Origin: Saprospiraceae bacterium
GTDB taxonomy: Bacteria; Bacteroidota; Bacteroidia; Chitinophagales; Saprospiraceae
Reading direction: 5' to 3'
Length of the DNA: 64,000 nucleotides
NCBI GenBank assembly: GCA_013001595.1
Contig: JABDMH010000056.1
Coordinates: 124,001 to 188,000 of the forward strand
How positions within the stretch are numbered: the first letter of the stretch is position 1; the number at the start of each line of letters is the position of its first letter. Positions 1 to 64,000 of this stretch are shown here, one piece after another. The notes under the pieces were generated by a model, which saw only the letters and a program-made list of their open reading frames with translations, was not told the DNA's origin and ran no database searches. Position numbers and translations under genes: made by a program.

Positions 1-1
1 T

Positions 2-988
2 CAGTCGATTCAGCGTATGTGTGCAGAGTACACGATAGAAAATACGGTGACGGTGTTCAACCTAGATTCTGACGACATTAAGGGGCAGATCATTGGTAGA
101 GAGGGTCGAAACATTAGGGCGCTTGAAGCTGCAACCGGTGCAGAAATTGTGGTAGATGATACCCCCGAGGCCATTGTCATTTCCAGCTTCGATCCCATTA
201 GGAGAGAGCTTTGTAGGCTTTCCTTAAAACGCTTAGTAGCGGATGGTCGCATTCACCCAGCACGCATCGAAGAGGTTGTGGGTAAAACCAGAAAGCAACT
301 GGAGGAGCAAATTGTGGAAATAGGAGAACGTACAGTTATTGAGCTCGATGTGCATGGCCTCAATCCAGCCCTGGTACGTATGGTAGGAAGAATGCGATTT
401 AGATCTTCCTATGGACAAAACTTATTAAAACATAGTATTGAAACTGCTAATTTATGTGCCATCATGGCTGCCGAATTGGGGCTCAGTCGCAAGCAGACCA
501 AATTGGCTAAAAGAGCAGGACTCCTCCACGACCTCGGCAAGGTGGCAGAGGAAGAAACCGAACTCTCTCATGCCATCCTAGGTATGGAAATGTGTGAAAA
601 ATATAAAGAACATCCAGCAGTCTGTAATGCCGTAGGGGCTCATCATGATGAAGTGGAGATGAACAACATCATCTCACCGATTGTCCAGGCATGCGATGCC
701 ATTTCTGGTGCACGACCAGGTGCCAGGAGAGAAATCTTAGAGAGTTATCTTAAGCGCATTGGAGAGCTTGAAGAACTGGCCATGAGTTATGATGGTGTGC
801 AAAAAGCCTTTGCCATGCAAGCTGGCCGAGAACTTCGGGTAATCGTCGAAAGTGAGAAGGTATCGGATGCTTATGCTGATGATTTGAGCTTCATGATCTC
901 ACAGAAGATTCAAGATGAGATGCAATATCCCGGCCAGATTAAAGTAACTGTCATAAGAGAAAAGCGAGCAGTCTCAGTGGCAAAATAG
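2..988 (+). CDS. rny: Ribonuclease Y (5' partial)
   Basis: Endoribonuclease that starts mRNA decay, normally held at the inner membrane by an N-terminal helix. The reading frame is open to the left edge, so the N-terminal membrane anchor and coiled coil lie outside the window; the first ATG at 17 is internal, because family-conserved sequence precedes it. A KH RNA-binding domain is visible near the start (core [13 protein letters not shown]), followed by an HD phosphohydrolase domain with a conserved His in [11 protein letters not shown] and the metal-binding pair in LLHDLGK, and the family C-terminal region ending at VTVIREKRA. The stop codon TAG directly abuts the stop codon of convergent pheT. 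Identification is secure; only the start is missing. Confidence 0.96.
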
Positions 989-3427
989 CTATCTCAGTTT
1001 AGCCCCGAGTTGTTCATTTAGTCGATCACTTATTCGTTTGATCATGACATCCACCCCTTTGTCAGAAAGGGTTTTATGCTTGTCTCGGAAGGTCATGCTA
1101 ATCGCATAGGATTTCGTATCATCACCAAGGACCGAGGTGTCAGTATACACATCAAATAGGTCGATGGAGGCTAGCAATGCCCCTCCTTGCTTGATGACAA
1201 TGTCCTTAATGGCATTGAAGGTCACATTTTTGTTCACAACCAGTGAAAGGTCTCTTCGGACGCTAGGAAATTTACTGATGGGTTTTACGGTCACATTGTC
1301 AATGTTTACAATCTTCATGACTTCATCCCAGTCGAATTCGAGATAATGGATTGTACCTTTAGCATTCATCCCTTTCACCAATGTACTACGAACGATACCT
1401 AGACTAGCTATGACATGATCCTTGTGTAGATAGTCTAAGCCGTCCTGCAGATAGCTATTTCTTGTCTTTTTAGCAGCTTTTGTGTCTATGCCGAGTAGGG
1501 CCATTACCTGTTCAGCCACCGATTTAAGAATGAAGTATTCATGAGAAGCTTCTAGCGAAGGTATTAGCCATGACTCTTTGACCCACCCTTCTAAGGCAAC
1601 GGCAAGCTTGTAAGACTCTAGATATGCACCATCAGCCTTGGAGTAGCTTTTCCCAAATTCGAAGAGACGCAAATTCGATTGCTGCCTATGCTGATTGTGT
1701 CGAATGGCTTCCAGCACACTCATTAGCATTTCTGGCCGCATCACCTCAACCTGTACGTTGGAAGTATTATTGATGCGGACCAATTTATCTCCATCGAGGT
1801 TAAAGATTTCCTCAGCATATTTCTTGTCCACCATCGACATATTCATCATCTCCTGAAAACCAATGGAAGCCAAGTGGTCAGCTATTCTATTGCGGATCAA
1901 TGTAGGATCGGGTCTATTTGTGGTATTGATGGCAAAATGCATGCGACTTGGAACTGGGACCCTATTGTATCCATATACCCTTAGAACTTCTTCGATCAAG
2001 TCGGCCTCTCGGGTTACATCAGACTTGTCTGTTGGCACCTTAACCTCTAAGAACTTCTTCTCTACTCGTTTTACGTCCATAGCCATAGCACTCAATATTT
2101 CGATCACTCTCTCCTCAGGTATGTCCGTACCTACCAAATTATTTAGGCGCTCAGAAGAAAGACGGATAGTCTTGGGAGTTACTGGATTTGGGTAAATGTC
2201 AACGATCTCTGAGGCGATGATTCCCCCGGCAAGCTCTTTGATCAACAGTGCAGCTCTCTTTAGTGCAAACACGCAGATGTTTGGATCACTTCCCTTTTCA
2301 AATACCTTGGCCGCATCAGAAAAAAGGAGATGTCTAGTGCTGGTTCTTCGAATCCACTTGCTGTCAAAATGAGCAGACTCAAGGAAAATACGTTGAGTTT
2401 TCGCAGTCACTCCTGATGCAATCCCTCCAAAGACACCCGCAATACACATTCCTTTGTCCTGACCATCACAAATCATCAAATCACCGTCAGAAAGTCTGCG
2501 AGTTTGCTCGTCGAGAGAAATGAATTCAGTACCCTCGGGCAGTGCCTTTACTCGTATCGTTTGATCTGAGATCTGGTCAAGATCGAATGCATGAAGTGGT
2601 TGACCCAATTCATGAAGCACAAAGTTGGTAGCGTCTACGATGTTATTGATGGGTCGGACTCCCACGGAGAACAATTTATCCTGAAGCCATTTGGGGGACT
2701 CCGAGACTGTAATGCCATCTATCGACACGCCTGCATATCTGGGACAGGCTTCAAAATCTTTTACTTCTACTTCGACTGGGAGATTCTTTTGGTCTATTTG
2801 CCAGGTATCCACCTCTGGCAAGCGTATTTTTCCATTGTGACCATAGTTGATCTGTAGTGCTGCCACCAAATCCTTAGCGACGCCCACATGTGATGTGGCA
2901 TCGGATCGATTGGGGGTAAGTCCTATGTCATATATAATGTCACTTGAGATCTCAAAGTATTCCCTGGCGGGAGTACCGGGTGTCGCTTTTGCATTTAGCA
3001 CCATGATTCCATCGTGGTTGCTTCCCAAGCCGAGTTCATCTTCAGCACATATCATGCCCTGAGATATTTCACCCCTTATTTTGCCTTTTTTGATTTTCCA
3101 CGACTTACCATTTTCAGTGTACAATGTGGTCCCAATGGTGGCTACCGCAACTTTCTGTCCTGCTGCAACATTGGGTGCACCGCACACGATCTGTACATTT
3201 TCTGGCAATCCGATATTGACTTCTGTTAGGGAAAGACGATCGGCATTGGGATGCTTACCACAACTTAACACTTCACCTACTACTACTCCTTCCAATCCTC
3301 CTTTCACAGTTTCTTGCATCTCCATACCTTCTACTTCTAAACCGATTTCGGTTAGAATATCACTCAGCTCTTCGGGACTTTGTTCCAGCTCTAAGTAGTC
3401 TTGCAACCAATTGAATGAGATCTTCAT
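989..3427 (-). CDS. pheT: Phenylalanyl-tRNA synthetase beta subunit
   Basis: Beta chain of the alpha2-beta2 enzyme that charges tRNA-Phe; it carries the editing site and tRNA-binding modules. The 812-residue length is typical. The start MKISFNWLQDYLE is the family N-terminus. A tRNA-binding (EMAP-like) domain follows at about residues 40-155, then the B3/B4 editing domain, the B5 domain and a C-terminal ferredoxin-fold anticodon-binding domain (FPSVRRDLSLVV onward). pheS is not in this window. It converges on rny with zero intergenic bases, so no terminator can lie between them outside coding sequence. The upstream 106 bp separate it from the Omp28-like gene on the same strand. Confidence 0.97.
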   Translation of the reverse strand: MKISFNWLQDYLELEQSPEELSDILTEIGLEVEGMEMQETVKGGLEGVVVGEVLSCGKHPNADRLSLTEVNIGLPENVQIVCGAPNVAAGQKVAVATIGTTLYTENGKSWKIKKGKIRGEISQGMICAEDELGLGSNHDGIMVLNAKATPGTPAREYFEISSDIIYDIGLTPNRSDATSHVGVAKDLVAALQINYGHNGKIRLPEVDTWQIDQKNLPVEVEVKDFEACPRYAGVSIDGITVSESPKWLQDKLFSVGVRPINNIVDATNFVLHELGQPLHAFDLDQISDQTIRVKALPEGTEFISLDEQTRRLSDGDLMICDGQDKGMCIAGVFGGIASGVTAKTQRIFLESAHFDSKWIRRTSTRHLLFSDAAKVFEKGSDPNICVFALKRAALLIKELAGGIIASEIVDIYPNPVTPKTIRLSSERLNNLVGTDIPEERVIEILSAMAMDVKRVEKKFLEVKVPTDKSDVTREADLIEEVLRVYGYNRVPVPSRMHFAINTTNRPDPTLIRNRIADHLASIGFQEMMNMSMVDKKYAEEIFNLDGDKLVRINNTSNVQVEVMRPEMLMSVLEAIRHNQHRQQSNLRLFEFGKSYSKADGAYLESYKLAVALEGWVKESWLIPSLEASHEYFILKSVAEQVMALLGIDTKAAKKTRNSYLQDGLDYLHKDHVIASLGIVRSTLVKGMNAKGTIHYLEFDWDEVMKIVNIDNVTVKPISKFPSVRRDLSLVVNKNVTFNAIKDIVIKQGGALLASIDLFDVYTDTSVLGDDTKSYAISMTFRDKHKTLSDKGVDVMIKRISDRLNEQLGAKLR

Positions 3428-3533
3428 TGCCTATGATTAGTGAGTGGGCAAAGATAGTGAACTTAAACAGGGTGGCCATGTGTTCGACTGGCCAAACTTA
3501 TGTACTGAGGGCTGGAAATCAAAATTTGGGGGA

Positions 3534-4376
3534 TTATTGAGCTAGCGGTTCCTCATGAGCTTGTAGGATCTCATAGCTGCCCTCTGTGTCTACAGAAGCG
3601 TATACCACTAGATGGCATTTGTCCGCCCTCCACCATCCATCTTCAGCTGGAAGTGTGAATTGGTAGGATTGCTCATAAGGGAGGAATGCTTCGGCATAAT
3701 TGGTAAGTAAATCTCCACTAGGTGAGGAAAGCATGACTCGCATTACATACTTGTGGACATAATCAATGACTTTGCCTGTTGGCGATGCTCGATCAGCTTG
3801 CGGGTCAATGATTCCATCCTCCTTAATGAGTACCGATAGTCGAATACCGTCTACAATTTCTTCTAGCGGCAAAATGGTGGCCTTTAGGTCAAGAATCCTT
3901 GTTTCAGGATCGTAAGTCTGAACAAGACTAATGTTCACTTTAGCAGGTTTATCCAGTTCATCTGCTACCAGACTAGCCCACTTGCTGGCAAAGGACTGAA
4001 AGGACTGTCCCTGCTTCACACGATTGACCACCGCAGACGGATAGCCGATCGGATTTCCCAGAATACTTAGTAATTGATCACCTTCTTCTGTAGAAAAGTC
4101 GTACCTGCTATCAGGATAGGGCGATGCAAAATCTCCTGCGTGGATGGTCACGATGATCAAATTTTCAGCATAGATGGCTTTGAGGTTTTCCAAATCTTGA
4201 GTCCCTTGCGGACAATTTGGACAGAGTGCTCCGGAAAATTCTTCCACTAAAACCTTTCGATCGCTTTCGGTAGGTTTAATTAGTGTATACGTGGGAGGGT
4301 CTTTCTCACAACTCCAGTGAAAAATACTTAATAAGACCAAACATGTTAAAATCAATCTTGTCATTGCTGATCTCAT
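3534..4376 (-). CDS. Omp28-related lipoprotein with thioredoxin-like motif
   Basis: Predicted outer-membrane-associated lipoprotein of the Omp28-related family of Bacteroidota. The N-terminus is a lipoprotein signal (hydrophobic run ending in FHWSC, Cys about residue 23). A thioredoxin-like segment follows, VLVEEFSGALCPNCPQG, with a CPNC dithiol motif, matching the family's redox-like fold; the C-terminal half is beta-rich. Its start codon shares one base with the stop of the upstream DUF6029 gene (TAATG), so the two are probably translationally coupled; an internal ATG at 4364 is an alternative start. The pairing with DUF6029 and the divergent TlpA-like gene suggests a shared envelope role. 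The biochemical function is unknown. Confidence 0.85.
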   Translation of the reverse strand: MRSAMTRLILTCLVLLSIFHWSCEKDPPTYTLIKPTESDRKVLVEEFSGALCPNCPQGTQDLENLKAIYAENLIIVTIHAGDFASPYPDSRYDFSTEEGDQLLSILGNPIGYPSAVVNRVKQGQSFQSFASKWASLVADELDKPAKVNISLVQTYDPETRILDLKATILPLEEIVDGIRLSVLIKEDGIIDPQADRASPTGKVIDYVHKYVMRVMLSSPSGDLLTNYAEAFLPYEQSYQFTLPAEDGWWRADKCHLVVYASVDTEGSYEILQAHEEPLAQ

Positions 4377-5995
4377 TAAAAGGTGGAGGATAAACCTAAC
4401 TTGACGCCGCTAAAGGCAGGCTCAAGACGACATATTCCTCCGGCGCAAACTACTCCTTCCACTTGTTTCACATAGCTCAGTGCCAATCGAGTGGCCTTAT
4501 GTACAAAGGTAATGTCGGCGCGGGGATAATGAATTTTTTCAGTTTTTTTGGGCTTGATATTATACATGTCAGATAGAGCAAATGACCATTTTGGGGCTAA
4601 GGTGTATTCGACCAAGGCAAACGTCCAGCTCCCAAAATCTTCTTGAGAATTCATGTATTGAGCTTCGATTCGCAGAGTTCTACGCTTCTTAAATTTGCGC
4701 AGTATTTCAAAATAGGGAATCCAAGTCTTGACCATCGGCACCCCGGATTTGCCTTCATATATCGCCTGATTATAGCGTTGCAACTGGAGACCAAAGGTGT
4801 AAAGTTGCCTGCTAGATCGGCGTAAGTGAAACTCATGGTCGAGCTCTCTGTATAGTAGCTGCCCAGAGAGGTCTGAGATTGTAGAGAAGTACTGTTCTAG
4901 TTTCCACTTCTTAGAAAGTGTGTATCTCAACTCGAGTTGCCAGGCATTTTCTGATATTTCTCGTGCCGCAGGAACATATCGTGATTTTAGACGAAAGGAA
5001 TTGACACGGGTCATTGGTGGCAGAAAATTGATTAGACCTCTATTTAGGGTCGTAAATGGATCTGCCCGAAAAGTGAAATTTTTAGTGCGTTTATGCTCCA
5101 ACGTAGCACCAAAACCCTTGACACCGTAGCTGATAGAATTATAAAGCACTGATCCATCTTCGTTGCGGAATTTGCCCAATGTGTTATCACCTGTATACAG
5201 GAGTCGATCGGCATCGGCATCAAAGAAAATACCTCGCTTCTTGAAAGCCGCCTCACTATACCAGGCAATTGGTCCGATGGAGAGTGTATTGTAGAATGTG
5301 AAGGCATATGAATGATGGAAAAATCCGATGCTATCCTTTGGGGTGTAATTCTGCAAAGTGCTAATTAAGTCATCAACTTGCTTATTGGACCAGGTTCGAT
5401 CAATGATGCCAAATCCAGGCACCAAGGATATGGCTTTTTCACTGCCCAAAGAGACAAAACCTTCGATTGAGGCCCCTTTGATAATACTGCTATAGGTTGA
5501 GAATAGGTTTTTTTGTCTTCCCCCAAAAGCTTTTAGTGTAAGATTGGAACCCAATTGATACTCGATCGATCCTCCACGCAAAGCATTATCAATAAGTAAA
5601 GGACGTTGTTCATAAGATCTAAATATCAGACCCGAGCCAATTTGATCATAAATGTATCCGACCTGTAGATAGAGAGACTTCCACCGCTTGCGTATGTGCC
5701 ATCGACCAATACCTTCATCACTATAGGAGTCGGTCGGATTAAGCAAGTTGGAATTAATGAAGAGGTCTCCTCTTATACCGAAGTCGAATCCCTTAATCTT
5801 ATAATTTAGGTCTAACCATGCATCTGCTCCAAATTTTTCCGACTCATATTGTGGTGTATTAGCTGCACCAATGCGCTCATCTTTGATGAAAGCATTGGCA
5901 CCCAATTGCAACTGACCAGTAAACACCCCCTTATCCTGCGACCATACTCCACAGGCACATGCCGAAAAGAATGCTATTGAGATGATTCGGATCAT
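4376..5995 (-). CDS. DUF6029 family outer-membrane protein
   Basis: A 539-residue protein with a Sec signal peptide (MIRIISIAFFSACACGVWSQ) followed by long alternating aromatic and hydrophobic stretches ending in an aromatic C-terminus (GLSSTF), as in outer-membrane beta-barrels. It resembles the DUF6029 family of Bacteroidota, whose members commonly sit beside Omp28-like genes. First gene of a two-gene minus-strand operon with the Omp28-like lipoprotein (1-base overlap). It is divergent from the TlpA-like gene across 113 bp containing a 10-bp perfect palindrome CGCCATGGCG at 6073-6082, which could be a shared operator. No enzymatic motif is seen; a barrel or scaffold for the lipoprotein is an inference. 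Confidence 0.8.
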   Translation of the reverse strand: MIRIISIAFFSACACGVWSQDKGVFTGQLQLGANAFIKDERIGAANTPQYESEKFGADAWLDLNYKIKGFDFGIRGDLFINSNLLNPTDSYSDEGIGRWHIRKRWKSLYLQVGYIYDQIGSGLIFRSYEQRPLLIDNALRGGSIEYQLGSNLTLKAFGGRQKNLFSTYSSIIKGASIEGFVSLGSEKAISLVPGFGIIDRTWSNKQVDDLISTLQNYTPKDSIGFFHHSYAFTFYNTLSIGPIAWYSEAAFKKRGIFFDADADRLLYTGDNTLGKFRNEDGSVLYNSISYGVKGFGATLEHKRTKNFTFRADPFTTLNRGLINFLPPMTRVNSFRLKSRYVPAAREISENAWQLELRYTLSKKWKLEQYFSTISDLSGQLLYRELDHEFHLRRSSRQLYTFGLQLQRYNQAIYEGKSGVPMVKTWIPYFEILRKFKKRRTLRIEAQYMNSQEDFGSWTFALVEYTLAPKWSFALSDMYNIKPKKTEKIHYPRADITFVHKATRLALSYVKQVEGVVCAGGICRLEPAFSGVKLGLSSTF

Positions 5996-6108
5996 GGTAC
6001 GTTTTTGGTTATTGTCTCGTTAAAGTAAGGCTGGAAGTTCCATCTAATTTGGATCTTTAACCTAACTTTAAACGCCATGGCGGTCTAATTTTATCGATAT
6101 GGAATGCC

Positions 6109-6627
6109 ATGATTAGAAACGATACAAATATGCGCACTGTTATTGAGCTTTTGACCTTCATGGGATTAATTTTAATATATTCAGCGGTTTCTGGACAGGC
6201 CACACTGCCAGACATTCAAGTCAGGACTCTTGATGGTAAGTCCGTGAATATCAATGACATCGCCCAGGAAGGTCAGATTACCGTGATCAATTTTTGGGCC
6301 ACTTGGTGTCATCCCTGTAAGAAAGAGTTGGATGCGATAGCAGAGATATTTCCCGATTGGGAAGATGACTATGGTTTGCAACTTGTCGCCGTTTCTGTAG
6401 ATGATGCCAGGGCACTTGCCAAGGTTGGACCTTTAGTGGCGGAAAAGGATTGGCCATATACTGTAGTTACTGATTCAAATCAACAGCTTATGCGGGCTCT
6501 GCAGTTTCAGTCGGTTCCGCATACCCTTCTATTGAATCAACAGGGAGAGATCGTGTACACCCATTCTGGTTATTTACCAGGTGATGAAGAAACCCTCGAA
6601 GAGGAAATTGCAGCACTAGCAAGATAG
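6109..6627 (+). CDS. TlpA-like thioredoxin family protein
   Basis: Secreted or periplasmic thiol-disulfide oxidoreductase of the TlpA/AhpC-TSA group. A signal peptide (MRTVIELLTFMGLILIYSAVSGQ) precedes a thioredoxin fold with the catalytic motif WATWCHPCKKEL and the cis-proline region QSVPHTLLL. At 172 residues it is a single-domain member. The ATG at 6109 is used here; the ATG at 6130 would give a more compact signal peptide. The gene is divergent from the DUF6029-Omp28 operon, and since the Omp28-like protein also carries a CxxC motif, a common role in envelope thiol chemistry is reasonable. Candidate -7 boxes TAACTTTA (6063) and TAATTTTA (6086) lie upstream. Confidence 0.85.
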   Translation: MIRNDTNMRTVIELLTFMGLILIYSAVSGQATLPDIQVRTLDGKSVNINDIAQEGQITVINFWATWCHPCKKELDAIAEIFPDWEDDYGLQLVAVSVDDARALAKVGPLVAEKDWPYTVVTDSNQQLMRALQFQSVPHTLLLNQQGEIVYTHSGYLPGDEETLEEEIAALAR

Positions 6628-6657
6628 AAACTTCTCAAACTCTACCAATGAAATAAA

Positions 6658-7173
6658 ATGATCTGGCAGCCACATCTTACCAATAAATGGGTTAAGATCA
6701 GACCACTGCATCATGCTGATTTCGATGCCCTATTTCAAGTGGCTAAGGATCCATTAGTATGGGAACAACATCCGTCTAAGAAGCGAAGTACCTTGGATGG
6801 TTTCGGTGTTTTCTTCAGGGAGTCACTTGACTCTCAAGGAGCCCTTGTCATCTTAGATCAACAGTCGCAAGTGGTAATCGGAAGCTCACGATTTCAATAT
6901 AGAGACTCTATGGAGGATGCCGTGGAAATTGGTTGGACATTTCTAGCAAGAAAATATTGGGGAGGTAAATACAACCTAGCCGTAAAAAGTCTGATGATGA
7001 CATATGCATTTGAACACGTAAGCAAGGTTGTTCTTTTTATTGATCGTGAAAATATTCGGTCACAGAAGGCAGCGGGTAAAATCGGTGCTTCACAGATTTT
7101 TGATCAAACCTTGCTAAGGTTAGCGGGAAAATCACCTGATACTATGGCTTTTACCATGTTGAGGACTACATAA
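6658..7173 (+). CDS. GNAT family N-acetyltransferase (RimJ-like)
   Basis: A 171-residue single-domain acetyl-CoA-dependent acetyltransferase. The opening KWVKIRPLHHADFDALFQVA is typical of the RimJ/RimL-like branch; motif A appears as AVEIGWTFLARKYWGGKYNLAVKSLMMTYAF and motif B follows at VVLFIDRENIRSQKAAGKIGA. The substrate cannot be read from sequence; it may be a ribosomal protein N-terminus, an amino acid or a small amine. It starts 30 bp after the TlpA-like stop and is probably cotranscribed with it. Confidence 0.82.
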   Translation: MIWQPHLTNKWVKIRPLHHADFDALFQVAKDPLVWEQHPSKKRSTLDGFGVFFRESLDSQGALVILDQQSQVVIGSSRFQYRDSMEDAVEIGWTFLARKYWGGKYNLAVKSLMMTYAFEHVSKVVLFIDRENIRSQKAAGKIGASQIFDQTLLRLAGKSPDTMAFTMLRTT

Positions 7174-7220
7174 AATGAAGACTCATGCTACGCTAAGTCT
7201 TTGTCACTCCATGCGACATT

Positions 7221-7379
7221 TCATAATTTGTTGATATCGTGTTCTGTACGAGTGGCAGAAGGTATATTGTCATCGAGGGTGTATTCCAGATCTTTCCATA
7301 AACTCTGTGACAATTTGATAATTAGTGCATTCACTTTACTTTCAGACTCTGCGGTGGATATTCTAGTCTTTTTGTTCAT
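7221..7379 (-). CDS. Possible small protein, 52 residues
   Basis: An open frame too short for most gene callers: ATG at 7379-7377, stop at 7221, beginning MNKKTRISTAESESKVNALI and ending EHDINKL. The composition is hydrophilic and the middle could form an amphipathic helix (KVNALIIKLSQSLWKDLEYT). A second short frame with a GTG start (7434-7363, 23 residues, ESEDLDAVSKLKKKLEDEQKD) overlaps its beginning. Both lie on the same strand just downstream of the response regulator at 7466-8095. I do not recognise either; they could be a small operon tail or the remains of a broken gene split by a frameshift. Confidence 0.25.
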   Translation of the reverse strand: MNKKTRISTAESESKVNALIIKLSQSLWKDLEYTLDDNIPSATRTEHDINKL

Positions 7380-7465
7380 CCTCTAGTTTCTTTTTCAACT
7401 TTGACACAGCATCAAGATCCTCCGATTCTTGCACTATGTGTAGCCCGTGCCTATTGGAAAGATAT

Positions 7466-8095
7466 CTAGGTGGTGAGCATTTTGATTATTTTATGCAGGG
7501 CATCTGCGCGATTACTCACCTCCATTTTTTCAAGGAGTTTGCCAATGTGGTATTTAACCGTACTGACAGATATGAACTTGCCTTCGGCAATTTGTGCATT
7601 GGTGAGCCTTTTGCAAATGTCTTGCAACATTTCAAATTCACGAGTCGTAATCTCTTGAGTGGTCATCATGTTGATTTTGGCTGGAGAGATGGCTAGTTTC
7701 TCCAATTCTACACTATGTTTATAGAGTGCTAGCTCTGTTGCAGTAAGGAGATCATGATTGTCAAAAGGCATGACTATATATCCATCTAGCAAGGCCTTTT
7801 TTGCACGTTCCAGCGTACCTCTATCGGAGAGTGCAGTGAGGAAAATCAGGGGTATTTTTTTGCGCTTAAAAACCTCTTCAGCCACTTCTATGCCGTCCTT
7901 ACTACCGTCTATCATGAAGTCGCACAGGATGAGATCTGGTGAATAGATGGATAGATAGCTAAGTGCTTGCTCGCCAACATTTTTAATCGCAGCAATATCA
8001 TAGCCAAGCTTTTTGAGGCGTCGTGCAATGTCATGTGCCACTACGCCCTCATCTTCAATGATGAGGATCGATATGTTTGACGTCGTTGATGTCAT
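7466..8095 (-). CDS. Response regulator, receiver plus LuxR-type HTH
   Basis: A 209-residue response regulator. The receiver domain (about residues 8-125) has the acidic pair ED, the phospho-acceptor Asp59 (LILCDFMIDG) and the switch Thr (FLTA). The C-terminal domain (about 145-205) is a LuxR/NarL-type helix-turn-helix (TTREFEMLQDICKRLTNAQIA then STVKYHIGKLLEKMEVSNR). Oddity: the nearly invariant receiver Lys before Pro-Phe is Met109 here (GYIVMPF), from an ATG codon where AAG would be expected. No cognate kinase is adjacent; the next gene on this strand is a stand-alone LuxR-type HTH protein. Binding targets are unknown. Confidence 0.88.
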   Translation of the reverse strand: MTSTTSNISILIIEDEGVVAHDIARRLKKLGYDIAAIKNVGEQALSYLSIYSPDLILCDFMIDGSKDGIEVAEEVFKRKKIPLIFLTALSDRGTLERAKKALLDGYIVMPFDNHDLLTATELALYKHSVELEKLAISPAKINMMTTQEITTREFEMLQDICKRLTNAQIAEGKFISVSTVKYHIGKLLEKMEVSNRADALHKIIKMLTT

Positions 8096-8165
8096 AGGGA
8101 CACTATGCTAGTTGAAGGACTATAAATATTGGATGGTATGGTGGTGTCAAAAAGCAGGAAGTAAT

Positions 8166-8447
8166 TCACGCACGCTGTTCTGCCTCTAAAATACCGAGTT
8201 CAAAACCTCTACGAACCATACCGGCTAGATTTCGCACATCCAATTTGTCCCCGAGATTTTTCTTGTGTGTGTTTACGGTGTTCGTGGAAATATACAATTC
8301 CTGGGCAATTTCTTTAGAGGTTAGTTCAAAAGCGATCAATCTCAAGATTTGTTGTTCACGTTGAGAGATGGTGTTCAGAAATCTCATTGTATGTCTTTTA
8401 TGGATGAAGGAATACTCAAAGATCAACTGCTGACCGATGGGATTCAC
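8166..8447 (-). CDS. Small LuxR-type HTH protein
   Basis: A 93-residue (or 73-residue, if starting at the second ATG at 8387) protein consisting essentially of one LuxR/GerE helix-turn-helix: SQREQQILRLIAFELTSKEI followed by STNTVNTHKKNLGDKLDVRN. There is no receiver or ligand-binding domain. It lies 70 bp upstream of the receiver-HTH regulator on the same strand, so the two may be coexpressed. It could act as a stand-alone DNA-binding regulator or by heterodimer formation; which one cannot be read from the sequence. Confidence 0.75.
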   Translation of the reverse strand: MNPIGQQLIFEYSFIHKRHTMRFLNTISQREQQILRLIAFELTSKEIAQELYISTNTVNTHKKNLGDKLDVRNLAGMVRRGFELGILEAEQRA

Positions 8448-8582
8448 TATACCTAGGTCTAGTCTTGGCGTTTCTATGGTAAATAGATGTAAAGCAATCG
8501 AGGCAGACGAGATCAGGCTATATGAGTCGCCATGGCACTAACGTCTAGAGCAAATCCCGACAATAAGTTATCGTTAAAGGGA

Positions 8583-9983
8583 TTACATTTCCCAACCTGT
8601 TCTGACAGGCTCTTTTATGTAGATATCTGCTTCACTCATACCAATTGCCTTCATGTTTTCGCCATCCCAATTGATCTTTGCTCCGCCTAATCGCAACGAT
8701 AAGACGCCAAGCAACGTGATCTCTGTAAGGTGTGCACCGTAGTCGAAATGAGAACTGGCTTCGGCGCCTCCTTTGATGGCATCGATCCAATCTCTATGAT
8801 GCCCATTCGTCTCTGGTAAGGTTGGTTTGGGAGGTTGGTCGCCGAGTGATTTGGGGAAAAAGTTCGGTAAATCGGAGGATCTGTCCGTTACCATAATTCC
8901 TTTTTCGCCAATGTACATGCCACCACGGTTGACAAAGGAAAAATCTTTGGGCAACGCTGCGATCTTTGGTGGTCTTAGGCCACCAGAATACCAGGTCAAT
9001 GAGACCGCCGGATGATATTCCGAAGCTGGAAAATGGTAATAACCAATTTCTCCATATGGAGTGATCTCATCATTGGTTAGACCAGCAGGCCGCACTTCGA
9101 TGGTGTCTGGCAGGGGCAAGTGAAGACCCCATGTGGCAGCATCCATATCATGGCACCCGAAATCACCTAGTGCTCCGCATCCAAATTCCCAGAAATCACG
9201 CCAACTTACTGGTGCATAGGTATGATGAAAGGGACGATATGGGCGTGGACCAAGCCACATGTCCCAGTCAAAATCGAAAGGCACAGGACTTGTATCGAGC
9301 GGTAGACCGGTCAGGTGTCTATTCCAGCGAGATGCTGGAACCCATGAATGGATTTCGTGTATGGTACCTAGGGTGCCTGCACGCAGATGTTCTACAGCAC
9401 TGCGAATAGCTGGTGTACTATGTCCTTGATTGCCCATCTGGGTCACTATACCCATTTCTTTAGCCACTTTTCTTACCTCTCGGGCCTCCCATATGTTGTG
9501 TGTCAATGGTTTTTCGCAGTAGATGTGTTTACCTGCCCTCATGGCATGGAGACAAACGAAGGCATGTGTATGATCTGGAGTGGCACATAATACTCCATCA
9601 AGCTCTGCCTCTGCCTCCAGCATTCTGAGGAAGTTCTGGTATACCCTCACATTTTTTCCTGAGGAGGATTCGATGAGTGATTTGACCGGGCCTCTACCGG
9701 CTTTGCTCTTATAATAGAAGTTCTTGAGGTCCCAATATCTGGCAGGATCGGCAATACATGTGACCTTAACATCTTGTAGCTTTAGGAGTTCCTCAACATT
9801 GCGACGACCTCGTCCACCGGCACCTACCAAACCAATATTTACCTGATCACTGGGAGCGATAAAATCTTTACCACCAAGTACATGGCGGGGTACAATGAGA
9901 AAACCGGCAGCTGCTGTTGCTGCTGTATTTCGAATAAATTTGCGTCGAGAAGTCGGGAAGTCTTTTTCTTTGATTTTTTCCAT
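8583..9983 (-). CDS. Gfo/Idh/MocA family oxidoreductase, TAT-exported
   Basis: NAD(P)-dependent sugar or polyol dehydrogenase-like protein, 466 residues. A twin-arginine signal (TSRRKFIRNTAATAAAGFLI) is followed by the Rossmann nucleotide-binding motif VNIGLVGAGGRGRRN. The conserved EKP motif of the family is in GKHIYCEKPLTHN, and the C-terminal alpha/beta domain contains GALGDFGCHDMDAATW, typical of the large secreted branch common in Bacteroidota. Substrate is unknown; periplasmic carbohydrate processing is usual for the branch. Transcribed alone: flanking genes are regulators on one side and a divergent sensor kinase on the other. Confidence 0.88.
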   Translation of the reverse strand: MEKIKEKDFPTSRRKFIRNTAATAAAGFLIVPRHVLGGKDFIAPSDQVNIGLVGAGGRGRRNVEELLKLQDVKVTCIADPARYWDLKNFYYKSKAGRGPVKSLIESSSGKNVRVYQNFLRMLEAEAELDGVLCATPDHTHAFVCLHAMRAGKHIYCEKPLTHNIWEAREVRKVAKEMGIVTQMGNQGHSTPAIRSAVEHLRAGTLGTIHEIHSWVPASRWNRHLTGLPLDTSPVPFDFDWDMWLGPRPYRPFHHTYAPVSWRDFWEFGCGALGDFGCHDMDAATWGLHLPLPDTIEVRPAGLTNDEITPYGEIGYYHFPASEYHPAVSLTWYSGGLRPPKIAALPKDFSFVNRGGMYIGEKGIMVTDRSSDLPNFFPKSLGDQPPKPTLPETNGHHRDWIDAIKGGAEASSHFDYGAHLTEITLLGVLSLRLGGAKINWDGENMKAIGMSEADIYIKEPVRTGWEM

Positions 9984-10295
9984 ACAATGGTCTATTGATA
10001 TTCAACCAGCCCTGCATATTCACTTTGCGGGCTGAAACAGGGTCATTTGTCTTTTCATTGGTAGAAGGTATTAATTTTTATTGCTTTCTAATTGCTTAAC
10101 CAGGTCAGGAAAAACAGATCTTCCACCCCATGCAAGGAAAATAAATTTGCTCGAGATTTCGTCTCATTATCGAATTCACTTACTAACGAGGCCTTTCCCA
10201 GGTACAAGACACAGCATCAGGACTATATCTAAGTGGTTGGAATCGGTTTTTGGATCGATTTTGGAATTGTAAGTAACTTTAGCACTGGGATCACA
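9984..10295. promoter_or_regulatory. Divergent intergenic region, 312 bp
   Basis: Spacer between the divergent oxidoreductase and sensor kinase genes. On the + strand a Bacteroidota-type promoter can be proposed: a T-rich TTTTG at about 10248-10252, 21 bp, then TAACTTTA at 10274-10281, placing transcription start just before the kinase ATG at 10296. A longer in-frame extension of the kinase (to 10233) would run through this promoter and is therefore unlikely to be translated. Nothing else is recognisable in the remaining bases. Confidence 0.35.
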
Positions 10296-13200
10296 ATGAA
10301 TAGGGGCAGAATCATAGCGGTTATCTTCTACTGTATACTTCATAGTGTGCAGCTAATGGGACAAAAACTTGGCCCTTTCACTCATATTTCACTAGAGCAA
10401 GGTCTTTCGGATCGAAATGTAAAAGATATTGTCAGAGATGATCTAGGGTATCTCTGGATTGGTACTCGAAATGGACTCAACCGATATGATGGTTTACATG
10501 TAGAGATCTACGACAACCACCCTGAAAGACAAACGCGCATAAGTGCTAAGGAAATCAAGAAAGTGTTGCCCCGTAAAGATGGGCAACTGGTAGTCCAATA
10601 TGAGACCAATCGGAGATTTCTCGATGTGCTATTTGCGGAGGAAACTGTAGCACGGAAGCTTTTTTTGAATCGTGAGAATGGGGTGGTAGGAGTGGTGGAG
10701 AAAGTACAATTGTCTGAAAAGACAGGAGACTTGCATCTGCTGGTCAAGCAAGACTCTAGTTTAGTGGTTCAGAAACTGAATAATCAATACACTTTTGACA
10801 GTCTATACCAAGTCCAAGGTCACGTAGCTAAGCGGTCTTCCCTATTCAATTTTGTGGTCTTGCCTTCTGACGAAGCGTGGATCAATGACAACAACTTGGG
10901 ACTATTTTGCGTCGATACAGCAGGGCAAATTACCAATACCATTTATCACGACAGCCTCGGTGTACCTCACCAATTTGGTCAGATTAGCATATTGCATCAT
11001 GACGATCAGGGTCGAATATGGCTAGCCTTTCAAAACGCACCCGGGCTCTGGGAATACAATGAGGCTGCTAGGGATTTTACTCCATTTAAGGTAGGGTCGC
11101 AAAATGTGTTCAACAGCATTTGGGAGGATGGCCTTGGACAAGTCTTAGTTGGATATAAAGTGAGCGACCATATTCTTGATCTACATCTAATCAAATCGGA
11201 CGATGGGACGGTCTCGTACAATAAATTTTTGCAGGCAGGGGCTACAATAAACGAGATATACAGCAAGGATTTTGAAAGATTGGTTTTTCTGGGAACAGAT
11301 CGCGGTGTCAAGAAGATCAACCAGACCAAAAAGCACGTTTCCAACTACCTACATAATGATGAGCGAATAGAAGTTGAAACTAGTTTGCGTGGAATCGCAA
11401 CCACACCCAGTGGCCATGTGATTTTTAATGGTGAGAAAAACACCTGGTATGTGCACAGCCCAGCATCAGATTCGATAACCACATTGACAATGTCGAGGCG
11501 GCACCTTGAGCCAGTGAGCTACTGCAATTGTGCGAGAGAGCTGGTCCTGGATTCAAATGGAATGGTTTGGGGTGTCCGCTACAGTGACCTCTATGCTGGT
11601 GAGTTAATCGGATTAGATCTGTCTACAAGCACATTTTCGATCTATGCTTTCCCCTATAAAATCCAAAGCCTTACTCTTGGGAATGATGGTAATCTTTGGC
11701 TAGTGTCCGGCGAGGAAGGTGTTGCCGGTAGAATGACCGCTTTTGATCTAGATGCTAAGACATTCCTCCATTACTTTAGTGCCGATGACATCAACCCCTT
11801 GGCTGCTTATACACCAACGTCTATTTATGAAGACTCCCGGGGTGTCAAGTGGGTGGGTACCCATGATGGACTATTGGAGATCGATGTTGAGAAAGGTGAG
11901 AAGACCACACATAACTTTTCCGAAAGTGACTACTTTGGCTTGAGCAGCAACTACGTCTATTGTGTCTCCGAAGACCATGAACAAAATATTTGGATTGGCA
12001 CCGATGCAGGTGTAAATGTATATTACATTGCTACCGATGAGTTTAAGCTCTTTGATACGAGAGACGGATTAGCGGATAACAATGTCTGTGGTATCCTAGA
12101 AGATGATAAACATAATCTATGGTTTAGTACCTACAATGGATTGTCCTATTTTGATGCCCAGTTGAAATCATTTAGAAATTTTGGCGTTTCCGATGGGTTT
12201 AGTCAAAATCAATTTAATAGATATTCTTATCACCGATCGGAAAGAGGTCAATTCTATATTGGAGGTGTAAACGGACTCAGTACGTTTAACCCCAATGAAC
12301 TTCTAGAGCGCGATCTGAATGCGCCAATTATCCTTTCTTCACTATCTTATTATGATCAAGAGGAAGGTGCCATCATAGAAAGATTGCATAATCTGCATCA
12401 AATAGAAGAGGTGCGTCTACCTGCATCCAATCGCTATTTTGAATGCTCTTTTGCTTTAGCAGACTATACCCATCCAAAACAGAATCAATATCAATACAAA
12501 CTGGAAGGACTTGACATCGACTGGAATTACCTCGGGACTCAAAATGAGATTCGGTTTAATAATCTCCCCGCTGGAAACTACACTTTGCAAATTAGAGGTG
12601 CAGATCGAAATCTCAATGTCAGTTCTAGTGAGTTTTCAATACCAATAAAGGTAGAGCAATACTTTTATCGCAAGGGATGGTTCCTATTGTTGGTGCTTAG
12701 TTTGATCTCTTTAGTAATTTATTTTGTGCATCGACTTACCCTCAGGCAGGCAATTAATATGGAGCGATTTCGCACTAAGATTTCAAGTGATTTACATGAT
12801 GATGTTGGTGGGCTATTATCGGGGTTGGCGATGCAGACTGAGCTCCTTCAATACACCGCCAAGGATTCCGATAAGCCTAAACTGAAAAGAATAAGTGAGA
12901 TGAGTCGCAATGCAATGGCACAAATGCGGGATGTCATTTGGGCCACAGATGCACGTAAGGATAAGTTTGAAGATCTGCTGATTAGGATGAAGGAGTACGC
13001 CGCCGAAATATTATTCCCTAGAGAAATCACTTGTGATTTCAATGTGGTGAATATTAATCGAGAAAAGAAGATTCCAGTCCAGATCAGACAAAATTTATAT
13101 TTGATATTTAAGGAGGCAATCACCAATGTAGCTAAGCATTCCAATGCCACCAACGTGATTGTTAAATTTGAAAAGGAGGGTTCGAAACTGAGCCTGGAGA

Positions 13201-13367
13201 TCAAGGACAATGGACAGTATAACAAACAAATAAATGGGGTTACCTCCTCATTGAATGGGTCTGGGCTAAAGAACATGGAATTACGAGCGGAAAATATTGA
13301 TGCAGACTTGGTGATCGATAAATCGACCGGATTTTCAGTTGCACTACATATGAAATCCTTCGTGTAG
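10296..13367 (+). CDS. Propeller-type sensor histidine kinase (Y_Y_Y, HisKA_3)
   Basis: A 1,023-residue membrane sensor kinase. Order of parts: signal peptide (MNRGRIIAVIFYCILHSVQLMGQ); periplasmic two-component-regulator propeller repeats (units such as DDLGYLWIGTRNGLNRYDG and EDHEQNIWIGTDAGVNVYY) over most of the first 680 residues; a Y_Y_Y domain near 740-800; one membrane helix (WFLLLVLSLISLVIYFVHRL); a HisKA_3 dimerisation and phosphoacceptor domain with His834 (SSDLHDDVGG); and a HATPase domain (EAITNVAKHSNATN, GSGLKNMELRAE). Unlike hybrid kinases of gut Bacteroides it has no fused receiver or AraC domain; the partner is the NarL-type regulator 96 bp downstream. The ligand is unknown. 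ATG 10296 is chosen because it begins the signal peptide. Confidence 0.9.
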   Translation: MNRGRIIAVIFYCILHSVQLMGQKLGPFTHISLEQGLSDRNVKDIVRDDLGYLWIGTRNGLNRYDGLHVEIYDNHPERQTRISAKEIKKVLPRKDGQLVVQYETNRRFLDVLFAEETVARKLFLNRENGVVGVVEKVQLSEKTGDLHLLVKQDSSLVVQKLNNQYTFDSLYQVQGHVAKRSSLFNFVVLPSDEAWINDNNLGLFCVDTAGQITNTIYHDSLGVPHQFGQISILHHDDQGRIWLAFQNAPGLWEYNEAARDFTPFKVGSQNVFNSIWEDGLGQVLVGYKVSDHILDLHLIKSDDGTVSYNKFLQAGATINEIYSKDFERLVFLGTDRGVKKINQTKKHVSNYLHNDERIEVETSLRGIATTPSGHVIFNGEKNTWYVHSPASDSITTLTMSRRHLEPVSYCNCARELVLDSNGMVWGVRYSDLYAGELIGLDLSTSTFSIYAFPYKIQSLTLGNDGNLWLVSGEEGVAGRMTAFDLDAKTFLHYFSADDINPLAAYTPTSIYEDSRGVKWVGTHDGLLEIDVEKGEKTTHNFSESDYFGLSSNYVYCVSEDHEQNIWIGTDAGVNVYYIATDEFKLFDTRDGLADNNVCGILEDDKHNLWFSTYNGLSYFDAQLKSFRNFGVSDGFSQNQFNRYSYHRSERGQFYIGGVNGLSTFNPNELLERDLNAPIILSSLSYYDQEEGAIIERLHNLHQIEEVRLPASNRYFECSFALADYTHPKQNQYQYKLEGLDIDWNYLGTQNEIRFNNLPAGNYTLQIRGADRNLNVSSSEFSIPIKVEQYFYRKGWFLLLVLSLISLVIYFVHRLTLRQAINMERFRTKISSDLHDDVGGLLSGLAMQTELLQYTAKDSDKPKLKRISEMSRNAMAQMRDVIWATDARKDKFEDLLIRMKEYAAEILFPREITCDFNVVNINREKKIPVQIRQNLYLIFKEAITNVAKHSNATNVIVKFEKEGSKLSLEIKDNGQYNKQINGVTSSLNGSGLKNMELRAENIDADLVIDKSTGFSVALHMKSFV

Positions 13368-13463
13368 GAGGTGGGCTATCATTTTGGGATTGATTATTGT
13401 AATACTGGAACATGTGGCTCAATTTGTTGGTTTTAATATTGTGAATCGCCAAAAAGATAAATT

Positions 13464-14102
13464 ATGGGAAACGTTGCTGTAGGCATTGTTGAAGACGAAC
13501 CTATCGTTAGGGAAAGTTTAGTTACTTTTTTTGACGATCAACATAATTTAGAAGTAGTATGCCAAGTCAATTCTTTGGAGGCCTTTGAGCAGATGTACAG
13601 TGATGGCAGTAATAGTGCACCCGATGTCTTACTTTTGGATATAGGACTTCCTGGCATGTCAGGACTAGAGGGTATTCGAGTCATTAAAAAAATTACACCC
13701 GATACGGATGTGATTATGTTGACTACCTACGAAGAATCAGAGACTATTTTTAAGGCCCTCTGTGCCGGTGCGTGCTCTTACCTAAGTAAACGATCTTCAC
13801 TTTCTCAAATACTAGAAGCGATCACAGTGGTAAGTCAGGGGGGGTCCTATATGAGTCCTTCCATAGCACGGAAAGTAGTCAAGTATTTCTCGCCATCCGA
13901 TCATTCAAAGAAGGAACTATTAACTCCAAGGCAACAACAGATCGTTTCAGGATTGGTCGAAGGTCTTAGTTACAAGATGATTGCAGATAAATATATCATA
14001 TCAATAGAGACCGTTCGTGATCATATCAAAAAGATCTATAAAAAACTGCAGATCAATAGTAAGGCCGAATTGATCCGACTCTCTGTGGATGGAGATTTAT
14101 AA
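13464..14102 (+). CDS. NarL/FixJ-type response regulator
   Basis: A 212-residue response regulator: receiver domain with Asp59 (DVLLLDIGLPG) and conserved Lys in SYLSKRS, then a LuxR-type HTH (LTPRQQQIVSGLVEGLSYKM, IETVRDHIKKIYKKLQINSK). It lies directly after the propeller kinase, whose HisKA_3 domain is the usual partner of NarL-type regulators, so the two form a two-component system. Immediately downstream are two tandem promoter units each carrying a 7-4-7 inverted repeat centred about 45 bp before the inferred transcription start. NarL-family proteins bind such inverted heptamers, so these are plausible targets; this is inference. Confidence 0.92.
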   Translation: MGNVAVGIVEDEPIVRESLVTFFDDQHNLEVVCQVNSLEAFEQMYSDGSNSAPDVLLLDIGLPGMSGLEGIRVIKKITPDTDVIMLTTYEESETIFKALCAGACSYLSKRSSLSQILEAITVVSQGGSYMSPSIARKVVKYFSPSDHSKKELLTPRQQQIVSGLVEGLSYKMIADKYIISIETVRDHIKKIYKKLQINSKAELIRLSVDGDL

Positions 14103-14227
14103 ATCTTTCAAATAGTGAAATCTCGCCCTTCTTCAGTATGCCATGATAGCCGGCAAGACTTGTATGAGGGAGCATTCCAAATAAGCATCAATACTATACT
14201 CTGGAGTACAGTATACCCGCGCTAGAC

Positions 14228-14243
14228 CCCCATGAATATGGGG
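14228..14243. promoter_or_regulatory. Inverted repeat (putative regulator site), copy 1
   Basis: CCCCATGAATATGGGG: arms CCCCAT and ATGGGG around a 4-bp centre. It begins 39 bp before the -7 box TATATTTG (14267-14274), the same distance as in copy 2, putting its centre about 45 bp before the likely transcription start, a usual activator position. The 7-4-7 geometry resembles sites of NarL-type regulators, one of which is encoded just upstream. Confidence 0.55.
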
Positions 14244-14280
14244 TTTTAGAATCGAATACCCCATCTTATATTTGTTTTAT

Positions 14281-14388
14281 CAAAATTGTGATCCTTTAGA
14301 TTTTGATCCTTTTTAAATAAGGCTTTTAACGTAACACACACTCAAACCGAAAGCTCCGAAGTTGAAGTACTTCGGAGCTTTTGTATTT
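14281..14388 (+). ncRNA. Putative small RNA, copy 1 (~105 nt)
   Basis: Inferred transcript from about 7 bases after the -7 box TATATTTG to the T-tract after the terminator. Near the 5' end the arms ATCAAAAT (14279-14286) and ATTTTGAT (14300-14307) form an AU-rich hairpin followed by CCTTTTT; then an unpaired conserved block GGCTTTTAACGTAACAC; then the terminator stem. There is no start codon with a useful frame. All structural elements recur in copy 2. I do not recognise the family; it is too short for 6S RNA or tmRNA. Function is unknown, with regulation by the adjacent NarL-type system likely. Confidence 0.6.
14351..14384 (+). terminator. Intrinsic terminator of small RNA copy 1
   Basis: A perfect 12-bp stem (AAGCTCCGAAGT at 14351-14362 with ACTTCGGAGCTT at 14369-14380), 6-base loop, then a T-rich tail TTGTATTT. 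Confidence 0.85.
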
Positions 14389-14425
14389 ATAGCGCTCACC
14401 ATCGATGTGAATGGGGTCAAACGTC

Positions 14426-14443
14426 ACCCCATGGATATGGGGT
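14426..14443. promoter_or_regulatory. Inverted repeat (putative regulator site), copy 2
   Basis: ACCCCATGGATATGGGGT: perfect 7-bp arms around GGAT. The spacing from CCCC to the -7 box TATCTTTA (14466-14473) is 39 bp, identical to copy 1. Confidence 0.55.
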
Positions 14444-14479
14444 TTCAGAATCTACTGCCTCAACTTATCTTTATGGTAT

Positions 14480-14588
14480 CAAAATTGTGATCCCTTTTGA
14501 TTTTGATACTTTTTTTAAGGCTTTAACGTAACACTCGCACTCAAAACACGGAAGCTCCGAAATCTAAAAGTTTCGGAGCTTTCTTTGT
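14480..14588 (+). ncRNA. Putative small RNA, copy 2 (~105 nt)
   Basis: Second copy of the tandem small-RNA unit. Same order as copy 1: arms ATCAAAAT (14478-14485) and ATTTTGAT (14500-14507) followed by ACTTTTTTT, the block AAGGCTTTAACGTAACAC, then the terminator. The loop between the arms has drifted while both arms are exactly kept. The first hairpin followed by a T-run may itself pause or terminate some transcripts, giving a ~30-nt form. It runs toward the 3' end of the convergent flotillin gene (14630). Confidence 0.6.
14552..14587 (+). terminator. Intrinsic terminator of small RNA copy 2
   Basis: An 11-bp perfect stem (AAGCTCCGAAA at 14552-14562 with TTTCGGAGCTT at 14571-14581), 8-base loop, T-rich tail. 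It sits between two convergent transcripts and may also stop the flotillin mRNA. Confidence 0.82.
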
Positions 14589-14629
14589 TTATAGCTGGTG
14601 TGAAGAAATCGGCAAAGATTCGTCAGTTA

Positions 14630-16084
14630 TTAGTGCCCATTGGTTAATGGATCGTGAACCCCAACCTTGGCATTTCCATTTTCAACGATTTCCTCTATTT
14701 CTTCGTCAGTGGATTCTTTGTTTTGCTGACTACCTAGATAAGTAGGTAAATCCATTCCTGCCATGTTGAAAAGGTCGTGTAAAGGAGGGATGGACTTGTA
14801 GAGTCCGGAAACAAACTTTGAGGTTGCATTTCCCTGTCCATTTTGTTGCCCCCCTTCCCAAACGGTGACCTTATCAATCTTCAGATTCTTGATGGCTTCT
14901 ACTTGTGTTTTTACAAGGTCTTCAAGTTTATCGGCAATCAGCATTAGCACGGCATCCTTTGTGTTACCATTGGTGGCATCTACGATTCGGTGGAAGCCAT
15001 CTGCCTGCTTTTGCAAGATCTCGAAGAGACCACGAGCTTCAGCTTCTTTCGTGGCAAAAATAGCATCGGCTTGGCCTTGAGCTTCCCGTCGCTGTTTCTC
15101 AGCTTCTGCTTCGGCATCAATTTCGGCCTTGCGTTTGCTGATCTCAGCGTTTACGATGATGTCTGCTTCTTTGGAGGCCTTTTCTCTAGCTGCCCTGGCT
15201 TCTTCAGCTTCCCGCTCTGCCTGATAAGCCATTTCCAATGCTTTGGCAGCTTGAATCTTTTCTGCAGAAGTAGCTTGTTTGAGCGCCTCGGCTTCCGCTT
15301 CTCGCTTAGTAGCTTCGGATTTTGCAATCAAGATTTGAGCTAAATTCTCTCCCTCAATGGACTTGGCTTGTGCATCGGCTTCACCTACTTTGGCATCTGC
15401 TTCGGCTTTGGCTACCTCAATCCTCTTTTCTCGGTTGGCTCGAGCTTCTCCTATTGCGCCCTCTCTTGTCTTTTCAGCAACACGAACTTTCGCCTCATTA
15501 ATCGCATGAGCTGCGGCCTCTTTACCTAACGCTTCAATATAGCCTGATTCATCCTCAATGTCTGTGATGTTAACATTGATCAGCGTTAAGCCGATCTTCC
15601 TGAGTTCACTTCCCACATTGGAAGCCACATTGGTAAGAAATTTATCCCTGTCTGAATTTATTTCCTCAATATCCATGGTGGCCACTACCAGCCTCAACTG
15701 TCCGAATATGATGTCTTTGGCAATATCCCTGATAGAGTCCATCGATTTACCCAATAGCCGCTCCGCTGCATTCACCATAGTACCCTCATCATTGGAAATA
15801 GCCACAGTAAAACGCGATGGGACATTTACCCGGATGTTCTGCCTACTTAGTGCATTGCGTAAGTCGACATCTATCGAGATGGGGGATAAATCGAGATATT
15901 GATAATCTTGAATAACTGGCCAGACAAAGGCCGCTCCACCAGCGATACACTTGGCTGAGCCCTGACCGGTCTTACCATAGATAACAAGGATGCGATCAGA
16001 GGGACACCTTCTATAACGAGAAACGAGAAAGAGTGCCGTAGCAATGATCAATACGATTAAGCCGAGAATAAGATAAAGGGTCAT
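14630..16084 (-). CDS. Flotillin family protein
   Basis: Membrane-microdomain scaffold of the flotillin/SPFH family, about 484 residues. A single N-terminal membrane segment (MTLYLILGLIVLIIATALFLV) leads into the SPFH domain, then a long Ala/Glu/Lys-rich coiled coil (repeats such as AKAEADAKVGEADAQAK, KRKAEIDAEAEAEKQ) and a hydrophilic tail. The ATG at 16084 is preferred; the frame stays open to 16132 but that start would overlap the upstream gene and put hydrophilic residues before the membrane helix. It lies 19 bp after the NfeD-like gene, the classic NfeD-flotillin pairing. Probable role: organising membrane proteins and stress response. Confidence 0.9.
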   Translation of the reverse strand: MTLYLILGLIVLIIATALFLVSRYRRCPSDRILVIYGKTGQGSAKCIAGGAAFVWPVIQDYQYLDLSPISIDVDLRNALSRQNIRVNVPSRFTVAISNDEGTMVNAAERLLGKSMDSIRDIAKDIIFGQLRLVVATMDIEEINSDRDKFLTNVASNVGSELRKIGLTLINVNITDIEDESGYIEALGKEAAAHAINEAKVRVAEKTREGAIGEARANREKRIEVAKAEADAKVGEADAQAKSIEGENLAQILIAKSEATKREAEAEALKQATSAEKIQAAKALEMAYQAEREAEEARAAREKASKEADIIVNAEISKRKAEIDAEAEAEKQRREAQGQADAIFATKEAEARGLFEILQKQADGFHRIVDATNGNTKDAVLMLIADKLEDLVKTQVEAIKNLKIDKVTVWEGGQQNGQGNATSKFVSGLYKSIPPLHDLFNMAGMDLPTYLGSQQNKESTDEEIEEIVENGNAKVGVHDPLTNGH

Positions 16085-16103
16085 AATTGTATGATTTAAA
16101 ATG

Positions 16104-16712
16104 TCAAGTTCTTGTACTTTCGAATATTTCAACGGGCTCTACCACGAGCACGTTATTGTCTATTATTTCAATGATTTTTACAATGTGACCGGTGACCAAT
16201 TCTTCTCCTTCAGTTACTGCTGCCATTTCGCGTAAAGAATGATTTAGTGTGACATGGACTTTACCACGACCTTTACGGTGTCCAGGGATGGTCAGATATA
16301 CCGTGCCATCTTGAAAAATCAGATCGTTCAGGTCGGCATTTCCACGCTCTGCCAATCGATGAAACAAAAACATAAGGTAAGCCACTGTAACCATAGCCAG
16401 CAATCCGGCTAGAAGAGACATGGCAATAACCAATGTGTTGCTATATCCTCGACCTAGGGCTAGGATGCCTGTCCAACCGAAAAAGGCAAAAAATGCAATA
16501 ATACCTCTGACAGAAAGCAAAGTAAATGACGGATCGAGACTGTAGCTCGTATCGGATCCATCAACATCTACATCCGAATCGAAATCAAGACCAAAGATGC
16601 TTAATCCAAATTGGATGATGAACAGGGTGCTGAAGACAATTGCTATTCCCCAGAATATCTGCTCCGTCGTGACCAGATCATTCCACCAATCTGTAATCGA
16701 TAACACCATCAT
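16104..16712 (-). CDS. NfeD-like membrane protein
   Basis: A membrane protein with an N-terminal hydrophobic helix (IFWGIAIVFSTLFIIQFGLSI), an acidic segment (DFDSDVDVDGSD), two more helices (IIAFFAFFGWTGILALG and LVIAMSLLAGLLAMVTVAYL) and a C-terminal OB-fold-like domain (QDGTVYLTIPGHRKGRGKV, GEELVTGHIVKIIEI), as in NfeD proteins that partner flotillins. The frame is open to 16754; starting at the paired ATGs near 16712 gives a cleaner N-terminus. It is transcribed just ahead of flotillin with a short gap, so the two proteins probably act together. Confidence 0.8.
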   Translation of the reverse strand: MMVLSITDWWNDLVTTEQIFWGIAIVFSTLFIIQFGLSIFGLDFDSDVDVDGSDTSYSLDPSFTLLSVRGIIAFFAFFGWTGILALGRGYSNTLVIAMSLLAGLLAMVTVAYLMFLFHRLAERGNADLNDLIFQDGTVYLTIPGHRKGRGKVHVTLNHSLREMAAVTEGEELVTGHIVKIIEIIDNNVLVVEPVEIFESTRT

Positions 16713-17108
16713 TCTACATCTAAGTACAGGTAGCTTTTTCGCTACTAATATCAACTGAGGACAAAATAATCCTGTATTTTCTAATTTAAAACTAATCCGT
16801 CTTTAAGACACGAAAGTTCGACCAATGTTCAAGAATATCAGCCCAATGGACTTTCACCGTTCACATTGTTCCAATAGTCTTTTCAAGTAGTACCGAGATC
16901 TCAGAATATGAACCCTTGCTCTCTTTCCTGAGAAGAAAAAGCTAGATTGGAGTTTGGTGGGTGCCCTATCTTCCGTATCGTCGATTTTTTAACATTACAA
17001 TCATGCATGTTTTTGCAGCATTGGTTGTGGTTTGGATCTGTCCAGAGCTAGTAGCTAATTTTGCTATTTTTACCCAATTGAGTCAAACGCAATTAGGTCG
17101 ATCTCCAA
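16713..17108. promoter_or_regulatory. Intergenic region with prs promoter
   Basis: About 400 bp between the divergent NfeD-like and prs genes. For prs, TTTG (17031-17034), 21 bp, then TAATTTTG (17056-17063) matches the Bacteroidota -33/-7 promoter, leaving a leader of roughly 40 nt. Apart from the possible upstream extension of the NfeD-like frame to 16754, I see no gene or clear repeat here. Confidence 0.5.
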
Positions 17109-18041
17109 ATGGCAGACGTAAAATTATTTTCAGGTACTTCATCACGTTACCTAGCAGAAAAGATAGCTGACTTCTATGGTGATGAGTTGGGTATGCTTGA
17201 ATTACAACGCTTCAGTGATGGTGAAATGCAACCGGTTATCAATGAGTCTGTCAGGGGGTCTTATGTTTTTTTTATTCAGTCAACTTTTTCACCACCATCC
17301 AATTTGCTGGAGCTTCTATTAATGATCGATGCTGCTAAAAGGGCATCTGCTGGATACATTACAGCGGTTATACCCTATTTTGGATATGCTCGCCAAGACC
17401 GGAAGGATAAACCTAGGGTCCCAATATCAGCAAGGTTACTGGCTAATTTGCTGGAAGCAGCAGGTACAAATCGGGTGATGACCATGGATTTTCATGCAGA
17501 TCAAATTCAGGGTTTTTTCGATATACCAGTTGATCATCTTCTATCTGATGCCATTTATACGGAGCACCTTAGTAAGCAGGATTTGGAGCACGTAATCTTT
17601 GCTTCTCCCGATGTAGGCGGGGTTAAACGGGCCAGGCAGTATTCTGTACATTTCAATAAGCAGTTGGTGATTTGCGATAAACATCGTGTACGCGCCAATG
17701 AAGTGGCTGGCATCAATGTCATTGGCAATGTCGATGGTGCTGATGTCATCTTGGTTGATGACCTGGTCGATACTGCCGGTACTCTTTGCAAGGCAGCAGA
17801 CGCTTTAATTGCAAAGGGAGCGAGAACCGTTAAGGCTATTTGCACGCACGCTGTACTTTCAGGTGCAGCTTATGAGAATATCAGCCAGTCAGCATTACAT
17901 GAGTTGATCGTCACAGATACCATTCCACTTAGAAAAAAATCCGATAAGATTAAGGTGCTTTCCTCAGCCAAACTATTTGCTCGAGCGATTAGGAATACAC
18001 ACGAGCATAAATCCATTGCTGCACTCTTCTTGGGCAAATAA
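17109..18041 (+). CDS. prs: Ribose-phosphate pyrophosphokinase
   Basis: Makes PRPP from ribose 5-phosphate and ATP for purine, pyrimidine, NAD, His and Trp synthesis; cytosolic. At 310 residues it is full length. The start ADVKLFSGTSSRYLAEKIA is the family N-terminus; the ATP/flexible-loop region is IPYFGYARQDRKDKPRVPIS, and the PRPP-binding loop is VILVDDLVDTAGT. A single gene with its own promoter and a hairpin at its stop codon. Next on the strand is rplY. Confidence 0.97.
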   Translation: MADVKLFSGTSSRYLAEKIADFYGDELGMLELQRFSDGEMQPVINESVRGSYVFFIQSTFSPPSNLLELLLMIDAAKRASAGYITAVIPYFGYARQDRKDKPRVPISARLLANLLEAAGTNRVMTMDFHADQIQGFFDIPVDHLLSDAIYTEHLSKQDLEHVIFASPDVGGVKRARQYSVHFNKQLVICDKHRVRANEVAGINVIGNVDGADVILVDDLVDTAGTLCKAADALIAKGARTVKAICTHAVLSGAAYENISQSALHELIVTDTIPLRKKSDKIKVLSSAKLFARAIRNTHEHKSIAALFLGK

Positions 18042-18052
18042 CTTGCCCATTA
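18031..18052 (+). terminator. Hairpin overlapping the prs stop codon
   Basis: Perfect 7-bp stem TGGGCAA (18031-18037) with TTGCCCA (18043-18049), 5-base loop containing the TAA stop, followed by a weak TTATT. Possibly a weak terminator. Confidence 0.4.
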
Positions 18053-18091
18053 TTGCACAGATGGTCGTTTGAAATCATAGCCCCTTATTTC

Positions 18092-18121
18092 TTGGCAAAT
18101 CTTGCATTTTAGTTATCTTTG
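18092..18121 (+). promoter_or_regulatory. rplY promoter
   Basis: TATCTTTG at 18114-18121 is an exact TAnnTTTG -7 box, with a TTGG at 18092-18095 at -33 distance. Transcription would begin about 25 bp before the rplY ATG. Confidence 0.6.
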
Positions 18122-18154
18122 CGACCGTTTTTCTAAATAATAAGATAAGTTGTT

Positions 18155-18802
18155 ATGCAGACGGTAAGTATCAAGGGTGAAGAAAGGACCAGTACAGGTA
18201 GCAGTGCTGCAAGGGCTTTAAGGCGCCAAGGCCAGGTCCCTTGTGAACTCTACGGATCAAAAGAAAACATCCATTTTAGTGTAACTCCGAATGCTGTCAA
18301 GAGCATCGTTTACACTCCTGATTTCAAGCTTGCCGAAATTGAAGTAAACGGGACAAAGCATAAGACGATTTTGAAGAAGATCCAATTTCATCCGGTAACA
18401 GATGAGATTTTGCATATTGACTTCCTAAAGCTAGAGGAGGGTCGCCCTTTAAAGGTTATGGTACCCATTCAGTTTGAAGGTGCTTCCCCGGGAGTGAGGT
18501 CAGGTGGCACGTTGACACAAAAACTGCACAGAGTTGAGATCAGAACTACGCCTGAAAATCTGATTGATACCATTGTAATGGATATTTCGGAGCTTATGCT
18601 GGGAGAATCTCTGCGTGTGAGTGACATAGATGTACCCGAAGAGGTGGCTATTCTGAATGGCGCCACCATTCCAGTTGCCACCGTTGCTATCCCACGTGCA
18701 TTGAAAAGTGCGGATGAGCTGGAAGAGGAAGAGGAAGGAGAAGAAGGTGCTGGTGAAGAGTCAGAAGGAGAGGCCGCTTCTACTGAAGAGGCGACAGAAT
18801 AA
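18155..18802 (+). CDS. rplY: 50S ribosomal protein L25/general stress protein Ctc
   Basis: 5S rRNA-binding ribosomal protein of the long Ctc type, 215 residues. The N-terminal L25 domain (RTSTGSSAARALRRQGQVPCELYG, FHPVTDEILHIDFL) is followed by the TL5-type beta domain (PLKVMVPIQFEG, LRVSDIDVPEEVAIL) and a Glu/Gly-rich acidic tail of about 35 residues. It has its own promoter and is closed by a very strong intrinsic terminator. Confidence 0.94.
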   Translation: MQTVSIKGEERTSTGSSAARALRRQGQVPCELYGSKENIHFSVTPNAVKSIVYTPDFKLAEIEVNGTKHKTILKKIQFHPVTDEILHIDFLKLEEGRPLKVMVPIQFEGASPGVRSGGTLTQKLHRVEIRTTPENLIDTIVMDISELMLGESLRVSDIDVPEEVAILNGATIPVATVAIPRALKSADELEEEEEGEEGAGEESEGEAASTEEATE

Positions 18803-18826
18803 ATTCAAAAAGAACATATTAGAATT

Positions 18827-18860
18827 AAAAGAGATGTACTTTTAGTGCATCTCTTTTTTT
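18827..18860 (+). terminator. Strong intrinsic terminator abutting the next ATG
   Basis: A 14-bp stem with one G-U pair (18827-18840 with 18844-18857), 3-base loop and a T-tract running to 18860. The nitrilase ATG begins at 18861, so there is no room for a ribosome-binding region outside the hairpin. Confidence 0.88.
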
Positions 18861-19643
18861 ATGGCCAAGTCAACACTTCACCTCAGTCTGGTTCAATTTG
18901 ATATCCAATGGGAGCAATCAGCCTTGAACCTACGCACATTAGAACGAATGATAGAACAGGAACAACCTGATACAGACTTGATCTTATTGCCCGAGATGTT
19001 TACGACAGGCTTTACCATGAACGCTAAGGCGATGGCTCAGCCTATGGATGGAGAAACGGTCACTTGGATGCAGACCATTGCTTCGAGATTTCATGCGGCC
19101 GTAGCCGGGAGTGTGATTATTGAGGAGGGAGGCCAGTACTACAACCGATTCATTTGGATGGAAGAGGAAGGCATCAAAGGTTGCTATGACAAGAGACATC
19201 TTTTTACGCTCGCCGGTGAAGACCAAGTTTATCAAGCAGGGGCCAAACGTTTGATGCTTGAGTTTAAGGGTTGGAAATTTTGTCCCTTTATTTGTTATGA
19301 CTTAAGATTTCCGGTATGGTCGAGGGTCAATCGTGAGATCGACGTACTCATCTACGTTGCCAATTGGCCGGATAAGCGTACTAGGGCATGGTCCCAACTC
19401 CTTATTGGTCGGGCGATAGAAAATCAGGCCTATGTCTTGGGATTAAATCGGATAGGATGGGACGGAAATCAGCACCATTATGATGGAGCCTCGTCCGTTA
19501 TCGATGGTCTGGGAAATGTCATTCTTGAGGCCTTTGATACATCAGGCATACATTCTGCAACACTAGACCCCATTTCCCATGAAATAACTCGACGCGATCT
19601 TCCGTTTCTTGATGACGCCGATTCCTTTAAGATTGAAATGTAA
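18861..19643 (+). CDS. Nitrilase-superfamily amidase (omega-amidase, Nit2/YafV-like)
   Basis: Carbon-nitrogen hydrolase, 260 residues, closest in pattern to omega-amidases that remove the side-chain amide of alpha-ketoglutaramate or related keto-acids formed by transaminases. The catalytic triad is visible: Glu in LILLPEMFTTGF, Lys in CYDKRHLF, and Cys in FICYDLRFP. The start at 18861 is fixed by the first beta strand (LHLSLVQFDIQWE), which the fold needs. The ATG directly follows the T-tract of the rplY terminator, so the mRNA must come from readthrough or a start very near the ATG. The next gene begins 4 bp after the stop. Confidence 0.88.
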   Translation: MAKSTLHLSLVQFDIQWEQSALNLRTLERMIEQEQPDTDLILLPEMFTTGFTMNAKAMAQPMDGETVTWMQTIASRFHAAVAGSVIIEEGGQYYNRFIWMEEEGIKGCYDKRHLFTLAGEDQVYQAGAKRLMLEFKGWKFCPFICYDLRFPVWSRVNREIDVLIYVANWPDKRTRAWSQLLIGRAIENQAYVLGLNRIGWDGNQHHYDGASSVIDGLGNVILEAFDTSGIHSATLDPISHEITRRDLPFLDDADSFKIEM

Positions 19644-19647
19644 TCTG

Positions 19648-20145
19648 ATGACTGGTTTTCGTGCTATCAGGATCCTACCTTGGATCTCTGGACTACTGCT
19701 CATGAGTTGTGCTGCCTTGCGACCGGTAGATCGTGATCTTAACAGACATTCTGCACGGGTGGATCAGCATAGGGTTGCTATGGTAAATCATGCACGATCT
19801 TATATTGGTACACCTTACAGATATGGCGGTCGGACACAAAAAGGTTTTGATTGTTCGGGTCTGGTGTATAGGGTATTTCAAGATCACGACGTATTAATAC
19901 CTCGAAGTGCTCGTGAGCAATCTACTCAGGGTAGGAAAGTGAACACCCATCAAGCCAGAGCAGCAGACTTAGCGTTTTTTTCTGTTCGGAACAAAGTCGA
20001 TCATGTAGCATTGGTTACCAAGGCCAATCAGCGGGAACTCTGGGTAATTCACAGTACAACTTCCATGGGAGTCGTGCATGAGGAAGTGCTCGGATCACCC
20101 TATTGGTCAAAACGTTTACGGCAGGTGCGGGATGTGTTGAATTAA
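19648..20145 (+). CDS. NlpC/P60 family lipoprotein (cell-wall hydrolase)
   Basis: Predicted peptidoglycan endopeptidase anchored as a lipoprotein, about 165 residues. The signal ends in the lipobox LLLMSC (Cys about residue 21). The NlpC/P60 domain shows the catalytic Cys in KGFDCSGLVYRVF, the His in RNKVDHVALVT and a further polar residue near LWVIHSTTS. The ATG at 19648 gives a normal lipoprotein signal; upstream in-frame starts at 19609/19612 overlap the nitrilase gene and add charged residues. It probably cleaves stem peptides in the periplasm during growth. Likely cotranscribed with the nitrilase. Confidence 0.88.
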   Translation: MTGFRAIRILPWISGLLLMSCAALRPVDRDLNRHSARVDQHRVAMVNHARSYIGTPYRYGGRTQKGFDCSGLVYRVFQDHDVLIPRSAREQSTQGRKVNTHQARAADLAFFSVRNKVDHVALVTKANQRELWVIHSTTSMGVVHEEVLGSPYWSKRLRQVRDVLN

Positions 20146-20366
20146 TGAAAATAAATCTTCCTAAACACACGCCTGTACAAATTCATTTGCTTGCATTAAC
20201 TGTCGGAGATATTTTCTTGATTCCTACTTCTATTGTAACCGAAGTGTAAAACCAGTATGCTGGCTCACCTCATTCATTAGATGGTTCCTTCCCCCCTATA
20301 CATAGATGTTCTACGGCAAAGTTCTTATCTTGTCGCCCTTTCGCCAACTACCAAGGGACAAGAACC

Positions 20367-20939
20367 ATGATTAACTTAATACTTTTCGGCCCACCTGGAT
20401 CGGGCAAAGGGACTCAGGCGGAAAAGATCGCCGAGTCGTATGGATTTCTACACATTTCTACCGGTGATTTATTTCGCTCAGAGATCAAGAATAAGACAAC
20501 CCTAGGCCTTGAGGCCCAATCATACATTAGTCGGGGAGCACTGGTCCCAGATTCGGTAACGATTGGCATGCTGCGTAAGAAACTAGATGAGGAAGGCGAT
20601 TTTTCTGGAGTGATATTCGATGGTTTCCCAAGAAACATTTTACAGGCTGAGGCCTTGGATGAGATGCTTGCTCGACGTGATCAAGTCATATCGGGGCTGA
20701 TTGCCCTCGACGTAGAAGAGGACGAGATAGTGAACCGCATTACCGAGCGGGCTAAGACTTCTGGAAGAGCCGATGATGCAGATGAAGGCATCATTAGAAA
20801 TCGCATAGCAGTCTATGAAAAAGAGACTGCACCAGTGTATGCCTACTATGAAGAAATGGGAAAAGCCCATAAGGTCGAAGGTAAGGGTGACATTCACACA
20901 ATCTTCACACGCCTGTGCAATCTTATAGATTCACTTTAG
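20367..20939 (+). CDS. adk: Adenylate kinase
   Basis: Converts AMP + ATP to 2 ADP in the cytosol. 190 residues; P-loop GPPGSGKGTQ at the N-terminus, AMP-binding ISTGDLFRSEI and DGFPRNILQAE, and a short-LID form (ERAKTSGRADDADEGIIRNR) without zinc Cys. Upstream there is a 221-bp gap with a TATCTTGT box at about 20325 that partly matches a -7 element. obgE follows after 32 bp, so adk-obgE are probably one operon, an arrangement common in Bacteroidota. Confidence 0.96.
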   Translation: MINLILFGPPGSGKGTQAEKIAESYGFLHISTGDLFRSEIKNKTTLGLEAQSYISRGALVPDSVTIGMLRKKLDEEGDFSGVIFDGFPRNILQAEALDEMLARRDQVISGLIALDVEEDEIVNRITERAKTSGRADDADEGIIRNRIAVYEKETAPVYAYYEEMGKAHKVEGKGDIHTIFTRLCNLIDSL

Positions 20940-20971
20940 AAGCAATCTGAAGCCTATTTTGTATACTTCAA

Positions 20972-21973
20972 ATGGCCGATGACAACTTCATAGATTATAT
21001 CAAAATCCATTGCCGATCGGGTCATGGTGGTGCAGGTTCTGTGCACTTCCATCGCGACAGGATTAATGCAAAAGGAGGACCTGACGGTGGAGATGGTGGG
21101 CGAGGAGGACACGTCATTCTCGAAGGTGATCGCAATATGTGGACCCTGCTACCATTGCGCTATCGTAAGCACGTGATTGCAGGTCCAGGTGGAGCCGGCG
21201 GCGGAGGTCATCGTTCAGGAGCAGACGGGGAGGACGTCGTCTTAAAAGTCCCGCTGGGTACGATTGCTCACGATGTGGACACAGACCTGCTCGAGTGTGA
21301 AATTACCCAGCATGGTGAACGCAAGATATTACTCGAGGGAGGCATAGGCGGACAGGGGAATGCCCACTTTAAGTCATCGACAAGACAGACACCAAGGTAC
21401 GCCCAGCCGGGCCGAGAAGGAAAAGAAGGTTGGAAGATATTGGAGCTAAAGATGCTGGCAGATGTGGGTCTGGTTGGGTTTCCCAATGCGGGAAAGTCGA
21501 CCTTACTTTCTGTGATTTCCGCTGCCAGGCCTAAAATTGGTGCCTATCCATTTACAACTTTAAAACCCAATTTAGGTATTGTATCCTACTACGACAACAA
21601 ATCCTTTGTTGTAGCTGACATTCCTGGTATTATCGAAGGGGCTCACGAAGGGAAAGGACTTGGATTGCGCTTTCTACGGCACATAGAACGCAATGCCGTC
21701 CTTCTTTTTATGGTGCCTTGCGATTCCGCTGATATTCAAACTGAATATCATACCCTTTTGGATGAAGTGGAGAAATTCAACCCAGAACTCCTTGATAAAC
21801 CTAGAGTCATTGCCATTTCTAAAAGTGATCTCATCGATGAAGAACTTCGAGAAATGATTTCGGCGGATTTACCCACCAGTTGGGAGCCCATTTTCATCAG
21901 TGCAATTGACCAAAGTGGGACTCAGGAGTTGAAGGATAGACTGTGGAAAAGCTTGGTTGCAAATGTGCAGTGA
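20972..21973 (+). CDS. obgE: GTPase Obg/CgtA
   Basis: Ribosome-associated essential GTPase acting in 50S maturation and stringent control. 333 residues: glycine-rich Obg domain ([33 protein letters not shown]), then the G domain with GFPNAGKS (G1), [16 protein letters not shown] (G3) and SKSDL (G4). The variable C-terminal OCT domain is missing, as in many members. It probably shares a transcript with adk. Confidence 0.96.
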
Positions 21974-22099
21974 CCATCCCTACTTCATTTGGAAAAGACC
22001 TTTTTCGGTACTTAAGACCTTCTAACTAGCACCTGTTACTTCACTTTTTTCGTAGATGGATCATGGCAATAGAGGTCTAGAAGAAGACAGAATCTGGAT

Positions 22100-22137
22100 C
22101 CTGTGATACAATTGTGATAGTTAAGTGGTTATTTTGG
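22100..22137 (+). promoter_or_regulatory. 11-bp direct repeats (PhoB-like box) before the regulator gene
   Basis: CCTGTGATACA and ATTGTGATAGT stand head to tail, with TGAT at 22104 and 22115 (11 bp apart) and a degenerate third unit (TGGT at 22126). A -7-like TATTTTGG at 22130-22137 follows the last full TGAT by 15 bp. OmpR/PhoB-type regulators bind direct repeats at this pitch, so this may be an autoregulatory site for the gene starting at 22142. The same motif precedes the repeat protein at 25216. Confidence 0.5.
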
Positions 22138-22141
22138 TTTC

Positions 22142-22843
22142 ATGAAATCGATCTTGGCCATCGAAGATGATCCTAGTCTATTGGAATTGCTCAAAATTCA
22201 CTTGCGTGATATTCATTGTGAATTGGATACGGCAATGGATGGCGAAGAAGGGTTGCAAAAAATTCTTGAAAACAAGTATGATCTGGTGATATTGGATGTC
22301 ATGTTACCATCCCTCAACGGATTTGAGATATGCAAACAAGTACGATCCCATCAAATCTTGACTCCAATTTTAATGCTCACCGCTAAGACGGAAGAGATTG
22401 ATAAGATCCTTGGCCTGGAGATCGGTGCAGATGATTATGTGGTTAAACCATTTAGCATTCGTGAATTGATCGCACGCATTAAAGCTTTACTGAGGAGATC
22501 TAAATTAGCAACAGAGAGCGAAGAGCCCTCAAAAGAAACACGAATTGAAGCAGGCAGCTTAGTCATTGATGTGGCCAAAAGAAAAGTCACGATTGACGAA
22601 AACCGCATAGAATTGTCGCCGAAGGAATTTGACTTACTGACCCTACTCGCCAAGAACCCCGGTGTTAGCTACAGTAGAAATCGTCTGCTGAACCTAATCT
22701 GGGGGCATGATTTTGAGGGCTTTGCTCATACTGTTAATTCTCACATCAATAGACTGAGGGCGAAGATCGAACCCGATATGTCAGCACCGCAATACATTTT
22801 AACAACGTGGGGCATTGGTTATAGATTCAGTGAAGAAGTCTGA
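22142..22843 (+). CDS. OmpR/PhoB-type response regulator
   Basis: A 233-residue DNA-binding response regulator. Receiver: acidic pair ED at 8-10, phospho-acceptor Asp52 (DLVILDVMLPS), LTAK, and Lys in DYVVKPFS. The C-terminal winged helix is of OmpR type (IELSPKEFDLLTLLAKNPG, VNSHINRLRAKIEP, ILTTWGIGYRF). Followed after 29 bp by its sensor kinase. The short leader contains 11-bp direct repeats that it may bind itself. Confidence 0.95.
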   Translation: MKSILAIEDDPSLLELLKIHLRDIHCELDTAMDGEEGLQKILENKYDLVILDVMLPSLNGFEICKQVRSHQILTPILMLTAKTEEIDKILGLEIGADDYVVKPFSIRELIARIKALLRRSKLATESEEPSKETRIEAGSLVIDVAKRKVTIDENRIELSPKEFDLLTLLAKNPGVSYSRNRLLNLIWGHDFEGFAHTVNSHINRLRAKIEPDMSAPQYILTTWGIGYRFSEEV

Positions 22844-22872
22844 TATATTTTCCAACCAGCTAAGGACACACC

Positions 22873-24327
22873 ATGAACAACAAACTATTTTGGAAAATCT
22901 CTCTTGTCTTTCTATTAATTATCATTGCCATCGGGTCGATCTATATCTATCTGGCAGCTTTTACTTCCCGAACATATTTCGAAGAGGCGAATCAGAAGCT
23001 GAATAGCTCGATTGCAGAGCATACCGTAAAAGAGGTTACACCACTAGTAAATGGAGAGGTAGACACCAATGCCATTCAAGAGATCATGCACTCCATGATG
23101 GTCATCAATCCCAGTGTAGAAGTATATTTATTGGATACCAAGGGTAACATTATTACCTACGTGGCTCCCTATAAGAAGGTGAAACTTGAGCGCGTTTCAA
23201 TGCAACCAATATTTGATTTTGTCAAGGGAAATAATGTGCAAATAGTAAAGGGTGATGATCCCCGTAATCCTGGCCAACAAAAGGTATTCTCTGCAGCAGC
23301 CATCAAAGAAAATGACCAGATCACAGGGTACGTATATATTATTTTGGCCAGTGAAGAGCAGACATCAGTACTTGCTACCTTGTTGAGTAGTTACGTACTC
23401 AAATTGGGGACTAAGACATTTTTGATTTCTCTATCATTTGCACTTGTACTGGGCATTTTGACATTCCTCTACTTAACTCGAAATCTGCGGCGTGTGATTC
23501 ATACGGTCAGTCGATTTAAGGAGGGAGACATGACTGCCAGGGTGCAGGCTAATGGAGATTTCTATGAACTGGGAGAGACATTTAATGCCATGGCTGATAA
23601 GATCGTCAATAATATCAATGAGTTAAAATCAGTAGAAAAATTACGCCGAGAACTCATTGCTAATGTGTCTCACGATTTAAGGACGCCCTTATCTGTCATT
23701 CGAGGGTATATCGAAACGTTGGTGATGAAGGACGACCTTTCACCAAAAGACAAAGAGCGCTATCTTTCCATCGTTCATGATAGCACGGAAAACCTTTCCA
23801 AATTAATTGAGCAATTGTTTGAATATTCAAAATTGGAAGCTCAAGAAATTGCTCCTGAAAAAGAACCCTTTCACATCACAGACCTGATTCATGACATCAT
23901 CATGAAGTTTAAGGTGATTGCTGATAATAAGGGGGTAGAGATTAAGCTAGATGCTCCCCAGGATCTTCCCATGGTTTTTGCCGATATCGGTCTTGTAGAA
24001 CGGGCTATCAGTAACCTACTTGACAATGCCCTAAAGTATGGCAATGATCATGGAAAAGTTTTGGTCAGACTGACGGACTCAGACGATGACAATGCAGTTT
24101 CGATTACCATATCTGATGATGGGCCGGGTATTCCCGAAGGGGAGCAGTCTTTTATTTTCGAACGATACAAGAGATTTGATCGAAGCAAATCAAATCGTAA
24201 GGGTGCAGGATTAGGTCTGGCCATTGTCAAGAAAATCCTGGAAATCCACAACCAACGCATCAATGTTTTCTCTGAAGCTGGCAAAGGCGCGTCCTTTCGG
24301 TTCGCATTACCGGCCTATCAATCTTAG
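22873..24327 (+). CDS. Membrane sensor histidine kinase
   Basis: A 484-residue kinase paired with the preceding OmpR-type regulator. Membrane helix 1 (about residues 7-29), an extracytoplasmic sensor region of roughly 140 residues (PAS/Cache-like, containing VEVYLLDTKGNIITYVAPY), helix 2 (about 173-197), HAMP (about 198-250), HisKA with His267 (IANVSHDLRTPLSVI), and HATPase with the N-box (NLLDNALKYGNDHG), DDGPGIPEG and GAGLGLAIVKK. A DUF5112-type or heme-sensing role cannot be inferred; the signal is unknown. Confidence 0.94.
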   Translation: MNNKLFWKISLVFLLIIIAIGSIYIYLAAFTSRTYFEEANQKLNSSIAEHTVKEVTPLVNGEVDTNAIQEIMHSMMVINPSVEVYLLDTKGNIITYVAPYKKVKLERVSMQPIFDFVKGNNVQIVKGDDPRNPGQQKVFSAAAIKENDQITGYVYIILASEEQTSVLATLLSSYVLKLGTKTFLISLSFALVLGILTFLYLTRNLRRVIHTVSRFKEGDMTARVQANGDFYELGETFNAMADKIVNNINELKSVEKLRRELIANVSHDLRTPLSVIRGYIETLVMKDDLSPKDKERYLSIVHDSTENLSKLIEQLFEYSKLEAQEIAPEKEPFHITDLIHDIIMKFKVIADNKGVEIKLDAPQDLPMVFADIGLVERAISNLLDNALKYGNDHGKVLVRLTDSDDDNAVSITISDDGPGIPEGEQSFIFERYKRFDRSKSNRKGAGLGLAIVKKILEIHNQRINVFSEAGKGASFRFALPAYQS

Positions 24328-24371
24328 TCTCCTGATTGGAAAGCTGTAAGGATGAACTTCCGTGATCTACC

Positions 24372-24818
24372 TCAATCTGGATTCGTTAATGGGCTTGGAT
24401 CAAAGAAGTTTTCTTGATGGGTGATTTTTCCATCACCATCTATTCTAAATCTATCAAGTATCCTCAGCCTGCATGATGGTTGAGCAATGTCACAATTGAA
24501 CCCCACTGCCACTGAAGTGAGATCTTTGTTGAAGTATGAATCGATGAAGGTTGTTCCTTTGACTAATTGTGGTAGGGGAGCCCACCATTCGACTCGAATA
24601 TTTTCCTTTCCCACAATCGGCTTTGATGGGCCACTTGAATTCAAAGGTGCCCTCAGACTCACCTGATCATGATACTGTATTAGATCAAAATTTCCTGAAC
24701 CTAGGGCTGTTACATAATTCTTAGCGATCGATTGTAACTGTTCTACCCTTGACTTGTTACCATTCTGAATTGGCTTTAAACGATATCCACAAGCTACCAC
24801 CGCGCTCGAAAGCACCAT
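24372..24818 (-). CDS. NTF2-like/SnoaL-like protein, possibly lipoprotein
   Basis: About 148 residues with the pattern of a small cone-shaped NTF2-like fold: helix RVEQLQSIAKNYVTALGSGNFDLIQYHDQVSLRAP, then beta strands ending DRFRIDGDGKITHQENFFDP, which is typical of SnoaL-like domains. The N-terminus MVLSSAVVACGYRL has a short hydrophobic run and a Cys that could be lipidated. The frame stays open to 24917 but the extra 33 residues are hydrophilic and Cys-rich, so I favour 24818. It is convergent with the sensor kinase. Ligand or reaction is unknown. Confidence 0.6.
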   Translation of the reverse strand: MVLSSAVVACGYRLKPIQNGNKSRVEQLQSIAKNYVTALGSGNFDLIQYHDQVSLRAPLNSSGPSKPIVGKENIRVEWWAPLPQLVKGTTFIDSYFNKDLTSVAVGFNCDIAQPSCRLRILDRFRIDGDGKITHQENFFDPSPLTNPD

Positions 24819-25215
24819 TGTAAATTTGCGGCAGATTGGCAGAAGGCAGCACTTAAGTTGGTTTGGATGCTTCTCTTCGATGCAATGTCCTCGATCAACG
24901 ACTGGCAAGTACACCAATGTCGTGATCCAGGATGAACTTGTAGTTTGCGGATGGGTAAGTGAGACTATACTTCAGCAGACTTTCCCATAAAAATGACTTT
25001 GTCGTGCGCAGGACATACATCGTTAATTGCCGGCAGCTACTTTAAGCGAAGTTGGACTGCAAAAATATCGTAAATGATTATTAATCATTAATATATGCAT
25101 GAGCAAATAACTGATAGCGTGATCAAAGTCTCCTTGTGATATTCTTGTGATCTTTTAGTGATGAATTGATGATCTGGTCTTTCTACATTTAACAGTGTTA
25201 CAAAAAAAGATCAAA
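24819..25215. promoter_or_regulatory. Upstream region of the repeat protein gene
   Basis: About 400 bp. It contains an AT-rich inverted repeat AATGATT-ATT-AATCATT at 25073-25089, then four head-to-tail 11-bp units at 25133-25176, then TACATTTA (25184-25191), a -7-like box that would start transcription just before the ATG at 25216. The left part includes a possible N-terminal extension of the NTF2-like frame. No other gene is seen. Confidence 0.5.
25133..25176 (+). promoter_or_regulatory. Four 11-bp direct repeats (PhoB-like box)
   Basis: CTTGTGATATT, CTTGTGATCTT, TTAGTGATGAA and TTGATGATCTG follow one another without a gap; TGAT recurs at 25137, 25148, 25159 and 25170. An extra GTGAT lies at 25119. 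The last TGAT is 14 bp before the -7 box TACATTTA, nearly the same placement as in front of the OmpR-type regulator gene (15 bp). Confidence 0.6.
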
Positions 25216-28200
25216 ATGAGTGCAAAAAGAATTACCCTTATCATGATGTGTTGGATTACCATGACACATCAATTGCTTTACAGTCAGTGTATTCCAGATC
25301 AATCAGTCATGACCTACCGGGGCGAGACTGAGGTTGAGATCTGCTTAGGAAGCAATAAGACCAGTATTTATGCCAGGCCAAAATACCAATCTAGTCCGAC
25401 CGTCTATGCGATCACCGATGAACAGGATATGATATTGGATGTAGTGTATGGTAGTAAAATAGATTTTGGAGGGGCTCCTCCGGGTATCTGTCGTGTATAT
25501 GGCATTTCCTGGTGGGGTACATTGCAGACACCTATTGACATTTCAGTTCACGATGCAGTCTTTAGTGATTTTTGCTATGAGGTATCTACGAATTATATAC
25601 AGGTTACCAGAACCTCATTAGGTAGTGGCACTGTGCAGACCGCAGACGGTGCTACAGAAGTCTATACCTGTCCAGGTGATGGTATCGAGGACATTGTTTC
25701 TTTTTCCTATGATGGGACAAGTGAGGCTGGTTTTACCTATGTCATAACAGATGAAAATTACCAGATCCTTGGGCTTCCAGAGGGAGAGTCGCAGGATTTT
25801 GAGGGAGCAGGAGTAGGAGTGTGCCTGGTATGGGGACTAAATTACCAGGGAGATCTTCTTGCTGAAGTAGGTGGACATGCACTAAATGACCAACTGGCTA
25901 CTGGTTGTTTCGGACTCACGGACAATAGTATCACAGTGACCCGAGCAACACCTGCAGCTGGTAAGATCTTAACCATGGCTGGTGAAGAAGAGATTAGCTT
26001 ATGCGTTGGAGATGGCATTTCCGATGAAATCGATTTTGCTGGAGAAGGACAGTCTAATGCTGGATACAGACTCGTCGTGACCGACGATCAAAATAATATT
26101 GTTGGATTACCCCCAGGACTTTTAGTCGATTTTGAAGGCGCCGGACAAGGTGTTTGCCGAGTTTGGGCAGTTTCCTATACTGGATCATTCTTATTGGAAA
26201 TGGGTCAACATCTTCTTGAGGCGAACATCTCCTCAAGTTGTTCAGAATTAACTGAAAACTATGTGGAAGTAAATCGCACCCAAGTGAATGGGGGGACAGT
26301 GAGTACTTCCGATACCTTGACCAGAGTGTATACGTGTACGCAAGATGACATCGACGATATATTCTCGTTTATGGCGGAGGGAGCCATGGGAGAGCATCAT
26401 CGATTCGTGATCACGACACCAGATCTAGAGATTCTTGGAATCGTGGATAGTATCCAAAACTTTGATGGAGCCCCTCCTGGCACCTGTTGGGTATGGGGAC
26501 TGGCTTACTCTGGTGAATTGCTTGCCATGGTTGGAGATAATGCTGGTGAAGTGGCACTTTCAAGTGGATGCTATGATTTATCTGACAACTTTGTGGAGGT
26601 TATACGAGATGTTCCCGATGGCGGCACAGTCTCCTTGCCTTCGGGAGATACCGAGGTTTATACCTGTACCCAAGATGAAAATCCCGATCTTATTCGATTC
26701 CAACATGAAGGTGCTTCCAATTCCAAATACACCTACGTGATTACCACTCCCGACTTGGAAATCTTAGGGATTACGGACGCTGATAGTATGAACTTCAATG
26801 ACGCTCCCCCAGGCACTTGCTGGGTATGGGGACTTGCCTATACTGGATCTTTGACAGCTTCGTTGGGTGAAAATGCTGGTGAAGTCGCTCTTTCTGATGA
26901 TTGCTTCGACCTTTCAGATAGCTTCATCAAGGTAACTAGAGACATACCCGATGGTGGTCAAGTAAGTACGCCGACTGGAGATACAGTTGCCTACACCTGT
27001 CCTCAAGATGGTAAAGCGGATTTCGTAAACTTTGCACATAGTGGTGCATCTAATTCTAAATACACGTACATCATCACAGATCCATCGCTGGAAATATTGG
27101 GCATTACTGAAGAAGAGAAGATGGATTTTGATGCGGCACCAGCTGGCACTTGCTGGGTATGGGGATTGGCTTACACAGGTGACCTCATCGCCAGCGTCGG
27201 TGATAATGCAGGAGAAATTATGTTGTCTGATGATTGCTTCGACCTATCTGACAATTATATCTCCGTTATCAGACAAGAACCCGAGGGTGGTACAGTAGCA
27301 ATGCCATCAGGAAACGCCGAGGTACAGACATGCACACAAGATTCTACGGGAGATGTAGTCATGTTTGAAGCAAGTGGTCAAAGTGACTCCAAATACGCAT
27401 ACATCATTACTGCTCCATCCCTAGAGATTTTGGGCGTTGAGTTTAATGATAGCCATGATTTTAACGATGCACCTCCAGGTACATGCTGGGTATGGGGCTT
27501 GGCATATACAGGCGAAATTACTGCGAAAGTTGGTGAACAGGCTGATGAAGTTCAGCTTACCAGTGGTTGCGCTGATCTAAGTGACAACTATATTACGGTT
27601 ATCCGTACCAGTCCAGATGGAGGACAGGTTTCAATGCCTTCGGGTGACACAGTAGTTCATACCTGCACCCAAGATAGTGTTGCAGATGTGGTTGGATTAA
27701 GCCACCAAAACAATAGTGGTCCAAACTATGTGTACATCATCACATCTCCGGACCTGGAGATCTTAGGAATTGAGACGAATAGCACACATGACTTCAACGA
27801 TGCGCCTCCAGGTACATGCTGGGTATGGGGATTGGCATACACAGGCAATTTGACAGCCGAGGTTGGACAAAATGCAGGGGAGGTTGCTTTATCTGATGCT
27901 TGTTTCGATCTATCAGAAAATTATATTACCGTGATACGGGATATGCCGATGGGTGGAACCATTGCCATGACATCAGGTGAAACTACCCGATATACCTGTA
28001 CGCATGACGGTTCTGCAGATGTGGTCGCCTTTGAGACAATAAATACATCGAATTCAAAATATGCCTACATCATCACTTCTCCCACCCTGGAGATTCTGGG
28101 TATAGAATTTAATGATAGTCATGATTTCAATGATGCACCCCCGGGTACATGCTGGGTGTGGGGCTTAGCTTATACTGGAAACATTATAGCCGAGGTGGGC

Positions 28201-29250
28201 GATCAAGCCGATGCTGTGAGTCTTACTGATGACTGCTACGATCTTTCCGATAATTACATTACGGTGATTAGGGACATCCCGGAAGGGGGTATGATTGCTA
28301 TGCCGTCAGGAGAAACTACACGTTATACTTGCACCCAAGATGGTACTGAAGATTTGGTAGAATTTAGCGTGACGGGGGCTTCGAATAGCAAGTACGCATA
28401 TGTAATCACATCTCCTTCATTGGAAATTCTGGGAATAGAGTTTAATGATAGCCATGATTTTGACGATGCACCTCCAGGTACCTGTTGGGTTTGGGGCTTG
28501 GCTTACACAGGTGAGCTTAAAGCCGAAGTAGGAGATCAAGCTGATGAGGTCGATCTTTCCTCGGATTGTGCAGACCTTTCGGACAACTATATTACTGTAA
28601 TCAGAGATTCAATAGACGGTGGAACAGTGGCTACAAATTTAGGTGATACCGAAGTTTCTACAATTGCTGGTGATGGCAATGCAGACTTGATACAATTTAC
28701 GCATTTGAATGCATCCAATAGCAAATACGCGTATGTTATTACCAATGTTGAAAATGAAATACTGGGTCTGCCAGATGGAGATTCCCAGGATTTTGAAGGT
28801 GCCGGAGCAGGAGTTTGCAGGGTGTGGGGACTTGCTTACACGGGAGCAATCACTGCACAAGTAGGGGATGATGCGGACAGTGTAGCATTGTCAGACGACT
28901 GCTACGATTTATCGGACAACTTTATTACCATTACACGGTCAGAATCGGGGGCAGGGCTAGCTCTGCAGCGAGGACCTCAGGTTGGAAAACCATCATCCGG
29001 CAGTTTAGCGTTGATGCTTCAGAATCCAGTCGTTGGTCGCATAATGGGGCAAATCACAGTTGAGCTTAGAACAGACCTGCAGGTAAGTTTACATAGTTAT
29101 CACGGAGTGGAGATCAGAAGTGAAACCATTCGTAATGCCCTAGGTTTGGTCACACTAGATTGGGATACTGGAGACCTAAGCAAAGGTCTGTACCTGATCA
29201 CCATTTTTGACGGTAAACAGTTAGTCTCAGAGAAATTAGCGATCCATTAA
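25216..29250 (+). CDS. Giant repeat protein with T9SS type A sorting domain
   Basis: About 1,344 residues, secreted. A Sec signal (MSAKRITLIMMCWITMTHQLLYSQC) is followed by eleven tandem repeats of about 111 residues and a C-terminal type IX secretion sorting domain of about 80 residues (LQNPVVGRIMGQITVELR ... GLYLITIFDGKQLVSEKLAIH). A repeat has the frame D(T)EVYTC-QDG-AD-V-F, YVIT-P-LEILGI, DAPPGTCWVWGLAYTG, and C-DLSDNYI-VIRD-P-GG, with three conserved Cys. Units 4-10 are closely alike, while units 2, 3 and 11 use a variant (FEGAG-GVCRVWGL). The GTG at 25195 would add seven charged residues before the signal; ATG 25216 is preferred. Likely a surface or released adhesin-like protein; no enzymatic motif is seen. 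Confidence 0.88.
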   Translation: MSAKRITLIMMCWITMTHQLLYSQCIPDQSVMTYRGETEVEICLGSNKTSIYARPKYQSSPTVYAITDEQDMILDVVYGSKIDFGGAPPGICRVYGISWWGTLQTPIDISVHDAVFSDFCYEVSTNYIQVTRTSLGSGTVQTADGATEVYTCPGDGIEDIVSFSYDGTSEAGFTYVITDENYQILGLPEGESQDFEGAGVGVCLVWGLNYQGDLLAEVGGHALNDQLATGCFGLTDNSITVTRATPAAGKILTMAGEEEISLCVGDGISDEIDFAGEGQSNAGYRLVVTDDQNNIVGLPPGLLVDFEGAGQGVCRVWAVSYTGSFLLEMGQHLLEANISSSCSELTENYVEVNRTQVNGGTVSTSDTLTRVYTCTQDDIDDIFSFMAEGAMGEHHRFVITTPDLEILGIVDSIQNFDGAPPGTCWVWGLAYSGELLAMVGDNAGEVALSSGCYDLSDNFVEVIRDVPDGGTVSLPSGDTEVYTCTQDENPDLIRFQHEGASNSKYTYVITTPDLEILGITDADSMNFNDAPPGTCWVWGLAYTGSLTASLGENAGEVALSDDCFDLSDSFIKVTRDIPDGGQVSTPTGDTVAYTCPQDGKADFVNFAHSGASNSKYTYIITDPSLEILGITEEEKMDFDAAPAGTCWVWGLAYTGDLIASVGDNAGEIMLSDDCFDLSDNYISVIRQEPEGGTVAMPSGNAEVQTCTQDSTGDVVMFEASGQSDSKYAYIITAPSLEILGVEFNDSHDFNDAPPGTCWVWGLAYTGEITAKVGEQADEVQLTSGCADLSDNYITVIRTSPDGGQVSMPSGDTVVHTCTQDSVADVVGLSHQNNSGPNYVYIITSPDLEILGIETNSTHDFNDAPPGTCWVWGLAYTGNLTAEVGQNAGEVALSDACFDLSENYITVIRDMPMGGTIAMTSGETTRYTCTHDGSADVVAFETINTSNSKYAYIITSPTLEILGIEFNDSHDFNDAPPGTCWVWGLAYTGNIIAEVGDQADAVSLTDDCYDLSDNYITVIRDIPEGGMIAMPSGETTRYTCTQDGTEDLVEFSVTGASNSKYAYVITSPSLEILGIEFNDSHDFDDAPPGTCWVWGLAYTGELKAEVGDQADEVDLSSDCADLSDNYITVIRDSIDGGTVATNLGDTEVSTIAGDGNADLIQFTHLNASNSKYAYVITNVENEILGLPDGDSQDFEGAGAGVCRVWGLAYTGAITAQVGDDADSVALSDDCYDLSDNFITITRSESGAGLALQRGPQVGKPSSGSLALMLQNPVVGRIMGQITVELRTDLQVSLHSYHGVEIRSETIRNALGLVTLDWDTGDLSKGLYLITIFDGKQLVSEKLAIH
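25303..28956 (+). repeat. Eleven in-gene tandem repeats, ~332 bp each
   Basis: Coding repeats of the T9SS cargo protein. The average unit is 332 bp. The protein sequence of the central units is much better conserved than the codons, which differ freely (for example the GTCWVWGLAYTG segment is spelled differently in most units), so this is an old or selected array rather than a very recent duplication. Confidence 0.85.
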
Positions 29251-29268
29251 GGTCTAGGATCACTTAAA

Positions 29269-29310
29269 TAAAGGAGCAGTCAACTCTTCAAGGCTGCTCC
29301 TTTATCTTTT
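29269..29310 (+). terminator. Bidirectional intrinsic terminator
   Basis: A perfect 11-bp stem TAAAGGAGCAG (29269-29279) with CTGCTCCTTTA (29294-29304), 14-base loop, then TCTTTT; A-rich on the other side. It lies between the convergent repeat protein and SulP genes. Confidence 0.82.
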
Positions 29311-29323
29311 CTTACCACTGGTA

Positions 29324-31198
29324 TCAAGTTTGGTCTGGACCATATTTGTCCTCAACATTTTCACTAATCCAAGTGAAACATGTTTCAACATGCTCAAAAA
29401 TATATTCTTCAGAAATCAGATCTGGAATAATGTCGCTTACCTCCATCAAGTACCTAGGTTGCTTTTGGAGCCCAACTAAGAGGACCTTCATGTCGTTGTT
29501 GATCAAATCAATAATAATGCTGTCCATGGCATTCACGCCAGATTTATCCAAGTAGGGTACACGCTCCATCCTTATGATCACCGTTGAGGCAGTGCGAGGT
29601 ATTTGATTTGCCAGCTGTTGCATCTCACTTGTGCTACCAAAAAAGACAGGACCATGTAAGTGTTTGATAAACACCTCTTCTCGGAGGTGCTCGGGAAAAA
29701 TCTTCTCATCTGACCAGACCTCTGAGTCCTCCATAGGCTGTACTTTGGATTCTTCGGCAGTCACTTCCGACATTTTTTTCATAAACATCAGACAGGCGAT
29801 GACCATACCGATCCCTACAGCAAATATCAAGTCCCAGAAGACGGTAAGGGTTAAGACTATGATCAGCACTATGGCGTCGGTTCTTGGCATGCTGGTGAGT
29901 GCACGTAAACCTTTATAGTCCATCACTCCAAATCCAACTGTGATGAGAATACCAGCCAAAACAGCCTGAGGTATAGCTTCGGCATAGGGTCCCAGTATCA
30001 ACAGAATAACCAACAAGAGCAAACCCGCAATCATACCTGACAGCTTGGTTTTACCACCTGCCTGGATATTGACGACGGTTCGAATGGTGGCACCTGCACC
30101 AGGAAGTCCACCAAACAGTGCCGCTATACTATTCCCAATTCCCTGTCCAAAAAGTTCTCGATCACTGTCGTGCTTCGTCTTGGTCATATTGTCTGCGACC
30201 ACCGAAGTGAGTAAGGAGTCTATTGCGCCAAGAAGAGCGAGTGAAAGTGCAGAGAAGATGAAAGGGCTTATTTCCCAAATGGAAAAATTGGCAAATATAT
30301 CCAGATGTATGGATGGAAATCCTGTGGGGATTTCACCTATTGCGGAGGCATTTAGACCAGCGAAAACCACCAATAAAGTAACGACAAGTAAGGCCACCAA
30401 GGTGCTCGGTATGGATTCGGTAATATATTTGAAGCCATAGATGATCATGATGGTCAACAAACCTAGTACGAGTTCCAGCCAACTTACTTGTTGAAAGGCA
30501 CGGAGAATATACTTGAGTGAACCAATGACGCCTGCAGCATCTCTTGCCACCAAAGTTTTCGATTCGATTAAAATCTCTTGAGAAGTGATTAGCTCAGCTC
30601 TTCGTACTGTTTCCCTGAAATCCTCTAATACCAACAATCCTTCATCAGCCTCGTCACGTAAGATCTTGTCCAAGAGTACCTCTTCAGCCTGTGGCTTGAA
30701 GCGATTGATTAGTTCCTGATCGTTAGTTGCATCATAACCTACAAGCGGAGGAATTTGGGTAATTAAAATGATTACGCCGATACCCGTCATAAAGCCCGAC
30801 ACCACCGGATAGGGTATGTATTTGATCAACTGCCCCACCTTTAAGAAGCCCAGCAGAATCTGAATAAGGCCAGCTAGGAAGAACACCATGAGAATAAAAG
30901 GAAGGGCCCCTTCCATATCCCCATTGAACTGTTGAACAAGACCAGCGATGATGACCATGCTGACCGCAGTCATTGGGGCCGTTGGTCCACTGATTTGTGT
31001 AGGTGTACCGCCAAAAACTGCTGCAAAAAATGAAATAAAGATGGCACCATAAAGGCCTGCAGGAGCCCCCAGACCTGACTGAACACCAAAAGCCAGTGCC
31101 AAGGGAAGCGCAACGATGCCTGCCGTCAACCCACCAAAGAGATCACCCTTAAAGTGGGCAAACGGAGAGGGTTTGGTCTTAGCGTCCTGGTCAGTCAT
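29324..31198 (-). CDS. SulP family anion transporter with STAS domain
   Basis: A 624-residue inner-membrane anion permease (sulfate, bicarbonate or related anions). The N-terminal SulP signature region is GLTAGIVALPLALAFGVQSGLGAPAGLY, with TQISGPTAPMTAVSM following; multiple membrane helices continue to about residue 455 and a cytoplasmic STAS domain occupies about 510-615 (VPYLDKSGVNAMDSIIIDL). Between helices there is a hydrophilic insert of about 80 residues (about 157-235, from YDATNDQELINRF to KYILRAFQQ). No carbonic anhydrase gene is adjacent, so bicarbonate versus sulfate cannot be decided. Confidence 0.9.
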   Translation of the reverse strand: MTDQDAKTKPSPFAHFKGDLFGGLTAGIVALPLALAFGVQSGLGAPAGLYGAIFISFFAAVFGGTPTQISGPTAPMTAVSMVIIAGLVQQFNGDMEGALPFILMVFFLAGLIQILLGFLKVGQLIKYIPYPVVSGFMTGIGVIILITQIPPLVGYDATNDQELINRFKPQAEEVLLDKILRDEADEGLLVLEDFRETVRRAELITSQEILIESKTLVARDAAGVIGSLKYILRAFQQVSWLELVLGLLTIMIIYGFKYITESIPSTLVALLVVTLLVVFAGLNASAIGEIPTGFPSIHLDIFANFSIWEISPFIFSALSLALLGAIDSLLTSVVADNMTKTKHDSDRELFGQGIGNSIAALFGGLPGAGATIRTVVNIQAGGKTKLSGMIAGLLLLVILLILGPYAEAIPQAVLAGILITVGFGVMDYKGLRALTSMPRTDAIVLIIVLTLTVFWDLIFAVGIGMVIACLMFMKKMSEVTAEESKVQPMEDSEVWSDEKIFPEHLREEVFIKHLHGPVFFGSTSEMQQLANQIPRTASTVIIRMERVPYLDKSGVNAMDSIIIDLINNDMKVLLVGLQKQPRYLMEVSDIIPDLISEEYIFEHVETCFTWISENVEDKYGPDQT

Positions 31199-31443
31199 GC
31201 GTCTATGTTGGAATCTTTAAAGGAATTATCGGTGATGGCGTGATCCAAATCTTACCACACCACCTTATGATCACTAGTCTTTAGCAGTCGCAAGGAGCCT
31301 TTCTACTCGTATGTGGTTTAAAATTGAAGCATGTATATCCCCAATTTGTCTAAAGTATGATTTTTTAGCTACTGTATTATTTAACATATGCGAAATGGAA
31401 ACAATTTTTGGTAACCTTATGCAGTATTCATTGTTATTTTGAA

Positions 31444-32637
31444 ATGTCCTCCAATGAGCGATTCATTGTTGTTGTCCTAGCGTGTTTAAATTTCACCCAT
31501 ATCATGGATGCCATGATTATGATGCCGCTGGGCGACATTTTTATGGATCTGTTTTCTATTAATCCTGCACAATTTTCTTATTTGGTCTCCGCCTATGCCT
31601 TTGCAGCATTTACCTCAAGTCTGATAGCCACATTTTTCATCGATCGGTTTGATCGCAGAAGTGCGCTATTGTTTGCATATGGTGGCTTTGCTGTGGGAAC
31701 ACTATTCTGCGGTATTGCACCGTCGTATTTCTTTTTACTGGTGATTCGATTCATAACCGGCTTATTTGGTGGCATAATGGGTGCATTGGTATTGGCTATC
31801 GTCAGCGACGTATTTATCTATGAGCGCAGAGGACGTGCCATTGGAATCATTATGGCTGGCTTTTCTGCAGCTGCAGCCCTTGGCGTACCATTGGGACTGT
31901 ATCTCGCCGATGTATTTTCATGGAATGCTCCTTTTCTTTTCATTGGAACATTGGGCATGTTATTGCTATCGACCATAGCTTTTAGATTTCCTAAAATTGA
32001 TGGGCATTTACGGGATTTTAAAGTAGTCAGACCAATGCAAGTTCTACGAAACATCATCACCGATGCGAATCAGCTGAATGCCCTAGCTCTAGGTATGGTA
32101 CTCGTACTCGGACATTTCCTAATCATTCCATTTGTTGCTCCATTTATGACACGTAACGTTGGTTTCCTCCAGAGCCAGATTACCTGGGTCTATTTTTTCG
32201 GTGGCATACTGACTGTATTTACAGCCCCTTTAATCGGTCGCATTACCGATCGATTCCGCCCATACCCTACTTTTATTGTGGTAATGGTTTTGTCATTCAT
32301 TCCTGTTATCTGGATCACCCAGATGGGTCCATCATCGTTGGTGATCGGCCTTGTTGCAACGAGTTTATTTTTTGTATTGGGTAGTGGTCGCATGATCGCT
32401 CCACAAACAATGATCACTGCTGCCGTGGGTCCAGATTCCAGAGGTAGTTTTATGAGCATGAAATCAGCATTGCAACAATTGTCAATTGCATTGGCCAGTT
32501 TCCTCAGTGGTGCAATCGTAGTGATTGGAGAGGGAGGAAAGCTTGTGCATTATGATATCGTCGGCTTTTTGTCGGTATTCATATGTATGGGCGCATTACT
32601 CGTGGGGCAACGACTTAAAGTTGCTGATGGAAATTGA
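31444..32637 (+). CDS. MFS transporter
   Basis: Major facilitator superfamily permease, about 397 residues with the 12-helix pattern. N-terminal helix NERFIVVVLACLNFTHIMDAMIMMPLG; the motif-A-like loop is FFIDRFDRRSALL, and the second half repeats it as IGRITDRFRPYPT. It resembles drug or sugar efflux members of the arabinose-efflux (AraJ/DHA1) type. The ATG at 31444 is chosen; the frame runs back to a TTG at 31408 but adds non-hydrophobic residues without support. The substrate is not readable. Next gene starts 80 bp downstream. Confidence 0.85.
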   Translation: MSSNERFIVVVLACLNFTHIMDAMIMMPLGDIFMDLFSINPAQFSYLVSAYAFAAFTSSLIATFFIDRFDRRSALLFAYGGFAVGTLFCGIAPSYFFLLVIRFITGLFGGIMGALVLAIVSDVFIYERRGRAIGIIMAGFSAAAALGVPLGLYLADVFSWNAPFLFIGTLGMLLLSTIAFRFPKIDGHLRDFKVVRPMQVLRNIITDANQLNALALGMVLVLGHFLIIPFVAPFMTRNVGFLQSQITWVYFFGGILTVFTAPLIGRITDRFRPYPTFIVVMVLSFIPVIWITQMGPSSLVIGLVATSLFFVLGSGRMIAPQTMITAAVGPDSRGSFMSMKSALQQLSIALASFLSGAIVVIGEGGKLVHYDIVGFLSVFICMGALLVGQRLKVADGN

Positions 32638-32716
32638 TGGCATCGATTTATTTTGAGTATTTTACCTATGATCTTCAAATGATTGAAATAGCTAACAAGA
32701 AAATGTCAGGATATAT

Positions 32717-33139
32717 ATGTCGATAAAGATGAAAAAGTATCAACGCGAAGATCTCATCGTACAGTGGAAGCCAGATTTGTGCATCCATTCCGAGATATGT
32801 GCTAAGGGTCTTGGTAAGGTGTTTGATCCAAAGAGAAAACCATGGATAGACCTTGAGCGAGCTGAAAAGGATAAAATTAGAAAGCAGGTTTTGGCCTGTC
32901 CTTCAGGCGCCTTATCCCTTGATGACGACCAATCTGATGCCAGTGCTTCAAATCCCAATCCAAGCGTCCAGATCGAGTTAATTCCTGATGGCCCACTAAA
33001 ACTCTCTAGTATGAGAGGTCCTATTGAAATGGGTAATGAAGTGATCTCGGGGAAATCCTGTTTTTTGTGCAGATGTGGGGCCTCCGAGAATAAACCGTAT
33101 TGCGATGGCTCACATAAGAAGATCGGCTTTTCTGCTTAG
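32717..33139 (+). CDS. Two-domain iron-sulfur protein (Fer4_19 + CDGSH)
   Basis: A 140-residue fusion of two iron-sulfur modules. The N-terminal divergent 4Fe-4S mono-cluster domain (Fer4_19-like) has Cys22, Cys28 (DLCIHSEICAKGLGKVF) and a third Cys in VLACPSGAL. The C-terminal CDGSH domain has a complete 2Fe-2S signature CRCGASENKPYCDGSH with three Cys and one His. A linker of polar residues joins them. Family members are thought to carry electrons or sense redox state; the partner is unknown. It lies ahead of DUF2007 and msrA-msrB, so an oxidative-stress link is possible. Confidence 0.87.
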   Translation: MSIKMKKYQREDLIVQWKPDLCIHSEICAKGLGKVFDPKRKPWIDLERAEKDKIRKQVLACPSGALSLDDDQSDASASNPNPSVQIELIPDGPLKLSSMRGPIEMGNEVISGKSCFLCRCGASENKPYCDGSHKKIGFSA

Positions 33140-33176
33140 TGAGATTGCAGACATACACACTCAAATATTCTGAATC

Positions 33177-33413
33177 GTGAGTGATCAAGAAACAAGTTGG
33201 GTAAAAATCTTCACGTCTAGTGATCCCATGAAAGTAGGTATTGTCAAAGGAATCCTACATGACCACGATATTCCTGTTATTGAAATGAATAAGCAAGATA
33301 GTGCCTATATAATTTTTGGTGAAATCGATTTGATGGTACCAAGCGAGAACGCTCCCGCAGCTTCCCTCTTGGTCAATGAACTCAGAGATGGTCATGATCA
33401 AATTGATGATTAG
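33177..33413 (+). CDS. DUF2007 family protein
   Basis: A 78-residue protein beginning at GTG with the family pattern SWVKIFTSSDPMKVGIVKGILHDHDIPVIEMNKQDSAYII and then EIDLMVPSENAPAASLLVNEL. DUF2007 (putative signal-transducing protein) members are small ferredoxin-fold-like proteins of unknown role. No ATG is available in frame near the N-terminus, so the GTG start is needed to keep the first strand. Confidence 0.8.
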   Translation: MSDQETSWVKIFTSSDPMKVGIVKGILHDHDIPVIEMNKQDSAYIIFGEIDLMVPSENAPAASLLVNELRDGHDQIDD

Positions 33414-33528
33414 ACACGCACATGGAGCTGTGGTTTTTGGCTTTCTATCAAGCTTTTCCGAGAAAACTTTCCGTGTTCAATATCGTTTTAAAGGCGTCAT
33501 TTACTCAAACTTTTAATAAATCCAACGC

Positions 33529-34083
33529 ATGCAAGACAGATTTCAATTGGCAACACTGGGAGCAGGATGTTTTTGGTGCGTAGAAGCTGTATTTCAGCAA
33601 CTGAAGGGTGTCGGATCAGTGGTCAGCGGGTATATGGGGGGAAAAAGTAAGGATCCGACCTATCGCGAGGTATGTTCCGGACTTACTGGACACGCCGAAG
33701 TGGCTCAGATACACTTCAATCCAGATGTGATTAGTTATGCTGACTTGCTAAAGGTCTTTTGGAGCACTCATGATCCGACCACTTTAAATCAGCAAGGTCA
33801 TGATCGCGGCACCCAATATCGGTCGGTTATCTTTTACCATGGTGAAGAGCAGAAGATGATAGCTGAAAGATCTAAAAGTGATGTTGCAACACAAGTATGG
33901 ATAGATCCGATCGTCACCGAAATTAAACCGGCTACTCAGTTTTATCCGGCTGAAAATTATCATCAAAACTATTATGAAGAAAATCCGAATCAAGGCTATT
34001 GTCGTACGGTAATCACACCGAAGATGGCTAAGTTCAGAAAGCAATTTGTCGAGCAACTTAAATCAGATAAAACAAATGCCTAA
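33529..34083 (+). CDS. msrA: Peptide methionine-S-sulfoxide reductase MsrA
   Basis: Repairs the S-epimer of methionine sulfoxide in proteins using thioredoxin. 184 residues; catalytic motif LGAGCFWCVEAVF at the N-terminus, the conserved GYMGGKSKDPTYREVCSGLTGHAEV stretch, and YHQNYYEENPNQGYC near the C-terminus with a likely resolving Cys. It overlaps msrB by 8 bp, indicating coupled translation; no signal peptide, so cytosolic. Confidence 0.96.
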   Translation: MQDRFQLATLGAGCFWCVEAVFQQLKGVGSVVSGYMGGKSKDPTYREVCSGLTGHAEVAQIHFNPDVISYADLLKVFWSTHDPTTLNQQGHDRGTQYRSVIFYHGEEQKMIAERSKSDVATQVWIDPIVTEIKPATQFYPAENYHQNYYEENPNQGYCRTVITPKMAKFRKQFVEQLKSDKTNA

Positions 34084-34477
34084 ACAATTATCACAGGAAG
34101 AAATTAGGGTCATCGAACATAAAGGAACGGAAAGACCTTTTACTGGAAAACTCAATGACCACAAAGCAGAAGGTCTTTACATTTGCAAACGTTGCGAAAC
34201 ACCCTTATATACCTCTGCACATAAGTTTAAATCACAGTGTGGCTGGCCAAGCTTCGACGATCAGATAGTTGGGGCTGTCAAACGTGTTCCAGATGCTGAT
34301 GGTCGCCGAGTTGAAATCATTTGTGCCAATTGTGAAGGACACTTGGGACACGTTTTCCAAGGCGAGTATCTGACTCCAAAGAACCTTCGTCATTGTGTAA
34401 ATTCATTATCCATGAACTTCATACCTATTGAGAAGGTGGAAGATCCAGATTCAGATGCCGAAATAGTCGTAGGTTAA
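34076..34477 (+). CDS. msrB: Peptide methionine-R-sulfoxide reductase MsrB
   Basis: Repairs the R-epimer of methionine sulfoxide, complementing MsrA. About 133 residues. Zinc-binding CxxC pairs are CKRC and CANC; the substrate region is CGWPSFDD, and the catalytic Cys is in RHCVNSLSMNF. The ATG at 34076 (MPKQLSQEEIRVI) is preferred over the frame's earlier codon at 34046 because it matches the family N-terminus and gives an 8-bp overlap with msrA. Confidence 0.95.
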   Translation: MPKQLSQEEIRVIEHKGTERPFTGKLNDHKAEGLYICKRCETPLYTSAHKFKSQCGWPSFDDQIVGAVKRVPDADGRRVEIICANCEGHLGHVFQGEYLTPKNLRHCVNSLSMNFIPIEKVEDPDSDAEIVVG

Positions 34478-34566
34478 CGATTAATTAAACCTAGCTATAT
34501 TCACCATATTTGCTCCTAATGAGTTGCAGAATGTCGAGATTCTGCATCATTTATCATCAACCATCC

Positions 34567-35538
34567 ATGTTTCAGCAGTATTTCACAACATTGGAGACCT
34601 ATTTCAAAGATCTGGATCTTGGAGGTACACCCGCCACTCTGTATGATCCCATAAATTATCATCTCTCCTTGGGAGGCAAACGCATTAGGCCCTTGCTTTG
34701 CATGTTGTCATATGAGCTTTTTAAGTCTGATTATGTGCAAGTTCTGCCGCAAGCTGCTGCCATAGAGATGTTTCATAATTTCACCTTAGTTCATGATGAC
34801 ATTATGGATGAGGCGCCGGAACGTCGTGGTGCAACCACCTTGTATCGCAAATTTGGATTGAATGCAGGCATACTGGGTGGAGATGCCATGTTGATTTTGA
34901 CCTATCAATTGCTGGCCGAACACATTTCACCAGATCTTCTAACCAAATGTCTAGATGTCTTCAATGAGGCAGCTTTAGCCATTTGTGAGGGTCAGCAATA
35001 TGATATGGATTTTGAATCCCGAATAGATGTGACTCTGGATGAATATTTACAAATGATACAGTTTAAGACCGCTGTTTTATTGGGAGCTTCGATGGCCATT
35101 GGTGGGATGAAAGCCAGCGTAGATAATGATACCAGTCATTTGCTATGGAATTGTGGTGAGGCAATGGGCATGGCCTTTCAGATGCAAGATGACCTATTGG
35201 ATGTATTTGGACAGTCAGCTAAGACAGGAAAACAGCAGGGGGGTGACATCATTCAAGGTAAAAAGACAATTTTACTTGTTAAGGCGCTCGAGTTATCTAA
35301 CGATCGGCAGAAATCTGAACTGCGCAGCTTGATCGGCAATAGTGAGTTGGGTGAAAGCGAGAAAGTACGTGCAGTTACAGAGATTTATCAATCTCTTGAA
35401 GTAGAATCCCACTGCAACGGATTGAAGCAGCACTTTCTAAATCAGGGATTTGCTGCATTGGATGCCATTGATGTACCGGAGTCAGGTAAGGACAAGCTGA
35501 GGGCCCTCTTTTCATCCATGATACATCGGGATTCTTAA
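34567..35538 (+). CDS. Polyprenyl diphosphate synthase
   Basis: Trans-isoprenyl diphosphate synthase, about 323 residues, condensing IPP with allylic diphosphates. First aspartate-rich motif LVHDDIMDEAPERRG; the second is MQDDLLDVFG; GGKRIRPLL precedes them. Two residues (IM) sit within the first DDxxD, as in bacterial FPP/GGPP-type enzymes. Chain length (farnesyl, geranylgeranyl or longer for quinones) cannot be fixed without modelling. The ATG at 34567 (MFQQYFTTLETYF) begins the typical helix; the frame's earlier codon at 34510 adds an unrelated Cys-rich stretch. Confidence 0.9.
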   Translation: MFQQYFTTLETYFKDLDLGGTPATLYDPINYHLSLGGKRIRPLLCMLSYELFKSDYVQVLPQAAAIEMFHNFTLVHDDIMDEAPERRGATTLYRKFGLNAGILGGDAMLILTYQLLAEHISPDLLTKCLDVFNEAALAICEGQQYDMDFESRIDVTLDEYLQMIQFKTAVLLGASMAIGGMKASVDNDTSHLLWNCGEAMGMAFQMQDDLLDVFGQSAKTGKQQGGDIIQGKKTILLVKALELSNDRQKSELRSLIGNSELGESEKVRAVTEIYQSLEVESHCNGLKQHFLNQGFAALDAIDVPESGKDKLRALFSSMIHRDS

Positions 35539-35564
35539 TCCCTAATCTTTATGTCGAGACACAA

Positions 35565-36014
35565 TTAGAAAGTGATTTTGCCATTCCACCATTCCTTTTC
35601 TATCGTTGCTCCGTTGCGTTCGTAGAATTTTATAGCTCCTTCATTCCAATCCAGAACCTGCCACTTAGCCAGCGCACATTTGAGCTCCTTAGCCTCCTTT
35701 ATAAAGGCATCAAATAGGAGTTGGCCTATCCCCTGATTGCGGGCAGACTCTTCCACAATTAGGTCTTCCAAATAGAGCATTCGGCCTTTCCACGTAGACC
35801 AGGTCAACGTATATATGGCAGTGCCGACAATTTTGGATTCCTTGATTGCCACTAGGGCATTGAAGATCCGCTGATCAAAAGCTGTATGATAAGCTTCGAT
35901 ATTTGAAGTGACTTGCTCAGGAGCTTTTTCAAAATGTGCCAGCTGTTGAACCAGGTTAAAAATGGCTGCCAAGTCTTGCGAAGCAGCCGCCCTTACCGTT
36001 GTTTTAGTAGACAT
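35565..36014 (-). CDS. GNAT family N-acetyltransferase
   Basis: A 149-residue acetyltransferase resembling the diamine (SSAT-like) branch: TVRAAASQDLAAIFNLVQQLAHFEKAPEQV, then TWKGRMLYLEDLIVEESARNQGIGQLLFDAFIKEA (motif A with RNQGIG), and VLDWNEGAIKFYERNGATIEKEWW. It is convergent with the polyprenyl synthase gene across 26 bp and divergent from the ribosomal superoperon. Amine or thialysine substrates are suggested by the family; not proven. Confidence 0.86.
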   Translation of the reverse strand: MSTKTTVRAAASQDLAAIFNLVQQLAHFEKAPEQVTSNIEAYHTAFDQRIFNALVAIKESKIVGTAIYTLTWSTWKGRMLYLEDLIVEESARNQGIGQLLFDAFIKEAKELKCALAKWQVLDWNEGAIKFYERNGATIEKEWWNGKITF

Positions 36015-36149
36015 ATTAATTGGAAGCGATCATGTGGATTAAGTTCCGCAAAGTAAAAGAATAAGAACAAGATCTGGCGCCACTAAATTGGCCAAAGTGT
36101 TACGTCGGGAAGTCGGCTTCGGTTATCAGGGAAAATTAACAACCACATG

Positions 36150-36180
36150 TTTGAAATGCAGGAAATTAAAGCTATCTTTG
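36150..36180 (+). promoter_or_regulatory. Promoter of the ribosomal superoperon
   Basis: TTTG (36150-36153), 19 bp, TATCTTTG (36173-36180): an exact Bacteroidota -33/-7 promoter. The leader to rpsL is about 75 nt. Confidence 0.7.
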
Positions 36181-36262
36181 CCCTCGCTTTTGAAAAAAGT
36201 AGGGTCTTCGCATTGCCTTCTTGGATAGGAAACCCCTCTAATTATTTGATATAAAATTTGAT

Positions 36263-36634
36263 ATGCCTACGATAAATCAGTTGGTGCGCAAGGGCAGGAA
36301 AAGAGTTATTACAAAAAGTAAAACACGTGCCTTGGAGGGAAGTCCTCAAAAAAGAGGGGTCTGTACGCGTGTGTATACAACCACACCGAAAAAGCCCAAC
36401 TCGGCACTGAGAAAAGTGGCCAAAGTGCGATTGACCAATGGAATTGAGGTTATTGCTTATATACCTGGAGAGGGCCACAACCTTCAGGAGCACTCGATTG
36501 TGCTCCTACGCGGAGGTCGGGTAAAAGATCTGCCAGGTGTACGTTACACCATCGTACGAGGAGCATTGGACACTGCTGGAGTAAATGATAGACTTCAGAG
36601 TAGAAGTAAATATGGCACCAAACGACCAAAATAA
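36263..36634 (+). CDS. rpsL: 30S ribosomal protein S12
   Basis: Decoding-centre protein, 123 residues, first gene of the superoperon. The streptomycin-relevant residues are of the sensitive type: [10 protein letters not shown] with Lys43 and [11 protein letters not shown] with Lys88 and Pro91. rpsG follows after 20 bp. Confidence 0.98.
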
Positions 36635-36654
36635 TTAAACAGCGTAATTGAGCT

Positions 36655-37122
36655 ATGAGGAAGCGTAAACCAAGGTTGAGAATCATTACTCCAGATCCCA
36701 GATTTGGAGACGTCATGGTTACAAGATTTGTGAATAATCTAATGTTGCGTGGCAAAAAAAGCCTTGCCTATCGAGTGTTTTACGATGCCATGGACATCAT
36801 TAAGGAACGAACAGGCGAAGACCCTCATGCGATTTGGAAAGATGCACTGAATAATGCCACTCCTCAGGTGGAAGTGCGCAGCAGGAGAATAGGTGGAGCA
36901 ACATTTCAGATACCTACGGAGATACCAGGAAACCGAAAATTGTCTATTGGTATGAAGTGGATCATCAGATTTGCGCGTTTGCGAAACGGAAAAGGCATGG
37001 CTGAAAAGCTAGCGGCAGAGCTCATTGCAGCCAGCAAGGGAGAGGGTGCTGCGGTCAAGCGAAGAGAGGATACACATCGCATGGCTGAGGCCAATCGGGC
37101 ATTCGCACATTTTAGGACCTAG
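36655..37122 (+). CDS. rpsG: 30S ribosomal protein S7
   Basis: 16S rRNA 3'-domain assembly protein, 155 residues, with the family start MRKRKPRLRIITPDPRFGD and C-terminal KRREDTHRMAEANRAFAHFR. Between rpsL and fusA as in the classical str operon. Confidence 0.98.
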   Translation: MRKRKPRLRIITPDPRFGDVMVTRFVNNLMLRGKKSLAYRVFYDAMDIIKERTGEDPHAIWKDALNNATPQVEVRSRRIGGATFQIPTEIPGNRKLSIGMKWIIRFARLRNGKGMAEKLAAELIAASKGEGAAVKRREDTHRMAEANRAFAHFRT

Positions 37123-37176
37123 GTGGGAGAGATCTTTAGATATAAATTGCATAGTTAGATTTTAAGGTAGAAGGAG

Positions 37177-39309
37177 ATGGCAGACTTAAAGTTCACAAGG
37201 AATATTGGAATTGCTGCACATATTGATGCGGGAAAGACTACCACTACTGAGCGTGTTCTGTATTATACAGGAATGAGCCACAAGATCGGTGAGGTGCATG
37301 ATGGCGCAGCAACAATGGACTGGATGGAGCAAGAGCAAGAGCGTGGAATTACCATCACCTCTGCCGCTACCAAAACGAGCTGGCGCTGGAAAGATCAACC
37401 ATATACCATTAATATAATTGATACGCCGGGTCACGTTGACTTTACCGTCGAAGTAGAGCGATCTCTGCGTGTACTCGATGGTGTAGTCGCCCTATTTTGT
37501 GCAGTGAGTGGTGTAGAACCACAATCAGAAACGGTTTGGAGGCAAGCTGATAGATATAAGGTGCCACGCATTGGTTTTGTGAATAAAATGGACCGATCTG
37601 GTGCAAATTTCTTTGAAGTGGTGAATCAGGTGAAGGATATGCTCGGTGCAAATCCAGTGCCCTTGCAAGTGCCCATAGGAGCGGAAGAGACCTTCCGCGG
37701 TGTGGTAGACCTGATTACTAACGAAGCTCGAATTTGGAATGACGCAGATCAGGGTATGACCTATGAGGTAATTGATATTCCAGAAGATCTGATAGATACG
37801 GTTAAGGAGTACAGAGAGAAGTTACTAGAATCCGTTGCCGAATATGATGACGGTATCATGGAGAAGTATTTTGATGACCCTGATTCAATTACACCAGATG
37901 AAATCCGAAACGCTATTCGCGCTGCTGTAATCGATATGAGTATCATCCCGATGTTGTGTGGATCAGCATTTAAGAATAAAGGAGTGCAAGCAGTGCTTGA
38001 TGCGGTATGTTCCTACATGCCATCACCGCTCGATGTAGATGCCGTTGAAGGCACACTACCTGATCAAGAAGACAAAGTAGTGGCGCGGAAGCCAGATCCT
38101 AATGAACCCTTCGCAGCCCTTGCATTCAAGATAGCCACCGATCCCTATGTAGGAAGGCTGGCATTTTTTAGGGTGTATTCAGGGACTTTGAATGCTGGTT
38201 CCTATGTACTAAATACAAGATCTGGTAAAAAAGAGCGGATATCAAGACTCTATCAGATGCACTCCAACAAGCAAAACCCAGTTCAGGTAGTGCAGGCTGG
38301 AGATATTGCGGCGGCCGTTGGTTTTAAAGACATTAAGACCGGAGATACTTTATCGAGCTTGGACTCTCCGATCGTCCTCGAAAGCATGACTTTTCCAGAT
38401 CCCGTTATCGGTTTGGCTGTGGAGCCAAAGACTCAGAAAGACGTGGAGAAATTGGGCATGGCACTAGCTAAATTATCTGAAGAAGATCCTACTTTCCGTG
38501 TTCGCTATGATGATGAGACCAATCAGACTGTGATCAGTGGGATGGGTGAGTTGCACCTGGAGATCATCATTGATCGACTCCGTCGCGAATTCAAAGTGGA
38601 ATGTAACCAAGGTGCACCTCAGGTAAATTATAAGGAAGCATTGCAGCAAACTGTATCGCATAGAGAGCGTCTGAAGAAGCAAACAGGCGGCTCTGGTCTT
38701 TTTGCCGATATGGAATTCGAGTTGGGCCCAGCAGATGGAGAATTCCTGGATTCTGATGATTTTATTTCCGGACGAAAAAGATTGCAGTTCGAGAACAATA
38801 TTGTTGGTGGCAGCATTCCTAGGGAATTTATGCCTTCCATTCAGAAAGGATTTGAGGCGATGATGGAAAATGGCATCTTGGCAGGTTATACCATCGACAG
38901 TATGAAGGTGCGCGTATATGATGGATCAACACATGCAGTTGACTCAAAACCCATCGCCTTTGAACTCTGTGCGAAAGAAGGTTTTAGGGCAGCAGCAAAC
39001 AGAACAAAACCTGTGCTTCTCGAACCAATGATGAAACTTGAAGTGACTAGTCCTGATGAGTATACTGGAGCCGTGATCGGAGATTTAAACAAACGTCGTG
39101 GCTTGGTAAAAGGACAAGACATGAAAAATAATGCGGTGATCATCAAAGCTGATGTTCCGCTTTCAGAGATGTTTGGCTATGTGACACAACTTCGAACCAT
39201 TACCTCTGGTAGGGCTTCTTCGTCAATGGAGTTTTCACATTATGCAGCCGCACCTTCAGGGATAGCTAAAGAGGTTATTGAGAAGGCAAGGGGCGAAGTC
39301 AGTGTATAG
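37177..39309 (+). CDS. fusA: Elongation factor G
   Basis: Translocation GTPase, 710 residues. G1 is [19 protein letters not shown], followed by [21 protein letters not shown] and NKMDRSG; domains II-V are complete and the C-terminus matches the family. The sequence AAGGAG immediately touches the ATG, too close for a normal Shine-Dalgarno. No tuf gene follows, which fits Bacteroidota where tuf sits elsewhere. Confidence 0.98.
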
Positions 39310-39340
39310 AAATTAGTAATTCGTTATATAATAATTAGGT

Positions 39341-39649
39341 ATGAATCAAAAAATCAGAATCAAACTCCGTTCTTATGACCACAATTTGGTGGATAAGTCT
39401 ACGGAGAAGATTGTGAAGACAGTGCGCACAAGTGGTGCTGTCGTAACTGGACCGATTCCGCTGCCCACAGAGAAAAAAGTGTTTACGGTATTGCGCTCGC
39501 CGCACGTAAATAAAAAATCTCGGGAGCAGTTCCAGTTGCGTACACATAAAAGGTTGATTGAGATTTACACACCAACTCAGAAAACCGTGGACGCCCTATC
39601 TAGACTAGAGCTTCCGAGTGGTGTTGATATCCAAGTTAAGTTGACCTAG
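39341..39649 (+). CDS. rpsJ: 30S ribosomal protein S10
   Basis: 102 residues; also the NusB partner in antitermination. [20 protein letters not shown] is the family start, with [37 protein letters not shown] conserved. Opens the S10 section. A 98-bp gap to rplC follows. Confidence 0.98.
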
Positions 39650-39747
39650 CGGACTTTTTTCACATCTGTTGGAATGTCTCGTGCCGGCCACGCTACATCC
39701 GCAGCTGAATTTTTGCAAGGATTTATCACTTTTAAATAACATAAAAG

Positions 39748-40368
39748 GTGAACGGTATTATAGGTAAGAAAATAGGTATGACCAGCATCTTTGATGACGC
39801 TGGTAGAAATGTTGCCTGCACAGTTGTTGAGGCAGGTCCTTGCGTTGTGACTCAGGTTATGAGTGCGGAGCAAGATGGATACAGTGCTCTTCAACTGGGC
39901 TATGGAGATGCCAAAGCCAAAAACACAAGTAAGGCGATGATCGGTCATTTTGACCAAGCAGGCACTACACCAAAGCGGAGGGTGGTAGAGTTTCGTGATG
40001 CTGATCTTGATAAAGCTTTGGGAGATGTGGTGACCATTGATGATGTGTTTGAGGAAGGTGATATCGTCAATGTCGTAGGTACCTCCAAAGGGAAGGGATT
40101 TCAAGGAGTTGTGAAGCGACATAATTTCCGAGGGGTCAATGACGCGACACACGGGCAGCACAATCGACAACGTGCTCCTGGCTCTATCGGAGCTGCTTCC
40201 TATCCCGCCAAGGTATTCAAAGGAATGAGAATGGCCGGCCAAACAGGTGGTAAGCGAATTAAGACAAACAACTTAACCATATTGAAGCTCTTTCCGGAAA
40301 AAAATCTGTTACTGTTGAAAGGCGCAGTTCCGGGTCATAAGGGTTCAATTGTAATCATAGAAAAGTAG
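39748..40368 (+). CDS. rplC: 50S ribosomal protein L3
   Basis: 206 residues, early 50S assembly protein with the long loop near the peptidyl-transferase centre ([23 protein letters not shown]). The start is GTG at 39748 (reads as [16 protein letters not shown]); no ATG exists in frame before the conserved [10 protein letters not shown]. Confidence 0.97.
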
Positions 40369-40373
40369 CTATC

Positions 40374-41009
40374 ATGAAGCTAGATGTTATAAATATTGAA
40401 GGAAATTCTACAGGTAGATCTGTAGATCTCGCTGATGAAGTCTTTGGGGTAGAGCCCAATGAGCATGCAGTTTACCTTTCTGTGAAGCAATATCATGCCA
40501 ACCAGCGGCAAGGCACGCACAGCACCAAGGAAAGAAATGCAGTGGCTGGATCTCGGAAAAAGATCAAGAAGCAAAAGGGTACTGGAACAGCCCGTGCGGG
40601 AGACATCAAGAATCCAATCTTTAGAGGCGGAGGTAGAATATTTGGTCCACGTCCTAGGAATTACAGCTTCAAACTCAATAAGAAGTTGAAGGCGGTTGCA
40701 AAGCGATCGGCTTTGTCTGCAAAGGCAACGGCCGGCGACATTATGATCGTGGAAGATTTTACTTTTGATGCCCCTAAGACTAGAGAGTTGGTGAGCGTAC
40801 TGACAAATCTAAAACTACAAGATCAAAAGATTTTGCTGGTCACTGGTGACCACGACCATACACTGCATTTGGCAGGAAGAAATATTCCGGGCACTCAAGT
40901 CTTGGAAGCGAAGGACATCAATACTTACCAAGTGTTGAAAGCAAGTAAAGTGCTGCTCTCAGAAAGTGCAGTATCGCCCATTATAGAAATGTTATCTAAC
41001 GCACAATAG
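40374..41009 (+). CDS. rplD: 50S ribosomal protein L4
   Basis: 211 residues. The extended loop is RKKIKKQKGTGTARAGDIKNPIFRGGGRIFGPRPRNYSFKLNKK and the C-terminal half is the globular fold. Starts 6 bp after rplC; in other bacteria L4 represses its own operon, not shown here. Confidence 0.97.
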   Translation: MKLDVINIEGNSTGRSVDLADEVFGVEPNEHAVYLSVKQYHANQRQGTHSTKERNAVAGSRKKIKKQKGTGTARAGDIKNPIFRGGGRIFGPRPRNYSFKLNKKLKAVAKRSALSAKATAGDIMIVEDFTFDAPKTRELVSVLTNLKLQDQKILLVTGDHDHTLHLAGRNIPGTQVLEAKDINTYQVLKASKVLLSESAVSPIIEMLSNAQ

Positions 41010-41016
41010 AAAAAGC

Positions 41017-41313
41017 ATGGCTAAGCACATATTGATAAGACCCATCATCTCTGAGAAGGCTGAGTCCTTATCAGATCAACTACAGCAATATTCATTTGTG
41101 GTAGATAAGAGCTCAAATAAAATTGAGATCCGAAAAGCAGTGGAGAAGATGTACAATGTAGCAGTAGCATCGGTGAATACGATGATTATGCCCGGAAAGT
41201 CCAAACAGCGATATACCAAGACGGGTACACAAAAGGGTACTGTCAGTCCTTTCAAGAAAGCGATCGTCACTTTGGCAGCAGGAGAAGAGATTGATTTTTT
41301 CGGAGATATTTAA
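41017..41313 (+). CDS. rplW: 50S ribosomal protein L23
   Basis: 98 residues at the exit tunnel, docking site for trigger factor and SRP. IRPIISEKAESLSDQLQQYSFVVDKSSNKIEIRKAVEKMYNV is the family core; 7 bp after rplD. Confidence 0.97.
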   Translation: MAKHILIRPIISEKAESLSDQLQQYSFVVDKSSNKIEIRKAVEKMYNVAVASVNTMIMPGKSKQRYTKTGTQKGTVSPFKKAIVTLAAGEEIDFFGDI

Positions 41314-41335
41314 GATACTATTAAAGCATTAAGGA

Positions 41336-42169
41336 ATGCCCATAAAGAAGTTTAAACCAGTTACTCCAGGAACCCGTACCAGGGTAGGTAATACCTTTGC
41401 TGAGGTAACGACAGATAAACCTGAGAAGAGTCTCTTGGCTCCCAAGAAACGCTCCGGAGGTAGAAATAACTCTGGGAAAATGACCGTGCGAAATATTGGA
41501 GGTGGTCATAAGAAGAGATATCGTGTCATCGACTTCAAGCGCGATAAAGAGGGAGTTCCTGGGACTGTGAAGACCATAGAATATGATCCAAATCGTACAG
41601 CTTTTATCGCCTTGGTTTTCTATGCAGATGGTGAAAAAAGATACATCATTGCACCAAATAAGATTCAGGTTGGAGATACTATCGAGACAGGAAGAGGGGT
41701 GAGTCCTAATATTGGAAATGCCCTCTATCTGGGTGAGGTACCTCTGGGTGCATCCATTCATGCCATCGAGTTAACTCCTGGCAAGGGAGCAGCTTTGGCC
41801 CGCTCTGCTGGAACTAGCGCCATTCTTGTCGGTAGGGAAGGAAAATATGTGGTTGTTAAACTGCCATCGGGAGAAGTACGTAGGGTGTTGTCAACATGTA
41901 AGGCAACCATCGGAACAACTTCTAACCCCGATCATGGTTTGCAGGTCTACGGGAAGGCTGGTCGTAGGAGATGGATTGGACGAAGACCTAGAGTTCGTGG
42001 TGTAGCCATGAATCCGGTAGATCACCCTATGGGTGGTGGTGAGGGTAAGTCTTCCGGAGGTCATCCAAGATCACGGACTGGTGTAATGGCCAAAGGACAG
42101 AAAACGCGCAGCGGTAAAAAGCATTCAAGCAAATTGATTATTTCTAAGCGAAAAAACAAGAATAAATAA
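41336..42169 (+). CDS. rplB: 50S ribosomal protein L2
   Basis: 277 residues, needed for subunit association and peptidyl transfer. The conserved C-terminal [21 protein letters not shown] is intact, as is [26 protein letters not shown]. The last base of its stop codon is the first base of the rpsS ATG (TAATG). Confidence 0.98.
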
Positions 42170-42438
42170 TGGCCAGATCACTAAAGAAAGGTCCTTACGT
42201 TTATCACAAACTTCTTCAAAAGGTGGAGAGGGCCAAAGCGGGCAACAAGAAGACCGTAATCAAGACATGGTCGCGATCATCTATGGTTATACCGGATATG
42301 GTTGGTGAGACGATCGCAGTGCACAATGGTAAAACCTTCGTGCCTGTATTCATTACGGAAAATATGGTGGGACACAAATTAGGCGAGTTTTCACCAACAC
42401 GCAACTTTAGAGGTCATGCGGGAAATAGAAAGCGTTAA
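42169..42438 (+). CDS. rpsS: 30S ribosomal protein S19
   Basis: 89 residues; pairs with S13 in the 30S head. [20 protein letters not shown] start and [29 protein letters not shown] conserved. Overlaps rplB by one base, so translation is likely coupled. Confidence 0.98.
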
Positions 42439-42482
42439 GCATTAATATTATTAAGAGAACAAAATAAAATTCGATAGCTATC

Positions 42483-42872
42483 ATGGAAGCTGTTGCTAAA
42501 CTTAGAAATTGTCCGATGTCTGCTCGCAAGATGCGCTTGGTGGCAGATGTGGTGCGCGGCCAGCGGGTAGATGATGCCCTGAATACCCTGCGTTATACCA
42601 AGAAGGAAGCTGCAGGCTGGCTAGAGAAAGTCCTGCTGTCAGCTATCTCCAACTGGGAGTATAAACAAAACATGACCACCAGTGCAGATGACCACGATTT
42701 GATCATCAAGAGCATTATGGTTGATGAGGCAGGGATGCTTAAGAGGTTCCGGCCAGCTCCTCATGGTAGGGCTCACCGCATTAGGAAACGCTCTAATCAT
42801 GTGACTCTAGTAGTAGAGAACCGCATTCCACTGGAGATCGATGAAGACGTATACTTCGACGAAGAAGAATAA
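42483..42872 (+). CDS. rplV: 50S ribosomal protein L22
   Basis: 129 residues, lines the exit tunnel; macrolide-contact loop is LKRFRPAPHGRAHRIRKRSNHVTLVV, of normal length without a visible resistance insertion. The C-terminus carries an acidic extension (EIDEDVYFDEEE). Confidence 0.96.
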   Translation: MEAVAKLRNCPMSARKMRLVADVVRGQRVDDALNTLRYTKKEAAGWLEKVLLSAISNWEYKQNMTTSADDHDLIIKSIMVDEAGMLKRFRPAPHGRAHRIRKRSNHVTLVVENRIPLEIDEDVYFDEEE

Positions 42873-42895
42873 TCATAGACAGCAAAGCATAAACA

Positions 42896-43609
42896 ATGGG
42901 TCAAAAGACAAATCCAATAGGTAATAGATTAGGCATTATCAAAGGCTGGGATTCTAGCTGGTTTGGTGGTAAAGATTTTGCCGAGAAAGTCATTGAGGAT
43001 GCCCGAATCCGCGAATACCTCAATGCCAGAGTACAAAAGGGTGGAATTGCGAGGATTATCATCGAGCGCACCCTCAAGCGTATTACCATTACCATCCACA
43101 CTAGTCGCCCTGGAATCATCATAGGTAAAGGTGGTTCGGAAGTGGATCGAATTAAGGAAGAACTTAAGAAGCTGACGGGTAAGGAAGTTCAAATCAATAT
43201 AGTAGAAATCCGTAAACCAGAGCTTGATGCCGCAATCGTATCCGAGTCCATAGCTAAGCAGCTAGAAGCAAGGATAAACTTTCGACGCGCCATTAAGATG
43301 GCTGTACAAAGCACCATGCGAGCAGGAGCTGAAGGGATTAAGGTGCGTGTGAGTGGTAGGCTTAACGGAGCTGAGATGGCCCGATCAGAAGAATTTAAAG
43401 ATGGACGTATTCCTTTGCACACCTTTCGCGCAGACATCGATTATGCACTTACCGAAGCGCAAACTGTCTATGGTAAAATCGGAGTGAAATGCTGGATATG
43501 TCGCGGAGAAGTGTTGGGTAAAAGAGACCTTTCACCAAATATTGGGGCAACCAAACGCGAAGTGGGTAAGGGTAGAAAACGCCCTCCAAGAAATATGAAA
43601 AATCGCTAG
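42896..43609 (+). CDS. rpsC: 30S ribosomal protein S3
   Basis: 237 residues, mRNA entry-channel protein with a KH domain ([40 protein letters not shown]) and the C-terminal [48 protein letters not shown]. An 83-bp gap to rplP contains TACCTTTG at 43630, a possible internal promoter without a clear -33. Confidence 0.97.
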
Positions 43610-43692
43610 AAAGTTCATTCCAAAGATCGTACCTTTGCCAAGCTTTTTCGGAACGGTCTTGTTTTGAAGCAAAAAAAAGTAAAAAATCAAAG

Positions 43693-44112
43693 ATGTTACA
43701 GCCAAAAAGGACGAAATATCGAAAGCAGCAGAAAGGAAGAAATAAGGGTATGGCACTGCGTGGTAGTACCATTTCCTTTGGAACATTTGGCTTAAAATCT
43801 CTCGATCGTGGTTTCCTGACCAGTCGGCAAATAGAGTCTGCTCGGATTGCAATGACGAGATACATGAAGAGAGAGGGTAATGTGTGGATTCGTGTGTTTC
43901 CAGATAAACCCATTACTTCCAAACCACAAGAGGTGCGGATGGGAAAAGGTAAAGGAGCGCTGGATCATTATGTAGCTGTGGTCAAACCGGGCAAGATCAT
44001 GTTCGAAATTGATGGTGTAGATATGGAGCGAGGAAAGGAGGCTCTGCGCTTGGCTGCACAGAAACTTCCAGTAGCTACCAAGTTTGTCATCAGGAGAGAT
44101 TACACTGAGTAA
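43693..44112 (+). CDS. rplP: 50S ribosomal protein L16
   Basis: 139 residues, contacts A-site t[22 protein letters not shown] start, [62 protein letters not shown] conserved. The gene has a longer leader than most in the operon. Confidence 0.98.
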
Positions 44113-44142
44113 GCATTATATATAGAAAATATAGTAGCGGAT

Positions 44143-44403
44143 ATGCCTAGCAAGAAAACATTAGAATTGAGGGACTTTTCACTAGAAGATCTGGTGAGTG
44201 AGATCGCTGAGACAGAAACTCAATACCAAAAGATGAAATTTGATCATGCGATCAAAGGTCTGGATAATCCGCTGGCGCTAAGAGAAGTGAGACGAGATCT
44301 TGCTCGCTTGAAAACAGAAGCTCGACGTAGAGAAGTAGAGGCGATGGATGAGCAAGCTATTGCAAAAAGATCAAAAATTAGGGCCCGGAGGGCAAAGAGA
44401 TAG
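44143..44403 (+). CDS. rpmC: 50S ribosomal protein L29
   Basis: 86 residues, longer than the ~65 typical, because of a basic C-terminal extension ([25 protein letters not shown]). The core [29 protein letters not shown] and [19 protein letters not shown] is the two-helix fold. Confidence 0.93.
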
Positions 44404-44408
44404 TCATC

Positions 44409-44666
44409 ATGAGTGAAAGAAATCTTAGAAAAACAAGGGTAGGTGTGGTCTCCAGCAACAAAATGGAGAAATCAATCACGGTACTAGTAGAGCGCAGAAT
44501 TCCACACCCCATGTATGGTAAATATGTAAAGCGCTCCAAGAAATTTACCGCACATGATGATAAAAACGAATGCCAGATCGGAGATACCGTTAGGATAATG
44601 GAAACAAAGCCAATCAGTAAGAATAAACGTTGGCGTTTAGTCGAAGTGATCGAAAAGGCGAAATAA
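44409..44666 (+). CDS. rpsQ: 30S ribosomal protein S17
   Basis: 85 residues, OB-fold 16S-binding protein. [77 protein letters not shown] matches the family; 5 bp after rpmC. Confidence 0.97.
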
Positions 44667-44711
44667 TCGTAGCCTGAATAACAAATTGAAAAGTAGTAAG
44701 ACTTATTAGCC

Positions 44712-45077
44712 ATGATACAACAAGAATCTCGTTTGAAAGTAGCAGACAACAGTGGTGCAAAGGAGGTGCTTTGTATTAGAGTCCTGGGTGGATCTAAGCG
44801 GCGATATGCCTCTATCGGAGATAAGATTGTCGTATCGGTTAAAGAGGCTACACCAAGTGGTATAAAGAAGGGAACCGTGTCAACTGCGGTTGTGGTTCGC
44901 ACTAAGAAGGAGATAAGGCGCAAAGATGGGTCCTACATTAGGTTCGATGATAACGCCGTAGTGCTGCTAAATCCTGCCGATGAACCTCGCGGAACTCGAA
45001 TCTTTGGACCAGTAGCAAGGGAACTTCGTGACCGCGACTATATGCGTATCATTTCATTAGCACCCGAAGTGCTTTAA
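44712..45077 (+). CDS. rplN: 50S ribosomal protein L14
   Basis: 121 residues, intersubunit bridge protein. [48 protein letters not shown] and [28 protein letters not shown] are canonical. Confidence 0.98.
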
Positions 45078-45091
45078 ATCGATAAGAAGCT

Positions 45092-45421
45092 ATGCCTAAA
45101 ATAAAGAGCCAAAAGTTAAAAATAAAGAAGGGAGATAAAGTGCGGGTGATTGCAGGTGAACACAAGGGTGATGAAGGAGAGGTCCTCGAGATTCAGCGGT
45201 TGAAAAACAGAGCGATAGTAGAGGGAGTAAACGTGGCCAAAAAGCATGCAAAACCTACGAACGAAAGTGCTGGAGGTATCCGAGATATAAATAATCCCAT
45301 TCACCTATCCAACTTGATGCTGATAGATCCTAAAAGTGGTGAGCCAACAAGGGTAGGAAGACGAGAAGAAGATGGAAAACTGGTACGCTTTGCTAAAAAG
45401 TCAGGAGAAACGATAAAATAA
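45092..45421 (+). CDS. rplX: 50S ribosomal protein L24
   Basis: 109 residues with the KOW motif ([25 protein letters not shown]), initiator of 50S assembly. Its stop shares the last base with the rplE ATG (TAATG). Confidence 0.97.
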
Positions 45422-45978
45422 TGGAATATACACCGAGACTGAAGGACCATTACAGCGAGCAGGTTGTACCGAAGATGATAGAGAAGTTCGAATATAAATC
45501 TATCATGGAGGTGCCCAAGATCAGTAAGATCTGTTTAAATCAGGGCATCGGTCAAGCTACTCAGGACAAGAAGCTGATAGACAATGCCCTGGAAGAAATG
45601 GGTTTGATCGCAGGTCAGAAAGCTGTGCCAGCAGTATCAAAGAAAGCCATATCCAATTTTAAGCTTCGAGAGCAGATGACGATTGGTGTGAGGGTGACCT
45701 TGAGGCGGGAGCAGATGTATGAGTTTCTCGATAGGCTCATCACAGTAGCACTGCCCCGGGTGAGGGATTTTCGTGGAATCAACGATAAGAGTTTCGATGG
45801 TCGAGGCAATTACTCAATGGGCATCACGGAACAAATCATTTTTCCTGAAATTGATTTAGATAAAGTAAATAGGATTAGCGGACTAGATATCACCGTGGTA
45901 ACGACAGCCAAGACGGATGCCGAGGCTATGTTCTTACTTAAGGAATTGGGAATGCCTTTTAAAAATCAGCAAAATTAG
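45421..45978 (+). CDS. rplE: 50S ribosomal protein L5
   Basis: 185 residues, binds 5S rRNA and contacts P-site t[47 protein letters not shown] and [35 protein letters not shown] conserved. Overlaps rplX by one base. Confidence 0.98.
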
Positions 45979-45995
45979 AGTAGAAAATAATAAGT

Positions 45996-46265
45996 ATGGC
46001 TAAGAAATCAATCATAGCTAGAGAGAAAAAGCGGAGGAAGATGGTCGCCAAATACAAGGAGTTGCGTGAGCAGCTTAAGGAAGAGGGCCGATGGGATGAA
46101 CTGGATAAGTTGCCTAAGAACTCTTCTCCTGTGCGATTGCATAATCGCTGTCTGTTGACCGGAAGACCCAAGGGGTACATTCGACAGTTTGGTCTATGCA
46201 GAGTGGCATTTCGTAAGATGGCCTTGGATGGAAAGATTCCTGGAGTAACAAAAGCGAGTTGGTAG
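45996..46265 (+). CDS. rpsN: 30S ribosomal protein S14 (zinc-free form)
   Basis: 89 residues, long form lacking the two CxxC zinc pairs of the short form; only isolated Cys are present ([24 protein letters not shown]). The N-terminal half is a basic helix typical of the zinc-independent type. Confidence 0.97.
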
Positions 46266-46285
46266 ACTCATAGAAGATTTAAGAA

Positions 46286-46687
46286 ATGGCAGTAACAGAT
46301 CCAATAGCAGATTACCTCACCAGACTTCGCAATGCGTTGACTGCTGGTCATACCATCGTAGAGATTCCTAGTTCTAATGTGAAGAAAAGGATCACGGAGA
46401 TTTTATATGATCAAGGGTACATTCTCAAATACAAATTTGAAGACGTAGCTCCACAAGGAGTGATTAAGATCGCACTTAAATACGAGAAGGACAGTAAGGA
46501 CCCCATTATTAGAAAGATGGGCCGAATTAGCAGACCGGGACTGCGTAAGTTTTCCAAAGCTGATGATCTTCCTCGGATTATTAACGGTTTGGGAATTGCC
46601 ATCGTATCTACCTCTAAAGGGGTGATGACTGGCAAGGACGCGAGAAAGCAGAATGTGGGGGGAGAAGTCCTTTGCTACGTATATTAA
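46286..46687 (+). CDS. rpsH: 30S ribosomal protein S8
   Basis: 133 residues, binds the central domain of 16S rRNA. MAVTDPIADYLTRLRNALTAGHTIVEIPSSNVKKRI start and GIAIVSTSKGVMTGKDARKQNVGGEVLCYVY end are canonical. Confidence 0.98.
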   Translation: MAVTDPIADYLTRLRNALTAGHTIVEIPSSNVKKRITEILYDQGYILKYKFEDVAPQGVIKIALKYEKDSKDPIIRKMGRISRPGLRKFSKADDLPRIINGLGIAIVSTSKGVMTGKDARKQNVGGEVLCYVY

Positions 46688-46708
46688 TCATTCAACTAAG
46701 CACTGAAT

Positions 46709-47263
46709 ATGTCAAGGATAGGAAAATCAGAAATAGCGCTGCCGTCAGGAGTTGAAGTTAGTGTGAGTAAGGGCAACATGGTGACCATAAAGGGACCTAA
46801 GGGAGAACTGAAGGAGCAGATCGATCCAGATATCAGCATCAAGAATGAAGACGGTAAATTGACTCTTGATCGGCCTACAGAACAAAAAAGGCATAAGTCT
46901 ATGCACGGTCTGTACAACTCCATTTTGAGGAATATGGTCATCGGTGTATCTGAAGGATTCTCAAAGCAACTCGAACTGGTTGGTGTCGGATATAGAGCCT
47001 CCAATTCTGGAAACCTTCTTGAATTGTCATTGGGGTACTCACACCCCATTATGTTTTACATCCCTGACGAGCTTAAACTAGAAACAGTCACGGAAAAAGG
47101 AAAGAATCCCACGGTTAAACTTGAAGGGGTAGACAAACAACTGATTGGTCAGGTGGCAGCTAAGATTCGAGCATTTAGAAAGCCAGAACCTTACAAGGGA
47201 AAAGGTATTCGATTTGTGGGAGAAGAAATTAGAAGAAAAGCGGGGAAGACAGCTGCTAAATAA
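46709..47263 (+). CDS. rplF: 50S ribosomal protein L6
   Basis: 184 residues, two repeated domains near the GTPase-factor site. SRIGKSEIALPSGVEVSVSKGNMVTIKGPKGEL and the C-terminal EPYKGKGIRFVGEEIRRKAGKTAAK are canonical. Confidence 0.98.
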   Translation: MSRIGKSEIALPSGVEVSVSKGNMVTIKGPKGELKEQIDPDISIKNEDGKLTLDRPTEQKRHKSMHGLYNSILRNMVIGVSEGFSKQLELVGVGYRASNSGNLLELSLGYSHPIMFYIPDELKLETVTEKGKNPTVKLEGVDKQLIGQVAAKIRAFRKPEPYKGKGIRFVGEEIRRKAGKTAAK

Positions 47264-47282
47264 TCGCTAAAGTTTAGGAAAA

Positions 47283-47639
47283 ATGCCAAGTATAAAATCA
47301 AGTAGAAGGAGGCGCATCCGATATAGAATTAGAAACAAGCTGGAAGGTACCAGTGCTTGTCCCAGACTATCGGTGTATCGATCTAATAAAGGCATTTATT
47401 GTCAGCTGATCGATGATAGTCGAGGTCAGACATTAGCGCAGGCCAGCACACTCGATGCAGCCATTGCAAAAGTAAAAGGCAATAAGTCCGATATGGCCAA
47501 GGAAGTCGGTAAATTGATAGCGCAACGCGGTAAAGAAAATAATATCGAAAAAGTAGTTTTTGACCGAGGTGGATACCTCTATCATGGCCGTGTTAAAGCA
47601 CTGGCTGATGGCGCACGCGAAGGTGGGTTGGCATTTTAA
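47283..47639 (+). CDS. rplR: 50S ribosomal protein L18
   Basis: 118 residues, brings 5S rRNA into the large subunit. [47 protein letters not shown] and [26 protein letters not shown] conserved. Confidence 0.98.
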
Positions 47640-47653
47640 ATCACTAAGTTATT

Positions 47654-48172
47654 ATGGCAAAAGAAAAAGGACAAAGGGTAAATCCTGCAGATACTGAGCT
47701 GACAGAGAAGCTTGTCAACCTTAATCGAGTGGCGAAAGTGACTAAAGGAGGACGAACATTTAGCTTTGCAGCCATCATGGTAGTAGGAGATGGCCAAGGA
47801 ACCGTAGGTCATGGCCTTGGAAAAGCACGAGATGTGTCAGAGTGTATAGCAAAAGCAGTGGACGATGCTAAGAAAAACCTGATCAAAGTACCTGTCTATA
47901 AAGGGACAATACCTCACGAGCAACGTGGTAAATATGGTGCAGGAAAGGTGTTGATAAAACCTGCTTCTGATGGAACAGGTGTAATCGCTGGCGGACCCAT
48001 GAGGGCCGTGTTAGAAAGTGCAGGCGTGCATAATGTATTGGCCAAATCGCAAGGATCTTCAAATCCTCACAATGTGGTCAAAGCCACCATTGATGCCTTA
48101 TCAAAACTACGTAGCCCTCAAACCATCGCTAGACAACGCGGCATTAGTGTAGAGAAATTATTCGAAGGATAA
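47654..48172 (+). CDS. rpsE: 30S ribosomal protein S5
   Basis: 172 residues, fidelity protein of the decoding site. The double-stranded-RNA-binding-like domain starts [30 protein letters not shown]; the spectinomycin-contact loop VAKVTKGGR is of normal type. No insertions seen. Confidence 0.98.
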
Positions 48173-48198
48173 TACAATTAGGGACGAAAGAAAATGTG

Positions 48199-48378
48199 AT
48201 GGCAAAAGTAAAGGTAACACAGGTACGCAGCGTTATAGACCAGACCAAGAAGCAGAAAGCAACTATGCAGGCATTGGGCTTGAGGAAGATATCTCAAAGC
48301 ATTGAGCATGAACTCACTCCACAAGTAGAAGGTATGATCAACAAAGTGAGGCACCTTGTTGATGTGGAAACACTTTAA
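48199..48378 (+). CDS. rpmD: 50S ribosomal protein L30
   Basis: 59 residues. MAKVKVTQVRSVIDQTKKQKATMQALGLRKISQ is the family pattern. Codons GTG-ATG stand together at 48196; the ATG at 48199 is the natural start. Lies between rpsE and rplO as in the spc operon. Confidence 0.94.
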   Translation: MAKVKVTQVRSVIDQTKKQKATMQALGLRKISQSIEHELTPQVEGMINKVRHLVDVETL

Positions 48379-48401
48379 AGACTTTTTTAATTTAGAGCGC
48401 G

Positions 48402-48848
48402 ATGGAATTACATGATTTAAGGCCCGCGGATGGAGCCACGAAGAAACGTAAGAGAATAGCAAGAGGACAAGGGAGTGGTCGAGGCGGTACCTCTACACGT
48501 GGTCATAAAGGTGCTAAATCAAGATCAGGGTACAAGTCCAAAAGAGCATTTGAAGGCGGCCAGATGCCTCTGCAAATGCGTCTACCTAAGCGAGGATTTA
48601 AAAGCCCCAACCGTTTAGAGTACGTTTCCATTAACTTAGATGATCTGCAGGCTTTTGCGCAGAAACACAATCTCAGTGAAGTATCGCGAGAAGTGCTTGT
48701 GGAAAAGCGCTATGTGCGCAAGAATGATCAAGTTAAGATCTTAGGTAGAGGAGAAGTGACTCAGCAACTGAAAGTATCCGCGAATGCCTGTTCATCAATG
48801 GCTAAAGAGAAGATCGAGGCGAGTGGAGGCTCTATAGATCTTATATAA
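48402..48848 (+). CDS. rplO: 50S ribosomal protein L15
   Basis: 148 residues. Gly/Arg/Lys-rich N-terminal extension (KRIARGQGSGRGGTSTRGHKGAKSRSGYKSKRAFEGGQMPLQMRLPKRGFKS) and a globular C-terminal domain. secY begins 10 bp after its stop. Confidence 0.98.
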   Translation: MELHDLRPADGATKKRKRIARGQGSGRGGTSTRGHKGAKSRSGYKSKRAFEGGQMPLQMRLPKRGFKSPNRLEYVSINLDDLQAFAQKHNLSEVSREVLVEKRYVRKNDQVKILGRGEVTQQLKVSANACSSMAKEKIEASGGSIDLI

Positions 48849-48858
48849 TAAGGTACGT

Positions 48859-50235
48859 ATGAAGAAGTTTATCGACACCATAAGAAATATCTGGAAAATC
48901 AAGGATCTGCGCCAACGCATCCTATTTACCATGGGAATGATTGCCGTATATCGCTTTGGTTCTTTCGTGGTGCTTCCTGGTGTCGATCCATCTGTACTTG
49001 CCACAGATCCAGGACAAGGAGCTACGGATCTATTGGGTCTGATCAACATGTTCTCAGGGGGATCGTTTAATAGAGCCGCTGTCTTCGCTCTTGGCATCAT
49101 GCCGTACATCACTGCATCTATCATTATACAATTGTTGGGATTCGCAGTGCCATACTTCCAACGGCTTCAGCAGAAAGAAGGTGAGTCCGGAAGAAAAAAG
49201 ATTACTCAAATCACTCGGCTCTTGACCTTAGCCATTACATTGGTTCAGGGTGGAGCTTATCTAACCTATATTCGTTCGCAAGGTGCCGTAGATCCTACCG
49301 TACCGCCGGGTGTATTTTGGATAGCCAACATCATTATCCTTTCAACAGGTACTATTTTTGCGATGTGGCTTGGTGAGAAAATCACTGATAGGGGTATTGG
49401 AAATGGTATTTCTATTTTGATCATGATTGGAATTATTGCAACCCTGCCAAGCTCGTTTATCTACGAATTTCAGTCGCAATTGAGTAGTGGTGGATTGATC
49501 ATTTTCGTGTTGGAACTTGCGGCATTATTTTTTGTCACTGCAGCTACCGTGCTGGTTATTCAGGGTATTAGAAAAATACCACTTCAATTTGCCAAGCGGA
49601 TGATAGGTAGGGGAAATGTCAATATGCCCGTAGCTGGAAGTAGAGATTATATTCCTGTGAAAGTCGCCGCAGCTGGTGTAATGCCAATCATCTTTGCTCA
49701 GGCAATCATGTTTTTACCAGCCACAGTAGCTGGTTTTATCGGGGGCGACTCTGGTACTGATTTAGCTGCCAATACCTTAGTTAGGAATCTATCCGACCCT
49801 TTTGCGGTCCCTTACAACATCATCTATTTCATCTTGGTTGTCGCATTTACGTTTGTGTACACTGCTCTGCTGGTTAATCCACAGCAATATGCTGACCACC
49901 TGAAGCGCCAGAATGCATTTATTCCTGGTGTGAAACCAGGGAAGCCGACAGCAGATTTCATAGATTCTGTGACAACTAGAGTAACCTTACCGGGTTCTCT
50001 ATTCTTAGGATTGATTGCCATACTACCTGCCATTGTCTATCTACTATTCAATGTCAATCAGGGATTTGCCCTCTTTTTTGGAGGAACGTCGCTACTGATT
50101 ATGGTTGGTGTTGTACTAGACACTCTCCAACAAATCGAGAGTCATTTGCTGATGCGCAAATACGATGGGCTGGTGAAATCAGGTAAGTTGAAGGGAAGAT
50201 CATCCTCGATGCAGACCATCGGTTCGGATCTCTAG
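48859..50235 (+). CDS. secY: Protein translocase subunit SecY
   Basis: Channel of the Sec translocon, 458 residues with ten membrane helices. The plug and early helices contain FTMGMIAVYRFGSFVVLPGVD; SGGSFNRAAVFALGIMPYITASIIIQLL and the cytoplasmic loop FIPGVKPGKPTADFIDSVTTRVTLPGSLFL are family hallmarks. It supplies the inner-membrane step for the Sec signal peptides seen elsewhere in the window, including the T9SS cargo. Confidence 0.98.
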   Translation: MKKFIDTIRNIWKIKDLRQRILFTMGMIAVYRFGSFVVLPGVDPSVLATDPGQGATDLLGLINMFSGGSFNRAAVFALGIMPYITASIIIQLLGFAVPYFQRLQQKEGESGRKKITQITRLLTLAITLVQGGAYLTYIRSQGAVDPTVPPGVFWIANIIILSTGTIFAMWLGEKITDRGIGNGISILIMIGIIATLPSSFIYEFQSQLSSGGLIIFVLELAALFFVTAATVLVIQGIRKIPLQFAKRMIGRGNVNMPVAGSRDYIPVKVAAAGVMPIIFAQAIMFLPATVAGFIGGDSGTDLAANTLVRNLSDPFAVPYNIIYFILVVAFTFVYTALLVNPQQYADHLKRQNAFIPGVKPGKPTADFIDSVTTRVTLPGSLFLGLIAILPAIVYLLFNVNQGFALFFGGTSLLIMVGVVLDTLQQIESHLLMRKYDGLVKSGKLKGRSSSMQTIGSDL

Positions 50236-50328
50236 TAGAACACATCTATTTATGTATAGTCATATTGACGTGATCCAACACGACGTTCATGCATTGTTTT
50301 GGTGGTCACTGGCTAGATTTTGGTTGCT

Positions 50329-51138
50329 ATGATTCACTACAAAACGCAGGCTGAAATAGAGAAGATACGCAAGAGCTGCTCAATGGTGATTGAAGCACTC
50401 ACTCGTGTGGCGGATTTGCTTAAGCCAGGAATGGACGGATTGACCATCGATGCGGCGGCAGAAGAAGTAATTCGTGATTACGGAGCATTACCTGGTTTCA
50501 AGGGCTTTAATGGCTTCCCTTCTACGTTATGCATCTCCAAGAACGAGTCGGTGGTGCATGGCATCCCCGACGATGTGCCCTTTACAGAAACCGACATCTT
50601 ATCCATTGATTGTGGGGTACTTTTCGATGGCTACTATGGAGACTCAGCCTATACGTTTGCCTTGGGTGAAGTCGATAATGCAGTGATGCAGCTGCTGGCT
50701 GTCACGAGAGAATCCCTATACCGTGGCATTGCTAAAGCGGTCGAGGGCAATCGCATGGGTGATATCGGACATGCAGTACAGCACTTCTGTGAGCAGGAAC
50801 ACAAGTATAGTATTGTGCGTGAATTGGTGGGACACGGGATTGGGGAAGAACTTCATGAGGCTCCTGAAGTGCCTAACTATGGACGTCGTGGGATGGGGTC
50901 AAAACTAAAGCAAGGACTTGTGATTGCGATTGAACCCATGGTAAATATGGGAAGAAAAAGTGTAGTTCAAGCCAGAGATGGTTGGACCATTAATACGAAG
51001 GATGGTAAGCCATCAGCTCACTTCGAACATACGGTAGCTATTGGCAAGCAAGGAGCAGACATTCTTTCAGACCACACCCTCCTTGAGGCTGCCATCAAAA
51101 ATAACGCGAATCTTAAGGAAGTTTCGCTAAAAAATTAG
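50329..51138 (+). CDS. map: Methionine aminopeptidase type I
   Basis: Removes N-terminal Met from nascent proteins; dinuclear metal enzyme. About 269 residues. Metal ligands are visible: Asp in ILSIDCGVLFDGYYGDSAYTF (two Asp), His in ELVGHGIGEELHEAPEVPNYG, Glu in GLVIAIEPMVNMG and in AHFEHTVAI. The ATG at 50329 (MIHYKTQAEIEKIRKS) is preferred to the TTG at 50320. The 93-bp spacer after secY is longer than others here. Confidence 0.97.
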   Translation: MIHYKTQAEIEKIRKSCSMVIEALTRVADLLKPGMDGLTIDAAAEEVIRDYGALPGFKGFNGFPSTLCISKNESVVHGIPDDVPFTETDILSIDCGVLFDGYYGDSAYTFALGEVDNAVMQLLAVTRESLYRGIAKAVEGNRMGDIGHAVQHFCEQEHKYSIVRELVGHGIGEELHEAPEVPNYGRRGMGSKLKQGLVIAIEPMVNMGRKSVVQARDGWTINTKDGKPSAHFEHTVAIGKQGADILSDHTLLEAAIKNNANLKEVSLKN

Positions 51139-51163
51139 ATATTTGCACTCCCAATTTTGAGAT

Positions 51164-51382
51164 ATGGCTAAACAGGAGTTAATAAAACAGGATGGTATCA
51201 TAGAAGAGGCACTGTCCAATGCCATGTTTAGGGTGCGACTGGAAAACGAACATGAGATAGTAGCTACCATCTCAGGTAAAATGCGTATGCACTACATTCG
51301 CATATTGCCGGGAGACAAAGTATCGGTGGAGATGTCTCCTTATGATTTGACCAGAGGTAGAATTATTTACAGATACAAATAA
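51164..51382 (+). CDS. infA: Translation initiation factor IF-1
   Basis: 72-residue OB-fold factor occupying the A site during initiation. [72 protein letters not shown] is the complete family sequence in outline; rpmJ follows 6 bp downstream. Confidence 0.98.
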
Positions 51383-51388
51383 CTTGTT

Positions 51389-51505
51389 ATGAAAGTTAGA
51401 GCTTCGGTAAAAAAACGATCTAGTGATTGCAAGATTGTCAGGCGAAAAGGCAAATTATACGTCATAAACAAGAAGAATCCAAAGTTTAAACAACGTCAGG
51501 GATAA
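51389..51505 (+). CDS. rpmJ: 50S ribosomal protein L36 (zinc ligands lost)
   Basis: 38 residues starting [19 protein letters not shown] and ending [10 protein letters not shown]. Of the four zinc ligands of the C+ form only Cys14 remains; the positions of the first Cys, the third Cys and the His are Ser, Asn and Phe. This is the zinc-independent form. Placed between infA and rpsM as in most bacteria. Confidence 0.95.
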
Positions 51506-51516
51506 AGCAGTAACAA

Positions 51517-51894
51517 ATGGCAAGAATAGCGGGTATTGATTTACCCAGATCTAAAAGAGGTGTGATCGGACTAACCTATATTTTTGGAATAGGTAAATCT
51601 CGAGCAGGTGAAATTCTGGCTAAAGCTGGAATAGATGAGCATACCAAGGTGGAAGATTGGACTGATGAGAATGTGCGCTCCATATCGAGCATTATTCAGG
51701 ACGATTTCACCGTAGAAGGAGAGCTCCGATCAGAAGTGCAACTCAATATTAAGCGTCTGATGGACATAGCCAGTTATCGAGGACTTCGCCATCGTAGGGG
51801 CTTGCCCGTGCGGGGACAGCGAACTAAAACAAATGCTCGAACCCGTAAGGGAAGAAGAAAAACAGTGGCCAACAAGAAGAAGGCTACTAAATAA
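51517..51894 (+). CDS. rpsM: 30S ribosomal protein S13
   Basis: 125 residues at the head of the 30S, contacting P-site t[37 protein letters not shown] start and [32 protein letters not shown] tail are canonical. Confidence 0.98.
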
Positions 51895-51935
51895 TATTTT
51901 GAATTTCAAGCTTTAAATCTAGAGGAAGCAGATCC

Positions 51936-52316
51936 ATGGCTAAGAGTAAGAAGAAAAGAAAAGTCAAAGTAGAAGCAGAAGGGCTTGTGTACATCAAGGC
52001 AAGCTTTAATAACATCATCATATCTATGACTAACCTCCAAGGACAAGTCATTTCATGGTCGTCTGCTGGTAAATCGGGCTTTAGAGGCTCAAAGAAAAAT
52101 ACACCTTACGCCGCACAGATCGCTGCATCGGATGCTGCCAAAGAGGCATTTGATGCCGGTATGCGTGCCGCTGAAGTATATGTCAAAGGACCAGGCTCCG
52201 GAAGGGAAGCCGCCATCAGAGCTATAGACAATGTGGGCATCAAAATTAGGAGAATTCAAGACGTAACTCCCATTCCACATAATGGCTGCAGACCACCCAA
52301 ACGAAGAAGGGTTTAG
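51936..52316 (+). CDS. rpsK: 30S ribosomal protein S11
   Basis: 126 residues on the 30S platform. [44 protein letters not shown] and the C-terminal [18 protein letters not shown] are canonical. Confidence 0.98.
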
Positions 52317-52352
52317 CGCAACTCGGTTATTCAAAAAAGACGATAGAGAAAC

Positions 52353-52964
52353 ATGGCAAGATATACGGGTCCCAAAACAAAAAAATCCAGAGCATTCGGG
52401 CAATCCATCTATGGCTTCGACAAGAACTATGAAAAGAGGAAGTATGGACCTGGAGAGCATGGCAATAAGCGTAGAAGAAGACAGAAGTCAGACTATGCAA
52501 TGCAGCTTATGGAGAAGCAGAAAGCCAAATATACCTATGGTGTATTAGAGCGTCAATTTCGCAATCTATTCAAAAAGGCCAGTAGCAAAGGTGGGGTTAC
52601 TGGAGAAGTGCTATTCCAACTACTCGAGTCTAGACTGGACAATACGGTATTTCGTTTAGGACTCGCTCCTACACGCCGAGCTGCTAGACAATTTGTGTCC
52701 CATAAACACATCATGGTGAATGGTGTTGTTACCAATGTGCCGTCTTGCCTTTTGCGACCTGGAGACATTGTTTCCGTACGAAACAAATCACAAGCTATGG
52801 AAGCCATAAGAGATTCAGTATCTGGAAAGTCCGATGTACGGAAATTTCCATGGCTGGAATTTAGTGCAGATAAGATGGAGGGAAGATTTCTAGAATTTCC
52901 CAGTAGGGAACAAATTCCCGAGAATATCAACGAGCAGTTGATCGTTGAGCTTTATTCTAAATAG
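52353..52964 (+). CDS. rpsD: 30S ribosomal protein S4
   Basis: 203 residues, primary 16S-binding protein with an S4 RNA-binding domain ([33 protein letters not shown]). Lacks the zinc Cys cluster at the N-terminus. In many bacteria it represses the alpha operon; not demonstrable here. Confidence 0.98.
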
Positions 52965-53023
52965 CAGGGTTGAGAACGCGTTGTTAGACCACATTTCCTT
53001 AATTACAGAAGCAGTTGAAAATC

Positions 53024-54022
53024 ATGAGTGTACTTAATTTTCAGAAACCAGATAAGATCCTCCTTCAGAAGTCAGATGAGTTTGAAGGTACCTTCGAATT
53101 TAAACCGCTGGAACCTGGCTTTGGCCAGACTGTTGGAAATTCTCTTCGGCGGGTGCTATTGTCATCGCTGGAAGGATACGCAATTTCTTCTGTTCGACTA
53201 GCCGGCATTGACCATGAATTTTCAACCATCAAGGGCGTGATGGAAGATGTGGTTGATATCATACTCAACATCAAGCAAATTAGACTCAAACCGGCCATCG
53301 TCGATGGTGACCTTACCGAGGAAAAGATATATATCACCCTGCGAGGAAAGGAAGAGTTTAAGGCTGGAGATATTGAAGAGCATACCAACATCTTCAAGAT
53401 CATGAATCCTGATTTACACATTTGTTTTATGGATTCTTCAGTGAATCTTGAAATGGAGTTCACTGTTACTAAAGGACGTGGGTATGCTCCTGCAGACGAT
53501 AATCTGCCCAAAGATGCACCTATAGGAGTCATCCCGGTGGACGCGATTTATACACCCATCAAGAATGTATCTTATCAGATAGAAAATACGCGTGTGGGTC
53601 AGCAGACAGATTATGAAAAGCTGACCATTACCGTCAAAACCGATGGCACCATACATCCTGAAGAGGCAATTAAGGAAGCTTCACGGATTATGATCCAGCA
53701 CCTAGTATTAATTACCGATGAGAACATCACCTTTGATGATGCAACTCGTAGTGAGGATACCGTTGTTGACGAACATATTCTACATATGCGCAAGTTGCTA
53801 AAGACTTCCTTGGAAGACCTGGATCTTTCGGTGAGGGCTTACAACTGCTTAAAGGCTGCAAAAATCAATGCCTTGGGAGAGCTTGTGCAGTATGAGATGC
53901 ATGAGTTACTCAAGTTCCGAAACTTCGGAAAGAAATCCCTAGTGGAAATTGAAGAGTTGTTGGCCAATAAAAACTTGACTTTTGGAATGGACCTTTCTCC
54001 ATATAAATTGGATGAGGACTAA
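53024..54022 (+). CDS. rpoA: RNA polymerase alpha subunit
   Basis: About 332 residues: N-terminal assembly domain (GFGQTVGNSLRRVLLSSLEGYAISSVRLAG) and C-terminal domain with two helix-hairpin-helix elements (DLDLSVRAYNCLKAAKINALGELVQYEMHELLKFRNFGKKSLVEIEELL). The ATG at 53024 (MSVLNFQKPDKI) is preferred over an upstream TTG at 53015. The alpha CTD is available for contacts with upstream-bound activators such as the proposed regulator sites in this window. Confidence 0.98.
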   Translation: MSVLNFQKPDKILLQKSDEFEGTFEFKPLEPGFGQTVGNSLRRVLLSSLEGYAISSVRLAGIDHEFSTIKGVMEDVVDIILNIKQIRLKPAIVDGDLTEEKIYITLRGKEEFKAGDIEEHTNIFKIMNPDLHICFMDSSVNLEMEFTVTKGRGYAPADDNLPKDAPIGVIPVDAIYTPIKNVSYQIENTRVGQQTDYEKLTITVKTDGTIHPEEAIKEASRIMIQHLVLITDENITFDDATRSEDTVVDEHILHMRKLLKTSLEDLDLSVRAYNCLKAAKINALGELVQYEMHELLKFRNFGKKSLVEIEELLANKNLTFGMDLSPYKLDED

Positions 54023-54117
54023 GTTCTATATTTCAGCCTAGTAATTTTAAAGTGCAATAACCTAGTTGATTAGATCCTAGAGTGTTGCGACGATAACTTT
54101 CTGTAAAAAGAATTCTT

Positions 54118-54594
54118 ATGAGACACGGTAAAAAATTCAATCACCTTGGCCGCAAGAAAGGACACCGTAGAGCTACGATGGCAAACCTTGCAATTTCACT
54201 GGTTGAACATAAACGTATCAATACGACATTGGCAAAAGCCAAGGCACTGCGCACCTATATTGAACCGCTAATTACCAAGTCCAAAGTGAACAGCACCCAT
54301 TCACGGAGGACTGTTTTTTCTTATTTACAGAATAAGGAATCCATCAAAGAGTTGTTTGGCCCAATTGCAGCTGCAATAGGAACTAGACCTGGAGGTTATA
54401 CTAGAGTCATCAAACTAGGTTTTCGCCCCAGCGATGGAGCCGAGATGGCCATGATAGAGCTGGTAGACTTCAACACCGTCTATAGCAATGAAAAGACCGC
54501 TAGCAAAGGCAGACGCAGACGTCGTCGTCGTGGAGGTAGCGGACCTGGAGCTGCAACAATTGCAGCAACAGCAGCTTCAGCTGAAGAAGAATAG
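54118..54594 (+). CDS. rplQ: 50S ribosomal protein L17
   Basis: 158 residues; core [53 protein letters not shown]. It carries a C-terminal extension of about 35 residues rich in Arg, Gly and Ala ([29 protein letters not shown]), as often in Bacteroidota. Last gene of the superoperon; 168 bp follow before carA. Confidence 0.96.
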
Positions 54595-54710
54595 GCCAAA
54601 ATCACGCTATAAACCTTCCAGCACAGCCTAAAAAGAGGGTTGTAACTACCTTCTCACAGGGTCTATAGGAACTGACAAGATTAGCTGCATGAGCATTCTG
54701 CAGTAGACAC

Positions 54711-54740
54711 TTTTCTAATATCAGATTAGTTCTATATTTG
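54711..54740 (+). promoter_or_regulatory. carA-eno promoter
   Basis: TATATTTG at 54733-54740 matches TAnnTTTG exactly; TTTTC at 54711 is at -33 distance. The carA ATG is 22 bp downstream, so the leader is short. Confidence 0.55.
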
Positions 54741-54762
54741 CAGGAGTTTCAACCAACCTCAC

Positions 54763-57173
<2,411 letters not shown>

Positions 57174-57214
57174 ATATATTTCTTATATTTAATGCCAACA
57201 CTATCAGTAGTATT

Positions 57215-57520
57215 ATGAGCAATAGCGGAGATAGGCTTTTCTTCTATGTAAGGAAGATAGCTCAGCTTCTTTTGAACAAGTATATTTTGGCCATGACGAT
57301 ATTTGTCGTATGGCTACTTTTTTTTGACAAGAATTCAATCATTACCCAATGGAGCTTGAGACAGTCAATTCATCAGCTCGAAGATGAGAAGGCATATCTT
57401 CACAAGGAGATTGAATTGACCAAAGAAATAAAAAAGGACTTGTCGCAAAACCGAGAGAAATATGCCAGGGAAAAATTCTTTATGAAAAAACCTGGAGAAC
57501 GAGTATTCATCATTGAATAA
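57215..57520 (+). CDS. FtsB/DivIC family septum-formation protein
   Basis: 101 residues: a short cytoplasmic N-terminus, one membrane helix (YILAMTIFVVWLLFFD) and a coiled coil (LRQSIHQLEDEKAYLHKEIELTKEIKKDL) ending in the family motif KYAREKFFMKKPGERVFIIE. These bitopic proteins form a complex with FtsL and FtsQ at the division site. Position directly after eno is the same as in many bacteria. A TATATTTA box sits just upstream. Confidence 0.88.
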   Translation: MSNSGDRLFFYVRKIAQLLLNKYILAMTIFVVWLLFFDKNSIITQWSLRQSIHQLEDEKAYLHKEIELTKEIKKDLSQNREKYAREKFFMKKPGERVFIIE

Positions 57521-57526
57521 TATATC

Positions 57527-58399
57527 ATGTCAGTACTAGTTAATAAGGATTCTAAGATCATCGTACAAGGTTTTACCGGGAAGGAAGGAACTTTTCATGC
57601 TGGTCAGATGATAGAATATGGTACCAATGTCGTAGGTGGAGTCACCCCTGGAAAGGGCGGCCAGACTCACTTGGATCGACCAGTTTTTAATACAGTCAGT
57701 GATGCTGTTGAACAGGCTGGTGCTGATACTTCCGTGATCTTTGTACCACCAGCTTTTGCAGCTGATGCAATGATGGAGGCAGCAGATGCTGGCATCAAAG
57801 TGATCATCTGCATTACTGAAGGTATTCCCGTCCAGGATATGGTTAAGACCAAGTCATATCTTGAAGATCGTGATTGTGTGCTGGTTGGCCCCAATTGTCC
57901 AGGTGTCATCACTCCAGGAGAAGCCAAGGTGGGTATTATGCCAGGATTTATTCATAAAAAGGGCAACATAGGTATCGTATCTCGGTCTGGCACCTTGACC
58001 TATGAGGCAGTCGATCAGGTTTCCAAAGTAGGCTTAGGCCAATCCACTTGCATTGGTATAGGTGGTGATCCAATCGTAGGTACAACGACCAAAGATGCTG
58101 TCCAAATGCTAATGAAGGATCCAGAGACGGTGGGCATTGTCATGATTGGAGAGATCGGCGGTAGTATGGAGGCAGATGCAGCTTATTGGATCAAGGAGAA
58201 TGGAACTAAGCCGGTGGTTGGCTTTATCGCCGGCCAAACGGCGCCTAAAGGCCGCACCATGGGGCATGCTGGTGCCATTATAGGTGGAAGCGACGACACC
58301 GCAGCAGCAAAGATGAAGATCATGGAGGAATGCGGAATCGATGTGGTAAAATCTCCTGCCGATATCGGTACGGCGATGCGCAGTGCCTTAAATAATTAG
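57527..58399 (+). CDS. sucD: Succinate-CoA ligase alpha subunit
   Basis: TCA-cycle substrate-level phosphorylation, alpha chain, 290 residues. CoA-binding Rossmann domain ([38 protein letters not shown]) and the phospho-His in [13 protein letters not shown]. It starts 6 bp after the FtsB-like gene. The beta chain gene is not nearby. Confidence 0.97.
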
Positions 58400-58910
58400 C
58401 AAAGCACCAAAGAGTAAGAGGCTTGCAAAGCTTTCATCTTGACAAAGTACTCAGCTTACTCCCATTTTAGATCTCCGGTTGTTTGCGCATCATCGATGTC
58501 TTACATGTAGTAAACGAGGATAGATTTCCCCAAATTATCCTACTCTACGCTTGCAAAATGGGTGGTTTGCTCTATCCATTTTCAAAGTACGTACCTGGAT
58601 CAACGATTGGAAAGGTGCATGCATCTTAATCTATCTTATTGGTAATTTCATAGTCAACAGGACAAATGCTGTAGTACGTCGAAATGGTAGCCCAGCTAAC
58701 TTGGAGACTGTATGAGCTAATGCTTAATTCTTCTGCAAAAAGGTCTTCAGCTCAAATCTCAAGGTGCAGATCTCATCCAAAATTGTCTCATTTTGTGAAA
58801 ATGGCACTTTCTAGAGTACGCTCACTGGTAGGAAGCAGGACTTAATTAGAAAGGAATTCTTCTCAATTGTTTTACTTCTTTTGAGCTAAAGTAATATCAT
58901 AGAGGACGGA
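58400..58910. other. 511-bp intergenic stretch without a gene
   Basis: Lies between convergent sucD and the large kinase gene. A loose inverted repeat GAGTAAG (58412-58418) with CTTACTC (58455-58461) might end sucD transcripts. Reading both strands I find only short open frames (a ~27-residue frame on the minus strand near 58740-58820) and no recognisable domain, terminator with a clear T-run, or RNA. It may be decayed sequence. Confidence 0.4.
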
Positions 58911-61900
58911 TTAAGAAACATGATGTCTGGCATAATAATCCACATCAACTCTACCTAACGAAGGCAACTCAAAGAAGAATGTAGTGCCGACATTCTCCTC
59001 GGTCTCAAAATAGATTTTCCCACCAAAGGATTCGATAATGTTTTTCGAAATGGCTAATCCTAGGCCAGTACCTGAAGTTTTCGTTGTAAAATTGGGATAG
59101 AATACCTTTTCTTTCATCTCTTTACTTATACCCTTCCCATTGTCAATTACCTGTATGGTAGCGGTATGGTCATCACATTCAAGTTTTATATCGATGATGC
59201 CCTTGCGGCTAGCAGGTATGGCCTGGATGGCATTTTTAATCAAATTATTGAGTACCCTGAGTAGGTGAGATTTATCAGCATTTACATAAACTTCATCTAT
59301 TGGGACATATAGGTTAAAATCCATGTCTTCCCGTTTTTTGAAAAGATCATGTACAGAGGCCACTAGCTCATTAAGGATGATACGTTCGTTTTCAGGTTTG
59401 GGCATTTTAGCAAAAGTGGAAAACTCTGCGGCGATGCGAGACAGATTATCTATTTGTTCGATCAAGGTGATACCTACACGTTGTACGAGCTGTCTTGATT
59501 CGGTCGGATCAGCATTCTGCATGGCATGCTGCAGGTGCTGGATGCTTAGGCGCATGGGAGTCAGCGGGTTTTTAATCTCATGGGCCACTTGTTTGGCCAT
59601 TTCTCGCCATGCTACTTCACGCTCAGTGAGGGCAAGGAGATCCGCACTTTCGTCCAATTTGACAATCATCTCATTATATTCTCGAATTAAAACTCCGACC
59701 TCATCCTTAGTCTTCCACTCAAGTGGTTCATTGGAAGTGCCAAGTTTAAATTCCTTTAACTTTTGGCCCAAGACGGTGAGTGGCCGAGTAATGCTATTGG
59801 CTACGGCCAAGGCAAATGCACCGGCAATAAGTAGTAGGAAAACATAGACATTCAGCAGAGTGCCCATGAAGTCTTTTACTTGATTTGAGGCCACCGTATG
59901 ACCAGGATGAACCGGTAGACCCACGAAGCCCAATTTTGCATTGTTGCTCTTGGTAAGGGTGAAATATGCGGCGTCAATATCCCGCCCGTGAGCAGGTCTA
60001 TTGTTGTCAATGAAAATAGATTCATTGTATTTTTTAAGCCGTAATAGGGAAGTCAGGCTCATGCGATCTTGGAGATAACCTTTGTCCAGTGCATTTCGAT
60101 CTGAAGTCGTGACCAGAAGACCGTTTTCATCATATAGCTGAATATGGGAATTGTATTTAAGTGCCAGATTTTCTACTACTGTCCTAAATAGTGAATCTAG
60201 AGTACTGGTTTTTCTGCTGTTTATTCGCTCCTGGAGTTCGTATTGCAAGGAAGAGGCGGTTTTTTCCAGTCTGTCTTCCTGCGCTTTCTCAGCAGTGTTC
60301 TGAAAGTAGTAGACAGTCACAATACCAATAATGATGAAAGAGAGAATAATAAGCGCCAGAACCGAAGTCTGAATTTTATTTCTTAGCGAAATTTGATTGG
60401 ATAAGGTAAAATTAAATTCAGTGGGGAGGTATGGAAAAAGCGAATTAAGGATAAGCAATAACAAAATGATAATTACAATGATCACGAACAAGTAGGAGAA
60501 CAGAGAGACGGGCTTTATTAATCCGGTTAATTTTCTTCCAATAAGTGTGATGTATGTGCCATTATTAAATATCAATTCTGATCTGCCTGGTAAGTAATAC
60601 AAAAAAGACTCTCCAACATCTGGAATGTCTTCTTCAAGGATCATATTGTATCCAGCATGACTCCGTTCAATGCAACGATTGTTTTCATAGATGGCATAGT
60701 CATAAAGTGAAAGTTGATCGCTTTCTTTGAAGTTTTTAATGGGCAGTAGACTGGTTAACGGTGAGTAGGGATTGATTTTCTTTTTCTCAAAGAGTATGAC
60801 CACACTAATATTTTTCCCCGCTTTGATATTTATCAAATAATGATCCAGCTCACCCTTTTTGCGAAGGAAATTTCCATTTCCATAGTCGATTTTTTCTGCT
60901 TCACTAAGCTCCCAATTACGCGGGAATGAGGCGGCATAGTAGGTGTCTAGGTAAGAGGAAGTGCTCAATATGTCTATGACAAACGAGCGTACAGTTTGTC
61001 GACTATCTGCACTACGTAACGGCTCCTCAAGAGCCACCAATAAGTTTTCAATTTCTCCAAGTGCAACCGTGTCAATACCTGCTGTCAGCGCGATCGCCAA
61101 CTCCTTTCGCAAGGCAATATCCTTGTCCTTATTAAACTTGAATAATAGGATAGATGAGAATCCAGACAGTACAACGAGCCAGAGGACGACCCAAGTGAAA
61201 TTGGGTGTTTTCACCTCTAAAAAAATGTCCAAAAGAAGGACGTAGATGCTTGCGACCAAAGCAAACTGAATCAAGGGTACTGTGGATCCGAAATATAACA
61301 ACAAAGGAAGTGACAGAAGTAGGGCAGAAATTCCACTGAAGACTCGATATTTCACAGGCACATGAAAGTGCTTGATGATCGAAACGATTTTTGTCGACCA
61401 TATGAAAAGGGTGAACATCAGGAGGATGATCGAGATCAGTGACAATATGCTTATCTGATCTAAATTGAATACACTCTCGAAATTAAAATCGATGGATGTT
61501 TTTTGGATCAGTTTTTGGCAAAACCTTGCCAAGAATACTAAACCACTCAAAATCGTAAAATGTCCAATAAAAGAGTAAAGGCTGGATCGCCAGGCACTGA
61601 GTTTTTCCGGTATTTGGAAAGTGAGGGTATTGATAATGAAAATGGAGACCCAAAGAAAAAGGCATACATTGATCAGAATGTCGCTCAATGCGCCCCTAAA
61701 GGCCGGTGCTGTAATCGCAGGATCAAAAACACGATAGGCCTGAAACTGACCAGAGTAGTCAAATAGTAGAGACACCAGGCGAATGCCCAAAGTTGTAAAA
61801 ACAAAGAAACCTATTGAAATGGATGCCCCCATTTGGTCTCTGATCAAGTAGGCAATTTTTTGAATTAGTACACATAAAGCCAATACTGCCAGAAGGTAGA

Positions 61901-62489
61901 GAAGGATCAAGATGCCGGTCTCTTTTTTTGAAAGACGAGCTTCAAGATCATCCTCGAAATAAATGAATGGCTCTTGATCAGCGGTGACGATGGGAATCCC
62001 AGGATTAGTACTTAGCTTTAAGTTTGGTGGAATGGCAGGATGAACATGGCCATATGGATTTTCTTGTAAAGCTATACGAATCGGTACCAAGGCCAACGCA
62101 TGATATGGATTCGCCTGAAGTGTCATGGAATCCTTCATAACCAAGTAGTGACTGCCTGTAGCTTGTTCTTGTAGGTAGGGATAACTATCCTGAAGCTGCT
62201 CTAGATCTGGCTTGACAGCATGATTATTTGACCAGAATATCAGGTGATCGGATGAATCATAAATAAATACAGTAAAGACTTGTTCAGACAGCTCCACAGC
62301 CCTTGCAACTGCAGGTTGTTCAATGTCCTCATTTGTGGTTAGCTGGCTAAGTACAGTGAGGTAGGAGGTATCAGCAAAGATCTGTTCTATAGTACCCTGG
62401 GTACCTGCAATGTATTCCTCAAAATGAGATTTTACCTTAACAATGTAATCTCCTTCAGAAAAACTGTAATGCGTATAGCCCGCTGTCAT
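58911..62489 (-). CDS. Giant NtrY-like sensor histidine kinase
   Basis: 1,192 residues from the first ATG. Order: N-terminal extracytoplasmic segment, a block of about six or seven membrane helices (from ILILLYLLAVLALCVLIQ to IQFALVASIYVLLLDIFL), a second extracytoplasmic sensor region, helix pairs (LFVIIVIIILLLLILNSLF and TSVLALIILSFIIIGIVTVYYF), another sensor segment, helix LLNVYVFLLLIAGAFALAVANS, HAMP, HisKA with His970 (AKQVAHEIKNPLTPM) and HATPase (NLIKNAIQAIP, DNGKGISKE, GTGLGLAISKN). The open frame continues 22 codons upstream of the ATG and encodes a membrane-helix segment, so the true start is uncertain. No response regulator is adjacent. Confidence 0.88.
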   Translation of the reverse strand: MTAGYTHYSFSEGDYIVKVKSHFEEYIAGTQGTIEQIFADTSYLTVLSQLTTNEDIEQPAVARAVELSEQVFTVFIYDSSDHLIFWSNNHAVKPDLEQLQDSYPYLQEQATGSHYLVMKDSMTLQANPYHALALVPIRIALQENPYGHVHPAIPPNLKLSTNPGIPIVTADQEPFIYFEDDLEARLSKKETGILILLYLLAVLALCVLIQKIAYLIRDQMGASISIGFFVFTTLGIRLVSLLFDYSGQFQAYRVFDPAITAPAFRGALSDILINVCLFLWVSIFIINTLTFQIPEKLSAWRSSLYSFIGHFTILSGLVFLARFCQKLIQKTSIDFNFESVFNLDQISILSLISIILLMFTLFIWSTKIVSIIKHFHVPVKYRVFSGISALLLSLPLLLYFGSTVPLIQFALVASIYVLLLDIFLEVKTPNFTWVVLWLVVLSGFSSILLFKFNKDKDIALRKELAIALTAGIDTVALGEIENLLVALEEPLRSADSRQTVRSFVIDILSTSSYLDTYYAASFPRNWELSEAEKIDYGNGNFLRKKGELDHYLINIKAGKNISVVILFEKKKINPYSPLTSLLPIKNFKESDQLSLYDYAIYENNRCIERSHAGYNMILEEDIPDVGESFLYYLPGRSELIFNNGTYITLIGRKLTGLIKPVSLFSYLFVIIVIIILLLLILNSLFPYLPTEFNFTLSNQISLRNKIQTSVLALIILSFIIIGIVTVYYFQNTAEKAQEDRLEKTASSLQYELQERINSRKTSTLDSLFRTVVENLALKYNSHIQLYDENGLLVTTSDRNALDKGYLQDRMSLTSLLRLKKYNESIFIDNNRPAHGRDIDAAYFTLTKSNNAKLGFVGLPVHPGHTVASNQVKDFMGTLLNVYVFLLLIAGAFALAVANSITRPLTVLGQKLKEFKLGTSNEPLEWKTKDEVGVLIREYNEMIVKLDESADLLALTEREVAWREMAKQVAHEIKNPLTPMRLSIQHLQHAMQNADPTESRQLVQRVGITLIEQIDNLSRIAAEFSTFAKMPKPENERIILNELVASVHDLFKKREDMDFNLYVPIDEVYVNADKSHLLRVLNNLIKNAIQAIPASRKGIIDIKLECDDHTATIQVIDNGKGISKEMKEKVFYPNFTTKTSGTGLGLAISKNIIESFGGKIYFETEENVGTTFFFELPSLGRVDVDYYARHHVS

Positions 62490-62651
62490 TACGAGGATGG
62501 CAGCCAGTACCCAGAAAAGAAGCGTGTTTTTGAACTGATTGATAACAGTTTCAGTTTACAATTAGCATGCCGTGAATCAACATATTAAACAAATTTATTA
62601 TTTATAAACCGTTTATCGTATAGATCAGGTTTTTTTTACTATTATAATCAC

Positions 62652-63058
62652 AGGCTGTGAGGTGTCCTGTCGCATGGTGAGCAATATGCCCACCATGAGG
62701 AAAATCCGGACAACGTAGAGCACCACACCATCTAACGGATGGGTCTCATCTAGGTGAGAACAGATAGTGTCACAGAAACGAAACCGCCATGCCAGTTTTG
62801 CTGTCAGGGTAAGGGTGAAAACGTGCGGTAAGAGCGCACGCATCAGTCTGGCAACAGATTGATGGGATAAACCTTGTGGGTTGAAATGCCACGTATATTT
62901 CGAGCTACGATAAGTAGGTTGGGTTGCTCGCCCAATTGTTTATTGACAATCGGAAGGGGTGGGCAGATTGATCTTGGCTGTGAAGCCAAGACTAGATAAA
63001 TGACAGGAACTTACGCGAGATGTAGGTGACAGAATCCGGTTTATAACCTCACAGTCTT
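62652..63058 (+). ncRNA. rnpB: RNase P RNA (type A)
   Basis: Catalytic RNA that matures tRNA 5' ends. Conserved core elements are present: GAGGAAAATCCGGACAA and GAGCACC near the 5' end, ACAGAAA and GGGTAAGGGTGAAA in the middle, CGGTAAGAGCGCACGC, and GACAGAATCCGG at the 3' end. The ends pair as helix P1 (CTGTGAGGT at 62655 with ACCTCACAG near 63046). Length about 405 nt, bacterial type A. It is divergent from the large kinase gene and followed by T-rich sequence. Confidence 0.95.
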
Positions 63059-63120
63059 TTTTGTTCTGCTATAGAGCACACTCCGGAAAGTGCCATCTTC
63101 ACATATGTAAAGAGCGCCAA

Positions 63121-63148
63121 AATAGCCATTTTTAATATGGCGATTTTT
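63121..63148. terminator. Possible bidirectional terminator
   Basis: Arms AATAGCCAT (63121-63129) and ATGGCGATT (63137-63145), 9 bp with one mismatch, 7-base loop, flanked by A-rich and T-rich tails; between rnpB and convergent porV. Confidence 0.6.
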
Positions 63149-63161
63149 AGGAGTACATGCA

Positions 63162-64000
63162 TTAATTTGTAGGCAGATCAGCACCATCACTCAACGTACC
63201 AAAGTCGAAGAGCAAAGAAAACCGTAGGGTTTTATCCAGAGGGTTGCTAGACTGTAAGGTCGGAGTGGTACTAATGAGATAAGACATATTGATACCAAAT
63301 ACGTTATACTTCAAGCCCAACCCCAGCGTGATGTATTCGCGAGCACCCTTAAGGATATTCTCATGAAAGTAACCAGCTCGCAAGGCAAACTGCTTATCAT
63401 ACCAGTATTCAGCACCCAACGAATAGGTAAACTCTTTAAGCTCTTCACTAAATCCCTCTGGAGCATCCGACCAAGAATTTAGAATGCCATTGAAGACACC
63501 TTTTTCCCGATAATCTGCGATACCATTCATAGGATCTTCGTCTTTAATATTGTGCTGAGGGGTGGGCACCATCAACTTGTTCGCATCGGCGGTGATGGTT
63601 AGGCTATTGTAATCGTCGAAGAAAAATTCCCATGCCGAGCCAAAGCCAAAGTTGATGGGCAGAAAATCATTGGTCTCCTGGGTGTAAGATATCTTAGATC
63701 CTAGGTTTGAAAGTGCTAAGCCAAAGGTTAAGGTGCTGGTTTCTAAAGGTAGTCCATAATAGAAACCGATATCAGCGGCCCCTGCGATGCCTGGATTGAT
63801 CTCGATACCACCAACCTCTTGACCTGCAGCTAGGTTGGAATAAATGAATTTACCATTGATGCCGACAGAAAAATTTTCACCAAGCTTTCTGGCAAATCCT
63901 ACGGCCAGCTCAAATTCATTTGGTCTACCAAAACCAATGGGTTCGCCATTTTCATTGGTAAATTGGATGTCCCCCAGTGAAAAGTAACGTAGACTAAAGC
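63162..64000 (-). CDS. porV: T9SS outer-membrane protein PorV (5' partial)
   Basis: The frame runs open to the right edge (about 279 residues visible), so the signal peptide and N-terminal strands are missing. Visible segments match PorV/LptO: RYFSLGDIQFTNENGE, RPNEFELAVGFARKLGENFSVG, INGKFIYSNLAAG, GSAWEFFFDDYNSLTITADANKLMVPTP, then LKEFTYSLGAEYWYDKQFALRAGYFHE and the C-terminal strand TLRFSLLFDFG. PorV is the FadL-like beta-barrel that shuttles cargo bearing type A sorting domains to the PorU sortase in the type IX secretion system, which is the predicted export route of the repeat protein at 25216. A shorter start within the window (TTG at 63575) is internal, since the family sequence continues beyond it. 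Confidence 0.93.
   Translation of the reverse strand, partial: FSLRYFSLGDIQFTNENGEPIGFGRPNEFELAVGFARKLGENFSVGINGKFIYSNLAAGQEVGGIEINPGIAGAADIGFYYGLPLETSTLTFGLALSNLGSKISYTQETNDFLPINFGFGSAWEFFFDDYNSLTITADANKLMVPTPQHNIKDEDPMNGIADYREKGVFNGILNSWSDAPEGFSEELKEFTYSLGAEYWYDKQFALRAGYFHENILKGAREYITLGLGLKYNVFGINMSYLISTTPTLQSSNPLDKTLRFSLLFDFGTLSDGADLPTN

Follow-up and report, generated by a model that had tools for sequence, protein, structure and literature searches.

A two-component operon in a Saprospiraceae genome very probably regulates itself and, through the same kind of tandem 11-bp DNA units, also the gene of a large Cys-repeat protein. Both promoters lie in the window analysed here, i.e., the whole stretch of 64,000 nucleotides, which contains the following features:

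22102..22119, forward strand: putative operator of the response regulator (RR) gene, TGTGATA-CAAT-TGTGATA, two 11-bp units
22129..22136, forward strand: -7-like box TTATTTTG, 5/6 match to TAnnTTTG, +27 bp from the start of the RR site
22142..22843, forward strand: response regulator (RR) of OmpR/PhoB type, receiver plus Trans_reg_C, 233 aa
22873..24327, forward strand: sensor histidine kinase, 484 aa, HAMP-like, HisKA, and HATPase_c
25135..25178, forward strand: putative operator of the Cys-repeat gene, made up of four contiguous 11-bp units starting at 25135, 25146, 25157, and 25168
25184..25191, forward strand: -7-like box TACATTTA, 5/6 match to TAnnTTTG, +49 bp from the start of the Cys-repeat site
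25216..29250, forward strand: large Cys-repeat protein; the open reading frame runs from a GTG at 25195, with the ATG at 25216 the more likely start

All six TGAT positions given in a preliminary description of this DNA (22104 and 22115; 25137, 25148, 25159, and 25170) are correct. It had placed the last TGAT 15 bp before the box at the RR promoter and 14 bp before it at the Cys-repeat promoter, of which the second distance stands but the first does not: from the start of the last TGAT to the first base of the box there are 14 bp in both promoters (22115 to 22129; 25170 to 25184). The last two of the four units in the Cys-repeat operator (25157 and 25168) are degenerate and less well kept, and unit 3 starts 27 bp before the box. 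Since this box ends at 25191, the in-frame ATG at 25216 is a likelier start than the GTG at 25195.

The operator is conserved upstream of orthologous response regulators

Two YGTGATA units at a pitch of 11 bp (called at 12 or more matches out of 14) are present in 51 of 59 distinct upstream regions of orthologous RR genes, ranging from Saprospiraceae to Flexithrix, so that the tandem direct repeats of 10–11 bp pitch typical of OmpR/PhoB regulators are found here at the sequence level. Other pitches from 8 to 23 occurred in 0–6 of the 59 regions, except for 19 regions at pitch 22. In a shuffle test, 49 of the 51 operators were matched by 0/100 shuffles and the other two by 1/100. Position 4 of the unit is G in 50/51 first and 51/51 second units. 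The remaining eight regions have no convincing forward site, and three of them carry one on the opposite strand. The operon is also present in the culturable relatives Neolewinella, Fulvivirga, and Flexithrix.

The set of 59 was drawn from RR hits with ≥50% identity whose start falls in the first six residues and which have at least 60 bp of upstream sequence, with one region kept per identical 60-bp upstream stretch; L018, L024, L037, L048, L049, L051, and L052 are among the loci that failed these criteria. One sample consisted of 39 kinase-bearing genomes, with the weak matches L048, L049, L051, and L052 left out, and one comparison among the collected loci took in 31 of them.

Operators keep a fixed register to the -7 box

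The housekeeping -7 consensus of Bacteroidota is given as TAnnTTTG (PMC7366714), and this promoter element is recognizable by sequence in the RR operators. A box of 5/6 or better accompanies 32 of the 51, at +27 in 30 of these 32. The best box was 6/6 in 17 operators and 5/6 in 15; perfect boxes far exceed shuffles (17 vs. 1.1) and 5/6 boxes are not enriched (15 vs. 12.9). What is informative in the RR operators is thus only the 6/6 boxes and the fixed position, not the number of 5/6 boxes.

Across 200 non-redundant sites (207 minus 7 removed for similarity of 80% or more), nearly all perfect boxes (70/74) fall 27 (24 sites), 38 (27), or 49 bp (19) from the site start, where the counts at 38 and 49 are not independent because pairs 1-2 and 2-3 of three- and four-unit arrays were both scored. 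The remaining four lie at 39, 39, 60, and 61, and shuffled flanks gave 6.9 perfect boxes in total over 48 offsets. Loci had been gathered by motif or kinase, never by box. The two promoters of the window, with their 5/6 boxes, sit at offsets 27 (RR) and 49 (Cys-repeat). The Cys-repeat array hence falls into the offset-49 class, for which 23 promoters were picked by units 1-2 and a box at +49, leaving only units 3 and 4 as free evidence. Autoregulation through 11-bp repeats ahead of a -7 box, as originally suggested, is supported by the operator kept at 51/59 RR genes and the fixed register of the box.

Motif frequency in the window and the genome

Whether such repeats are as frequent in random sequence, a question raised in the preliminary description, has two answers: the full motif stands above shuffles and reversed controls, but bare TGAT pairs are common. 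In the window there are 10 such pairs at 11-bp pitch against a shuffle mean of 5.59, with at least 10 in 4/100 shuffles; taken alone, they are too common to count for much. The longer motif TGTGATN5TGTGAT with up to one mismatch is not chance in the window, where it occurs 4 times against a shuffle mean of 0.74 (at least 4 in 0/100 shuffles). Exact copies number 4 in the 6.2-Mb genome vs. 0 for the reversed control: two in the window, 3 kb apart, a third within a coding frame at L011, and a fourth upstream of a lipoprotein gene at L012. Of the four-fold TGAT array the genome has a single copy, against 0 for the reversed control.

Only three genes in this genome have a full-promoter match with up to one mismatch: that of the RR, that of the Cys-repeat protein, and, on contig C105, one for a Big_2-DM13 lipoprotein. 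Three further one-mismatch sites lie in coding frames (L115 and L118) or beyond one (L116); the frame preceding L116 looks sulfatase-like by eye, and no long frame begins just after the site. A wider regulon in this genome based on looser matches was rejected (95 sites vs. 115 controls; 11 vs. 14; 11 vs. 12), and two-mismatch matches showed no excess over reversed controls, which were lumped across mismatch classes.

The motif travels with the kinase and precedes recurrent target classes

Among 199 genomes of the family, the strict motif occurs in 35/47 kinase-positive vs. 18/152 kinase-negative genomes (Fisher p = 7e-16), the kinase search having scored at most 8 candidates per genome. Sites relate to the reversed control as 58:9 in the former and 18:17 in the latter, and 29 of the 58 sites in kinase-positive genomes are more than 5 kb away from the kinase. 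The 18 sites in kinase-negative genomes comprise 8 inside long frames, 5 others, and 5 before typical targets, i.e., MsrA (G040 and G050), an RskA_C-like protein (G117), a Cys-repeat protein (G126), and a DM13 protein (G208). Those five could reflect a diverged or unassembled kinase, the ceiling of 8 candidates, or a second regulator.

In a tally of 108 strict sites, which pools genomes from several collections and hence yields counts rather than rates, 34 precede RR genes, 11 Cys-repeat proteins, 11 RskA_C-like proteins, 5 MsrA, 4 Big_2-DM13 proteins, and 3 Spondin-like proteins, with 13 intragenic and 27 in no class. This last group holds targets missed by text patterns and assigned partly by eye, namely DM13 (L028, L045, and L069), Spondin-like (L031 and L184), and CRP-family proteins (L073, L074, and L246). 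In other genomes, several Cys-repeat targets are oriented divergently to the RR gene, and at L015–L017 DoxX is a neighbour in divergent orientation. The proposed control of the repeat protein gains support from these same-family Cys-repeat targets elsewhere and from a motif excess that tracks the kinase.

The regulator, its kinase, and the Cys-repeat protein

The RR matches PF00072 (98.3 bits) and PF00486 (92.3 bits) above cut-off and thus has the receiver and winged-helix Trans_reg_C domains of the OmpR/PhoB family. More specific identities were rejected: PhoB of Bacteroidota (NF053854, 201.2 bits vs. a cut-off of 270), WalR/YycF (NF040534, 222.8 vs. 340), and MtrA (NF040689, 225.1 vs. 300), with all 25 NCBIfam matches listed out of 97 missing their cut-off. 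The WalR/YycF box TGTWAH-N5-TGTWAH was likewise rejected: it has the same spacing, but the units here carry G at position 4. The HAMP-like match of the kinase (24 bits) falls below the cut-off of 25. Its sensor domain carries a conserved MHxMM motif at residues 72–76. A structure model of this domain, of moderate quality (pLDDT 74.2), has two PDB matches at E ≤0.001 (3cwf and 6w3s) and weaker matches that include CusS and WalK. The domain appears PDC/Cache-like in this model, which was used for that statement only.

The Cys-repeat protein has 1351 aa with about eleven repeats of about 111 aa, and its family is present in 116/199 genomes. The fold model is confident (pLDDT 95.7), but the comparison with the PDB gave TM values of only about 0.2–0.4, and no family is therefore claimed for the repeats. 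Its earlier designation as a T9SS protein is partly supported: the genome encodes SprA, the T9SS component that was searched for (TIGR04189, 2347 bits vs. a cut-off of 200; 0/14 control genomes), and the C-terminal sorting domain of the protein (TIGR04183) scores 19.1 bits, below the cut-off of 23. Export by the T9SS is a prediction.

A model for the regulatory circuit and its alternatives

We infer that the RR binds at YGTGATA units and that it activates rather than represses. The operon at 22142–24327 would constitute an autoregulated two-component system in which the kinase senses an extracytoplasmic condition via its PDC/Cache-like MHxMM domain and phosphorylates the RR. RR molecules would then line up head to tail along tandem 11-bp units of YGTGATA-N4; these would cover the -33 region and bring the RR alongside RNA polymerase at the TAnnTTTG box. 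At the RR promoter, two units would adjoin the box (offset 27); at the Cys-repeat gene, as at many other targets, three or four in-phase units (offsets 38 and 49) would accommodate stacked RR molecules. Transcription would be expected to begin directly downstream of the TAnnTTTG boxes, and RR genes whose site precedes the ATG by 39–40 bp would on this basis give a leaderless transcript. In this genome, the RR is predicted to control its own operon, the Cys-repeat gene, and the Big_2-DM13 lipoprotein gene on C105, and further predicted targets in other genomes are Spondin-like and RskA_C-like lipoproteins and MsrA.

That the RR mainly represses at these same operators is unlikely. The operator does overlap the promoter region beside the -7 box, and position alone leaves the sign undecided. 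However, the arrays extend on the upstream side of the box and stay in helical phase with it, as for polymerase-contacting activators, and PhoB over the -35 region is described as an activator (PMC3348028).

Less probable still is that the RR acts at its own promoter only, with the Cys-repeat array representing sites of a second system or a remnant. The array does have two degenerate units, 3 and 4, typical targets lie behind 5/18 sites in kinase-negative genomes, and the operator was checked in a minority of Cys-repeat family members. Yet the array keeps the register of the family (offset 49), Cys-repeat genes follow 11/108 strict sites in other genomes, and the motif excess is limited to kinase-positive genomes.

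The TGTGA unit resembles a CRP half-site, and a few sites (L073, L074, and L246) are followed by genes of the CRP family. CRP/FNR-type regulators are nonetheless very improbable as the cognate factors, given that the repeats are direct rather than inverted and that YGTGA-N6-TCACA occurs in 0/200 sites. Chance or coding-like repeats devoid of function, as the common bare TGAT pairs (10 vs. 5.59 expected) and the 13/108 intragenic sites might suggest, have a negligible probability in light of genome counts against reversed controls and are refuted by conservation in 51/59 RR regions unless that had another cause.

Direct control of operon and Cys-repeat gene by the RR, our preferred reading, may extend to an autoregulated envelope-stress system; oxidative or metal damage to envelope proteins as its signal would be a guess. 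In the broadest form, which we put forward tentatively and consider rather less than even, this is an undescribed envelope-stress system spanning Saprospiraceae to Cytophagia in which the methionine-histidine patch MHxMM of the sensor would register its own oxidation or metal binding and the number of in-phase 11-bp units would set the strength or threshold of each promoter. If true, the compact regulon would consist of MsrA, Cys-repeat surface proteins, and lipoproteins of the DM13/Big_2, Spondin-like, and RskA_C-like types; the system itself would use two units and many of its targets three or four. The conserved sensor MHxMM and MsrA among the targets make a methionine-oxidation or copper signal directly testable. 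The operator also offers a sequence rule for target annotation, YGTGATA units with a TAnnTTTG box at 27+11k bp, and one context for little-understood proteins, i.e., DM13, Spondin-like, and RskA_C-like lipoproteins and the large Cys-repeat family.

Comparison with known systems

The mechanism is of a known kind already, and it is the operator and regulon that are apparently undescribed. The listed titles and beginnings of abstracts of open-licence papers, which are weak evidence of absence, gave no description of a YGTGATA operator or its regulon, and the open-licence papers covered did not include one in which the operator of such a regulator had been mapped in environmental Bacteroidota. Because these repeats recur ahead of similar sets of genes in distantly related Bacteroidota, this regulon would appear to be a new one.

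PorX is not known to be an OmpR/PhoB-type DNA-binding regulator. PorXY-SigP of Porphyromonas gingivalis is a Bacteroidota two-component system tied to the T9SS (PMC4800418) but, unlike the present one, works through an ECF sigma factor. Another Bacteroidota two-component regulator, PhoPR of Riemerella anatipestifer, is reported to bind its own promoter, with an ArcA-like motif core TTTAACA and 583 peaks (PMC9603813). Here, in contrast, there are YGTGATA units and few sites per genome.

YedY is an MsrP-type protein, and HprSR couples reactive chlorine to methionine sulfoxide repair. In E. coli, CusSR controls msrPQ, a two-component link between stress in the envelope and the repair of methionine sulfoxide (PMC9302797); the present system has MsrA as the enzyme, its other targets are mostly lipoproteins or repeat proteins, and the two are likened without orthology being shown. 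ECF sigma factor F of Caulobacter governs a small regulon with DoxX and YedY (PMC3511200), whereas a response regulator takes the place of the sigma factor here and DoxX is a divergent neighbour (L015–L017) rather than a target.

Closer parallels exist at the level of the operator. The E. coli pho box consists of CTGTCAT-(A/T)4-CTGTCAT direct repeats (PMC4832192), with a PhoB dimer modelled over the -35 region (PMC3348028), but the half-site here is YGTGA instead of TGTCA and the -7 box is that of Bacteroidota; no phosphate genes were seen among the named targets of YGTGATA sites. WalR/VicR of Bacillota recognizes TGTWAHA-N4-TGTWAHA (PMC4168254), i.e., the same unit length and spacing as YGTGATA-N4-YGTGATA. 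However, position 4 is G here rather than A/T, the equivalog cut-off is missed, and the targets are lipoproteins, MsrA, and repeat proteins. PhoP of Mycobacterium tuberculosis binds as a tandem dimer to 7-bp direct repeats with a 4-bp spacer, and sequences with three and four motifs are reported to be bound with higher affinity (PMC4832192). The present system shares with it the OmpR/PhoB family, 7-bp units with a 4-bp spacer, and multi-unit arrays, but differs in regulon and phylum, and the likeness is drawn without orthology being shown.

A predicted operator shared by the regulator and the Cys-repeat gene

The preliminary description had reported TGAT repeats at 11-bp spacing upstream of both an OmpR/PhoB-type response regulator (RR) gene and the gene of a giant repeat protein. 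This observation was confirmed with every TGAT position correct, and YGTGATA units repeating at 11-bp pitch describe the sites more accurately:

From 22102: two YGTGATA units, 11-bp pitch
22142-22843: OmpR/PhoB-type response regulator (RR)
22873-24327: histidine kinase, partner of RR
From 25135: four YGTGATA units, 11-bp pitch
25195-29250: 1351-aa frame (Cys-repeat protein), downstream of the kinase

The Cys-repeat promoter reads TGTGATATTCT-TGTGATCTTTT-AGTGATGAATT-GATGATCTGGT-CTTTC-TACATTTA. About 0.85 kb lie between the kinase and this frame, and this stretch (24328-25100) includes a 181-aa minus-strand frame that gave no match in a Pfam search. At the corresponding locus of a same-genus genome (G004; L003, 2940-3110), a large frame follows ca. 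115 bp past the kinase and is preceded by three 11-bp units. Elsewhere in the window (33500-58400), short plus-strand frames are densely packed.

A genome-wide motif search, as the preliminary description had proposed, sets the full motif apart from its core: bare TGAT pairs at pitch 11 are unremarkable by themselves (10 in the window versus 5.59 expected), whereas TGTGATN5TGTGAT occurs four times in the 6.2-Mb genome versus zero for the reversed motif, with two of these four within one 3-kb stretch of the window. The four-fold TGAT array is unique in the genome. A third site (contig C105) is situated 40 bp upstream of a lipoprotein gene's ATG and is accompanied by a -7 box matching at 5/6 positions in the same register; the lipoprotein shows Big_2 above the cut-off and DM13 slightly below it (22.7 vs 25 bits). 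Judged by eye, intragenic matches in five fetched loci (L055, L056, L078, L083, L266) lie in repeat proteins whose “CDSIVI”-like codons by chance read TGTGAT-n5-TGTGAT, so that the coding sequence mimics the operator.

Conservation upstream of RR genes

Kinase orthologues are present in 9 of 40 relatives (E 1e-60) and 47 of 199 family genomes (E 1e-75), own genome counted in both, and also in titled genomes that include Neolewinella persica (Saprospiria), Flexithrix dorotheae (Cytophagia), Fulvivirga, Pararhodonellum, and Marinoscillum. Adjacent RR genes provided 59 distinct upstream regions; N. persica is missing from this set because the locus fetched with its kinase (L024) does not contain the RR. 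At pitch 11, two YGTGATA units matched at 14/14 positions in 28 regions, at least 13 in 47 (13 in Flexithrix, L039), and at least 12 in 51. Other pitches from 8 to 23 gave 0–6 regions with at least 12 matches, except for 19 at pitch 22 that may stem from a third unit or other chance alignment of the array. Dinucleotide shuffles equalled 49 of the 51 operators in 0/100 cases and the remaining two in 1/100.

These 51 operators align without gaps as YGTGATACTTT-YGTGATACTT-n6-TAnnTTTG, ending in what a passage of PMC7366714 gives as the -7 consensus of Bacteroidota. The best box scored 6/6 in 17 operators and 5/6 in 15, compared to 1.1 and 12.9 in shuffles, so the 5/6 boxes are uninformative by number; of all 32, 30 sit at +27 from the site start. 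In 11 of the 51 promoters, including own genus and Fulvivirga, the operator starts 39–40 bp upstream of the ATG, which puts the end of the box ca. 5 bp before the start codon and predicts a leaderless RR transcript (own window, 22102-22142).

Promoter register and number of units

In a set of 200 non-redundant tandem sites drawn from every fetched locus, boxes matching at 6/6 fell at offsets 27 (24), 38 (27), 49 (19), 39 (2), 60 (1), and 61 (1), with 6.9 expected from shuffled flanks over all 48 offsets. Boxes of 5/6 peaked at 27 (32) and 38 (11), with fewer at 49 (3) and a thin scatter otherwise. Reversed units as a control gave four sites and zero boxes. Promoters at offsets 38 and 49 mostly have three or four units. 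Unit 3, which had no role in choosing them, retains the GA of YGTGA in 23/23 promoters with a box at 49, and unit 4 is degenerate. The Cys-repeat promoter of the window belongs to this offset-49 class.

Association with the kinase

Strict YGTGATAN4YGTGATA sites occur in 35/47 kinase-positive versus 18/152 kinase-negative family genomes (Fisher p 7e-16, which is too small because related genomes are not independent). Against the reversed control the contrast is plain, with 58:9 in the former and 18:17 in the latter. A set of 39 kinase-bearing genomes gave 54 sites versus 4 controls (site in 29/39), and the looser TTGTGATN4TTGTGAT gave 49 versus 11 (38/199 genomes). Of the 58 sites, half (29) are no more than 5 kb from the kinase; the 29 elsewhere include one before the RR gene, which sits on a broken contig (G005), and at least two intragenic matches (G214 C528, G215 C297).

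Two observations speak against this RR as the regulator. Among the 18 sites in kinase-negative genomes, five precede typical targets (G040, G050, G117, G126, G208), besides eight intragenic and five other sites. Moreover, 8/59 RR regions lack a clear forward pitch-11 YGTGATA match, three of which carry a 14/14 site on the opposite strand (L008, L189, L191).

Predicted targets

The 108 distinct strict sites in fetched loci precede genes for RR (34), Cys-repeat proteins (11), RskA_C-like lipoproteins (11), MsrA (5), Big_2-DM13 (4), and Spondin-like lipoproteins (3), or lie within long frames (13), with the remaining 27 classed as other and with classes assigned by text patterns or BLAST and Pfam run on representatives. 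RskA_C (41 bits), PMSR (211 bits), and DM13 (L028, L068, L069, L159) were above the cut-off and Spond_N below (20.2 vs 24). With sites at 51/59 RR regions and 11/108 before Cys-repeat genes, the proposed autoregulation and control of the Cys-repeat gene are supported in their main parts.

In three relatives (L015-L017), DoxX is divergent from RR and the gene after the kinase encodes a 4Fe-4S/CDGSH protein, with MsrB (L015) or MsrA (L016) nearby. Lipoprotein clusters of Big_2 type were found in 6/31 and of DM13 type in 5/31 compared loci (Pfam on L036, L042, L028). Operator sites also precede genes for CRP/FNR-type regulators in L073 (divergent from RR), L074 (the one with Pfam assignment), and L246, a possible regulatory cascade.

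The Cys-repeat protein comprises about eleven repeats of ca. 111 aa; three Cys occur in each of ten repeats and two in the last. The repeats were modelled with high confidence (pLDDT 95.7) as all-beta modules that weakly match fibronectin-like, cadherin, and S-layer folds in the PDB (TM ca. 0.2–0.4). Its family is large, with matches at E ≤1e-20 in 116/199 family genomes, often repeatedly. Its earlier label as a T9SS protein is supported in part: export by this route is plausible because SprA is found in the genome, but the sorting domain scored below the cut-off. The L148 target has such a domain above it.

Sensor domain and comparison with known systems

The extracytoplasmic kinase domain was modelled with moderate confidence (pLDDT 74.2) as PDC/Cache-like. 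M76 (whole-kinase numbering) is invariant in 56 aligned sequences and M72, H73, and M75 are kept in at least 90%. Together with MsrA among the targets, these conserved Met/His residues suggest, without proving, a signal connected with methionine oxidation or copper. A precedent in kind is E. coli CusSR, where msrPQ is induced under copper stress (PMC9302797).

No description of this operator or regulon was found in the open-access literature searched, and the predicted operator, phase rule, and regulon, as read from the genomes, seem to be new in Bacteroidota. The type of mechanism is already known. M. tuberculosis PhoP, which belongs to the same family as RR, binds more tightly to three or four motifs separated by 4-bp spacers than to two (PMC4832192).
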